Assembly (NCBI RefSeq): GCF_001618955.1
Contig: NZ_LVYV01000018.1
Span: forward strand, 1-39,176
From: Tardiphaga robiniae
GTDB taxonomy: Bacteria; Pseudomonadota; Alphaproteobacteria; Rhizobiales; Xanthobacteraceae
DNA length: 39,176 nt
Direction of reading: 5' to 3'
The notes under the pieces were generated by a model. The model made no database searches and had not been told where the DNA came from. It worked only from the letters and a program-made list of their open reading frames with translations. Shown piece by piece: positions 1-39,176 of this stretch. Position 1 is the stretch's first letter, and each line of letters begins with the position of its first letter. The translations under genes were made by a program, and so were the position numbers.

Positions 1-47
1 ATCTTCAACCACTGCGCCTCGTTCAATTCGTAGCGCTTCGTCGCCAT
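1..47 (-). CDS. IS5-family transposase, N-terminal fragment (continues beyond window)
   Basis: The first 47 bases, read on the minus strand, encode the start MATKRYELNEAQWLKI, which matches the N-terminus typical of IS5-family (IS427-like) transposases, where the sequence M-[AST]-x-R-Y-x-L-[ST]-x-x-Q-W is common. The rest of the gene lies left of the window. Only 15 codons are visible, so the call rests on a remembered motif. It would be a DDE transposase moving its own element. The short distance to the DUF1491 stop codon (about 75 bases) leaves room for one terminal inverted repeat. Confidence 0.6.
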   Translation of the reverse strand, partial: MATKRYELNEAQWLK

Positions 48-112
48 CACATGCTCCGTCCAAATCACGGAACCCTATGAATCAGCGATTAGACCTCTTG
101 GGAATCCTCAAT
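48..112. mobile_element. Probable terminal region of the IS5-like element
   Basis: This stretch separates the transposase start from the neighbouring chromosomal gene. IS5-like elements carry short non-coding ends with terminal inverted repeats. The candidate outer end is the sequence cttgggaatcctc at about 98-110. The other end of the element is outside the window, so neither the repeat nor a target-site duplication can be confirmed. Confidence 0.35.
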
Positions 113-123
113 GTCGATTGGCC

Positions 124-471
124 CTAGGCCTTCGCCAGTTCGAGGAAATGCCGCCCGGCCTTGTCCTCGGTCTCGACGATCCAGACGTCGGGATCGAACG
201 AGATTTCCTTCTGCAAACGCTCTTCGATCTTGCGTTCCTCAACGGGCTGCGGCGGTGACGGCGCGAAGACGCGATCGACAGGGCGGCTCTCGTCATAGGC
301 GCTTTGCGGCGCCGGCGTATAAAGCATCGCGGTGCCATCCAGCAGCGCAACCTTCACGAATACGGCGCCCGCTTCCTCTGCACCACGACGGCGCACGGCG
401 CCGAACACGCCTTCGGTCTGGCAGCGGCGCAGATATGCGGCCACCCATATTGCTGATTTCAATCGTGACAT
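124..471 (-). CDS. DUF1491 family protein
   Basis: This 115-residue protein begins MSRLKSAIWVAAYLRRCQ, the hallmark N-terminus of the alphaproteobacterial DUF1491 family, and has the usual family length. After the N-terminal block come a segment with VKVALLDGTAMLYTPAP, a Pro/Glu-rich stretch, and a C-terminal block FDPDVWIVETEDKAGRHFLE. It has no signal peptide or membrane segment, so it is probably cytoplasmic. The function of the family is unknown. The gene is complete; its stop codon lies only about 12 bases from the likely end of the IS5-like element, so the insertion did not break the coding sequence but could have removed downstream signals. Confidence 0.85.
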   Translation of the reverse strand: MSRLKSAIWVAAYLRRCQTEGVFGAVRRRGAEEAGAVFVKVALLDGTAMLYTPAPQSAYDESRPVDRVFAPSPPQPVEERKIEERLQKEISFDPDVWIVETEDKAGRHFLELAKA

Positions 472-543
472 CGCTTGATTATTCCAGAGAGAGCGAAAAC
501 GCGAGGTGACCCAGTTACCGGGGGCGAAGCCTGAAATGCTTCA

Positions 544-579
544 TTGACGCGACGCTACTTTATAGTATTATGACTATAA
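544..579 (+). promoter_or_regulatory. Promoter and palindromic operator of the toxin-antitoxin pair
   Basis: A -35-like TTGACG at 544-549 and a -10-like TATTAT at 566-571 are separated by 16 bases. A perfect 7-bp inverted repeat, TTATAGT at 560-566 and ACTATAA at 573-579, overlaps the -10 box. Toxin-antitoxin operons of the HigBA/RelBE type are commonly autorepressed by antitoxin binding to such a palindrome. The toxin start codon is about 30 bases downstream. Confidence 0.65.
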
Positions 580-609
580 CGCGCAACGTCGCCTGGCATC
601 AATATCAGA

Positions 610-1044
610 ATGTCACCCACCGACACACCCTTGGAATTCGTAGGGTCGTCGAAAGACGATCTTTCAGAATTTCCGGTGTCTGTGAAGCTATGCGTTGGCT
701 TTGCCTTGCGTGCAGCCCAAAAAGGCAAAAAGCACCCCGACGCGAAGCCTTTGAAAGGCTTCCACGGCGCGGGCGTTGTCGAGATCGTCTCTGATTTTGA
801 TGGGAATACGTTTCGGGCGGTCTACACGGTCAAACTGAAGGGCATGGTCTACGTTCTCCACGCATTTCAAAAGAAATCGAAAACCGGAATCCGGACGCCC
901 AAATCCGAGATTGACCTGATCAAATCCCGTCTGAGAGACGCGCAGACGCTTTACCAACATGCCATGGAGGGCAGCAATGAAAAAACCGACAAGCACAAAG
1001 AGCAGCGGCAACGTGTTCGCCGACCTCGGCCTGCCAAACGCTGA
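610..1044 (+). CDS. HigB/RelE-like toxin, phage-derived Gp49-like family
   Basis: A basic 144-residue protein. Residues 8-120 match the phage-derived Gp49-like/HigB family: LEFVGSSKDDL near the N-terminus, the core KHPDAKPLKGFHGAGVVEIV, FRAVYTVKLKGMVYVLHAFQKKSKTG, and a final helix IDLIKSRLRDAQTLYQ. Members of this RelE-like family are usually ribosome-dependent mRNA endonucleases; the activity here is inferred. The gene precedes and overlaps its antitoxin by 68 bases, the toxin-first order of HigBA pairs. The C-terminal tail (about residues 123-144) is Lys/Arg-rich and may be longer than in typical members because its frame runs into the antitoxin gene. No clear ribosome binding site precedes the ATG, which could keep toxin synthesis low. 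Confidence 0.85.
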   Translation: MSPTDTPLEFVGSSKDDLSEFPVSVKLCVGFALRAAQKGKKHPDAKPLKGFHGAGVVEIVSDFDGNTFRAVYTVKLKGMVYVLHAFQKKSKTGIRTPKSEIDLIKSRLRDAQTLYQHAMEGSNEKTDKHKEQRQRVRRPRPAKR

Positions 1045-1300
1045 CGAGCATCTGATCAAGGCCGAGATCGTTCTCGGCATTGCCGCACGCATCAAAAGCA
1101 AAGGGCTAACTCAGGCACAGGCGTCCAAGCTGATTGGCCTTGCCCAGCCTGACGTCTCCAAGCTGCTGCGCGGACAGTTCGGCGGCTACTCTTATGAGCG
1201 CTTGTTTGGTTTTCTGGTTGCCCTCGGCGAGCGCGTGAAAATCGAGGTGTCGGACGCAAAGACGAAGAAGCAGGCGCGCGTCGAACTCGAAATGTCGTGA
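977..1300 (+). CDS. HigA-like XRE-family antitoxin
   Basis: A 107-residue protein with an XRE helix-turn-helix domain: KGLTQAQASKLIGLAQPDVSKLL at about residues 43-65, followed by a C-terminal segment YERLFGFLVALGERVKIEV typical of COG5606 antitoxins. It should bind and neutralise the preceding toxin and repress the operon through the palindrome at 560-579. I chose ATG at 977 because GGAGGG lies 5-10 bases upstream; an in-frame ATG at 959 has no such site and would add six residues. The gene ends 33 bases before the convergent neighbour, with a 7-bp hairpin (1314-1331) lacking a T-run between them. Confidence 0.88.
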   Translation: MKKPTSTKSSGNVFADLGLPNADEHLIKAEIVLGIAARIKSKGLTQAQASKLIGLAQPDVSKLLRGQFGGYSYERLFGFLVALGERVKIEVSDAKTKKQARVELEMS

Positions 1301-1332
1301 ACTGCCTTAGTGGGCCAGCCGCAGGGCTGGCG

Positions 1333-2061
1333 CTAGTCGATCGCGCGGCCGGTGACGGTGGCGAGTTCGCGCACCATGCGGTCGGACACTTGCCCGGTCA
1401 CCGGCAGCTTGCGCTCGCGCTCGAAGCGTTGGATCGCGGCCGCTGTGTCCGAGCCGACATTGCCGGTCGGCTTCAGCTGACCATAACCGTATTCCGTCAG
1501 CGCGCGCTGAACAGCGGCGACGCGGCGCGTATTGGTGATGAGATCGCCGAGCGGATCAGTGCGGGTTGCATTCGGGATCGCTGCCGGCGGGCGTGCTACG
1601 GCGCCCGTGGTCGCCGGTGAGGCCGGTGATGCCGGCGCTTTCAGGAGATTGCCGACCGGATCGGCTGCGCGCTGTTCGACGGGCTTGGCAGCGAGTGATG
1701 GCTTCGGCTCATTGGCGCTGTTGACCGGCTTGGAATCCAGCATGCGGGAATCGAGCTTGGTGTCCGACGAAGCAGCATCCAGCGGACGCGGCTTGGGCAG
1801 CGGATTGGCGACCTGTGCCGGCGCCGGAAACGCAACGACGGTGCTGGAACCGAACATCGGCGACGGATGATGGCCCTTCTGCAGGAAAATAGCATTGGCG
1901 ATGATGGCGCTGACCGCGGCGAATGCGATCAACCCGGCGACCATGTCCTTCGGGCTGTGCAGCAGCACGCGCAACACGATGCCGCGCTCCGCGGGCTCAT
2001 CGACGATGGCGACGGCGCGGCCGCGTTTGGACTTGGTCGCTTTGGAACTGGCTTTAGGCAC
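1333..2061 (-). CDS. Membrane-anchored peptidoglycan-binding domain protein
   Basis: A 242-residue protein with a basic cytoplasmic N-terminus, one transmembrane helix near residues 38-60, a long Pro/Ala/Ser-rich linker, and a C-terminal peptidoglycan-binding domain 1 (about residues 180-240: VAAVQRALTEYGYGQLKPTG and SDTAAAIQRFERERKLPVTG). The layout suggests an inner-membrane protein reaching across the periplasm to the cell wall. The start is GTG, preceded by gaagaag, and overlaps the end of the histidine kinase gene by 8 bases, so the two are probably translationally coupled. Coupling to a DivJ-like kinase suggests a link between cell-wall state and cell-cycle signalling, but that is inference. 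Confidence 0.8.
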   Translation of the reverse strand: MPKASSKATKSKRGRAVAIVDEPAERGIVLRVLLHSPKDMVAGLIAFAAVSAIIANAIFLQKGHHPSPMFGSSTVVAFPAPAQVANPLPKPRPLDAASSDTKLDSRMLDSKPVNSANEPKPSLAAKPVEQRAADPVGNLLKAPASPASPATTGAVARPPAAIPNATRTDPLGDLITNTRRVAAVQRALTEYGYGQLKPTGNVGSDTAAAIQRFERERKLPVTGQVSDRMVRELATVTGRAID

Positions 2062-3898
2062 TCTTCTTCACCTGATGGGCTTGGTCGGACGGCGCGGTGC
2101 GCGCCGCGGGATTCAAGATCGCGATATTGCTGACGTGTTCAGCCTGCGGCGTGAACTCCAGCGGCAGCGCGATTGTGATGGTGGTGCCTTCGTCGATCCG
2201 GCTCTGCACCTGCATCTCGCCACCATGCATGCCGACAAGGCTCTTCACAATGGACAGGCCGAGGCCGGTGCCCTCATGGCGCCGCTGATAGGTCTTGCCG
2301 GCCTGGAAGAACGGATCGCCGATGCGTGCGAGATCATCCGATGCAATGCCGACGCCGGTATCGCTGACGCGCAGCATCAAGCGTGATCCTTCGACGCCCG
2401 CTGCCACGGTGACGCTGCCGCCGCGCTCGGTGAACTTGATGGCATTGGATACGAGGTTGAGCAGTATCTGGCGGAATGCGCGCGGATCGCCGTTGACCTC
2501 CGGCAGATCCTTCGGCGCATCGGTGATGAGATCGATACCGTTCTCGCGCGCCTTCAGCGCCAGCAGATTGCAGCAATTGATCAGCGCCGGACGCGGCGCG
2601 AAGGGCTCCGGCGAAATCTCGAAGTTACCGGATTCCAGCTTCGACATGTCGAGGATGCCGTTGACCACTGACAGCAGGTGCTGGCCGGAATCGTTGATGA
2701 GCTGGGCATATTCCTTGCGCTTGGTCGCATCGAGCATCATCAGCTCTTCCTGCACCAGCATATCCGAGAAGCCGATAATGGCATTCAGCGGCGTGCGCAG
2801 TTCGTGGCTCATAGTGGCGAGGAAGCGTGTCTTCGACGCATCGGCGCGCTCGGCCTCGATGCGGGCCTGCGCCAATGCCTCTTCCTGCAGCTTGCGGTCG
2901 GTGACATCACGCAGCACGGCCACAACTTCTGCATCGGCATTGGCTGATGACGACGTATCAACGTCTTGCTCCATTGGGCGGCAACGCATTTCAACCCAGA
3001 TGAATTCGGCGCCAGACGGGCGCATGCGATCATTGCCGCGCACGACATCGCGGCGCAGACGGAATTCGACGCTGCGGGCTTCGCCGCCGCGCGCGGCGTC
3101 AGACAAAGCCGTGAGATAGGCCGGGCGATCCGCGACATGGACGCGGTCGAACAGGCCATGGCCCAGCAGTCGCTGTGCCGGGGCGCCGATCAGCGCTGCC
3201 GCCGCCGGCGAGATGAACTGCACGGCGCCATTATTACGGTGACGCGAGATCACGTCGCTCATATTGCGCGCCAGCAGGCGATAACGGTCTTCCTCGACGT
3301 AAAGCAGCGAGACGCTGGTGCGCGCCAGCGACTCCGCGCCGAAGGCCAGACCGGCTGCATAGATGGTGGCGGACGCAATGCCGAAGGCCATGAAGGCGCC
3401 ATGGCCGGCGACACCGGCTTCGGATACAGGCAACCAATCGAGGCTGGTCAGCACGATGAGAATGCTTACGCAGGACAGCGCCAGCGCCGATGCAAAGGCG
3501 ACGATACGGCGCGAAGCCGAGAGTGCCGCCTCGATCGGTACCACCACAAGCCAGATCGCCGCGAACGAATTGATGCCACCGGTGGAGATCGCCATCATCA
3601 TCACGAGGCCGGCAAGTGCGATAGACGACAGTACCTGTGCACTTTCATAGCGACCGGTGCGCGACAGAAAATATGAAACGAGGATCGGCGCCATCAACCA
3701 GGCGAAGGCCGCAACCTCGATCGCGTTCGGCGCGCCGCGCAGCGCGAGATAGACAGGAAAAGCCGCAAAGGCCGCAAGGCTGCCGAGCAGACGCGGCGCC
3801 ATGAATGCGCGATGACGCGCGCTCGTCAGCGCATCGTAGCGCACTGAAGGGTGCAGCATGGCATCAAGGCAGTCGCGAATGATGGTCGATACTGTCAC
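2054..3898 (-). CDS. divJ: DivJ-like membrane sensor histidine kinase with PAS domain
   Basis: A 614-residue kinase. The N-terminus starts SVRYDALTSARHRAFMAPRL and is followed by about five or six hydrophobic segments (about residues 35-190), a PAS domain (about 205-335), a HisKA domain with FLATMSHELRTPLNAIIGFS and phospho-acceptor His365, and a HATPase_c domain with N box (NLVSNAIKF), G1 box (DTGVGIA) and G2 box (GTGLGLSIVKSLVG). The N-terminal membrane region and the H-box resemble DivJ/PleC kinases, which phosphorylate the single-domain regulator DivK and feed into the CtrA cell-cycle pathway of alphaproteobacteria. The DivJ assignment rests on N-terminal similarity and neighbours; PleC-like or other kinases are possible. 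The start is GTG; an ATG at 3859 is an alternative. Confidence 0.75.
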   Translation of the reverse strand: MTVSTIIRDCLDAMLHPSVRYDALTSARHRAFMAPRLLGSLAAFAAFPVYLALRGAPNAIEVAAFAWLMAPILVSYFLSRTGRYESAQVLSSIALAGLVMMMAISTGGINSFAAIWLVVVPIEAALSASRRIVAFASALALSCVSILIVLTSLDWLPVSEAGVAGHGAFMAFGIASATIYAAGLAFGAESLARTSVSLLYVEEDRYRLLARNMSDVISRHRNNGAVQFISPAAAALIGAPAQRLLGHGLFDRVHVADRPAYLTALSDAARGGEARSVEFRLRRDVVRGNDRMRPSGAEFIWVEMRCRPMEQDVDTSSSANADAEVVAVLRDVTDRKLQEEALAQARIEAERADASKTRFLATMSHELRTPLNAIIGFSDMLVQEELMMLDATKRKEYAQLINDSGQHLLSVVNGILDMSKLESGNFEISPEPFAPRPALINCCNLLALKARENGIDLITDAPKDLPEVNGDPRAFRQILLNLVSNAIKFTERGGSVTVAAGVEGSRLMLRVSDTGVGIASDDLARIGDPFFQAGKTYQRRHEGTGLGLSIVKSLVGMHGGEMQVQSRIDEGTTITIALPLEFTPQAEHVSNIAILNPAARTAPSDQAHQVKKSA

Positions 3899-4307
3899 TG
3901 CTCTCGCTTCGGCTTGATCGTCAAATTCAGACGCGCCGAAACGCCTCCTTTTATCGTTGCGCCAACGTGTCAGAGCGACATTAAGCGAACACTAAAGTGA
4001 CCGCCGCGATCGCCATGCCTAACGCACAAGTGCTGATTTAAGAGGAGTTTTCGCGTTTTCATTCGGCAACGATGGTGAACGAGACGTTTCAATCACCGCG
4101 TCCATATGGTTTCGAAAGTGTGCATCCCCAACATCGTGTCGGAAAACGCACGCACGGGCCATCAATGGAAAATTTACGCCAAACCGAATGAAGTGAATTT
4201 TCGTTGATTTAACCGCATCGCAAATACTTGCAGTTTATCGACGGCTGCTAACTTCGATCCCAATTGCGACAAATCGCAACGGTTCGAAGAGACTAACGGG
4301 GTTCGCG
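3899..4307. other. Intergenic region between divergent divJ-like and DUF5330 genes
   Basis: A 409-base gap without a convincing gene. It is richer in A and T than its surroundings and should hold promoters for both divergent genes. I see a CtrA-like box at 3981-3995, isolated TTAA half-sites at 4038-4041 and 4209-4212, and a 6-bp hairpin (ttgcga / tcgcaa, 4264-4279) shortly before the DUF5330 start. No open frame with a plausible ribosome binding site stands out. Confidence 0.6.
3981..3995. promoter_or_regulatory. Candidate CtrA-binding box
   Basis: The sequence TTAA-gcgaaca-CTAA matches the CtrA consensus TTAA-N7-TTAA at seven of eight positions. It lies 83-97 bases upstream of the start codon of the DivJ-like kinase, inside the divergent promoter region. 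CtrA is the master cell-cycle regulator of alphaproteobacteria and controls several of its own pathway genes in the group. Binding is not shown; one such near-match could occur by chance. Confidence 0.4.
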
Positions 4308-4697
4308 ATGTTCTTCCTGCTTCGCATGGCATTCTGGCTCGGGCTCGTGCTCGTGCTGCTGCCGAGGGACAAGACGCCGGAATCGGATAAGCTGCCGCAG
4401 ATAGGCGCTTCCGATGCGGTATCGGCTGCGACTGCGGCGATGTCCGACATGGCACAATTCTGCAAGCGCCAGCCGGCAACCTGCGAAGTTGGCGGCCATG
4501 CGGCCACCGTGATCGGCGAACGCGCCAAGGACGGCGCGAAGAAAATCTACCAGATCATCACCGAGAAGAAGCCCGATACCACCGGCTCGATCGGTGGCGA
4601 AGGCGAAGATCAAGGCGCGGTCGCCATGGCCCGGCCCGACACGCTCACCCAGGACGACCTCGCCGCCGAATGGCAGCCACCCACCGTTGCTCCCTAA
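4308..4697 (+). CDS. DUF5330 family protein
   Basis: A 129-residue protein beginning MFFLLRMAFWLGLVLVLLP, a hydrophobic N-terminal segment that is either a membrane anchor or a signal sequence. The middle (about residues 35-85) contains AATAAMSDMAQFCKRQPATCEVGGHA with two cysteines eight residues apart (CKRQPATC), and the tail is low-complexity with TGSIGGEGEDQG. This arrangement fits the alphaproteobacterial DUF5330 family. The protein probably sits at the inner membrane with its body in the periplasm. Its function is unknown. It is divergent from the DivJ-like kinase and may share its regulatory region. The ATG is preceded by acgggg. Confidence 0.75.
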   Translation: MFFLLRMAFWLGLVLVLLPRDKTPESDKLPQIGASDAVSAATAAMSDMAQFCKRQPATCEVGGHAATVIGERAKDGAKKIYQIITEKKPDTTGSIGGEGEDQGAVAMARPDTLTQDDLAAEWQPPTVAP

Positions 4698-4789
4698 ACG
4701 GCTGATTGCGGCGGATAATTACCGCAAACGGCGGTCGCTTTCGGCGCTGTTCGTCCCTATATAGGGCCTGACATTGCTTGCAGGCTCCG

Positions 4790-5233
4790 ATGACCACGAT
4801 TGACGATATCCGCGATAATTTCGAGCTACTCGAGGACTGGGACGACCGCTACAGGTACGTCATCGAACTCGGGCGCAGCCTCACGCCGATGCCGGATGAG
4901 GAACACTCCTCCGCCAACAAGGTCAACGGCTGCGCGAGCCAAGTCTGGCTGTCGCGCCAGGTCGCCCGCGACCACGGCACGCCGGTGCTCAGCTATCTCG
5001 GCGACAGCGACGCGCATATCGTTCGCGGGCTGATCGCGATCCTGCTGACGCTGTATTCGGGCCGCAAGGCCGAGGATATTCTGGCCACCGACGCCATCAA
5101 GGTGTTCGACGAGCTCGGCTTCAAGGAACACCTCACGCCGCAGCGCTCCAACGGGCTGCGCGCCATGGTCGAGCGTATCCGCCGGGACGCCACCGAGACC
5201 CTGGCAGATGCGAACCAAGGCGTGACCCCATAG
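4790..5233 (+). CDS. sufE: SufE-family sulfur acceptor/desulfurase activator
   Basis: A 147-residue SufE protein with the family landmarks IDDIRDNFELLEDWDDRYRY at the N-terminus, LTPMPDEE, and the active-site loop NKVNGCASQVWL carrying the sulfur-accepting cysteine. SufE accepts persulfide from the cysteine desulfurase SufS and passes it to the SufBCD scaffold for Fe-S cluster assembly in the cytoplasm. The gene stands alone here; no other suf genes are in the window. ATG at 4790 gives the normal SufE N-terminus MTTIDDIR; an ATG four codons upstream (4778) is possible. It converges with the thrS-like gene, with a gap of about 70 bases. Confidence 0.93.
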   Translation: MTTIDDIRDNFELLEDWDDRYRYVIELGRSLTPMPDEEHSSANKVNGCASQVWLSRQVARDHGTPVLSYLGDSDAHIVRGLIAILLTLYSGRKAEDILATDAIKVFDELGFKEHLTPQRSNGLRAMVERIRRDATETLADANQGVTP

Positions 5234-5304
5234 GCTCGAGCGGCTGCGGGCGATGCACCAACGCCCGCCAGGGATTCACTGATTGGAGCGCATCTGAGGC
5301 ACGT

Positions 5305-6516
5305 TTACCGGGCTTCAGCCCCAAGCGCGCCCGACCGAGCCCTCGCCTGCAGCCGGGACACCGCCTCGGCCAAAGGAACGTCGGCCTGTGAGCCGTCGCG
5401 CTCGCGCAGGCTCACCCGGCCGTCCCTCATCTCGCGCCCGCCTACGATCGCCATCACCGGCACCGCCATGTCATGCGCCGCCACGATGCGCCGTGAGAGG
5501 GTATCGGCGCCGTCATAGGCAATGGCCCTAATCCCCGCATCCTCGAACGCCGCCACGACGTCAGCGCCGTATCCGGCCTGGCCTTTCGAGATCGGCGCAA
5601 CCGCGACCTGATCCGGCGACAACCAGAAAGGAAGCACGCCGCCGTGATGCTCGAGCAGGATCGCGATCATGCGGCCAAGCGATCCGAAGATGGCATGGTG
5701 GATCATCAGGGGCCTTGCGCGGCTGCCGTCGGCGGCGACATAGGACGCGTCGAGCCGCTGCGGGAGAACGCTGTCGAGCTGCACCGTGCCACACTGCCAG
5801 GATCGTCCCAGCCGGTCGCGCAACGCGAATTCCAGCTTCGGTCCGTAGAACGCGCCTTCGCCCGGATTGATTTGAGGCGCGAGGCCGCATTGCCGCGCGG
5901 CATCGCCGAGCTTCGCCTCCGACCAGTCCCAGGTCGCATCGTCGCCAGCGCGCACCGGTGGCCGCGTCGCCAGCGCCACTTCGTAGTCGGGAAAACCAAG
6001 ATCGCGATACACCTCGCCCAGCAAAGCGATGAAGCGCGCGACTTCGTCCTCCACGTCCTGCTCGCGGCAGAACACATGCGCATCGTCCTGCTCGAAGGCG
6101 TGCGTTCGCATGATGCCGTGGAGCGAACCGGACGGCTCATTGCGGTGGCAAGCGCCAAACTCGGCATAGCGGATTGGAAGCTCTCGCCACGAGCGCAGAC
6201 CCTTGTTGAAGATCTGCACGTGGCAAGGGCATGACATGGGTTTCAGAGCCATCGCTTGTTCGCCGTCGTCGACCCGGAACATGTGCTCGCGGAATTTGTC
6301 CCAGTGGCCGCTGCGGCTCCAGAACTCCTTTGGCAGCAACTGTGGCGTTTGGACCTCGGCATAGCCGGCCTGGCGCATCTTGCGCCGGAGATAATCCTCC
6401 AGCACCCGGTAGATCGCGTAGCCGCGCGGATGCCAGAACACCATGCCCGGCGCATCGTCCTGCAGGTGCCAGAGTTTGAGTCTTACGCCGAGATTTCTGT
6501 GGTCGAGATCGTCCAT
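5305..6516 (-). CDS. thrS: Short-form threonyl-tRNA synthetase lacking TGS and editing domains
   Basis: A 403-residue class II synthetase containing only the catalytic and anticodon-binding parts of ThrRS; ordinary bacterial ThrRS is about 640 residues. Motif 2 (YAEFGACHRNEPSGSLHGIM) and motif 3 (HHAIFGSLGRMIAILLEHHGG) are clear. The three zinc ligands that select threonine are present: Cys in KPMSCP, His in QDDAHVFC, and the first His of HHAIFGS. The C-terminal anticodon-binding domain starts near VAVAPISKGQ. The missing N-terminal TGS and second-additional domain carry the Ser-tRNA(Thr) editing site, so the enzyme should be unable to edit in cis. The start at 6516 (MDDLDHRN) has aaagga upstream; the open frame extends farther but overlaps the leader and terminator. 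It is probably a paralogue of a full-length ThrRS encoded elsewhere, turned on by threonine limitation through the attenuator in front of it. Confidence 0.88.
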   Translation of the reverse strand: MDDLDHRNLGVRLKLWHLQDDAPGMVFWHPRGYAIYRVLEDYLRRKMRQAGYAEVQTPQLLPKEFWSRSGHWDKFREHMFRVDDGEQAMALKPMSCPCHVQIFNKGLRSWRELPIRYAEFGACHRNEPSGSLHGIMRTHAFEQDDAHVFCREQDVEDEVARFIALLGEVYRDLGFPDYEVALATRPPVRAGDDATWDWSEAKLGDAARQCGLAPQINPGEGAFYGPKLEFALRDRLGRSWQCGTVQLDSVLPQRLDASYVAADGSRARPLMIHHAIFGSLGRMIAILLEHHGGVLPFWLSPDQVAVAPISKGQAGYGADVVAAFEDAGIRAIAYDGADTLSRRIVAAHDMAVPVMAIVGGREMRDGRVSLRERDGSQADVPLAEAVSRLQARARSGALGAEAR

Positions 6517-6557
6517 GGCTATGTTCCTTTGATGGGAAAAAGCGCGGACGGGGTCAT

Positions 6558-6601
6558 CAAAAACAGAAAAGGCCCCGTCCGTCGCCGGCGGGGCCTTTTC
6601 T
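6558..6601 (-). terminator. Attenuator terminator upstream of thrS-like gene
   Basis: On the minus strand a perfect 13-bp stem (AGAAAAGGCCCCG, 6601-6589, with CGGGGCCTTTTCT, 6577-6565) closes an 11-base loop and is followed at once by GTTTTTG (6564-6558). This is an intrinsic terminator lying between the leader ORF and the thrS-like start codon, so it should end transcription before the gene unless prevented. A further 9-base match downstream (ccccgtccg, 6553-6545) can pair with the 3' arm and loop in read-through transcripts. Confidence 0.88.
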
Positions 6602-6662
6602 GGGTGAAGTACGCTTGTCTCTAGCGCGCGCGACCAGAAGGCGATCCGCCGTGAGCGGTCGC
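6593..6662 (-). promoter_or_regulatory. Threonine attenuator: alternative leader RNA pairings
   Basis: Three segments can pair in exclusive ways. Segment 1, GCGACC (6662-6657), covers leader codons 13-14 and pairs with GGUCGC (6635-6630). Segment 2, GCCUUCUGG (6642-6634), shares two bases with that pairing and can instead pair with segment 3, CCAGAAAAGGC (6603-6593), leaving only a two-base bulge. Segment 3 includes the 5' arm of the terminator. A ribosome stalled on the Thr codons would cover segment 1, release segment 2, and favour 2:3 pairing, which blocks the terminator. This is the standard logic of amino-acid attenuation; the structure was found by eye and not folded. Confidence 0.7.
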
Positions 6663-6698
6663 CGTGGTGGTCAATGCAGCTGATCGAAGCTTGTTCAT
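6621..6698 (-). CDS. Threonine-rich leader peptide of the thrS-like attenuator
   Basis: A 25-codon ORF starts MNKLRSAALTTTAT and ends GRAR before a TAG. Codons 10, 11, 12 and 14 are threonine (ACC ACC ACG, then ACC). Its role would be to sense charged tRNA(Thr): with threonine short, ribosomes stall on these codons and change the downstream RNA fold. The stop codon lies 20 bases before the terminator hairpin. The ORF sits in a different frame from the upstream extension of the synthetase. With the predicted promoter (6705-6733) the transcript would begin at or within a base or two of the ATG, so translation would be leaderless, as reported for trpL of Sinorhizobium meliloti. The ORF is too short to recognise by homology; position and composition are the evidence. 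Confidence 0.75.
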   Translation of the reverse strand: MNKLRSAALTTTATAHGGSPSGRAR

Positions 6699-6704
6699 GC
6701 GCTG

Positions 6705-6733
6705 TATATGGCGGCAAAACGCGCAGGCGTCAA
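6705..6733 (-). promoter_or_regulatory. Promoter of the threonine leader transcript
   Basis: On the minus strand TTGACG (6733-6728) and CATATA (6710-6705) are separated by 17 bases, a good sigma-70-like arrangement. Six bases follow before the leader ATG at 6698, which puts the expected transcription start at the ATG itself. The strength of the -10 box is moderate. Confidence 0.6.
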
Positions 6734-6851
6734 CGAAAGCTGCTTGGCGTCGTGGAATCGATGATGCGCGGGCCTATGAGCGCAGCCACCGACCTGGCCG
6801 TCGTCAAGCTCGCATCGCCCGCATCTGGCTGCGCGCTATCGGCTCCACAGC

Positions 6852-7448
6852 CTAGCTCTCGAACGCCGCATCCTCTGCGAGCCAGGTGCGCACTTTCGAT
6901 GCTTGCCCCCTGACCTCACTGGCGAAGCCGTAATGCCGCGCGAGGCGATCCAGCGCGAGTTGCAACACGACCTTGGCGGAACGCGCCGGCCAGTTGCGTT
7001 CACGCTCGACGTCTTCGAGGCCGCGCAGAAAACAACACACATCCATCAGAACCCCTGAAAACTCGGGCCCGCAGGCATCCAGCGCCTGACTGACGCGCTG
7101 GCGCGATGTCATCATGATATCCGTCATCTCGCCGGGATTGCTGCCGGCCCCGCGTGGCCGGCCGCCGGTCGGCGCGGCCCAGTTCGCCGTCATGCACGGC
7201 GCCATGTTGCCGCGCGTGAAATCGGCGCGCAGCTTTTCGCCGGCGATGAACTGATGCGGGCTGATCATGCTGCGGCCATCGCGGCCCTTGCGCCGGGCCA
7301 GCCAGCCGAGCGGGCTTTCACTGTCATTGACGAGAACGCTGGCGACGCCGTCTTCGGTGATGATCTGCCGCGTTTCCAGCGACAGATGCTGCGCGCGATG
7401 GTGATCGACGTGATCGGGATGCCTGGTGGTGCTGCGGGACGTTTTCAT
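6852..7448 (-). CDS. DUF6456 domain-containing protein
   Basis: A 198-residue protein that matches the alphaproteobacterial DUF6456 group: an N-terminal part with ESPLGWLARRKGRDGRSMIS, a central basic segment with GEKLRADFTRGNMAPCMTANW, and a C-terminal part with VCCFLRGLEDVERERNWPARSAKVVLQLALDRLARHYGF. The pattern resembles helical DNA-associated proteins, but no function is established. I chose ATG at 7448 because GGAGT lies about 9 bases upstream; the ATG at 7463 lacks a ribosome binding site. The gene lies upstream of the thrS-like unit on the same strand, with a gap of about 150 bases that holds the leader promoter, so the two are probably separate transcripts. Confidence 0.75.
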   Translation of the reverse strand: MKTSRSTTRHPDHVDHHRAQHLSLETRQIITEDGVASVLVNDSESPLGWLARRKGRDGRSMISPHQFIAGEKLRADFTRGNMAPCMTANWAAPTGGRPRGAGSNPGEMTDIMMTSRQRVSQALDACGPEFSGVLMDVCCFLRGLEDVERERNWPARSAKVVLQLALDRLARHYGFASEVRGQASKVRTWLAEDAAFES

Positions 7449-7567
7449 CGGGGGTGACTCCATTTAGGATAATAAGCTCACATCCCGAATGGCCCGGCAA
7501 GCAGAATTTTAGACTTTATTCCCTTTTAGGTTTTTATTCAATAGAACCAGCAGCTTCGGCCAATCAC

Positions 7568-8743
7568 TCAAAACCGCGGCATCGTGAAAATGAAGCGGGT
7601 TTCCTGCGGCGATGATGTGACCGTCAGTTCACCGGCGTGAGCGCGCGCGATCTGCGAGGCGATGTACAGACCGAGGCCGAGGCCCTGCCGGTTCGCCCGA
7701 TCGGCACCGCGGGTGAAGGGATGAAACAGCCGCTCCATCGCCTCCGGCGGGATCGGTTCACCGGCATTGGCCACCGAAAGTTCGAAGGCGTCACCACGTG
7801 TCTCCGCCCGGACCGAGATCGGCTGGTCCGGCGCGCCGTAGGTCAGCGCATTGCCGAGCAGGTTCGACAGCAGCTGGGCAATCCGCTGCCGGTCGCAGCT
7901 CACGGGCAGATCCAGATTGAAGCTGGCGTCGATCACGCGGTTCGGTGCGCTCGATTGCAGTTCGGCCACCACCTGCTCCAGCACCGGCTGCAACGGCACA
8001 TCGGCATTGCGCTCCAGCGACAGCCCGCCGCCGAGGCGTCCGCGCGCGAGATCGAGCACGTTGTCGATCAGTCCGGACATCCGCGCCACGCTGGCTTTGA
8101 CAAGACCGACGATGTTGCGCGCCTTGTCGTCCAGCGGCGTCTTCAAAAGCATGCTGGCGCCGGCATCGATCGACGCCAGGGGATTGCGCAGGTCGTGGCC
8201 GAGTACGGCGATGAACTCTTCGCGCAATTCCGAACTCTGCCGCTCGCCGAGCAGGCTCGCCTCGCTGCTTTCAATCCGTTGGAGGGCTTCGATCTGGAAG
8301 GCGATCAATTCGGCGAAAAGGCGAAACATGCCGACAGTTTCCGGCGTATCGACACGCGCCGGGCGTGGATCGATCGCGCACAGCGTCCCGAAGATCGTGC
8401 CGTCGGCATATCTGATCGGGATCGAAATGTAGCTCTGGAAGCCGTACATCGCGGGCGTGTGGTGATTGCGATAGATCTCGTCCTCGGCGACGTGATCGAT
8501 CACCACGGCTTCGTTACGCTGACGGATCTCGTGGCAGATGGTGGTTTCGAGCTTCAACTCGCCGCCGGGCTTCAGGCCAAACGCGATCTCATCGCGCATC
8601 GCGCAGCAGACCCAGCGCTCATCTGTGACGCGCGCGATGGCGGCAAAGCCCATGCCCGTGGTGCGGCAGATCACTTCGAGAATGCGCGGCACCGCATCGA
8701 TGCGCTGAATGGCCTCAATGTCGGCCTGCAAGTCTCCCGTCAT
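7568..8743 (-). CDS. GAF-domain sensor histidine kinase (orphan)
   Basis: A 391-residue soluble kinase: a GAF domain (about residues 15-150, with MGFAAIARVTDERWVCCAM, TTICHEIRQ, and FQSYISIPIRYADGTIFGTLCAIDP), a HisKA domain with VLGHDLRNPLASI (phospho-acceptor His183), and a HATPase_c domain with NLLGNALTYGAPD and GLGLGLYIASQIARAHAGE. There is no transmembrane segment, so it probably senses a cytoplasmic signal through GAF. No response regulator gene is adjacent. ATG at 8743 (MTGDLQADI) gives the start usual in related GAF kinases; the frame stays open upstream to TTG/GTG codons at 8788/8785. The gene is separated from its neighbours by gaps of 100-200 bases and is probably monocistronic. 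Confidence 0.85.
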   Translation of the reverse strand: MTGDLQADIEAIQRIDAVPRILEVICRTTGMGFAAIARVTDERWVCCAMRDEIAFGLKPGGELKLETTICHEIRQRNEAVVIDHVAEDEIYRNHHTPAMYGFQSYISIPIRYADGTIFGTLCAIDPRPARVDTPETVGMFRLFAELIAFQIEALQRIESSEASLLGERQSSELREEFIAVLGHDLRNPLASIDAGASMLLKTPLDDKARNIVGLVKASVARMSGLIDNVLDLARGRLGGGLSLERNADVPLQPVLEQVVAELQSSAPNRVIDASFNLDLPVSCDRQRIAQLLSNLLGNALTYGAPDQPISVRAETRGDAFELSVANAGEPIPPEAMERLFHPFTRGADRANRQGLGLGLYIASQIARAHAGELTVTSSPQETRFIFTMPRF

Positions 8744-8945
8744 ATCTGCCAAGTCCACGTATCGCCGCTTGATATTGTCACACACCAATAGCGGGAGGCC
8801 CGAGATGAGTCCCGCATCCAGACGTAGAACTTTCTTCGTCTCCGATTTGTTCTATATTGGTTCCTGCGGATGGAACCTGACTTTATTGCTTAGCTTTACT
8901 TGTGCGGATTACTTGCCCAGATCCTGTTCCGGCCACCTGTTCAGG

Positions 8946-9359
8946 TCACTTGCGCCGGCGGCGCTGCTGGCCCAGCCCCATTTTCTTGGCGAGCTGCGAA
9001 CGGGCCACCGCATAGTTCGGCGCGACCATCGGATAGTCGGCCGGCAGGCCCCACTTCTCGCGATACTGTTCCGGTGTCATCGCGTACTGCGTGCGCAGAT
9101 GGCGCTTCAACGACTTGAAACGTTTGCCGTCCTCCAGACAGATCAGATATTCGGCAGTCATCGATTTCTTGACAGACACCGCCGGTTTGGCCGGCTCCGC
9201 CGCGACCTCCGGCCGGCCGTTCGAAACCCGCACCAAGGCAGCGTGAACCTGACCGATCAGCGCCGGCAGTTCGGACGCCGGTGTTGGATTGTGACCGACA
9301 TAGGCTGACACGATCGTCGCCGTGAGATCGATGAAGCTCTTGCCGGCGATGTCGTTCAT
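8946..9359 (-). CDS. MucR/Ros-family transcriptional regulator
   Basis: A 137-residue MucR/Ros protein. The N-terminal part (IDLTATIVSAYVGHNPTPASELPALIGQVHAAL) is the family oligomerisation region, and the C-terminal part YLICLEDGKRFKSLKRHLRT, TPEQYREKWGLPADYPMVAPNYA and RSQLAKKMGLGQ is the DNA-binding domain. The family represses or activates exopolysaccharide, motility and symbiosis genes and binds AT-rich DNA. The zinc site is altered: against the Ros Cys-Cys-His-His set only Cys74 and His87 remain; position 77 is Asp and positions 91-92 are Gln-Tyr. Zinc-free members with a stable fold are known from Mesorhizobium. The tail QQRRRRK is strongly basic. Confidence 0.9.
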   Translation of the reverse strand: MNDIAGKSFIDLTATIVSAYVGHNPTPASELPALIGQVHAALVRVSNGRPEVAAEPAKPAVSVKKSMTAEYLICLEDGKRFKSLKRHLRTQYAMTPEQYREKWGLPADYPMVAPNYAVARSQLAKKMGLGQQRRRRK

Positions 9360-9523
9360 GGTCCGTCGTCTTTCAAGGATTCGAGCCGCACTTTACTTGA
9401 CAATCATGCGGGCATTACAGCCACAAGGGCAATAACAACGTATAGCGCGCCGGTTTCATTCTGCGTGCAAGATTAGTCGAGATCAGCTGAAAGTGACCGC
9501 CAACGGCAACGGGCTGAGCGGCA

Positions 9524-10387
9524 TCAGCCCCTGTTGTCGAGATGCTCACGCAACTCGTCGATCGAGGCGAAGCGCATCATGCCTTCGGGCATCTGCGCCT
9601 CGATGGAGCCGTCGGAATACAGCGAATAGGCCATGCCATCGACGACCCCCGATTTGAGCACGGTGACGTCCGGTGCCTGCGGCGGCTCTTCAGCCGGCGT
9701 CGGCGGAACGTAGCGATCCGGAATCAGCGCGGCATCCGGCAGCTTGTCGCTTGGCGAGGACGACGTGCGGGCGGCGCGGCGGATCGCGTCGGAGCGCGAC
9801 CGATCCGGCTGCGGCCAGGCATCCTCGAAACTCTTCGGCTGCTCGGCGGGTGCTTCCGGCGTTGGCATGGCCGCCTCGAATGCGGCAGCTGCCTCGGCCC
9901 TCTCCCGCTCCCGGCGCGACGACTGGAACAGCAGATTGCGACGCTTCGGCTCCTCAGGCACCGGTGCCTCGGCGGCAGCGGACGCAAGCCGCTCACGGTC
10001 GCGCAGCACTTCGTCCTGCCACGGGGGAACACCTGGCTCCGGAACGGCAGGTCGCGCGGCCAGCTGGTCGCGGCTGAACAGCGGGGCCGGGGCGGGCGCG
10101 TCATCCGCCTCCTCTGCGTCCTCCCGCGGAACCGGCGGCAACTTCAGTTCCCGGCGCGGCAGCCGGGGCGACGGAACCGGTTCATCGATCTCGCCCTGCG
10201 GCCCAAACTTCTTCAGCTCGCCGACGGCGAGCGCCATGCTGACCATGATCAGGCCGGTGCAGGCGCCGACCGTTCCAGTCAGGATCAGGGTATTGCCGAA
10301 GCCGAATTCCTTGACCGGAATGCCGAAGCCGATCGCGGCAAGGCCCGCCAGAATGACCCCGATCCCGGCAATCAGCAGCAATTTCAT
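9524..10387 (-). CDS. Membrane protein with long Pro/Ala/Glu-rich cytoplasmic region, unknown
   Basis: A 287-residue protein. The N-terminus has two hydrophobic segments (about residues 2-20 and 28-52: MKLLLIAGIGVILAGLAAIG and LILTGTVGACTGLIMVSMAL) that form a membrane hairpin. The remainder is rich in Pro, Ala, Glu and Arg without a recognised domain, except a conserved-looking end, VDGMAYSLYSDGSIEAQMPEG and MRFASIDELREHLDN. ATG at 10387 follows GAGGAG at a good distance, so I prefer it to an upstream codon that would add 31 residues. I do not recognise a named family. It is divergent from the glycosyltransferase at 10739. Confidence 0.6.
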   Translation of the reverse strand: MKLLLIAGIGVILAGLAAIGFGIPVKEFGFGNTLILTGTVGACTGLIMVSMALAVGELKKFGPQGEIDEPVPSPRLPRRELKLPPVPREDAEEADDAPAPAPLFSRDQLAARPAVPEPGVPPWQDEVLRDRERLASAAAEAPVPEEPKRRNLLFQSSRRERERAEAAAAFEAAMPTPEAPAEQPKSFEDAWPQPDRSRSDAIRRAARTSSSPSDKLPDAALIPDRYVPPTPAEEPPQAPDVTVLKSGVVDGMAYSLYSDGSIEAQMPEGMMRFASIDELREHLDNRG

Positions 10388-10738
10388 AGTCTTCGAACTC
10401 CTCGACGGACCACTCGCGAGTCTCGCCATGGGTGCCACGATAGCGTCATATTGCGTGCACCGCCAAACGGCATTTTGCATTCATCCCTTGTACATCCGAC
10501 TGGTGGTAGATTTTGGGAGAGTTTTCTTCCACCGGAGACAACAGGTTTGGGAAGCCCACGCCGCTCTATCCCTAAACGGTAAAGCTTTTACCTTGTCCTG
10601 TTTGTTGCAACGCATTAAGAAATTTCAGCCACAATTCTCAATTACTTCAAAAGAGAAGTGCGCTATATCGATGCCGGGGAAACGAGGCTCAAAGAGCGCT
10701 AAAGCCGAGCCATTGGGGACACCGGGTTATCCATCGCC
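10388..10738. other. Divergent intergenic region with a small palindrome
   Basis: A 351-base gap between the divergent membrane-protein and glycosyltransferase genes. It contains the palindrome GGTAAA-gct-TTTACC at 10578-10592 and a rather AT-rich stretch at about 10590-10680. The palindrome could be a repressor site, but nothing identifies the protein. No convincing small gene is visible. Confidence 0.5.
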
Positions 10739-12388
10739 ATGTCATCGATTACGACTGCGGCCATCGACACGCCAGTAAGGCGCTCGGTGGAACGGACGTG
10801 TGACGACCTCGCCATTCTGGCGCTTGTCGTTGTCAGTATCGTCGCAAGCTTCACGTTCCGGGACTATGGTCTCGGATGGGACGACTATACCCACGCTGAA
10901 TATGCAGATCTTCTATTGAAGATGTACGGGTCGGGCTTCACCGACACCGGCGCGTTGTCGTTTGCAAATCTCTACATGTATGGCGGCGGCTTCGATATGG
11001 CCGCGGCGCTGCTGCACAAGATCATCCCGCTGGAGCTGTTCGAGACGCGACGCCTGCTCGGCGCGATCGTCGGCGTCATCGGCCTCGGCGTCACCTGGCG
11101 TCTCGGCCGTCGGGTCGCCGGCCCCGTGGGCGGCCTCGCCACGCTGCTGCTGCTGGCGCTGTGCCCGACCTTCTACGGCCATATGTTCATGAACCCGAAG
11201 GATGCGCCTTTCGCCGTGGCGATGGTCATCCTGATGCTCGGGCTGGTGCGCCTTGCGCAGGAATATCCGAACCCGTCGCCGCGCACGGTCCTGATCCTCG
11301 GCCTCGGTGCCGGCTGCGCGATCGGCTGTCGCATTCTCGCCGGCCTCACACTGATCTACGCAGTGATCGGTTTCATGCCGCTGTGGATCGAGGATGTCCG
11401 CACCAATGGCGTGCGCGAGAGCATGCACCGCTTGCTGCATGTGCTCTACGTGCTGCTGCCGGGCATCGCTTTCGGCTATCTGATCATGGGCCTGATCTGG
11501 CCGTGGTCGATTCTCGAGCCCGCCAATCCGCTGCGCGCACTGGGCTACTTCTCTCACTTCTTCGAGAAACCGTGGAAGGAGATGTTCGACGGCGCGATGA
11601 TCTCGGTGCCGGACATGCCGTGGTCCTATCTGCCGACGCTGTTCGCGCTGCAGCTTCCGGAAGTGCTGCTCAGCCTCACCTTCGGCGGCATCGTGCTGAC
11701 CATCATGTCGCTATCACGCGACACCGTGCCGGCGCGTCGCAAGACCATCCTGTTGATGCTGACCTTTGCCGCCACACTGCCGCTGGTGATCGCCATGGTG
11801 AAGCGCCCGGCGCTGTATAACGGCATCCGGCATTTCATCTTCGTGCTCCCGCCGATGGCTGTGCTCGGCGGCGCGGCTTTCGCGGCGCTGATGGATTGGC
11901 TGCGCGTCAATCATCGCGGCGCGCAGGCAGCTGCCGTCGCCGTGTTCTCCTTCGGCCTGATGTTGCCGACAGCCGAGATGATCCGGCTGCATCCGTATCA
12001 GTACACCCACTTCAACTACATCGCCGGCACCGTTCGCCAGGCCGATGCGCTGTACATGCTGGACTATTGGGGCCTTGCGCTGAAGCAGGCCTCCGATGCG
12101 CTGCGCGAGCAGATCGTCGAGCGCCAGGAAAGCCCGCCGGTCGGCCGCAAGTGGAAGGTCGCCGTGTGCGGCCCGCAGCGTCCGGCACAGGTCGCGCTCG
12201 GTCCCGACTTCACCATCGGCTGGGACAGCCAGTCCGCCGACTTTGCGATGACGCTCGGCGAGTTCTACTGCAAGGGCCTCACCGCCCCCGTGATTGCCGA
12301 GATCAAGCGCGACGACGTCGTCTTCGCCAAGGTCTACGACATCCGCGGCAGCAGCATTTCCAGCCTGCTCGCGATCCCCGCGCCTTAG
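10739..12388 (+). CDS. GT-C type membrane glycosyltransferase (ArnT/PMT-like)
   Basis: A 549-residue protein with about 11-12 predicted membrane helices. The first periplasmic loop contains the acidic pair GWDDYTHAEYADLL, typical of GT-C glycosyltransferases that use polyprenyl-phosphate sugar donors at the outer face of the inner membrane. Other landmarks are CPTFYGHMFMNPKDAPFA, a second extracytoplasmic loop, and NGIRHFIFVLPPMAVLGG. The last 130 residues form a soluble domain. It would add a sugar to a lipid, glycan or protein; the substrate cannot be told from sequence. No polysaccharide cluster surrounds it, so it may act alone. ATG at 10739 lies before a short basic N-terminus and the first helix. 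Confidence 0.75.
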   Translation: MSSITTAAIDTPVRRSVERTCDDLAILALVVVSIVASFTFRDYGLGWDDYTHAEYADLLLKMYGSGFTDTGALSFANLYMYGGGFDMAAALLHKIIPLELFETRRLLGAIVGVIGLGVTWRLGRRVAGPVGGLATLLLLALCPTFYGHMFMNPKDAPFAVAMVILMLGLVRLAQEYPNPSPRTVLILGLGAGCAIGCRILAGLTLIYAVIGFMPLWIEDVRTNGVRESMHRLLHVLYVLLPGIAFGYLIMGLIWPWSILEPANPLRALGYFSHFFEKPWKEMFDGAMISVPDMPWSYLPTLFALQLPEVLLSLTFGGIVLTIMSLSRDTVPARRKTILLMLTFAATLPLVIAMVKRPALYNGIRHFIFVLPPMAVLGGAAFAALMDWLRVNHRGAQAAAVAVFSFGLMLPTAEMIRLHPYQYTHFNYIAGTVRQADALYMLDYWGLALKQASDALREQIVERQESPPVGRKWKVAVCGPQRPAQVALGPDFTIGWDSQSADFAMTLGEFYCKGLTAPVIAEIKRDDVVFAKVYDIRGSSISSLLAIPAP

Positions 12389-12545
12389 GCGCCGGGATCG
12401 CCAATCGATCACGCGCGCTCTCGGGTCTGAATTCAACTAGCCTGACGGCGGGATTCCACCTCCGATGCGTTGATGTGGCTGAGACGTTCTTGTCCTCTCG
12501 CAAGGACCGGACGTAGAAGTGATTCAAACAGGAGACACAGGCAGC

Positions 12546-12971
12546 ATGTCGGGCGACACAAAGGTTCGGGTTGGCCAGTGCCACTGCGGCGCAGTGCGTT
12601 TCGAGGCGACGCTCAGCGACGGCTTCAATTCGATCCGCCGCTGCACCTGTTCTTACTGCCGGATGCGGGGCGCCGTCGTTGTCATGGCGGAAATGGGTGG
12701 GATCAAGATCCTGCAGGGTGAGGATGCGCTAACGACCTACCGCTTCCATACCGGATCGGCGCAGCACTTCTTCTGTTCTCGCTGCGGAATCTACACTCAT
12801 CATCAACGACGATCTGACCAGAACCTGTATGCCGTGAACGTGGCTTGCCTGGACGGGCTAAGCCCGTTCGATTTCTCTGAGGTGCCTGTCATGGACGGCA
12901 TCAATCATACGAACGACACCGGCAAGCCAACGCGTCAAGCAGGCACCCTCCGCTTCATCCCGACTGACTGA
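12546..12971 (+). CDS. GFA (glutathione-dependent formaldehyde-activating)-like protein
   Basis: A 141-residue protein of the GFA/CENP-V fold. Zinc-binding cysteines are visible in GQCHCGAVRFEA, RRCTCSYCRMRGAVVV and HFFCSRCGIYTHH, in the order typical for the family. Family members are named after Gfa, which speeds the reaction of formaldehyde with glutathione, but most have no proven substrate. ATG at 12546 follows caggag about 12 bases upstream; a GTG 27 bases earlier is open as well. The protein is probably cytoplasmic. A second, more distant GFA gene lies at 31117. Confidence 0.85.
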   Translation: MSGDTKVRVGQCHCGAVRFEATLSDGFNSIRRCTCSYCRMRGAVVVMAEMGGIKILQGEDALTTYRFHTGSAQHFFCSRCGIYTHHQRRSDQNLYAVNVACLDGLSPFDFSEVPVMDGINHTNDTGKPTRQAGTLRFIPTD

Positions 12972-13030
12972 CTATCGCTGTCCGCCGACGACCGCTTGGC
13001 GATGATCTCGCCTATTGATTCGGTTCAGAC

Positions 13031-13744
13031 CTACCGCGCCGCCTGAAACCTGATGTCGCCGTTGTTCAGAAAGCACGTCTTGCTGAACAGGCCGAGATCG
13101 ACAGGATTCGGCAACCGCACATCCTCCAGATCGGGACATGGCTTCACGGCCGGATCGTAGGACCGGTGGATCTGCGAAATGAAGACGAAGATCAGCCCGC
13201 GTTCCCTCGCGAATGACTGCAGTGCGCGCACCTGCACCATCAAGGCCGGGTTCTCGCGTTTCTGATCGAGCAGTTGCAGATAGTCGATCACCACTAGCGT
13301 GCCGCGCGGCGCGTCCGCCAGTTTCCGGGCGATGTAATCGGCGCTGATGTCGTCGGAATTGTCGAATTCGAACAGAGTATCGAAACGCGCCGGCTCCACG
13401 CCGATGGCACTGAAACGATCCAGCACTTCTTTTTCACTGTATTCCAGCGAGAAGAACACGCTGCGATGGCCGGATTGCATCGCCTCCACGGCGAGCTTCA
13501 GGCTCATCAGCGTCTTGCCATGGCCCGGGCGCGCGCCGACCAACACGAGATCGCCGGGAGACAGTTGTTCGAACAGTTTCGCGGCAGGTGTCACCGAAGA
13601 CATTCGCGCCACGAGCAGGCTCCAGGCAGCAAAGCCTTCTCGCACGGCGATCCGGTCGAGTGCCTCATGCAGCGGAATGTTATCGGCGCGGGAGAGAAGC
13701 CTGGCCTTGCGCTTCAATTGATAGACAGGCGCAGAAAGACGCAT
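13031..13744 (-). CDS. Short DnaB/KaiC-like RecA-fold ATPase
   Basis: A 237-residue protein that consists of a short N-terminal helical part (about residues 1-50, LHEALDRIAVREGFAAWSLL) and one RecA-like ATPase core related to the C-terminal domain of DnaB. Walker A is GARPGHGKT (residues 70-78), the conserved catalytic Glu is in FFSLEYSEKEV, and Walker B is LVVIDYLQLL (Asp154). The motif FVFISQIHRSYD is the DnaB motif 4 region. The DnaG-interacting N-terminal domain of replicative helicase is absent, so this is not the main DnaB. A role as loader, repair helicase or regulator cannot be decided. The ATG at 13744 has AGGAGG upstream, indicating strong translation. Confidence 0.8.
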   Translation of the reverse strand: MRLSAPVYQLKRKARLLSRADNIPLHEALDRIAVREGFAAWSLLVARMSSVTPAAKLFEQLSPGDLVLVGARPGHGKTLMSLKLAVEAMQSGHRSVFFSLEYSEKEVLDRFSAIGVEPARFDTLFEFDNSDDISADYIARKLADAPRGTLVVIDYLQLLDQKRENPALMVQVRALQSFARERGLIFVFISQIHRSYDPAVKPCPDLEDVRLPNPVDLGLFSKTCFLNNGDIRFQAAR

Positions 13745-13971
13745 CGTGAGAACCTCCTGGTGCGAGCGTTGTCACAACCCCTCCTTATGCTTGATGCTCG
13801 AACAGTTGGTTCGGTGATCAGAGAGCCCGGTATGATCGATACTTTCCCGCTGGAGGGGGGAGGCGTGGGCCGCGCCAGAATCAGAGTGTAGCGCAAACCC
13901 CTCCCCGGCGAAATTGCCGATCCCCAATCGTCCGCCATCAATTCTCCCTCTTCGCCCGCGAATGACACGCC

Positions 13972-14841
13972 ATGATGATCAATCGACGAACATTGCTGGC
14001 GGCTGCGCCGGCGCTCATGGCCTGGCCGGCCTTTGCCAAGGAAGCTGCAAAGGACGCACCGGCGGCGTTGCAAGCTTATGAACGCGACACCGGCGGGCGG
14101 ATCGGCGTCTATGCCGAGAACCTGAAGACGGGCGCAAAGATCGCGTGGCGCGCCAATGAGCGCTTCGTGATGTGCAGCACATTCAAGGCCTCGCTCGCCG
14201 CCTGCGTTCTCGCCCGCATCGACCGCGGCGAGGACAAGCCCGATCAGATGATTTCCTACGCCGCGGCAGACCTGCTCGACTACGCGCCGGTCGCGCGCGA
14301 CAATCTTGCCAAGGGCGCGCTCTCGGTCGCCGACATGTGCAAGGCCATCGTCGAGCTCAGCGACAACACCTGCGCCAACATGCTGCTGGCGCGTGTCGGC
14401 GGTCCGGCCGCCCTCACCGCCTTCTGGAACAGGACCGGCGACAGCGTCTCGCGCCTCGATCACAACGAGCCGTTATTGAACCGTTCGCGGCCCGGCAATC
14501 CGCAGGACACGACGACGCCCGCCGCGATGGCCGGCAACGTCAAGCGCTTCGTCACCGGCGACGTGCTGACATCAGCCTCGCGTAACCAACTCACCGACTG
14601 GATGGTGAACTGCAAGACCGGCGACAAGCGCCTGCGCGCCGGGCTACCGAAGACATGGAAGATCGGCGACAAGACCGGCAATAACGGCAAGGACGCCGCC
14701 GGCGACATCGCCGTGACCTGGCCGAAGCCGGACCAGCCCGTCGTCATCGCCGCCTATACGCAAGGCGGCGCGCCGACGGCCCCGCAATTCGAGACGGTGT
14801 TCAAGGCGATTGGGGAGATGGTCGGGCAGCGACTGGGATAG
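13972..14841 (+). CDS. bla: Class A beta-lactamase
   Basis: A 289-residue serine beta-lactamase. Residue numbers here nearly coincide with Ambler numbers: the active-site motif STFK at 69-72, SDN at 130-132, EPLLN at 166-170 with Glu166 and Asn170, and KTG at 234-236. The N-terminus NRRTLLAAAPALMAWPAFA is a signal sequence with a twin-arginine pair, so Tat export to the periplasm is possible. The enzyme hydrolyses beta-lactams. A cysteine precedes the catalytic serine, as in some carbapenemases, but KTGNNG has no partner cysteine at 238. No AmpR-like regulator is adjacent. The start could be either of two consecutive ATG codons. Its 3' end overlaps the convergent exporter gene by 41 bases. 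Confidence 0.95.
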   Translation: MMINRRTLLAAAPALMAWPAFAKEAAKDAPAALQAYERDTGGRIGVYAENLKTGAKIAWRANERFVMCSTFKASLAACVLARIDRGEDKPDQMISYAAADLLDYAPVARDNLAKGALSVADMCKAIVELSDNTCANMLLARVGGPAALTAFWNRTGDSVSRLDHNEPLLNRSRPGNPQDTTTPAAMAGNVKRFVTGDVLTSASRNQLTDWMVNCKTGDKRLRAGLPKTWKIGDKTGNNGKDAAGDIAVTWPKPDQPVVIAAYTQGGAPTAPQFETVFKAIGEMVGQRLG

Positions 14842-15757
14842 GCTGCGTCGTCGGCACAACATCCGGCTTCCGGCGCGACATCGTTCCGATAAGAATCCCG
14901 CCAAGGATCATGGCCATCGCGGCGATCAGCGACAGCTCGATCGCTTCGCCCAGCACCAGCGCGGAAATCGCGACGCCCATCACCGGCGTTGCCAGCAGGC
15001 CGAGCGACGTGATGGTCGCCGGCAGGCTGCGGTTGATGATCACCATCGCCCAGTGCGCCAGCGCCGTGCCGAAAATCCCGCCGAACAGCAGTGCTCCGAC
15101 GAGTTCGCGCGTCCATGCGATATCAGGGACACCTTCGCGGATCAGCGTCAGAGTCGTCAGCAGTATGCTTGCGAGCAGCGCCTGCCAGAACACGAGTTGA
15201 AACGGCTCGGAGATCCAGCGGTGGCCGCGCACATAGACGATGTTCGCCGCCCAGCACAAAGCCGCGAGCAACAGCAGCCCGCTGCCGATCAGCGCATTGC
15301 CGTTGCTCCAGTCGAATGCCGACGGGTTGAACATGACAGCGATGCCGGCAAGCCCGAGCACGATGCCCGCGAGACGTTCTCGCGGAACGGGTTCGCGCAG
15401 CAGCAGCCACGCGGCGGGCGCGACCCAGAGCGGCGTGGTGTAGCCAAGCACGATGGAGCGCCCGACCGGCACGAATTGCAGGCCGAAGGCGACCAGCACC
15501 GAGAATGCGCCCATATGCAGCACCGCGACACTGACGATTACAGGCATGTCGCCGCGCCGCGGCACGATGAATTGCCGGCGCGCGAGCGTAATGGCTGCCA
15601 GAGCGAGCGTGGCAATCACGGCTCGTATTGCTACCGACCACAGCGGCGAAATGTGCTGCACCAGAAATTTCGTCAGCGTCCAGTTCAGCCCCCACATGGT
15701 CACGACGACGGCAAACAACAGCAGCGCCGTGCGGCGCGACAGGGGATGTTCAGACAT
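14801..15757 (-). CDS. EamA/DMT-family transporter
   Basis: A 318-residue membrane protein with ten predicted helices formed by two EamA repeats (about residues 10-145 and 155-295). Landmarks include FAVVVTMWGLNWTLTKFLVQ, the end of the first repeat PVPRERLAGIVLGLAGIAVM, and the second LPATITSLGLLATPVMGVAISALVLGE. DMT proteins export amino acids or metabolites across the inner membrane; the substrate is unknown. The gene is divergent from a MocR-type regulator across a region with a perfect inverted repeat, so it is the likely target of that regulator. ATG at 15757. The 3' end overlaps the beta-lactamase gene on the opposite strand. Confidence 0.88.
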   Translation of the reverse strand: MSEHPLSRRTALLLFAVVVTMWGLNWTLTKFLVQHISPLWSVAIRAVIATLALAAITLARRQFIVPRRGDMPVIVSVAVLHMGAFSVLVAFGLQFVPVGRSIVLGYTTPLWVAPAAWLLLREPVPRERLAGIVLGLAGIAVMFNPSAFDWSNGNALIGSGLLLLAALCWAANIVYVRGHRWISEPFQLVFWQALLASILLTTLTLIREGVPDIAWTRELVGALLFGGIFGTALAHWAMVIINRSLPATITSLGLLATPVMGVAISALVLGEAIELSLIAAMAMILGGILIGTMSRRKPDVVPTTQPIPVAARPSPQSP

Positions 15758-15812
15758 GGCTTCATCTCACGGATTCGGTGCATGGCGCACTCGACAGACC
15801 GGGAACACTAGG

Positions 15813-15849
15813 TTTTACTGGCCCCAATCAAAGATCCATTCCAGTAAAA
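15813..15849. promoter_or_regulatory. Probable MocR operator: inverted repeat in divergent promoter region
   Basis: A perfect 9-bp inverted repeat, TTTTACTGG (15813-15821) and CCAGTAAAA (15841-15849), is separated by 19 bases. A third degenerate copy, CCAGTTT, starts near 15859, just ahead of the MocR start codon. MocR proteins bind repeated sites in their own divergent promoter regions, so this is the likely binding site controlling both the regulator and the EamA gene. Confidence 0.65.
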
Positions 15850-15866
15850 ATGACTGAACCAGTTTG

Positions 15867-17363
15867 ATGGGCGACATTCTCGCGGGGCTGATCGATATCG
15901 AGCGCGGGTCCGCGAGCGGCGAGACGTTGACGCGGCAGCTCTACGATCGGCTTCGCACGGCGATCCTGAGCGGCGCGCTGCCGCCGGGCCATCGCCTGCC
16001 GTCGAGCCGCGAATGCGCGCAGCAGCTCGGCCTCGCGCGCAACACGGTCTCCACCGTCATCGATCAACTGGCCATGGAGGGCTATCTCGACGTCGCGCAG
16101 GGACGACGTCCCACGGTCGCTGCCGCCGAGCGCAAGGCGTTGCTCACCGGGCGCAACATCGCCGGCAAGACGCCGAAGCCGCTCGGCCTGTCGCGCTGGG
16201 CCGAGCGCGTGCGGAAGTCGGACTGGCCGTTCGTCCACAAGGGGCCACCGCAGCCATTGGCCACGGTGCTCGCCGATAGCCGGCTGTTTCCCCATGACAT
16301 CTGGGCGCGCTGCCTGCGCCGCGCGGCACGGCGCGCGCCGACCGGCGATCCCGCCATCAATCGCGCATCGCTGCGCACCGCCCTGCTCCGCCATCTCGCT
16401 GAGCATCGCGGCGTCAGGGCCGAGGCGCGGCAGATCATCATCATGCCGTCGGCGCAGGCCGCGCTCGAACTCATTGCCCGCGTGCTGCTCGATGCCGGCG
16501 ATCTCGCCTGGGTCGAAAGCCCCGGCTATGGCGGCGCCCGCGCGGCGCTGGATGCCGCCGGCGCCAGTGTGCGCGGCATTGCGTTGGACCGCGGCGGCCT
16601 CGCCTTCAAGGGCCGCCGCGATCATCCGCGTCTGATCTTCGTCACGCCGTCGCATCAGCATCCGACCGGACGGTTGATGCCGGTGAGCCGCCGACAACAG
16701 CTGCTCGGTTTTGCGAATGACATCGGCGCCGCGATCGTCGAGGACGACTACGACAGCGAATTCCACTATGACGGCCGCCCTGTCGCCGCTCTGCAGGGCC
16801 TCGATGACAATGGCCGCGTGTTCTATGTCGGCACCTTCTCGAAATCGATGTTTTCGGACGTGCGCAGCGGCTACGCCATCGTGCCACCGGACCTCGCTGA
16901 TCTGTTCGAAAAGGCCCAGCGCCACGGCAGCCATATCGTGCCGGCGCCGGTGCAGGACGCGCTGGCCGAGTTCATCGACGACGGCCACTTCGCAGCGCAT
17001 ATCCGCAAGATGACGCGCGTCTATCGCGGCAGGCGCGATCATCTGCTGCAGGCGCTGCGCGCTCATGCCGGCGATCACCTGACGATCGAGCCACCGGCCG
17101 GCGGCATGCAGCTTCTCGCTTATCTGGACCCGGAGCGCGACGATCGTGCCATTTCGGCGCGGCTGGCCGAGTTCGGCGTGACGGCCCGGGCGCTCTCCAT
17201 ACATTTCATCCCACCGGCCAGCGCCCCGGGATTGTTCCTGGGTTTTGCCGCCTGGAACGAGCAGGAGATCGACAAGGCTGCCGCCATCATCGGGCAGGTC
17301 CTGCGCGACACCGCCACGCCGCGCGGCCGCTCCAGCAAAGTGTCGAAGCGGCCAAAGAGCTGA
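15867..17363 (+). CDS. MocR/PdxR-type GntR-aminotransferase transcriptional regulator
   Basis: A 498-residue fusion: an N-terminal GntR winged helix (about residues 20-85, LTRQLYDRLRTAILSGALPPGHRLPSSRECAQQLGLARNT in two parts), a linker, and a class I aminotransferase-like domain (about 125-480). Landmarks of the latter are ESPGYGGARAAL, IVEDDYDSEFHYDGRP and the PLP lysine in VGTFSKSMF. MocR regulators sense PLP or a PLP-amino acid adduct and control vitamin B6, taurine, GABA or transporter genes. The adjacent divergent EamA exporter suggests control of an amino-acid-like efflux. ATG at 15867; a TTG just before it is possible. The C-terminus is basic and low-complexity. Confidence 0.9.
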   Translation: MGDILAGLIDIERGSASGETLTRQLYDRLRTAILSGALPPGHRLPSSRECAQQLGLARNTVSTVIDQLAMEGYLDVAQGRRPTVAAAERKALLTGRNIAGKTPKPLGLSRWAERVRKSDWPFVHKGPPQPLATVLADSRLFPHDIWARCLRRAARRAPTGDPAINRASLRTALLRHLAEHRGVRAEARQIIIMPSAQAALELIARVLLDAGDLAWVESPGYGGARAALDAAGASVRGIALDRGGLAFKGRRDHPRLIFVTPSHQHPTGRLMPVSRRQQLLGFANDIGAAIVEDDYDSEFHYDGRPVAALQGLDDNGRVFYVGTFSKSMFSDVRSGYAIVPPDLADLFEKAQRHGSHIVPAPVQDALAEFIDDGHFAAHIRKMTRVYRGRRDHLLQALRAHAGDHLTIEPPAGGMQLLAYLDPERDDRAISARLAEFGVTARALSIHFIPPASAPGLFLGFAAWNEQEIDKAAAIIGQVLRDTATPRGRSSKVSKRPKS

Positions 17364-17370
17364 CGCTGTC

Positions 17371-17739
17371 CTATGCAGCCGCCAGCTTCTTCTCGACGGC
17401 CAGCGCCGCCGGCAGCGGTCGCCACAGCACCGTCATTTCCTGAATGAGGCCGGCATCGTTCAAGCGCCAATAATCGACGCCGTCGAGTTGTTCGCTGCCG
17501 ACGGTGATGCCGAAAAATGCCGAGACATGTTCGGGCCCTTGCAGGACTTCGCGGAAGTCGAAGCTGTCAACGACACCCAGCAGCGCCGTGACCACCGGCC
17601 GGATTGCTGCCTTGCCCGTGAATGGCTCGGCAGCGAGCGGCGTCTTCAGCACGATGTCGTCGGCCATGTGGCTGAGCATGGCTTCAAGGTTCTTGCTCTG
17701 CATCGCTGCAGTGAAGGCGTGGATATGCGTGAGATTCAT
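17371..17739 (-). CDS. SnoaL-like/NTF2-like protein
   Basis: A 122-residue protein of the NTF2-like superfamily (SnoaL-like fold): an N-terminal helix MNLTHIHAFTAAMQSKNLEAM followed by MADDIVLKTPLAAEPFTGKAAIRP, a central strand region DFREVLQGPEHVSAFFGITVG, and GVDYWRLNDAGLIQEMTVLWRP. Such proteins form small open cavities and act as isomerases, hydrolases or binding proteins; the specific role is not clear. ATG at 17739 is preceded by agaagga; the frame extends upstream but without a site. It lies 44 bases after the DJ-1/PfpI gene on the same strand and is probably co-transcribed with it. Confidence 0.8.
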   Translation of the reverse strand: MNLTHIHAFTAAMQSKNLEAMLSHMADDIVLKTPLAAEPFTGKAAIRPVVTALLGVVDSFDFREVLQGPEHVSAFFGITVGSEQLDGVDYWRLNDAGLIQEMTVLWRPLPAALAVEKKLAAA

Positions 17740-17783
17740 AGTCGCGGTCCTTCTAATTGTACGATAAGCGACGAGCGCGCCGC

Positions 17784-18500
17784 TCACTCCGCCGCTGTCG
17801 GCACGATGATGCCAAGCTTCGTCGCGATGCGTTGTGCGGTGGCCTCGCGTTGCGCGGTCATACCGGCCACGGCCTTTCGTGCCTGCTGCAATACGGCGGC
17901 CGGCGCCGTTTCCGGCGTGCCGCTGTTGAACGGCGGCTCCGGCGCATATTCCATATAGAGCTGGATGCCCTTGGCCACGTCGTCGCCGCGCAATTCCGCA
18001 GCCAGACGCAAGGCGCCGTCGATGCCGGAGGTGACGCCGGCGGCAAAGATCCAGTCGCCGTCAATCACCACGCGTTCATTGACCGGCGTTGCGCCGAAAT
18101 AGCGCAGCAGATGAAACGACGCCCAATGCGTCGTCGCGCGGCGTCCCATGAGCAATCCGGCTGCGCCGCAGATCAGCGCGCCGGTGCAGACCGAGAAGAC
18201 ACGCGCATGTCCGGCCTGTGCGCGGAGCCAGTCGAGCACGACCGTATCCTCCATCAGCGCCTCCTGACCGAAACCGCCGGGGACATGCAGCACATCGAGT
18301 TGCGGGGCATCGGCAATCGCTGCATCGGGCGTGATACGCAGCCCCCTGTGGTCGCGCACGGGATCGGCGGTCTTGCCATAGATGCGATAGGTCGTGTTCG
18401 GAATGCGGGACAGGACTTCGAACGGGCCGGTGAGATCGATCTGGTCGAGCCCCTCGAACAGCAACGAGCCGATCTGGAGATGCTGGTCTGGCGGGATCAT
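17784..18500 (-). CDS. DJ-1/PfpI-family protein, isonitrile hydratase-like
   Basis: A 238-residue protein of the DJ-1/PfpI superfamily. The nucleophile cysteine is in VFSVCTGALICGAAGLL, and further landmarks are LHVPGGFGQEALM, GRRATTHWASFHLL and AAGVTSGIDGALRLAAEL. This set resembles InhA, the isonitrile hydratase of Pseudomonas, and also the N-terminal half of GlxA regulators. There is no DNA-binding domain, so it is probably an enzyme. ATG at 18500 follows ggagga closely. It is divergent from a GlxA-type regulator that carries a related domain, suggesting that the regulator controls it. Confidence 0.82.
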   Translation of the reverse strand: MIPPDQHLQIGSLLFEGLDQIDLTGPFEVLSRIPNTTYRIYGKTADPVRDHRGLRITPDAAIADAPQLDVLHVPGGFGQEALMEDTVVLDWLRAQAGHARVFSVCTGALICGAAGLLMGRRATTHWASFHLLRYFGATPVNERVVIDGDWIFAAGVTSGIDGALRLAAELRGDDVAKGIQLYMEYAPEPPFNSGTPETAPAAVLQQARKAVAGMTAQREATAQRIATKLGIIVPTAAE

Positions 18501-18561
18501 CGGTTCCTCCGAATATTTGTGAATGGACAAGGTGACCCTAGCCCGGCACACTCTGGCGGAA

Positions 18562-19566
18562 ATGCCAAAGAACCCTCGTTCTCCGCCAAATACCGGTTCG
18601 ACGATCCCGCGCGCCATCGACGTCCTGGCGTTCCCGATGGTGCAATTGCTCGACGTGTCCGGCCCGCTGCAGGTGTTCGCCACGGTCAATGAGATCATGC
18701 AGCGCAAGGGACAACCTGCGCCCTATAGGCTGCGCGTGATCGCGCGCGGCGGCCATAGTGTGACCGCCTCTGCCGGACTTGGCCTCGCCGTGAGCGATCT
18801 GCCGCGCCAGGCCGAACCGATCGACACGCTGTTGATTGCCGGCGGTCCCGGCGTCCATGCCGCCGCTTCCGATCCCGCTATGGTCGCCTGGGTGCGTAAG
18901 CGCGCGGCCAAGGCGCGGCGCACCGCCTCGGTCTGCACCGGCGCGTTCCTGCTTGCGTCAACCGGCGTGCTCGACGGCCGTCGTGCCGCCACCCACTGGT
19001 CCTGGTGTTCCGAACTCGCGCAGCGCTTTCCCGACGTGCATGTGGAATCCGATCCGATCTTCGTGCGCGACGGCGCGTTCTGGACGTCCGCCGGAGTCAC
19101 CGCCGGGATCGATCTCGCGCTGGCGCTGGTCGAGGAAGACTTGGGACGCAGCGTCGCGCTGATGGTGGCGCGTCATCTCGTCGTGTTCCTCAAGCGTCCG
19201 GGCGGCCAGTCGCAATTCAGCGCGGCCTTGTCGCTGCAGACCGCAGACGACAAATTCGGCGCGCTGCATGACTGGATCGGCAAACATCTCGCCGATGACA
19301 TTTCGCTGCCGATGCTTGCCGAACAGGCCGGCATGAGCGAACGCAGCTTCAGCCGGCATTATGCGGAAGCCACCGGCATCACCCCCGCCCGTGCGGTCGA
19401 GCAATTGCGCATCGAAGCCGCGCGGCGGCTGCTCTCGGAAACGAAACTACCGGTTAAACGCATTTCGCAACGCTGCGGCTTCGGTTCCGAAGAAACCATG
19501 CGGCGCAGCTTCCTGCGACTGCTTTCTGCTACGCCGCAGGACTATCGCGCGCGTTTCAGTTCCTGA
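18562..19566 (+). CDS. GlxA-family AraC-type transcriptional regulator
   Basis: A 334-residue regulator with an N-terminal DJ-1/PfpI-like domain (about residues 15-190: AIDVLAFPMVQLLDVSGPLQVF, SVCTGAFLLASTGVLDGRRAATHW, TSAGVTAGIDLALALVEEDLG) and a C-terminal AraC helix-turn-helix pair (about 230-330: ISLPMLAEQAGMSERSFSRHY and VKRISQRCGFGSEETMRRSF). The N-terminal domain probably binds a small-molecule effector. I chose ATG at 18562 because ggcgga precedes it; an ATG at 18523 would leave only 22 bases to the divergent gene. It likely regulates the divergent isonitrile-hydratase-like and NTF2-like pair, and perhaps the aldolase behind it. Confidence 0.88.
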   Translation: MPKNPRSPPNTGSTIPRAIDVLAFPMVQLLDVSGPLQVFATVNEIMQRKGQPAPYRLRVIARGGHSVTASAGLGLAVSDLPRQAEPIDTLLIAGGPGVHAAASDPAMVAWVRKRAAKARRTASVCTGAFLLASTGVLDGRRAATHWSWCSELAQRFPDVHVESDPIFVRDGAFWTSAGVTAGIDLALALVEEDLGRSVALMVARHLVVFLKRPGGQSQFSAALSLQTADDKFGALHDWIGKHLADDISLPMLAEQAGMSERSFSRHYAEATGITPARAVEQLRIEAARRLLSETKLPVKRISQRCGFGSEETMRRSFLRLLSATPQDYRARFSS

Positions 19567-19704
19567 ATGTCGCGATCGGGCCTTCTGCCGCCCGGAAAGC
19601 ATGTCTGCCGCGCAAACCGTCCGGCTTGCTGCCGCAACAGGGCGGGATTAGGCTCGCAACAGCCAAACGCCAAAACACTGCCAGTCAATCCGGGAGCACT
19701 CAAC

Positions 19705-20484
19705 ATGTCACCAGCCGAAGCCCGCCTCAAGGAAGTGCCATCGCATATGAGCGAGGGCGAATGGGCCCAGCGCGTCAATCTCGCCGCGGCCTACCGTCTC
19801 GTTGCGCTCTACGGCTGGGACGATCTGATCGACACCCACATCTCCGCCCGCGTACCCGGCCCCGACCATCATTTCCTGATCAATCCGTACGGTCTGATCT
19901 TCGAGGAAATCACGGCATCGTCGCTGGTCAAGGTCGATCTCGACGGCAACCAGCTCTCCGAAAGCGAATACAGCATCAACCCGGCCGGCTTCACCATCCA
20001 TTCGGCAATCCACGAAGTCCGCGAAGACGCCGGCTGCGTGATGCATCTGCATACGCCGGACGGCACCGCCGTGGCCTCCTGCATGGAAGGCCTGCAGCCC
20101 CTGAACCAGACCGCACAGCTCGTGATCCCCGAACTCGCCTATCACGACTATGAAGGCGTCGCGCTCGATCACGACGAGCGCCCACGCCTGCAGAAGGATC
20201 TTGGCACCAAGAACGCCATGCTGCTGCGCAATCACGGCACGCTGACCGTCGGCCGCTCGGTCGCCTCGGCCTTCGAGCGTATGTATTATCTGGAACGCGC
20301 CTGCACCATGCAGGTGCGCACCCGTATGCTCGGCCCGACCGCCTATCCGGTCGACCAGATCGTGATCGACAAGAACGCCGAACTGGTCTCAAATCCCGAG
20401 AGGTCGGAGCTGCGCTCCACCAAGCTGGTCTGGCCGCCGATGCTGCGCAAGCTCGACCGCCGCGATCCGTCTTACAAGACCTGA
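19705..20484 (+). CDS. Class II aldolase/adducin-family protein
   Basis: A 259-residue protein of the class II aldolase/adducin family. Landmarks are LAAAYRLVALYGWDDLIDTHISARVPG, the zinc-ligand motif VMHLHTPDGTAVA, ALDHDERPRL, and LLRNHGTLTVGRSVASAF with a further His. Family members include fuculose- and ribulose-phosphate aldolases and epimerases, but many bacterial copies are uncharacterised; the substrate cannot be told here. ATG at 19705 has ggga about 10 bases upstream; the open frame extends 46 codons farther upstream with no ribosome binding site. A good terminator follows the gene (20530-20561). Confidence 0.85.
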   Translation: MSPAEARLKEVPSHMSEGEWAQRVNLAAAYRLVALYGWDDLIDTHISARVPGPDHHFLINPYGLIFEEITASSLVKVDLDGNQLSESEYSINPAGFTIHSAIHEVREDAGCVMHLHTPDGTAVASCMEGLQPLNQTAQLVIPELAYHDYEGVALDHDERPRLQKDLGTKNAMLLRNHGTLTVGRSVASAFERMYYLERACTMQVRTRMLGPTAYPVDQIVIDKNAELVSNPERSELRSTKLVWPPMLRKLDRRDPSYKT

Positions 20485-20529
20485 GATTTGGTGCTATAGA
20501 GAGGTTACATACCTCTACACAGTGATTCA

Positions 20530-20561
20530 AAACGCCGTCCAATTCCGGACGGCGTTTTTTT
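20530..20561 (+). terminator. Intrinsic terminator after class II aldolase gene
   Basis: A perfect 11-bp stem, AAACGCCGTCC (20530-20540) and GGACGGCGTTT (20547-20557), with a six-base loop, runs into seven T residues. It is 45 bases after the aldolase stop codon and fits rho-independent termination on the plus strand. Confidence 0.92.
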
Positions 20562-20575
20562 GTTTGGTGCATGCT

Positions 20576-20736
20576 GTCATTCCGGGGCGGGTGCGGCGCC
20601 AGCCGCACGCGAACCTCAGCCATTCCACTTGGAATGGCGGGGAATCCCGACATGAGAGTTTCCGATAGAGCCAGGCCACATCGGGATTCCGGGTTCAGCC
20701 CCGTCGCCTGCGGCGTCGGTTCTGCCCCGGAATGAC
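20576..20736. repeat. GTCATTCCGGGGC-type intergenic palindromic repeat, copy 1
   Basis: The segment begins GTCATTCCGGGGC and ends GCCCCGGAATGAC, so its ends are inverted copies. It contains inner hairpins such as gccattcca / tggaatggc. Related copies are at 21041-21164 and 38724-38980. Such elements are common between genes in Bradyrhizobium-type genomes. It has no coding potential. Confidence 0.85.
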
Positions 20737-20746
20737 GAGCCTGGAA

Positions 20747-20962
20747 TCACGGTCGCATGAACGCAAAGTCCGTATCGGGATCGCAATTGTCGGCAACGAA
20801 ATGCAGCTCCGACTGCACGTCAGTCGCGCTCCTGGTTTCGAGATATTTCGAGACCACGAGATTCACCAGGGAGCGGCAGACGCTGTCCTGATCGACCCCG
20901 GCGGCCTGTGCTGCGGCCATGGCAGCGGAGAAATGAGTATTGGCGATTTCGGATGCGGACAT
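20747..20962 (-). CDS. Small conserved-looking protein of unknown function
   Basis: A 71-residue acidic protein, MSASEIANTHFSAAMAAAQA at the start and FVADNCDPDTDFAFMRP at the end. It looks like two or three helices (AANAMAAAQAAGVD-type segment, then VCRSLVNLVVSKYLE) followed by an acidic tail. I do not recognise a named family. ATG at 20962 follows gggaga, which is a good ribosome binding site and the main reason to accept the gene. It lies between two copies of the GTCATTCC repeat, one ending 10 bases from its stop codon and one beginning about 80 bases upstream of its start. Confidence 0.65.
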   Translation of the reverse strand: MSASEIANTHFSAAMAAAQAAGVDQDSVCRSLVNLVVSKYLETRSATDVQSELHFVADNCDPDTDFAFMRP

Positions 20963-21040
20963 GGCGTTCTCCCTTTTTTGTCTTTCGATCAGGAAAGCCG
21001 GACGCAAGCCTTGATGTGGGTCAACGCAGCGACCACCACC

Positions 21041-21164
21041 GTCATTCCGGGGCGCGAACCTCAGCCACTCCAATTGGAGTGGCTGAGGTTCTGGATGCGA
21101 TGAACATTCCGGGATTCCGGGCTCAGTCCCGTCGCCTTCGGCGCCGGTCCTGCCCCGGAATGAC
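21041..21164. repeat. GTCATTCCGGGGC-type intergenic palindromic repeat, copy 2
   Basis: It begins GTCATTCCGGGGC and ends TGCCCCGGAATGAC, with an internal palindrome around ccactccaattggagtgg. It shares with copy 1 the segments gcgaacctcagcca, cgggattccggg and gtcgcc. It ends 5 bases before the dipeptidase stop codon and could form a transcript-end structure for that gene. Confidence 0.85.
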
Positions 21165-21169
21165 GTTCC

Positions 21170-22573
21170 TTACTTCTTCACATCCGCCAGCGCCGCGATG
21201 ATCCGCGCCCACGACCGGATGCCCTTATGGAAGCTCTTGAGGTCGTACTTCTCGTTCGGCGAATGGATGTTGTCGTCATCGAGGCCGAAGCCGATCAGGA
21301 GCGAGTCCAGACCGAGCGTGCGCTTGAAATCGGCGACGATCGGGATCGATGCGCCGGAACCGATCAGCAGCGCTTGCTTGCCCCATTCGTCGGTCAGCGC
21401 ATCGCGCGCAGCCGCGAGCGGCTTCATGTTCCAGTCGAGCGCGATGGCTGGCGCATTGGAATGATCGAGAAATTCGGCAGTGCAATCGCCCGGCAGTTGC
21501 GACGTGACGAATTTGCGGAACGCGTCGCGGATCTTGCCGGGGTCCTGGCCCTCGACGATGCGGAACGAGACTTTCGCCGAGGCATGTGAGGCGATCACCG
21601 TCTTGGAGCCCTCGCCCGTGTAGCCACCGACGATGCCGTTGATGTCACAGGTCGGACGCGACGTGATCTGCTCGATCAGTTCGCGGCCCTTCTCGCCGGC
21701 TGGAATCGAGAGACCGATCGGCTTGAGGAAGCTCTCCGCGGTGAGACCGAGGCCTTTCCACTGCGCCAGAATATCGGCCGGCAAATCCTTCACGCCATCA
21801 TAGAAGCCGGGAATGGTGATGCGGCCATTGTCATCATGCAACTTGCCGAGAATATTGGTGAGCACGCGGATTGGATTGCGCGCACCGCCGCCATAGATGC
21901 CGGAATGCAGGTCGCGATTGGCCGCGGTGATCTTCACCTCTTCATAGACGAGCCCGCGCAGCGACGTGGTGATCGCCGGGGTCGACGGATCCCACATGCC
22001 GGTGTCGCAGACCACCGCGAAATCGGCGGCGAGATCTTTCTTGTTGGCTTCGAGGAACGGCACGAAATTCTTCGAGCCGATCTCCTCCTCACCCTCGATG
22101 CAGATGGTGAGATCGATCGGCAGCGAGCCCGTGACATTCACCCAGGCGCGGCAGGCTTCCACGAAGGTCGAGAGCTGGCCCTTGTCGTCCTGCGCACCGC
22201 GCGCAACGATGATGTCGCGGCCATCGGCATGCTTGGTGACGACCGGCTCAAACGGCGGACGATGCCACAGGTTCAGCGGATCGACCGGCTGAACGTCGTA
22301 ATGACCATAGAACAGAACATGCGGCCGCTTGCCGGTGTTGCCCTTGGCGGTGGCGACGATGGCGGGATGGCCCGCGGTCGGCCGTACCTCGGCGTTGAAG
22401 CCCAGGCCCTCGATCTCGCCGGCCAGGTGCTTTGCCGCCGCCTTGCAGTCCTCGGCGAAAGCAGGATCGGCGGAAATCGACTTGATCCGCAACAGTGCGA
22501 ACAACCGCTCCAGAGCCTTGTCGAAATCGGCATCGACGCGATCGAGAACGGATGCAAGCTGCGTATTGGACAT
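21170..22573 (-). CDS. M20-family dipeptidase
   Basis: A 467-residue metallopeptidase of the M20 family, CNDP-like dipeptidase group. Metal ligands and catalytic residues are visible in order: His91 of GHYDVQP, the Asp of GAQDDKGQ (about 130), the Glu pair of IEGEEEIGS (about 162-164), Asp of VVCDTGMW, and the last His of DNIHSPNEKY. A dimerisation lid domain lies at about 205-330. It hydrolyses dipeptides or related amides in the cytoplasm using two zinc ions; no signal peptide is present. The start ATG at 22573 has aaggaaa-like sequence upstream. It lies 12 bases downstream of the GT87-like gene on the same strand, so the two may share a transcript. Confidence 0.92.
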   Translation of the reverse strand: MSNTQLASVLDRVDADFDKALERLFALLRIKSISADPAFAEDCKAAAKHLAGEIEGLGFNAEVRPTAGHPAIVATAKGNTGKRPHVLFYGHYDVQPVDPLNLWHRPPFEPVVTKHADGRDIIVARGAQDDKGQLSTFVEACRAWVNVTGSLPIDLTICIEGEEEIGSKNFVPFLEANKKDLAADFAVVCDTGMWDPSTPAITTSLRGLVYEEVKITAANRDLHSGIYGGGARNPIRVLTNILGKLHDDNGRITIPGFYDGVKDLPADILAQWKGLGLTAESFLKPIGLSIPAGEKGRELIEQITSRPTCDINGIVGGYTGEGSKTVIASHASAKVSFRIVEGQDPGKIRDAFRKFVTSQLPGDCTAEFLDHSNAPAIALDWNMKPLAAARDALTDEWGKQALLIGSGASIPIVADFKRTLGLDSLLIGFGLDDDNIHSPNEKYDLKSFHKGIRSWARIIAALADVKK

Positions 22574-22585
22574 GAGCGAATTTCC

Positions 22586-23878
22586 TTAAGCGTGATGGTC
22601 CGGAACTTCGGTGGAATCTAGCAGCACCGGCGGATGGTGCATATGCCAGATCAGGCCGCCTGCCAGCAGCGCGGTCGCCAGCAGATTATTGCCCCAGGCC
22701 TGCAGCATGGCCGGGAATACCGGGATCGACAGCGCCATCAGCACACCAATGATGCCAAGCAGCCACCATGTCCCGGTCCGTACATTCGGCCTGGGATCAT
22801 CGGCGGCGCGATGCATCAACACCGTAAGCGGCAGGAACAGCCACATGAAGTAATATTGCCGCGCCAGCGGCGATGCCACCGTCATCAGGCAGAACAGGAT
22901 GCCGAGTTCTTCGGCACGTGAGCGCGGCGTGAGTTTCGATCGCGGCAAAAGCGACCAGATGAAGCCGAGGCCGATCAGACCGGAGACTGCGAGCACGATC
23001 AGGTTCGCGGTTTTATAGCTGACATCGATCACGTTCATCGTGGCCGACCCACGCTTGCGATCGTCCTGGAAATAATCGATCGGGCGCACCAGGCGATGCG
23101 TCATCGCGATGATCGACTGGTTGACCCAGGACCAGTTCTGTTCGTCGCGCTGGCCGAAGCCTTTCTCGGAGCTGGAGCCAACCATTTCGGTGTACCAGGT
23201 CTTCACCTCGGCAGCATTGCGCTCGAAGCCGCGAAACGGCGCTGGCACGACATAGAGCAACAGCAGCGTGCAGATGATCATGCTCGCCGAGGCCGCCCAG
23301 TGCCGCCGCCAGATCAGATAGGGCAGCACCGCCAGCGGGAACACCTTGATAGCGGTTGCCAGCGCGAACATGCTGCCGCCGAGCCACGGCCGATCCTTCT
23401 GCATCCACCAGAAGCCGAGCAGCATCATCGCCAGCAGTACCAGATTGGGCTGGCCGAGATCGTACATGTCGAACACGAAGGTGATGGTCGCAAAGCCCGG
23501 CAGCGCCGCAAGCCACGCCGCCGGAATCTTCTTCGAGCCGGTCATGGCATTGGACAGCTGGCTGGTGATCGCCCAGGCCGCCGAATTCAGGATCGAGAGC
23601 AAGAGATAAAGCGGGACCTTGCCGAACCAGCTCGGGAGCGCCAGCAGGATCGCGGACAGCGGCGGATAGATGAAGTCCAGCGCCCCATTGGTCTTCGCCT
23701 CATAGAGCGGCGCACCGTGCAGCACCTGCCGCCCGGCCCAGAACCACAGCGCGTAATCCTTGGTCTTGCCGTGACCGAAGATTTCCGGGACGAGCACATC
23801 CGCCGTCAGCAGGACGCAGGTCAGAAGAAACAGTACGTCCAGCGGCTGCCGCAAGGACGGCCACCGCAAAACCGGCAT
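22586..23878 (-). CDS. GT87-like polyprenyl-phosphate-dependent glycosyltransferase
   Basis: A 430-residue protein with about 10-11 membrane helices. After the first helix the extracytoplasmic loop holds KDYALWFWAGRQVLHGAPLYE and LDFIYPPLSAILLALPSW, a pattern typical of the DUF2029/GT87 family (alpha-mannosyltransferase-like proteins). Later blocks include MYDLGQPNLVLLAMMLLGFW, IKVFPLAVLPYLIWRRHW, and ASPLARQYYFMWLFLPLTVL. Such GT-C enzymes use lipid-linked sugar donors on the periplasmic side. The acceptor is unknown. ATG at 23878 precedes a short cytoplasmic stretch; the frame is open for 39 more codons upstream without a good ribosome binding site. Confidence 0.8.
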   Translation of the reverse strand: MPVLRWPSLRQPLDVLFLLTCVLLTADVLVPEIFGHGKTKDYALWFWAGRQVLHGAPLYEAKTNGALDFIYPPLSAILLALPSWFGKVPLYLLLSILNSAAWAITSQLSNAMTGSKKIPAAWLAALPGFATITFVFDMYDLGQPNLVLLAMMLLGFWWMQKDRPWLGGSMFALATAIKVFPLAVLPYLIWRRHWAASASMIICTLLLLYVVPAPFRGFERNAAEVKTWYTEMVGSSSEKGFGQRDEQNWSWVNQSIIAMTHRLVRPIDYFQDDRKRGSATMNVIDVSYKTANLIVLAVSGLIGLGFIWSLLPRSKLTPRSRAEELGILFCLMTVASPLARQYYFMWLFLPLTVLMHRAADDPRPNVRTGTWWLLGIIGVLMALSIPVFPAMLQAWGNNLLATALLAGGLIWHMHHPPVLLDSTEVPDHHA

Positions 23879-24018
23879 TTCGCCGTCACTTTTCGTCACT
23901 TCGCAGTCCCGCTTCAAAGACCCGCCGGCACGGCGCGGTTCAGACCGCGGTGGGTAGCAGATGGCGCCGGGACCTGCAAAGCCGCGGGCTGGCACATAAT
24001 GGATAGTCCGGACGCAGT

Positions 24019-25641
24019 TTACCGCTTCAAAATCCCGCCAAGCGTCCCGCGCACGATCTCGCGGCCGATCGAGCTTCCCAGCGAGCCACCGATCTGCTTG
24101 CCGACATTGGCGACGATGCCGCCGACGACCTTGTTGGTCACGCTGCGGGTGACGCTGCGCGCAATCACCTGGCCGGTGGAGAGCCGGTTGCGGCCGGTAT
24201 TGGTGCCGAAGATGGTGCCGACGATGGCACCGAGCTGGCCCAGGAATCCGCCGCCACCGCCGCCCGCCGCGTCGCCAGCCTCGGCGGGCGTCGCCGCCGT
24301 GCCGGCGATGCGCTTCTGCAGCGTCTCGTAGGCGGATTCGGAATCGATCGCGGTGTCGTATTTGCCCTTCACCGGGCTCGCAGCGAGGATCGCCTTGCGC
24401 TCCTCCGGCGTGATCGGCCCGATACGTGCGGTCGGCGGACGCACCATGATGCGTTCGACCATCGCGGGCGTGCCGTTACCTTCCAGAAACGAGACCAGCG
24501 CCTCGCCCTTGCCGAGTTCGGTAATAGCCGTGACCGTATCGAGTTTCGGATTGGCACGGAAGGTCTGTGCTGCCGCCTGCACCGCCTTCTGATCGCGTGG
24601 CGTGAAAGCGCGCAAGGCGTGCTGAACGCGATTGCCAAGCTGGGCGAGTACGCGATCGGGCACATCGATCGGGTTCTGGGTGACGAAATAGACGCCGACA
24701 CCCTTGGAGCGGATCAGGCGCACCACCTGTTCGATCTTGTCGAGCAGCGCCTTCGGCGCATCGTTGAACAAGAGATGCGCTTCGTCGAAGAAGAACACCA
24801 GTTTGGGCTTCGGCAGGTCGCCGACTTCGGGCAATTCCTCAAACAATTCCGACAGCAGCCACAGCAGGAAGGTTGCGTAGAGCCGCGGGCTCGACATCAG
24901 CTTGTCGGCGACGAGGATATTGACCATGCCGCGGCCGTCGCGGTCGGTTTTCAGAAAATCTTTCAGTTCCAGCGCCGGCTCGCCGAAGAATTTATCGGCA
25001 CCTTGGTTCTCAAGCACGAGCAATTGACGCTGGATGGTGCCGATTGTCGCCTTGGTGACGTTTCCGAAGCTCAAAGCCGACTTGCGGACATCGGCAAGCG
25101 GATCGACTTCATCTTTCTTGGCGGTCATTGGCACGATGGCGTCGAGCAGCGCGCGCAGATCCTTCATGTCGAGCAGCGTCAGGCCGTTCTCGTCGGCGAC
25201 GCGGAAGGCGACGTTGAGCACGCCTTCCTGCACATCGTTGAGATCGAGCAGCCGTGCCAGCAATAGTGGCCCCATCTCCGAAATGGTCGCGCGCACCGGA
25301 TGGCCCTGCTCGCCGAACACGTCCCAGAACACGGTCGAGAACTGATCGGGCTGGAACGTCAGCGCCATCTCCTTGGCGCGCTGCAAAATGAAGTCCTTGC
25401 CCTCGCCGACTTCGGAGATACCCGAGAGGTCGCCCTTGATGTCCGCAGCGAAGACCGGCACGCCGGCACGTGCAAAGCCCTCCGCCATCACCTGCAGCGA
25501 TACGGTTTTACCCGTTCCCGTCGCGCCCGTGACGAGACCGTGGCGATTGCCGAGGGCCAACGTCAGCCATGCCGGTTGGTCGCCCTTGCCGATGAAGATC
25601 TTGCCGTCGGTATCGCCTGACTTCAGTTCGGTGGTCGCCAT
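24019..25641 (-). CDS. HerA-like ATPase (DUF853 family)
   Basis: A 540-residue ATPase of the DUF853/HerA-like group. Walker A is GATGTGKT (residues 39-46), preceded by RHGLVTG; the N-terminal [20 protein letters not shown] is typical. Walker B is [12 protein letters not shown], followed by the sensor-like block [16 protein letters not shown] and an arginine-bearing [15 protein letters not shown]. The C-terminal 110 residues include a Gly-rich segment [20 protein letters not shown] and low-complexity helices. HerA-type proteins are hexameric DNA pumps, but the cellular role of this subfamily is unclear. No nuclease gene such as NurA or a SIR2 defence partner is adjacent, so an antiphage role is not suggested by context. 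Confidence 0.88.
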
Positions 25642-26009
25642 CGGATCGCCTCTGTCGCGCGCATCAAGAAAAAGATTTCAAAAAAATTTGCGGCTCACCA
25701 TGATCTTACCGCATCTTGGCGAGCGATTGAAACGCAAAGCGTTCCTGCCACACCTGAAACCCGTCCGTCGTTCCCACGGACGAAACACAAGCCGTATCTT
25801 TTTGCTGTTTCCAAAGTACGGCGCTGTCGCATCTGCGAACAATTGACCAAAATTTCACGTTTGCTCTTGCATTGGTGCAACACTCGATGCGCGATCACAC
25901 TGAATCGCACGTCGGGCGAGTTGGCGCGCTTGTAATTCGAAACACAGCGGCTCAAGATCACTTTTCAACATAAGGGCATCGGCACTCAACCGATGTGAGG
26001 CGGGGCATC
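25642..26009. other. Divergent intergenic region, no gene seen
   Basis: A 368-base gap between divergent HerA-like and DUF2267-like genes. It should hold two promoters. The only structures I see are a 7-bp hairpin, cgtccgt / acggacg (25762-25782), and a small one, ttgca / tgcaa (near 25872). Neither has a T-run. An open frame of 88 codons on the minus strand here has no ribosome binding site. Confidence 0.5.
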
Positions 26010-26375
26010 ATGGACGAATTGATCAAAGCGCTGACCGCAAAGGTCGGCATCGACGAAGCTGTGGCTGAAAAGGCTGTCGGCATTATCTTGGGGTTCCTGC
26101 GCAAGGAAGCACCGGCCGCGCCGGTCAATGCGCTCATCGAAAAAATTCCGGGTGCGGATGCAGCCATCGCATCGTCAGAGGGCGGTGGTGGATTGAGCAG
26201 CCTGATGGGCGGCGGCATCATGGCCCTGGGCAGCAAGCTGATGGGTCTTGGCCTCGGCATGGGCGAGATCCAGAGCGTCGCGCGCGAACTGTTCAAGTTC
26301 GGCCGCGAGAAGATCGGCGCGGATGCCATGGACGAGATCGTTGCCGGCACACCTGGCCTGAGCCAGTTCTCCTGA
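26010..26375 (+). CDS. Small Gly-rich conserved protein, possibly DUF2267-like
   Basis: A 121-residue protein. The N-terminal half (MDELIKALTAKVGIDEAVAEKAVGIILGFLRKEAP and ALIEKIPGADA) resembles small helical proteins that PGAP-like naming puts in DUF2267 or DUF2780 groups; the assignment is tentative. The middle is Gly-rich (SSEGGGGLSSLMGGGIMALG), and the C-terminal part LGLGMGEIQSVARELFKFGREKIGADA looks helical. It has no signal peptide. ATG at 26010 follows gaggcgggg; another ATG at 25995 adds only five residues and is less likely. Function unknown. Confidence 0.65.
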   Translation: MDELIKALTAKVGIDEAVAEKAVGIILGFLRKEAPAAPVNALIEKIPGADAAIASSEGGGGLSSLMGGGIMALGSKLMGLGLGMGEIQSVARELFKFGREKIGADAMDEIVAGTPGLSQFS

Positions 26376-26449
26376 CCGTCTGTTACGTCAGCAGCCGCGC
26401 GTAAGCGTCCAGCATCTTCATACGTCCGATCTTCATACGTCTGAGTACC

Positions 26450-26857
26450 ATGACATATCCCATCTCAAAGATTGACGGTTTGACGGCCTTCGCCGCGACC
26501 AAACTGAAAAAGGCAGGCATCCGCACCATGGAAGGGCTGCTGGACGCCGCTCACTCCGCGAAGTGCCGCAAGGAACTCGCTGCCAAGACCGGGTTCAGCG
26601 AACAGCAACTGCTCGAATGGGCGAACCTCGCCGACTACCTGCGCATCCCCGGCATGGGCAAGGCCAAGGCCGAACTGCTCCGCGCCTCCGGCGTCAACAC
26701 GGTACGCGAATTGACCCACCGCAATCCCGCCCGCCTGGCTCAGGCGATGCGCGACGCCAACGACAAGCGCAAGCTGGTCCGGGTGATGCCCTCGGAGAAG
26801 TCCGTCGGCGACCTGATCGAGAAGGCCCGCCAGCTGCCGCTGAAGATTTCGTATTGA
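26450..26857 (+). CDS. DUF4332 domain-containing helix-hairpin-helix protein
   Basis: A 135-residue protein with two helix-hairpin-helix-like repeats: ISKIDGLTAFAATKLKKAGIRTMEGLLDAA at the N-terminus and ADYLRIPGMGKAKAELLRASGVNTVRELTHRNPARLAQAM in the middle. This is the DUF4332 arrangement, related to the DNA-binding HhH motif of repair and ribosomal proteins. DNA binding is likely but unproven. The basic C-terminus (NDKRKLVRVMPSEKSV) fits that idea. The gene is alone; a cluster of family-A repeats follows. Confidence 0.85.
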   Translation: MTYPISKIDGLTAFAATKLKKAGIRTMEGLLDAAHSAKCRKELAAKTGFSEQQLLEWANLADYLRIPGMGKAKAELLRASGVNTVRELTHRNPARLAQAMRDANDKRKLVRVMPSEKSVGDLIEKARQLPLKISY

Positions 26858-26893
26858 GACAACCCATTCTGTCAGCGAAGGCGCGACAGCGCT

Positions 26894-27117
26894 CCCTCTC
26901 CCCGCGCTTTGCGGGGAGAGGGGTGGGGTGAGGGGCGAGGCACACGATCAACCTCTGCAAAGATCTCTCGGATCGATAAGGCGTTTATTCAAACCGACCC
27001 GTGGGTGCGGCCTCTGTTCTTTCTATCGCGCACGGACCCTCACCCGCCGCGAAGACGCGGCGACCTCTCCCCGCCTAGCGAAGCTTCGCTTCGCACGGGG
27101 GCGGGGAGAGGTTAGGC
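26894..27117. repeat. CCTCTCCCCGC-type intergenic palindromic repeats, locus 1
   Basis: The 305-base gap between the DUF4332 gene and folP holds two inverted hairpin units. The left unit (26894-26939) has a 12-bp hairpin, ccctctccccgc / gcggggagaggg, followed by ggtgagggg. The right unit (27037-27117) is its inverted counterpart: ccctcaccc, a ccgcg/cgcgg-type stem, then cctctccccgc and gcggggagagg closing a stem around gcgaagcttcgcttcgc. The same two modules recur at 28878-29085 and 36051-36231. Confidence 0.85.
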
Positions 27118-27162
27118 ATCCTCCATCTTGACTCCCTCCCCCCGACCGCGCAAAGCGACCTC

Positions 27163-28008
27163 ATGATCGCGCGTCCGACCACGTCTGCTCCGACGGCCCA
27201 CCCGGTGCTGGCCGCGCTGCTGGCATCGCCGGTGCCTGCCGTGATGGGCATCCTCAACGTCACCCCGGATTCCTTCTCCGATGGCGGCCAGTTCGATGCG
27301 CCGGACCGCGCGCTGGCACAGGCCCGGCGCATGATCGCCGAGGGCGCGGGGATCATCGACATCGGCGCCGAGTCCACGCGCCCCTATGGATCCCGGCCGG
27401 TCACTGCCGATGAAGAATGGGCGCGGCTCGTGCCGGTGCTGGCTGACGTCGTCGCGCTCGGCACGCCGGTATCGATCGACAGCATGAAGGCGTCCGTCGT
27501 CGCGAAAGCGCTCGCCGCCGGCGTCGCCATCGCCAATGACATCTGGGGCCTGCAGCGCGATCCCGACATGGCACGCGTCATCGCCGAGCACAGCGCGCCT
27601 GTCGTCGTCATGCATAACCGTGACACCGTCGATGGCAGCATCGATATCGTCGCCGACATGAAAAGCTTCTTCGCGCACTCGCTGGAGATCGCCGCCAGGG
27701 CCGGCATCCCTGCGGGCCACATCGTACTCGACCCCGGCATCGGCTTCGGCAAGACGCCTGAGCAGAGCATGATTGCGCTGGCGCGGTTCGACGCGCTGAC
27801 CAGCTTCGGCCTGCCGGTGCTGATCGCCGCCTCGCGCAAGAAATTCATATCGACCGTCGTACCGTCGGAGCCACAGCAGCGCATTGGCGGATCGCTCGCC
27901 GCGCATTTGCTCGCGGTGCGGCACGGCGCCAAAATCGTCCGCGCCCATGACGTCGCGGAAACCGTTCAGGCCCTGCGCGTCACCGCAGCCGTCGAGGAAC
28001 TAAGATGA
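27163..28008 (+). CDS. folP: Dihydropteroate synthase
   Basis: A 281-residue DHPS. Signature blocks are MGILNVTPDSFSDGG (about residues 27-41), IIDIGAESTRP, VSIDSMKASV, ANDIWGLQ, VVVMHNRD, LDPGIGFGKTPEQ and the C-terminal ASRKKFI. It joins p-aminobenzoate to hydroxymethyl-dihydropterin diphosphate in folate synthesis and is the target of sulfonamides. The first of three folate genes in tight array: it overlaps folB by four bases (ATGA), so translation is coupled. ATG at 27163 has a weak upstream site (aaagcga). The protein is cytoplasmic and of normal length. Confidence 0.96.
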   Translation: MIARPTTSAPTAHPVLAALLASPVPAVMGILNVTPDSFSDGGQFDAPDRALAQARRMIAEGAGIIDIGAESTRPYGSRPVTADEEWARLVPVLADVVALGTPVSIDSMKASVVAKALAAGVAIANDIWGLQRDPDMARVIAEHSAPVVVMHNRDTVDGSIDIVADMKSFFAHSLEIAARAGIPAGHIVLDPGIGFGKTPEQSMIALARFDALTSFGLPVLIAASRKKFISTVVPSEPQQRIGGSLAAHLLAVRHGAKIVRAHDVAETVQALRVTAAVEELR

Positions 28009-28370
28009 CCGACATGATCTTCATCAAGGGCGTATCTGTGCATGCGCATCACGGCGTGCTCGATTACGAAGGCGTCGTCGGGCAGCGCTTCGTCATCGAT
28101 CTCGAACTCGACGCCGATATCGACCTTGCCTCGCGCAGCGACCGCCTTGCCGATACCGTGTCCTATGCCAATGTCGTCGCCACCGCGATCGCCGCTTTCA
28201 AGGACACCAATTACAAGCTGCTGGAGCGCGCCGCTGGTGCGGTAGCCGATGCGGTGCTCGCGGATTTCCCGCGCATCAGCTCCGTCAAGGTCACCGTGCA
28301 CAAGCCGCATGCGCCGATCGCCGCGATCTTCGACGATGTCGGCGTGGTGCTGCGCAGATCTCGGGCGTAG
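28005..28370 (+). CDS. folB: Dihydroneopterin aldolase
   Basis: A 121-residue FolB. Conserved blocks are IFIKGVSVHAHHGVLDYEGVVGQRFVIDLELD near the N-terminus, with the catalytic Glu in DYEG, TVSYANVVATAI in the middle, and VKVTVHKPHAPI with the active-site Lys near the C-terminus. It cleaves dihydroneopterin to hydroxymethyl-dihydropterin and glycolaldehyde. The order folP-folB-folK is common in this group. The start overlaps the folP stop and the stop lies three bases before the folK start. Confidence 0.94.
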   Translation: MTDMIFIKGVSVHAHHGVLDYEGVVGQRFVIDLELDADIDLASRSDRLADTVSYANVVATAIAAFKDTNYKLLERAAGAVADAVLADFPRISSVKVTVHKPHAPIAAIFDDVGVVLRRSRA

Positions 28371-28373
28371 CCG

Positions 28374-28865
28374 ATGGCCAGCGTCCTCATCGCGCTCGGC
28401 GGCAATGTCGGCGATGTCCGCATGACCTTCCGCAAGGCGATCGGCAATATCTGCGGCATGACGCAGGCCGCGCTGATCGAACGCTCGGCAGACTACAGCA
28501 CGCCGCCGGTGGGCGATGTGCCGCAGGACCACTTCGTCAATGCGGCAATCGAAATCGAGACCGATCTCGATCCGCACGCGCTGTTGTTCACGCTGCACAA
28601 GATCGAACACAAATTCGGTCGCAACCGCGTCGCCGAGGGGCACTGGGGTCCGCGTCCGCTCGATCTCGACATGATTGCCTATGACGACGTCGTCATCGCC
28701 AAGCCGGAACTGCACCTGCCGCATCCCCGCGCCACCGAACGTGCCTTCGTCCTGGTGCCGCTGGCCGAGATCGCCCCGGACCGGGTGATATCAGGCAAGA
28801 CCGTGAGCGAGCATCTGAAAGCCCTCTCAACCGACGGCATCGAGCGGCTGCCGGATCTGGATTGA
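28374..28865 (+). CDS. folK: Hydroxymethyl-dihydropterin pyrophosphokinase
   Basis: A 163-residue HPPK. Landmarks are VLIALGGNVGDVRMTF, SADYSTPPVGDVPQDHFVNAAIEIET, the ATP-site motif FGRNRVAEGHWGPRPLDLDMIAYDD, and LPHPRATERAFVLVPLAEIAPD. It transfers diphosphate from ATP to 6-hydroxymethyl-dihydropterin, supplying the substrate of FolP. It is the last gene of the operon; a pair of family-A repeats (28878-29085) follows and may form the transcript end. Confidence 0.95.
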   Translation: MASVLIALGGNVGDVRMTFRKAIGNICGMTQAALIERSADYSTPPVGDVPQDHFVNAAIEIETDLDPHALLFTLHKIEHKFGRNRVAEGHWGPRPLDLDMIAYDDVVIAKPELHLPHPRATERAFVLVPLAEIAPDRVISGKTVSEHLKALSTDGIERLPDLD

Positions 28866-28877
28866 GCGCCGGCCCAT

Positions 28878-29085
28878 CCTAACCTCTCCCCGCTCTGTGC
28901 GGGGAGAGGTCGCCGCGCCTTCGCGGCGGGTGAGGGGCAACACGCTACGCCATCCGCGATCAGGCATCCCTCGGATCCCACTGGAGCGATCCGAGATTCC
29001 GCGATTGGGTCGACCTGCAAACCCCGCCCCTCACCCGTCTTCGCTGCGCGAAGCCACCCTCTCCCCGCAAATGCGGGGCGAGGGA
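28878..29085. repeat. CCTCTCCCCGC-type intergenic palindromic repeats, locus 2
   Basis: Two inverted units fill most of the 382-base gap before the mutase small subunit. The left unit starts cctaacctctccccgc, closes with gcggggagaggtcgccgcg and ends in cgggtgagggg. The right unit is the inverse, from cccctcacccg to ccctctccccgcaaatgcggggcgaggg. Between them lies about 85 bases with ggatccc-like sequence and no gene. The rest of the gap (29086-29247) holds the promoter region of the mutase operon, where I see no riboswitch. Confidence 0.85.
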
Positions 29086-29247
29086 AGCAAGACCGCCCGC
29101 TTCCAACCAATCTGGTTCTGTTCCCACGCGCCAATTCCGCGCAGGCCCATGTCGTAACGGGCATTGGCAACCCCTTCGTATCATGGCATTTTCCGGCCAA
29201 TCACGAAGCAAGACCGCATAAACAATGCTGGGAGTGAAGTTCTGACC

Positions 29248-31113
29248 ATGTCGACTGCGACTGACGACCTGCGGCTGGCCGCCGATTTTGCGCCTGCGAG
29301 TTACGATGACTGGCGCAAGCTCGTCGATGGCGTGCTGAAAGGCGCGCCGTTCGAGAAGCTGATCAGCAAGACCTATGACGGCGTCAAGATCCAGCCGATC
29401 TATCCGCGCGCCCGGGATGCGGCGCCGATCGCCGGCCGCCCGGCCGCGGCGCCATGGCAGATCATGCAGCGGATCGACCACCCTGATGCCGCAAAATCGA
29501 ACAAGCAGGCGCTGCACGATCTGGAGAACGGCGCCACTGGTCTCACGCTGGTGTTCGAAGGCGCCAATGGCGCGCGCGGCTTCGGCCTCGTCGCCTCGCC
29601 CGAAACCATCGAGACGCTGTTCGACGGCATCTATCTCGACGCCGGCATCGGCATCGAACTCCATGCCGGCCCGCAGTCGCGCATGGCCGTGACGCATCTG
29701 GCCGATTACATCAAGACGAAGGGCATCGATCCCGCCACATGCGACATCCGCTTTGGCCTCGATCCCATCGGCGCCACCGCAGTATGGGGCACCAGCGCCT
29801 ATAACTGGTGGGAGATGGCGCCCGCCGTCACCGACATCATCAAGAAGCTCGCCGCGCAAGGCTTCAAGGGCCCGTTCGCCGTTGCCGACGGCCGCATCAT
29901 TCACGATGCCGGCGGCTCCGAAGTGCAGGAACTGTCTTACGTCCTGGCGGTGATGGTGTCCTATCTACGCGCGATGGAAGACCACAATATTCCGCTCGAG
30001 ACAGCCCGCGGCATGGTCTATGCGCGTCTCGCGGCGGATGCCGACCAGTTTCTCACCATGGCGAAATTCCGCGCGCTGCGCCTGCTGTGGGCGCGCATCG
30101 AGGAAAGCTGCGGCCTCGCGCCGAAGCCGCTGTGCATCGCTGCCGATACCGCGTGGCGCATGCTCACGCAGCGCGACCCGTATGTGAACATGCTGCGCGC
30201 CACCATGGCGACATTCGCTGCCGGTCTCGGCGGTGCCAACTCCATCTGCGTGCTGCCGCATACGCTGGCGCTCGGCCTGCCCGATGGCTTTGCGCGCCGC
30301 GCCGCGCGCAATACTCAACTGGTGCTGCTGGAAGAGTCCAATCTCGCCAAGGTGTCCGACCCCGCCGCCGGCGCCGGCGGCATCGAGACGCTGACGCGCG
30401 AACTGTGCGACGCCGCATGGGCCCAGTTCCAGGACATCGAGAAAGCCGGCGGCGCCTTCCCGGCGCTGGGCAACAATGTGATCCAGCCGAAGGTCGCCGC
30501 CACCCGCGCTGCACGTCAGGCCAGCGTCGCCAAGCGCCGCGAAGTGCTCACCGGCGCCAGCGAATTCCCGAACCTGCATGAGGCCCGCGCCAGTGTGCTG
30601 AAGGTGAAGCCGATCCCCGGCAAGCCCTATGGCAAAGACAAGATCAAGTTCAACCCGCTGGAACCGATCCGGCTGGCCTCCCCCTTCGAGGCGCTGCGCG
30701 ACAAATCGGATCACCTGCTGGCGCGCAAGGGTGCCCGTCCGAAGGTCTTCCTGGCCAATCTCGGCACGCCCGCCGATTTCACGGCCCGCGCGACCTTCGC
30801 CAAGAGCTTCTTTGAGACCGGCGGCATCGAAGCCCTCGACAGCGACGGTTTCTCCGATCCGGCCGAACTCACCAAGGCCTGGAAGGCCTCCGGCGCCGCG
30901 CTGGTATGTATCTGCTCGTCCGACAAGCTCTATGCCGGTCAGGCCGCGCCCGCAGCAAAAGCGCTTCAGGCCGCCGGCGCGAAGCATATCTATCTGGCAG
31001 GCCGCCCCGGCGACCTCGAGGCGCCCTTGCGCGACGCAGGCGTTAGGGATTTTATCATTGCCGGCGGCGATGCGCTGGCGATGCTGGTGCAGGCTTGGGG
31101 CTTGATGGAGTAA
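29248..31113 (+). CDS. mutA: Methylmalonyl-CoA mutase, small subunit
   Basis: A 621-residue protein homologous to the mutase TIM-barrel chain: LVDGVLKGAPFEKLISKTYDGVKIQPIYPR, GATGLTLVFEGANGARGFGLV, YNWWEMAP, LPHTLALGLPDGFARRAARNTQLVLLEESNLAKVSDPAAGAGGIETLT. The C-terminal domain (about residues 500-621) is a B12-domain relic without the DxHxxG cobalamin ligand motif, as expected for the non-catalytic small chain of a heterodimeric enzyme. It supports the large subunit, which binds adenosylcobalamin. ATG at 29248 has gggagtga upstream; the frame is open 28 codons farther. The large subunit does not follow directly: three genes intervene. Confidence 0.92.
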   Translation: MSTATDDLRLAADFAPASYDDWRKLVDGVLKGAPFEKLISKTYDGVKIQPIYPRARDAAPIAGRPAAAPWQIMQRIDHPDAAKSNKQALHDLENGATGLTLVFEGANGARGFGLVASPETIETLFDGIYLDAGIGIELHAGPQSRMAVTHLADYIKTKGIDPATCDIRFGLDPIGATAVWGTSAYNWWEMAPAVTDIIKKLAAQGFKGPFAVADGRIIHDAGGSEVQELSYVLAVMVSYLRAMEDHNIPLETARGMVYARLAADADQFLTMAKFRALRLLWARIEESCGLAPKPLCIAADTAWRMLTQRDPYVNMLRATMATFAAGLGGANSICVLPHTLALGLPDGFARRAARNTQLVLLEESNLAKVSDPAAGAGGIETLTRELCDAAWAQFQDIEKAGGAFPALGNNVIQPKVAATRAARQASVAKRREVLTGASEFPNLHEARASVLKVKPIPGKPYGKDKIKFNPLEPIRLASPFEALRDKSDHLLARKGARPKVFLANLGTPADFTARATFAKSFFETGGIEALDSDGFSDPAELTKAWKASGAALVCICSSDKLYAGQAAPAAKALQAAGAKHIYLAGRPGDLEAPLRDAGVRDFIIAGGDALAMLVQAWGLME

Positions 31114-31116
31114 GCC

Positions 31117-31584
31117 ATGACGGCAACGGCGAGCAAACCCGCGCTGACCGGCGGCTGCCAATGCGGCGCGATCCGCTTTGCGCTGTCGGCTGCGCCGACC
31201 CGGGTCAGCATCTGCCATTGCCGCATGTGCCAGAAGGCCACCGGCGCGCCATTCGCCTCGCTTGCCGATATCCCGAACGAGAACTTTGCTTGGACCCGCG
31301 GCAAGCCGGCCGCGTTCAAGTCATCGTCCATTGCGGAGCGCGACTTCTGCGCCAAATGCGGCACACCGCTGAGCTACCGCGCCATCGGCGGTCCCAAGAT
31401 CGAGATCATGACCGGCGCCTTCGACCGGCCGGACCGCGTGGTGCCGACGCAGCAATTCGGCACGGAGTCACGCCTGGGCTGGGTCGGCAACGTGTCGAAC
31501 CTGCCGAGCAAGACGACAATGCAGAATTACGGCGCGGAAAAATGCGCGGAAGTGTTCAGCTATCAGCATCCGGATCATGATTGA
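31117..31584 (+). CDS. GFA-family protein within the mutase locus
   Basis: A 155-residue protein of the GFA/CENP-V fold with zinc cysteines in TGGCQCGAIRFALS, ICHCRMCQKATGAPFASL and RDFCAKCGTPLSYR. It belongs to the branch that starts GGCQCG and carries CRMCQKATGAPF, common in alphaproteobacteria. The enzymatic role is unknown. It begins three bases after the mutA stop codon and is thus almost certainly co-transcribed with it, although no link between GFA proteins and methylmalonyl-CoA metabolism is established. Confidence 0.88.
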   Translation: MTATASKPALTGGCQCGAIRFALSAAPTRVSICHCRMCQKATGAPFASLADIPNENFAWTRGKPAAFKSSSIAERDFCAKCGTPLSYRAIGGPKIEIMTGAFDRPDRVVPTQQFGTESRLGWVGNVSNLPSKTTMQNYGAEKCAEVFSYQHPDHD

Positions 31585-31600
31585 GACATGAGAGCGACAC

Positions 31601-31957
31601 ATGCGCTTCGGAATCAATCTTCGCGGAGATCTGGCGAAACTCGACGATACCGAGATTGCAGAGCGTTACGAAAGGCTGGTCTCCGAGAAAGAGAAGAGAC
31701 TTCAGAAACTGCCAAAATTTGCCAAACAAACGCTGTTTCGTTGGATTTTTGGACTGTTTCTCGGCCGAGGGCCGCTGCACGCACCAATTTTTTACAAAAC
31801 TCAAATGTTCGTCGGCAGAATTTTGGGTGCGCTCAGTCAAGCATGGATCGATGACGATGCAGCCAATGGTTACTACTCGGAATGCGAGCTCAAGGATGTC
31901 CAGGATGAGATCGAGCGCCGCATTCGACAACGGAAGTCGGCAGTCGGGACCCTATGA
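31601..31957 (+). CDS. Unknown 118-residue protein in the mutase operon
   Basis: A basic protein with a charged N-terminal helix (LDDTEIAERYERLVSEKEKRLQKLPKF), a hydrophobic central part (FRWIFGLFLGRGPLHAPIFYKTQ) that could touch a membrane, and a charged C-terminal helix (CELKDVQDEIERRIRQRK). I do not recognise a family. It follows the GFA gene by 16 bases with gagag before the ATG, and its end overlaps the next start by four bases (ATGA). Its DNA is visibly richer in A and T than the mutase genes around it, which suggests later acquisition. Both the coupling and the complete frame argue that it is real. Confidence 0.7.
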   Translation: MRFGINLRGDLAKLDDTEIAERYERLVSEKEKRLQKLPKFAKQTLFRWIFGLFLGRGPLHAPIFYKTQMFVGRILGALSQAWIDDDAANGYYSECELKDVQDEIERRIRQRKSAVGTL

Positions 31958-32136
31958 GCGTGGCTACAATCACAGGTGCAGAGCGGATGATGCAGTTGAT
32001 ATTCGACCTGCTGATGTGGCCGATCGAGAAGATATTCTACCGCGCCGTATCTAAAGACCGACAGAGCGACCCCGATTACAAAAAGAACGTTCAGAGACTC
32101 ATCGAACGCAATCGAGAATTCGAGAAACGACCATGA
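31954..32136 (+). CDS. Unknown 60-residue protein coupled to the mutase large subunit
   Basis: A small protein with a hydrophobic/amphipathic stretch ([21 protein letters not shown], in two parts) and a charged tail ([20 protein letters not shown]). No family is recognised. It overlaps the previous gene by four bases and its own stop overlaps the start of the mutase large subunit by four bases (ATGA), so translation of the large subunit is probably coupled to it. A later start at 31987 or 31990 is possible. Like its neighbour it is A/T-richer than the flanking genes. Confidence 0.65.
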
Positions 32137-34286
32137 CCAAGATTCCGAATTTCGCCGAGATCGATTTCGCCACCCGCGCCGCGGGCGCGCCGTCGCAGGG
32201 CGAACCATGGCTGACGCCCGAAGGCATCCTGGTGAAGCCGGGCTATGGCGAAGATGACGTCAAGGGCATCGACTTCCTCGACACCTATCCGGGCATCGCG
32301 CCGTTCCTGCGCGGCCCCTACCCGACCATGTATGTCAACCAGCCCTGGACGATCCGGCAATATGCCGGGTTCTCCACCGCGGAAGATTCCAACGCATTTT
32401 ACCGGCGCAATCTCGCCGCCGGCCAGAAGGGTCTCTCGGTCGCGTTCGATCTCGCCACCCATCGTGGCTATGACTCGGATCATCCGCGCGTGTCGGGCGA
32501 CGTCGGCATGGCCGGCGTGGCGATCGACTCGATCTATGACATGCGCACGCTGTTCGCCGGCATCCCGCTCGACCAGATGAGCGTGTCGATGACCATGAAC
32601 GGCGCGGTGCTGCCGATCCTCGCGCTCTATGTCGCCGCCGCCGAAGAACAGGGCGTGCCGCCGGAGAAGCTCACTGGAACCATTCAGAATGACATTCTGA
32701 AAGAGTTCATGGTGCGCAACACCTATATCTACCCGCCGACGCCCTCGATGCGGATCATCTCGGACATCTTCGCCTACACCTCGCAAAAGATGCCGAAGTA
32801 CAATTCGATTTCGATCTCCGGCTATCACATGCAGGAAGCCGGCGCGACGCAGGATCTTGAGCTGGCCTATACGCTGGCCGACGGCGTCGAATATCTGCGC
32901 GCAGGTCTCGCCGCAGGCATCGATGTCGATCGCTTCGCACCGCGGCTGTCGTTCTTCTGGGCGATCGGCATGAACTTCTTCATGGAAGTCGCCAAGATGC
33001 GCGCCGCGCGCATCTTGTGGGCCAAGCTGCTCACACAGTTCAATCCGAAGGATCCGAAGTCGCTGTCGCTGCGCACCCATTGCCAGACCTCGGGCTGGTC
33101 GCTGACCGCGCAGGACGTCTACAACAACGTGATGCGCACCACCATCGAGGCGATGGCGGCGACGCAGGGCCACACCCAGTCGCTGCACACCAATGCGCTC
33201 GACGAGGCGCTGGCGCTGCCGACCGACTTCTCCGCGCGTATCGCCCGCAACACGCAGCTATTCTTGCAGCAGGAAACCGGCACCAACCGCATCATCGATC
33301 CATGGGGCGGCTCCTATTACGTCGAACGCCTCACCCACGATCTCGCCACCAAGGCCTGGGCGCATATCCAGGAAGTGGAAGAGCTCGGCGGCATGGCCAA
33401 GGCCATCGAGGCCGGCGTCCCCAAGCTGCGCATCGAGGAAGCCTCGGCCAAGACCCAGGCGCGTATCGATGCCGGCCGCCAGGCGGTGATCGGCGTCAAC
33501 AAGTTCAAGCCGGAGAATGAAGAAGCGCTCGACGTGCTCAAGGTGGAAAACTCCACCGTGCGCCGGCTGCAGATCGACAAGCTCAAACGCCTGCGTGGCG
33601 AGCGCAGCCAGGCCGACGTCGATGCCGCGCTGGCGGCGCTTACGCGCAGCGCCAAGGACGGCAACGGCAACCTGCTGGCGCTGGCGATCGATGCCGCACG
33701 CGCCAAGGCCACCGTCGGCGAAATTTCCGATGCGATGGAGAAAGTGTTCGGCCGTCACCGCGCCGAGATCAAATCCATCACCGGTGTCTACAAGCGCGAG
33801 GCGTCCACCATGAACGACAAAGTCCAGAAGGTTCAGGCGCTGATCGACGCCTTCGAGGACGCCGAGGGTCGCCGCCCGCGCATCCTCGTCGCGAAAATCG
33901 GCCAGGACGGCCACGACCGCGGCCAGAAGGTGATCGCCTCGGCCTTCGCGGATGTCGGCTTCGACGTCGATATCGGGCCGCTATTCGCCACCGCCGATGA
34001 GGCCGCGCGGCAGGCCGTCGAAAACGACGTGCATATCCTCGGCCTCTCCTCGCTGGCCGCCGCCCACCTCACCGCGGTGCCGGAGCTGAAGGCTGCGCTC
34101 AAGAAACAGGGCCGCGAGGACATCATGATCATCATCGGCGGCGTCGTCCCGCCGCAGGACTACGACGAACTCTACAAGGCCGGTGCGGAGGCGATCTTCC
34201 CGCCCGGTACGGTGATCTCGGAGGCCGCAGAGGAGTTGATCCACAAGCTGAATGCACGGCTGGGACACAGCGAGGCAGCGGAGTAA
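32133..34286 (+). CDS. mutB: Methylmalonyl-CoA mutase, large (catalytic) subunit
   Basis: A 717-residue adenosylcobalamin enzyme that isomerises (R)-methylmalonyl-CoA to succinyl-CoA. The TIM barrel (about residues 40-420) has [71 protein letters not shown] and [16 protein letters not shown]. The C-terminal B12 domain (about 580-710) has the cobalamin motif GQDGHDRG with ligand His594 and [15 protein letters not shown]. It works as a heterodimer with the small subunit and is protected by MeaB. ATG at 32133 overlaps the preceding small gene by four bases. Confidence 0.97.
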
Positions 34287-34288
34287 GG

Positions 34289-35071
34289 GTGTTGAAGACG
34301 TTTGCGCTGGTCGCCCTCACCTGTCTCCTATTCGGTGAGGCGGCCCTCGCCGCCGAGCCCATACCCGACATCCAGCTCAAGGCCAAATATACCGAGGTCG
34401 CCGTCTTCTTCGATGCCGCAATCAAGTCCGATGCGCCGCTGCTGAAATATCTCACATCCGCAAGCAATGGCTGGGCTGCGAAGACGCTCAAGGAATTGGT
34501 CGAGCAGCGCAAGGAGATGAACGATCTCCCTGCCGACATCCGCAACCGGCCATGGGAATCCGAGCGGACCTATACGCAGAGCTCGCTGGTCGCGGGTCGC
34601 TATGTCAGCATCATTCGCGCGGACTACAACTACACCGGCGGCGCGCATCCCAATCGTGCCAACGACACGCTGCTGTGGGACAGGCAGGCCGGCAAGATGA
34701 TCAGCATTCGCCCGTTCTTCACCGAGCTCGCCGATGGTGGCCCGGCGATGACGGCGATCCGCGATGCGGTCGTCGCCGATCTGAAACTCGAGAAGAAAAA
34801 ACGCGACAACGACAATCCCGACATGAGCCTCGTCGACGCGCTGGAACCGAAGCTGCTCAAGATCGGGCCGGTATCGCTGGCGCCATCGACATCGGCCGGC
34901 AAGAGCTCCGGCCTCAGCTTCCATTACGGCCCCTATGCGGTCGGGTCCTATGCCGAAGGCGACTACGACGCCTTCGTGCCATGGGAGAAATTCAAGCCAT
35001 ACCTGTCGGCCGAGGGCAGCGCGATCTTCGGCGGCCAGCGGCCGAAGGACGACGACAAGGGGCCGCAGTGA
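34289..35071 (+). CDS. Secreted DUF3298/DUF4163-like protein
   Basis: A 260-residue protein with a signal peptide (LKTFALVALTCLLFGEAALA, cleavage likely after ALA before AEP). The mature part shows the DUF4163/DUF3298 (RsiV-like) pattern: VSIIRADYNYTGGAHPNRANDTLLWDR, then LLWDRQAGKMISIRPFF, and later LSFHYGPYAVGSYAEGDYDAFVPW. Proteins of this family sit in the periplasm, and some bind lysozyme as anti-sigma factor domains; this one has no anti-sigma segment. The start is GTG at 34289, two bases after the mutB stop, with ggag/aagg close by; a TTG follows immediately. The last four bases overlap the meaB start. Why it lies between mutB and meaB is unclear. Confidence 0.8.
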   Translation: MLKTFALVALTCLLFGEAALAAEPIPDIQLKAKYTEVAVFFDAAIKSDAPLLKYLTSASNGWAAKTLKELVEQRKEMNDLPADIRNRPWESERTYTQSSLVAGRYVSIIRADYNYTGGAHPNRANDTLLWDRQAGKMISIRPFFTELADGGPAMTAIRDAVVADLKLEKKKRDNDNPDMSLVDALEPKLLKIGPVSLAPSTSAGKSSGLSFHYGPYAVGSYAEGDYDAFVPWEKFKPYLSAEGSAIFGGQRPKDDDKGPQ

Positions 35072-36051
35072 CGAAAGCCCCCATCGACATCGACGCGCTC
35101 GCCAAAGACCTCCGCGCCGGCAGCCGCGCAGCGCTGGCGCGCGGGATCACGCTGGTCGAGAGCCGCCGCGCCGATCATCAGGCCGCCGCGCGCGAACTGG
35201 TGCAGGCACTGCTGCCGCATACCGGCGAGGCGTTTCGCGTCGGGATCACCGGCTCGCCCGGCGTCGGCAAATCGACCACCATCGATGTGCTCGGCATGTA
35301 TCTGATCGAGCGCGGCCACAAGGTCGCGGTGCTGGCCGTCGATCCATCCTCGGCGCGCACCGGCGGCTCGATCCTCGGCGACAAGACGCGGATGAACGAT
35401 CTGTCCGCCCATCCGAACGCCTTCATTCGTCCCTCGCCGTCCTCCGGCACGCTCGGCGGCGTCGCAGCGAAAACGCGCGAGGCCATGTTACTGTGTGAAG
35501 CCGCCGGCTTCGACGTGGTGCTGGTGGAGACCGTCGGCATCGGCCAGTCGGAAACGGCGGTCTGCGACATGACCGATTTCTTCCTCGCGCTGATGCTGCC
35601 CGGCGGCGGCGACGAATTGCAGGGCATCAAGAAAGGCCTGATCGAACTCGCCGACATGATCGCCATCAACAAGGCCGACGGCGACAATCTCAAACGCGCC
35701 AATATCACCGCTGGGGATTATCGCGGCGCGCTGCATATCCTCGCGCCGCGCTCGGAGCACTGGCATCCGCCGGTCGTGACCTATTCGGCGCTGACCAAGA
35801 CGGGTATCGCCGACCTCTGGAACAAGGTCGTCGCGCATCGCACCGCCATGAATGCCTCCGGCGATTTCGCCGGCCGCCGCCGCGAGCAGCAGGTGAAATG
35901 GATGTGGACCATGCTGGAGGATCGTTTGAAGGCGCGGCTGCGCAGCGATCCCGCGATCCGCAGCAAGGTCAAGCAGGTCGAACGCGACGTCGCCGACGGC
36001 ACGATGACGCCTGCCGTCGCGGCGGAGGCGATCGCGGATCTGCTGAAGTAG
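35068..36051 (+). CDS. meaB: MeaB/ArgK-family G-protein chaperone of methylmalonyl-CoA mutase
   Basis: A 327-residue P-loop GTPase. The P-loop is GSPGVGKST (residues 62-70), followed by VAVLAVDPSSARTGGSILGDKTRM (in two blocks), SPSSGTLGGVA, DVVLVETVGIGQSE and the base-specificity motif INKADGDN. MeaB loads and protects adenosylcobalamin in the mutase. The start is GTG at 35068, overlapping the previous stop by four bases; a longer frame upstream covers the DUF3298 gene and is not coding. It closes the mutase locus and a large palindromic repeat follows. Confidence 0.95.
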   Translation: MTKAPIDIDALAKDLRAGSRAALARGITLVESRRADHQAAARELVQALLPHTGEAFRVGITGSPGVGKSTTIDVLGMYLIERGHKVAVLAVDPSSARTGGSILGDKTRMNDLSAHPNAFIRPSPSSGTLGGVAAKTREAMLLCEAAGFDVVLVETVGIGQSETAVCDMTDFFLALMLPGGGDELQGIKKGLIELADMIAINKADGDNLKRANITAGDYRGALHILAPRSEHWHPPVVTYSALTKTGIADLWNKVVAHRTAMNASGDFAGRRREQQVKWMWTMLEDRLKARLRSDPAIRSKVKQVERDVADGTMTPAVAAEAIADLLK

Positions 36052-36231
36052 CGCGCCCTAACCTCTCCCCGCTTGCGGGGAGAGGTCGGCTGGCGGAGCG
36101 CAGCGAAGCCAGACGGGTGAGGGGGACTATCCACTCGCTCCGAGTTCGTGGAGAGTCCCCCTCACCCGCCTTCCACATGCTTCGCATGTTACAGGCGACC
36201 TCTCCCCGCAAGCGGGGAGAGGTTAGCGCGC
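36051..36231. repeat. CCTCTCCCCGC-type intergenic palindromic repeats, locus 3
   Basis: A near-symmetrical inverted structure filling the gap between meaB and the peptidase gene. Its outer ends are gcgcgc and ctaacctctccccgc on the left and the exact inverse on the right. Each end is itself a hairpin (cctctccccgc-ttgc-type loop). The inner parts, gacgggtgagggggact and agtccccctcacccg, also pair. It could serve as a transcript end for meaB. Its first base overlaps the last base of the meaB stop codon. Confidence 0.9.
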
Positions 36232-36251
36232 CGTCGCGATCATGGAGGCGA

Positions 36252-36920
36252 ATGTTGAACCATCCCGGTACATCTCCCCGCATCCTCATCACGGGCTTTG
36301 GCCCTTTCCCCGGCGCGCCGGTGAACCCGACACAGGCGCTGGTGCGAAAGCTCGCAACGCTGCGCCGCCCCGCTTTCGCTGATACCCCCCGCATCCCGCA
36401 TATTTTCGACGTCACCTACGCCACCGTCGATCGCGAATTGCCCGAACTGATCGCACGCCATCACCCGGATGCCCTGCTGATGTTCGGCCTCGCCGCGCGC
36501 ACGCCCTATATCCGGGTCGAGACGCGCGCACGCAACGCGGTGTCGATGCTGTGGCCCGATGCCGGCCACACAACGGTGCGCCGCGCCAGCATCGTTCCCG
36601 GCGCCGACGCGCAGATGTTCGGCCCGCACACGGCGCGTCTGTTCCGGGCTGCCCTCGCCAGCGGCGCCGATGTGCGCTCCTCACGCGATGCCGGCCGCTA
36701 TCTCTGCAATTATCTGTCCTGGCGCAGCATCGAGGCCACCCGCGTGCACGGCGGCCCTCGCCTCGCCGCGTTCGTCCATGTGCCGCTGCTGGCACAAGAC
36801 ACCGCCTCGCGTCGCATGACCTCCGACGAACTCACCGATACCGGTGAAGCGATCCTGCTGGAAATGATCCGCATGACCCGGGTCACGCTGCGTGACGCAG
36901 CCCGGAGTTCCAGGGTTTAA
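36252..36920 (+). CDS. pcp: Pyroglutamyl-peptidase I-like cysteine peptidase (C15)
   Basis: A 222-residue C15 peptidase. Start block ILITGFGPFPGAPVNPTQALV is typical. Catalytic residues: Glu in TPYIRVETRARN, Cys in DAGRYLCNYLSW, and His in AAFVHVPLLA. It removes N-terminal pyroglutamate from peptides in the cytoplasm. Identity with well-studied Pcp is modest by eye, and the N-terminus is close to the usual start. ATG at 36252 follows ggaggcga. The gene is just after the family-A repeat and seems to be monocistronic. Confidence 0.88.
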   Translation: MLNHPGTSPRILITGFGPFPGAPVNPTQALVRKLATLRRPAFADTPRIPHIFDVTYATVDRELPELIARHHPDALLMFGLAARTPYIRVETRARNAVSMLWPDAGHTTVRRASIVPGADAQMFGPHTARLFRAALASGADVRSSRDAGRYLCNYLSWRSIEATRVHGGPRLAAFVHVPLLAQDTASRRMTSDELTDTGEAILLEMIRMTRVTLRDAARSSRV

Positions 36921-37073
36921 GACCGTTGAGACGACGCCCCCGCGCTATTTTCTGAACATTAATTCACAAAATGGGGAAATCCGCCGGTTTCCGCGACGCA
37001 GCCATGCCGAAAGTTAACTTGTGCATCGCAGCATGAACACCCTAATGGCGGGAATGCTTTCAGGAACCGCTTT

Positions 37074-38327
37074 GTGACCGACATCAACGCCGACGCCCCC
37101 CTGGCGGTGTCATCGACCCATAGCCCCATGAAATTTGGCGAATTCGTCGTCGTGATCGCCTCGATCATGGCGCTGAATCCGATGGCTATGGACATCATGC
37201 TGCCGGCGCTGCCTCATCTCGGCGCAGCTTTCAAAATCGCCGATGCAAACCGGCTGCAAACGGTGCTGTCGGTGTTCCTGCTCGGCTTTGGCGTCGCGCA
37301 ATTCGCCATCGGTCCGCTGTCGGACCGGTTCGGCCGCCGCCCCATCCTGCTCGGCGGCATGGCTGTCTATTGTGTTGCCAGCCTGCTGGCCGTGATCGCC
37401 CCCAGTTTCGAACTGCTTCTGCTGGCGCGCCTGCTGCAAGGCCTCGGCACCGCTGCGACGCGCGTGATCGCCGTGACGATCGTGCGCGACTGCTATGCCG
37501 GCCGCCGCATGGCCGGTGTCGTGTCGCTCGCGATGATGGTGTTCATCGCCGTGCCGGTGATTGCACCATCTTTCGGTCAGGCTGTGATGCTGCTCACCGA
37601 ATGGCGCGGCATCTTCGTGGTGCTGATGCTCTATGGCGTGCTGGCGCTGATCTGGAGCGCCGTGCGCATGCCGGAAACGCTCGCCGTTGCAGACCGCAGG
37701 TCGATCGCAATCCGCGACGTCCTCCTGGCCTATCGGCAGACCATCACCAACCGGCAGACGCTGGGCTATGCGCTCGCCGCCGGCGGATTGCAGGGCTCGC
37801 TGTTTGCCTTCGTGTTCACCTCGCAGCAGGTCTTCACCGAAATCTATCATCTCGGCCATTATTTCCCGCTCGCCTTCGCAGCGATTGCGCTGGGCGTCGC
37901 CATTGCCGGTTTTACGAATGCGCGTTTCGTCAATCGCCTTGGCATGCGCGTGATCTCGCATGGCGCGCTGCTTGGCTATGTCGCGGTGGGTGGCACGATG
38001 CTGCTGGCGGCCAGCAACGGCATGCTGCCACTGCCGCTGTTCATGGCGCTATCGGCGCTGATGATGTTTTCCTTTGGCTTGATGTTCGCCAATTTCACAG
38101 CGCTGGCAATGGAGCCGCAAGGCCACATCGCCGGCACTGCATCGTCGCTCTATGGCACGCTGACCACGCTGCTCGGCATCGGGATCGGCTATGTTATCGG
38201 GCAGCACTATGACGGCACGCTGCTGCCGTTTGCGACCGGCCTCTTCCTCTGCACGCTCGCCGCGCTGGCGGTGATCCTCGTGGTGGAAAAGGGCCGCCTG
38301 TTCAAGTCTCACAAGATGGTGAGCTGA
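37074..38327 (+). CDS. Bcr/CflA-type MFS drug exporter
   Basis: A 417-residue MFS protein with 12 predicted helices. Motif A is GPLSDRFGRRPILLGG in the loop between helices 2 and 3, and the first helix block FVVVIASIMALNPMAMDIMLPALPHLGAAF is typical of the Bcr/CflA drug:H+ antiporter group. A second landmark is LLLARLLQGLGTAATRVIAVTIVRD. It would export small hydrophobic or antibiotic molecules from the cytoplasm; the substrate is unknown. The start is GTG at 37074 with agga upstream. The 150-base gap before it is AT-rich and probably has its promoter. Confidence 0.9.
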   Translation: MTDINADAPLAVSSTHSPMKFGEFVVVIASIMALNPMAMDIMLPALPHLGAAFKIADANRLQTVLSVFLLGFGVAQFAIGPLSDRFGRRPILLGGMAVYCVASLLAVIAPSFELLLLARLLQGLGTAATRVIAVTIVRDCYAGRRMAGVVSLAMMVFIAVPVIAPSFGQAVMLLTEWRGIFVVLMLYGVLALIWSAVRMPETLAVADRRSIAIRDVLLAYRQTITNRQTLGYALAAGGLQGSLFAFVFTSQQVFTEIYHLGHYFPLAFAAIALGVAIAGFTNARFVNRLGMRVISHGALLGYVAVGGTMLLAASNGMLPLPLFMALSALMMFSFGLMFANFTALAMEPQGHIAGTASSLYGTLTTLLGIGIGYVIGQHYDGTLLPFATGLFLCTLAALAVILVVEKGRLFKSHKMVS

Positions 38328-38440
38328 ACGCTTTCGCGGCGTAGCCGAATGGCCGTCGCGCAATTTTGAAATGTCTGGGAATACGTCGGGGCGAACCCGG
38401 CGCCGCCATGAACGTTATCAATTTTTACCGGAGCAATCCG

Positions 38441-38695
38441 ATGCCCTACGCACTGTTCTGTGACGACGCGAAACTGAGCAAATCCTATCCGACCGAAGCC
38501 GACGTGTGGAAACTTGCCGCCGAGAGCGGCCTCGTCACCGATGTCGAAGCCAAGGATTCCAAGCCGGCGCCGCGCCGCGTGCTCGACAATGATTACGAGA
38601 TCCGCCCGTGCCAGGCGGAGCCCGGCGAATGCCCGGAAAAGAACGAACGCGACGCCCAGGCCGAGAAGGATTTCCAGCTCGCGCTGACGGGATGA
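38441..38695 (+). CDS. Small protein of unknown function
   Basis: An 84-residue charged protein, MPYALFCDDAKLSKSYPTEADVW at the start (in two blocks) and DYEIRPCQAEPGECPEKNERDAQAEKDF near the end. I recall similar short proteins in related genomes but no named family. ATG at 38441 has GGAGC about 7 bases upstream; another ATG at 38408 has no clear site. The composition (Asp, Glu, Lys) suggests a soluble cytoplasmic protein. Confidence 0.65.
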   Translation: MPYALFCDDAKLSKSYPTEADVWKLAAESGLVTDVEAKDSKPAPRRVLDNDYEIRPCQAEPGECPEKNERDAQAEKDFQLALTG

Positions 38696-39028
38696 TAGCG
38701 CGCGGGGCTACTTCCATACGCATGTCATTCCCCGACACACGCTCGTCATTCCCCGGCACGCCAATTGGTGTGCCTGAGGGCAGGACGGACCGCGAAGCGG
38801 GCCGGACTGAGTTTGGAATCCCGATCCAAGCTCGTCATTCCGGGGCGCGGTCTCAGCAAAGCTGAGAGCGCGAGCCCGGAATCTCGAAGTGTTTTGCTGA
38901 ACATGCCGGGATTCCCCGCCACTCCAAGTGGAGTGGCTGAGGTTCGCGTCCGGCAAGTGCCGGCCGCGACCCGGAATGACAGTTTGGGGCGGCAAGACAG
39001 CGCCCGAACATTTTTTCCTATCTTCTCG
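38696..39028. other. Intergenic region filled with repeats, no gene seen
   Basis: The stretch after the small protein is almost entirely repeat sequence (38724-38980), followed by a short AT-rich stretch ending at the promoter at 39029. No coding sequence is convincing on either strand. Confidence 0.6.
38724..38980. repeat. GTCATTCC-type repeats, locus 3 (several units)
   Basis: Three GTCATTCC starts are visible at 38724, 38745 and 38834, and the cluster ends at CCGGAATGAC (38980). Shared internal blocks include ccactccaagtggagtgg and gcgagcccggaatc. It seems to be a nested or tandem insertion of the same family as copies 1 and 2. Confidence 0.85.
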
Positions 39029-39056
39029 TTGACAACATCCCTATCAGGTTTATATT
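39029..39056 (+). promoter_or_regulatory. Strong sigma-70-like promoter at the start of a possible repeated element
   Basis: TTGACA at 39029-39034 and TATATT at 39051-39056 with a 16-base spacer make a near-consensus promoter, the strongest by eye in the window. Transcription would start near 39063 and run out of the window. Confidence 0.7.
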
Positions 39057-39062
39057 CCCCTT

Positions 39063-39176
39063 CGTCCTGCCCCACCGAGAGGGGCGATCGCGATCGTCAC
39101 GTTCGCGGGGTGGGATGCGGTGGACGCCGGAGATGCGGCGTCACGGGAGATGTGGGTGAGGGCTGTCTTCGGGCAG
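39063..39176 (+). other. Start of a possible multi-copy non-coding element (cut by window end)
   Basis: The sequence after the promoter, including accgagaggggcgatcgcga and gggatgcggtggacgcc, resembles a long, highly conserved segment that I remember from many places in Bradyrhizobium and Rhodopseudomonas genomes. I know no assigned function. Short open frames here have no ribosome binding site. The memory of a repeated element is not verified. Confidence 0.4.

Follow-up and report, generated by a model that had tools for sequence, protein, structure and literature searches.

A predicted threonine-sensing attenuator ahead of a spare threonyl-tRNA synthetase gene in Tardiphaga robiniae and in distant bacteria

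The window, i.e., the whole 39,176-nt stretch of Tardiphaga robiniae DNA analysed here, carries on its minus strand a gene for a threonyl-tRNA synthetase (thrS2, coding for ThrRS2), preceded by a short leader ORF rich in Thr codons and by a hairpin with a U-run, with a DUF6456 gene as the upstream neighbour of the leader (Table 1). An earlier sequence-only reading had taken this arrangement for a complete threonine attenuator, and the 25-codon leader ORF that it described, with a Thr-Thr-Thr-Ala-Thr run (Thr at codons 10, 11, 12 and 14), is indeed present. Four Thr in five codons occur in 2 of the 572 ATG/GTG ORFs of 15-40 codons in the whole window, and the region 6733-6540 has a fold z of -4.5, with none of 200 shuffles equally stable. 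The chief argument against chance is conservation.

Table 1. Features of the thrS2 leader region in the window, in window coordinates.
Feature	Position	Strand	Remarks
DUF6456 gene	7463-6852	(-)	upstream neighbour of leader
-35 element TTGACG	6728..6733	(-)	sequence
-10-like element CATATA	6705..6710	(-)	spacer 17; would put +1 at A of leader ATG
Leader ORF MNKLRSAALTTTATAHGGSPSGRAR, stop included	6621..6698	(-)	25 codons, ATG at 6698
Segment 1: Thr10 Thr11 Thr12 Ala13 Thr14 codons (ACC ACC ACG GCG ACC)	6657..6671	(-)	
Segment 2: CGGCGG...GCCUUCUGG	6634..6651	(-)	predicted partner: Thr codon region (1:2) or segment 3 (2:3)
Segment 3: CCAGAAAAGGCCCCGCCG	6586..6603	(-)	terminator 5' arm; segment 2 partner
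Terminator hairpin 3:4	6564..6602	(-)	predicted; 17 bp, GNRA loop, bulged A, -32.6 kcal/mol
Segment 4: CGGACGGGGCCUUUUCU	6565..6581	(-)	terminator 3' arm; alternative partner: segment 5
U-run after terminator	6559..6563	(-)	sequence
Segment 5: CCCCGUCCGCGC	6542..6553	(-)	perfect partner of CGGACGGGG + tetraloop GCG
thrS2 Shine-Dalgarno (SD) AGGAA	6524..6528	(-)	weak hairpin over SD, shuffles as good here
thrS2, 403-aa threonyl-tRNA synthetase	5305..6516	(-)	catalytic + anticodon domains only

ThrRS2 consists of the tRNA-synt_2b and HGTP_anticodon domains only, without the SAD editing domain and TGS; its match to TIGR00418 (444.5 bits; cut-off 383.65) runs from position 172 on, and that to chain 1qf6 from residue 243 on. 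The canonical thrS of the same genome lies on contig C8 and codes for the SAD editing domain beside the core; SAD matches in the genome number two, on C34 and C8. The description of thrS2 as an editing-deficient ThrRS paralogue, made from the letters of the window, holds at the level of domains. In the alignment ThrRS2 retains KPMSC, DDAH and MIHH, which we take to provide the Zn ligands Cys, His and His. It reads MRTHAF where other short ThrRS among the matches listed have Arg (MRTRAF, MRTRGF and similar); the motif-2 Arg contacts ATP, so that with His in its place the copy in the window may be weaker, impaired or dead. Elsewhere, one short thrS2 (L042) seems frameshifted inside its first 50 codons, possibly through a sequencing error.

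A tree of 71 chosen ThrRS cores, its bootstrap not fully settled, unites all 37 short ones in a single clade (100/100; one change, 0 of 500 shuffles); the clade spans alphaproteobacteria, betaproteobacteria and Myxococcota, and a myxobacterial pair branches first within it. At E-values up to 1e-150, short ThrRS were recovered from 3 of the 18 genomes of the genus and 19 of the 391 genomes of the family. The best 80 of 581 matches in a GTDB scan added Bradyrhizobium, an Azospirillaceae MAG, Acidocella, Inquilinus, Paraburkholderia, Burkholderia, an uncultured bacterium and two myxobacteria. The 35 short-ThrRS loci compared below come from these searches, near-copies included (L044 and L051 have identical upstream sequence). 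A Thr-rich leader ORF (12-40 codons, at least three Thr in six codons) lies upstream of all 35, against 7 of 86 canonical thrS genes, and in 33 of the 35 it has at least four Thr in six codons. The sequence-only reading had proposed to align orthologues as one of its checks, and in the alignment of the upstream regions leader ORF, Thr run and terminator do accompany the short ThrRS (35/35 loci). At least one of the seven canonical-thrS matches, a full-length thrS of a Rhodospirillaceae MAG (L089 at 4120) behind the Thr-rich leader TTATTTATT and a hairpin with T-run, looks like a genuine attenuator. A full-length thrS behind a Thr-rich leader (TTTTTT) is also present in a Burkholderiaceae locus (L182).

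A covariance model, R1, built from 24 loci with four divergent loci held out, gave the same association. In the 391 family genomes it scores 101-138 bits in 18, all among the 19 with a short ThrRS, and the scores then drop from 101 to 57 bits; the nineteenth genome (L046) has a Thr leader recognisable by eye, which R1 scores at 17.4 bits. In an even sample of the class (385 genomes), all 13 short ThrRS among the matches listed, counted as open frames of fewer than 520 codons (two frames, of 534 and 544 codons, fell outside this limit), have an R1 match directly upstream. An all-against-all comparison of 12 named loci found neighbour genes beyond thrS2 common only to one Paraburkholderia pair and one myxobacterial pair (L054/L061 and L067/L118). 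The recurrence of the leader and thrS2 as a pair in distant bacteria points to a little-described threonine-starvation switch.

The sequence-only reading had placed a promoter before the leader. A simple consensus scan of 6400-6900 finds no sigma-70 type promoter, but the -35 element TTGACG is present, and the case for it is that the distance from a TTGAC box to the leader ATG is conserved. With a leader finder that scores Thr and Lys alike in each group and missed one locus (L183), 56 of 75 loci proved to have a TTGAC-type box at a distance of 27-33 nt ahead of the leader ORF, most commonly 29 nt (30 loci); most Asd loci have TTTACA in its place (by eye). Given a 17-nt spacer, a box 29 nt away would make the A of the leader AUG position +1, and one of the 75 loci shows an SD-like motif ahead of the leader ORF. 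This A is thus the probable start of transcription, i.e., the leader would itself be leaderless. In the locus missed by the finder, the leader has nine Thr and a stop codon out of frame, and the ORF continues through the terminator; a sequencing error is possible.

The terminator with T-run proposed earlier is present, though its predicted stem is longer than the 13 bp claimed: 17 bp, closed by a GCGA (GNRA) tetraloop and interrupted by one bulged A, and followed in the window by 6 U among the next 8 nt. A simple scan of 6400-6900 lists one terminator-like site, on the other strand (0.5 expected), and none on the same strand; both myxobacterial loci lack the U-run behind the hairpin. The pairing of GCGACC with GGUCGC offered earlier as the protector 1:2 is possible but is not the best one available: in the window GGCGACCGCU is predicted to pair with GGCGG-A-UCGCC instead, and GACCA with UGGUC in addition. 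The competing pairing 2:3, GCCUUCUGG with CCAGAAAAGGC, was confirmed as claimed and extends further by GGCGG/CCGCC. The covariation expected of the stems was found in part: four terminator pairs are changed on both sides in the RNAalifold consensus, but 1:2 is not recovered there. A further RNAalifold helix (28-51), inside segment 2, was left out of the model.

Folding of the growing transcript of the window suggests how these pairings would compete. In the unfinished transcript of 122 nt, the Thr codon region is paired with segment 2 when no ribosome is present; with a ribosome on the first Thr codon, segment 2 is paired with the 5' arm of the terminator; and with a ribosome at the stop codon, neither 1:2 nor 2:3 forms. 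The predicted antiterminator, stable for as long as the 3' arm is still missing and a ribosome occupies the first Thr codon, is exclusive with the terminator and would arise upon ribosome stalling at the Thr codons. Once the 3' arm is complete (142-145 nt), the terminator is the minimum (-46.9 kcal/mol) even with the stalled ribosome, and antitermination would therefore have to be kinetic, as in classic attenuators, up to the point where segment 5 is transcribed.

Across loci, a first test of the antiterminator, with a ribosome footprint ending 38 nt into the model, was negative (3/46 ThrRS, 0/12 Asd and 0/18 other loci). Since this footprint blocked much of segment 2, the test was redone with a footprint, chosen after the negative result, that ends 14 nt from where the first Thr codon begins: with the ribosome there, the antiterminator energy beats 95% of shuffles in 31 of 45 ThrRS loci, and the 5' half of the terminator is captured better than in 95% of shuffles in 30 of 45. 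The corresponding figures are 7 and 7 of 12 for Asd and 6 and 10 of 17 for other targets; three loci with incomplete flanks (L171, L178, L211) were excluded here and from the SD-hairpin and 4:5 shuffle tests. The leader finder was again the one that scores Thr and Lys alike and missed L183. In 43 of these 45 ThrRS loci, the Thr run is followed by GGCGG. When partners were swapped between clades, most Paraburkholderia, Burkholderia, Acidocella and Inquilinus loci gave a better 2:3 with the native partner than with a foreign one; in Bradyrhizobium-type loci, for which segment 3 was cut short in the test, the native partner had no such advantage.

R1 also retrieved leaders ahead of other genes. 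The 74 R1 loci examined for their targets, with Pfam searches of representatives, precede 31 short ThrRS, 13 Asd, 10 isochorismatase-like hydrolases, three ABM-domain proteins, three MFS transporters, one full-length ThrRS and one aspartokinase, with 12 not assigned. Counted with the same finder that scores Thr and Lys alike in each group, at least two Lys codons are present in the leaders of 12 of 12 Asd loci, as against 3 of 46 ThrRS loci and 0 of 17 with other targets, and the Asd leaders mix these Lys codons with Thr codons. Asd catalyses a common step towards Lys, Thr and Met. The combination of Lys and Thr in its leaders thus supports amino-acid sensing: a stalling sensor predicts Lys in Asd leaders, and a chance or purely structural origin does not.

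Several of these loci merit separate mention. In ten from Burkholderiaceae (L191, L196, L202 and similar) the gene behind a Thr-run leader codes for an isochorismatase-like hydrolase, and in three (L195, L198, L199), likewise from Burkholderiaceae, for an ABM-domain protein. In three other Burkholderiaceae loci (L167, L187, L188) an MFS transporter stands behind a ThrRS2-type attenuator, and its first codons, MMDDCDRRVSGDRVDPF, resemble the ThrRS2 start MMDDFDHRVLGNKLDLF, as though the transporter gene had taken over promoter, leader and first codons from thrS2. The leader is also present in L185, where the MFS protein match covers 44 residues only. A Myxococcus aspartokinase (L165 at 1400-1720, reverse strand) lies behind an ORF with ten consecutive Thr codons and a GC-rich hairpin with T-run. 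All 12 lower-scoring R1 loci examined (L145-L156, at about locus position 1440-1700) have a sister leader (MIKCSRKVNFNHMTRFGWAVEGVVR or similar) with no Thr run and a near-identical terminator; there a hairpin over the SD, seen by eye, is followed by a small protein, and the two of these proteins that were searched match Pfam DUF1127.

A fifth segment lies past the U-run, where CCCCGUCCG is perfectly complementary to the terminator 3' arm CGGACGGGG; none of 200 segment shuffles pairs equally well. This 4:5 pairing beats 95% of shuffles in 34 of 68 loci, i.e., in 11 of 11 Bradyrhizobium types (the test took in 11 of the 18 such loci) and 23 of 57 others. Permuting the partners between loci reached the real total in 0 of 2000 trials, or 14 of 2000 without the Bradyrhizobium types, a result inflated by the relatedness of the loci. 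A stricter control, in which the native partner was ranked against segments 5 from other groups alone, gave a weak result, with a mean rank of 0.45 (chance 0.5) and a place in the best quarter in 22 and the best tenth in 14 of 65 loci; it was run without L208, L225 and L166, whose terminator core was not located. In the isochorismatase group the tetraloop takes part in 4:5, as GCAA with UUGC (L191, L192) and GUGA with UCAC (L196). With a ribosome at the first Thr codon in the window, the predicted minimum shifts from the terminator at 142-145 nt to 2:3 plus 4:5 in transcripts long enough to include segment 5 (-53.8 at 160 nt, -56.5 at 185 nt). For a ribosome advanced by one codon, the terminated fold has -56.3. 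Because segment 5 is made past the termination point, 4:5 would act on the read-through RNA.

Segment 5 can also pair with the SD in some Burkholderiaceae, where a freed segment 4 is predicted to open the SD. Such an opening (a drop of more than 0.3) is predicted in 7 of 27 ThrRS loci outside the Bradyrhizobium types and 0 of 18 within, in a test without L208. Ten of 46 ThrRS loci and one of 9 Asd loci have an SD-sequestering hairpin that goes beyond 95% of shuffles, the gene start not having been located for L166, L168 and L215. For the window no such hairpin is proposed, 59 of 100 shuffles being as good. A six-segment relay, in which 4:5 (the 3' arm plus the GNRA tetraloop) would displace an SD hairpin 5:6, and which the members of a threonine (and lysine) regulon would have in common, is a tentative extension of these observations that we hold to be somewhat less probable than even. 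By it, one stalled ribosome would release transcription and then translation, and the regulon in alpha- and betaproteobacteria would comprise thrS2, asd, the isochorismatase-like hydrolase, the ABM-domain protein and the MFS transporter. In the window itself, the 4:5 part alone of this relay is supported.

We put at roughly 0.87 the probability that the element is a ribosome-mediated transcription attenuator which senses charged tRNA-Thr and switches on the spare ThrRS; its regulatory side in vivo we infer from sequence. When Thr-tRNA is plentiful, the ribosome would reach the stop codon and cover segment 2, whereupon the terminator 3:4 would form; with no ribosome, 1:2 would form and the terminator would form too. 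When Thr-tRNA is short, the ribosome would stall at the first Thr codons and leave segment 2 free to form 2:3 before segment 4 exists, and RNA polymerase would continue into thrS2. In the read-through RNA, the free segment 4 would be caught by segment 5, which in the window is predicted to bring the antiterminated fold level in stability with the terminated one and, in some Burkholderiaceae, to open the SD of the gene. ThrRS2 would in turn raise tRNA-Thr charging under threonine scarcity or inhibition of the main ThrRS.

Other explanations were weighed against this attenuator. Were the hairpin simply the ordinary terminator of the upstream DUF6456 gene, the Thr codons would be there by chance, and chance Thr-rich short ORFs do exist (the 2 of 572 in the window; the 7 of 86 canonical thrS, at least one of which is genuine-looking); however, leader and terminator accompany thrS2 in 35 of 35 loci across phyla, while neighbours are not common between genera (12 loci), and the association of leader and thrS2 brings this explanation close to refutation, making it the least probable of all. 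Hardly more credible is autogenous control, with ThrRS2 or ThrRS binding the leader after the manner of E. coli ThrRS, which acts through binding to its own operator. That the E. coli enzyme controls its own expression is recorded (PMC2965389), but asd, isochorismatase-like and MFS genes stand behind a similar terminator core, with leader codons that vary with the target.

A sensor that responds to slow translation whatever the amino acid, possibly Rho-dependent, would resemble the DUF1127 uORF of Sinorhizobium meliloti, for which the source describes uORF-dependent attenuation of the DUF1127 gene, relieved by tetracycline (PMC12218461); R1 too matches leaders before DUF1127 genes that have a near-identical terminator and no Thr run. 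Against it stand the conserved Thr run, the switch of asd leaders to Lys plus Thr and the presence of a strong hairpin with U-run, and we consider it quite unlikely. Also unlikely, if a little less so, is that the attenuator works as proposed but serves mainly to produce a terminated sRNA or a leader peptide that acts in trans, like rnTrpL/peTrpL: an attenuator RNA and leader peptide of S. meliloti are described as acting in trans (PMC7298713), and the C-terminal GGS.. part of our leader peptide is conserved in close relatives, but its N-terminal residues vary between lineages, and since the GGS.. part overlaps segment 2, RNA pairing can explain the conservation of that part.

If the attenuator reading is true, alpha- and betaproteobacteria would have a starvation response that reads charged tRNA-Thr and delivers a ThrRS lacking the proofreading domain; the cells would then either accept Ser-for-Thr errors or rely on the main enzyme for editing in trans. 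Tolerance of Ser for Thr would then come exactly under threonine scarcity, and a single gene with its leader would suffice for a direct test of regulated mistranslation. With Lys codons added to Thr before asd, nature offers an experiment on leader-peptide specificity, and the 4:5 pairing, if confirmed, would add an extra step to the textbook mechanism of attenuation.

The remark of the sequence-only reading that it knew of no attenuator described for thrS in alphaproteobacteria fits our literature searches: by title and abstract, with the subscription literature mostly outside their scope, they found no leader peptide or attenuation for a proteobacterial thrS, and no paper on leader-peptide attenuation of Asd. 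At gathering score no Rfam family, T-box included, is found in the window; in 6480-6760 there is no T-box up to E 5, and ten related loci have no Rfam match up to E 0.1. The Thr_leader family RF00506 reaches 22.7 bits on the minus strand (E 0.03) and 26.1 on the plus strand, the gathering score being 55. The thr operon leader of gammaproteobacteria that this family represents has a Thr-rich leader peptide, a 1:2 / 2:3 / 3:4 switch and a terminator, all of which the window element appears to share; the latter differs in standing before thrS2 rather than a thr biosynthetic operon, in having no Ile codon and in being probably leaderless. The thrZ gene of Bacillus subtilis, induced by low threonine, likewise codes for a spare ThrRS, but it is under tRNA-sensing T-boxes, whereas the window has a leader peptide.

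Closest in target is the thrL proposed before thrS in Streptomyces lividans, a single case that the source describes as leaderless, with 18 aa, two Thr and no clear terminator (PMC8079986). A leaderless Thr leader before thrS is common to both, in S. lividans in an actinobacterium, and a leader peptide for thrS is on the strength of that proposal already a known kind. Attenuation by leader peptides is also described for the synthetase genes pheST and, in Streptomyces, trpS and leuS, which resemble the present system in their type of target and differ in the amino acid (PMC1262725). The hisS paralogues of bacilli carry His leader peptides (PMC2965389) and so provide another duplicated synthetase under a leader of its own amino acid, there in Firmicutes and for histidine. 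As for the start of transcription, the trpL transcript of S. meliloti, also an alphaproteobacterium, is reported to begin at the leader ATG, as predicted here, with tryptophan and the biosynthetic trpE(G) in the places of threonine and thrS2 (PMC7298713). Finally, thrS2 of Anabaena codes for a second, editing-impaired ThrRS, which according to the source is induced by zinc limitation through Zur (PMC4787780); a second ThrRS, impaired in editing and induced under stress, would be common to both, the editing domain being degenerate in Anabaena and absent here.
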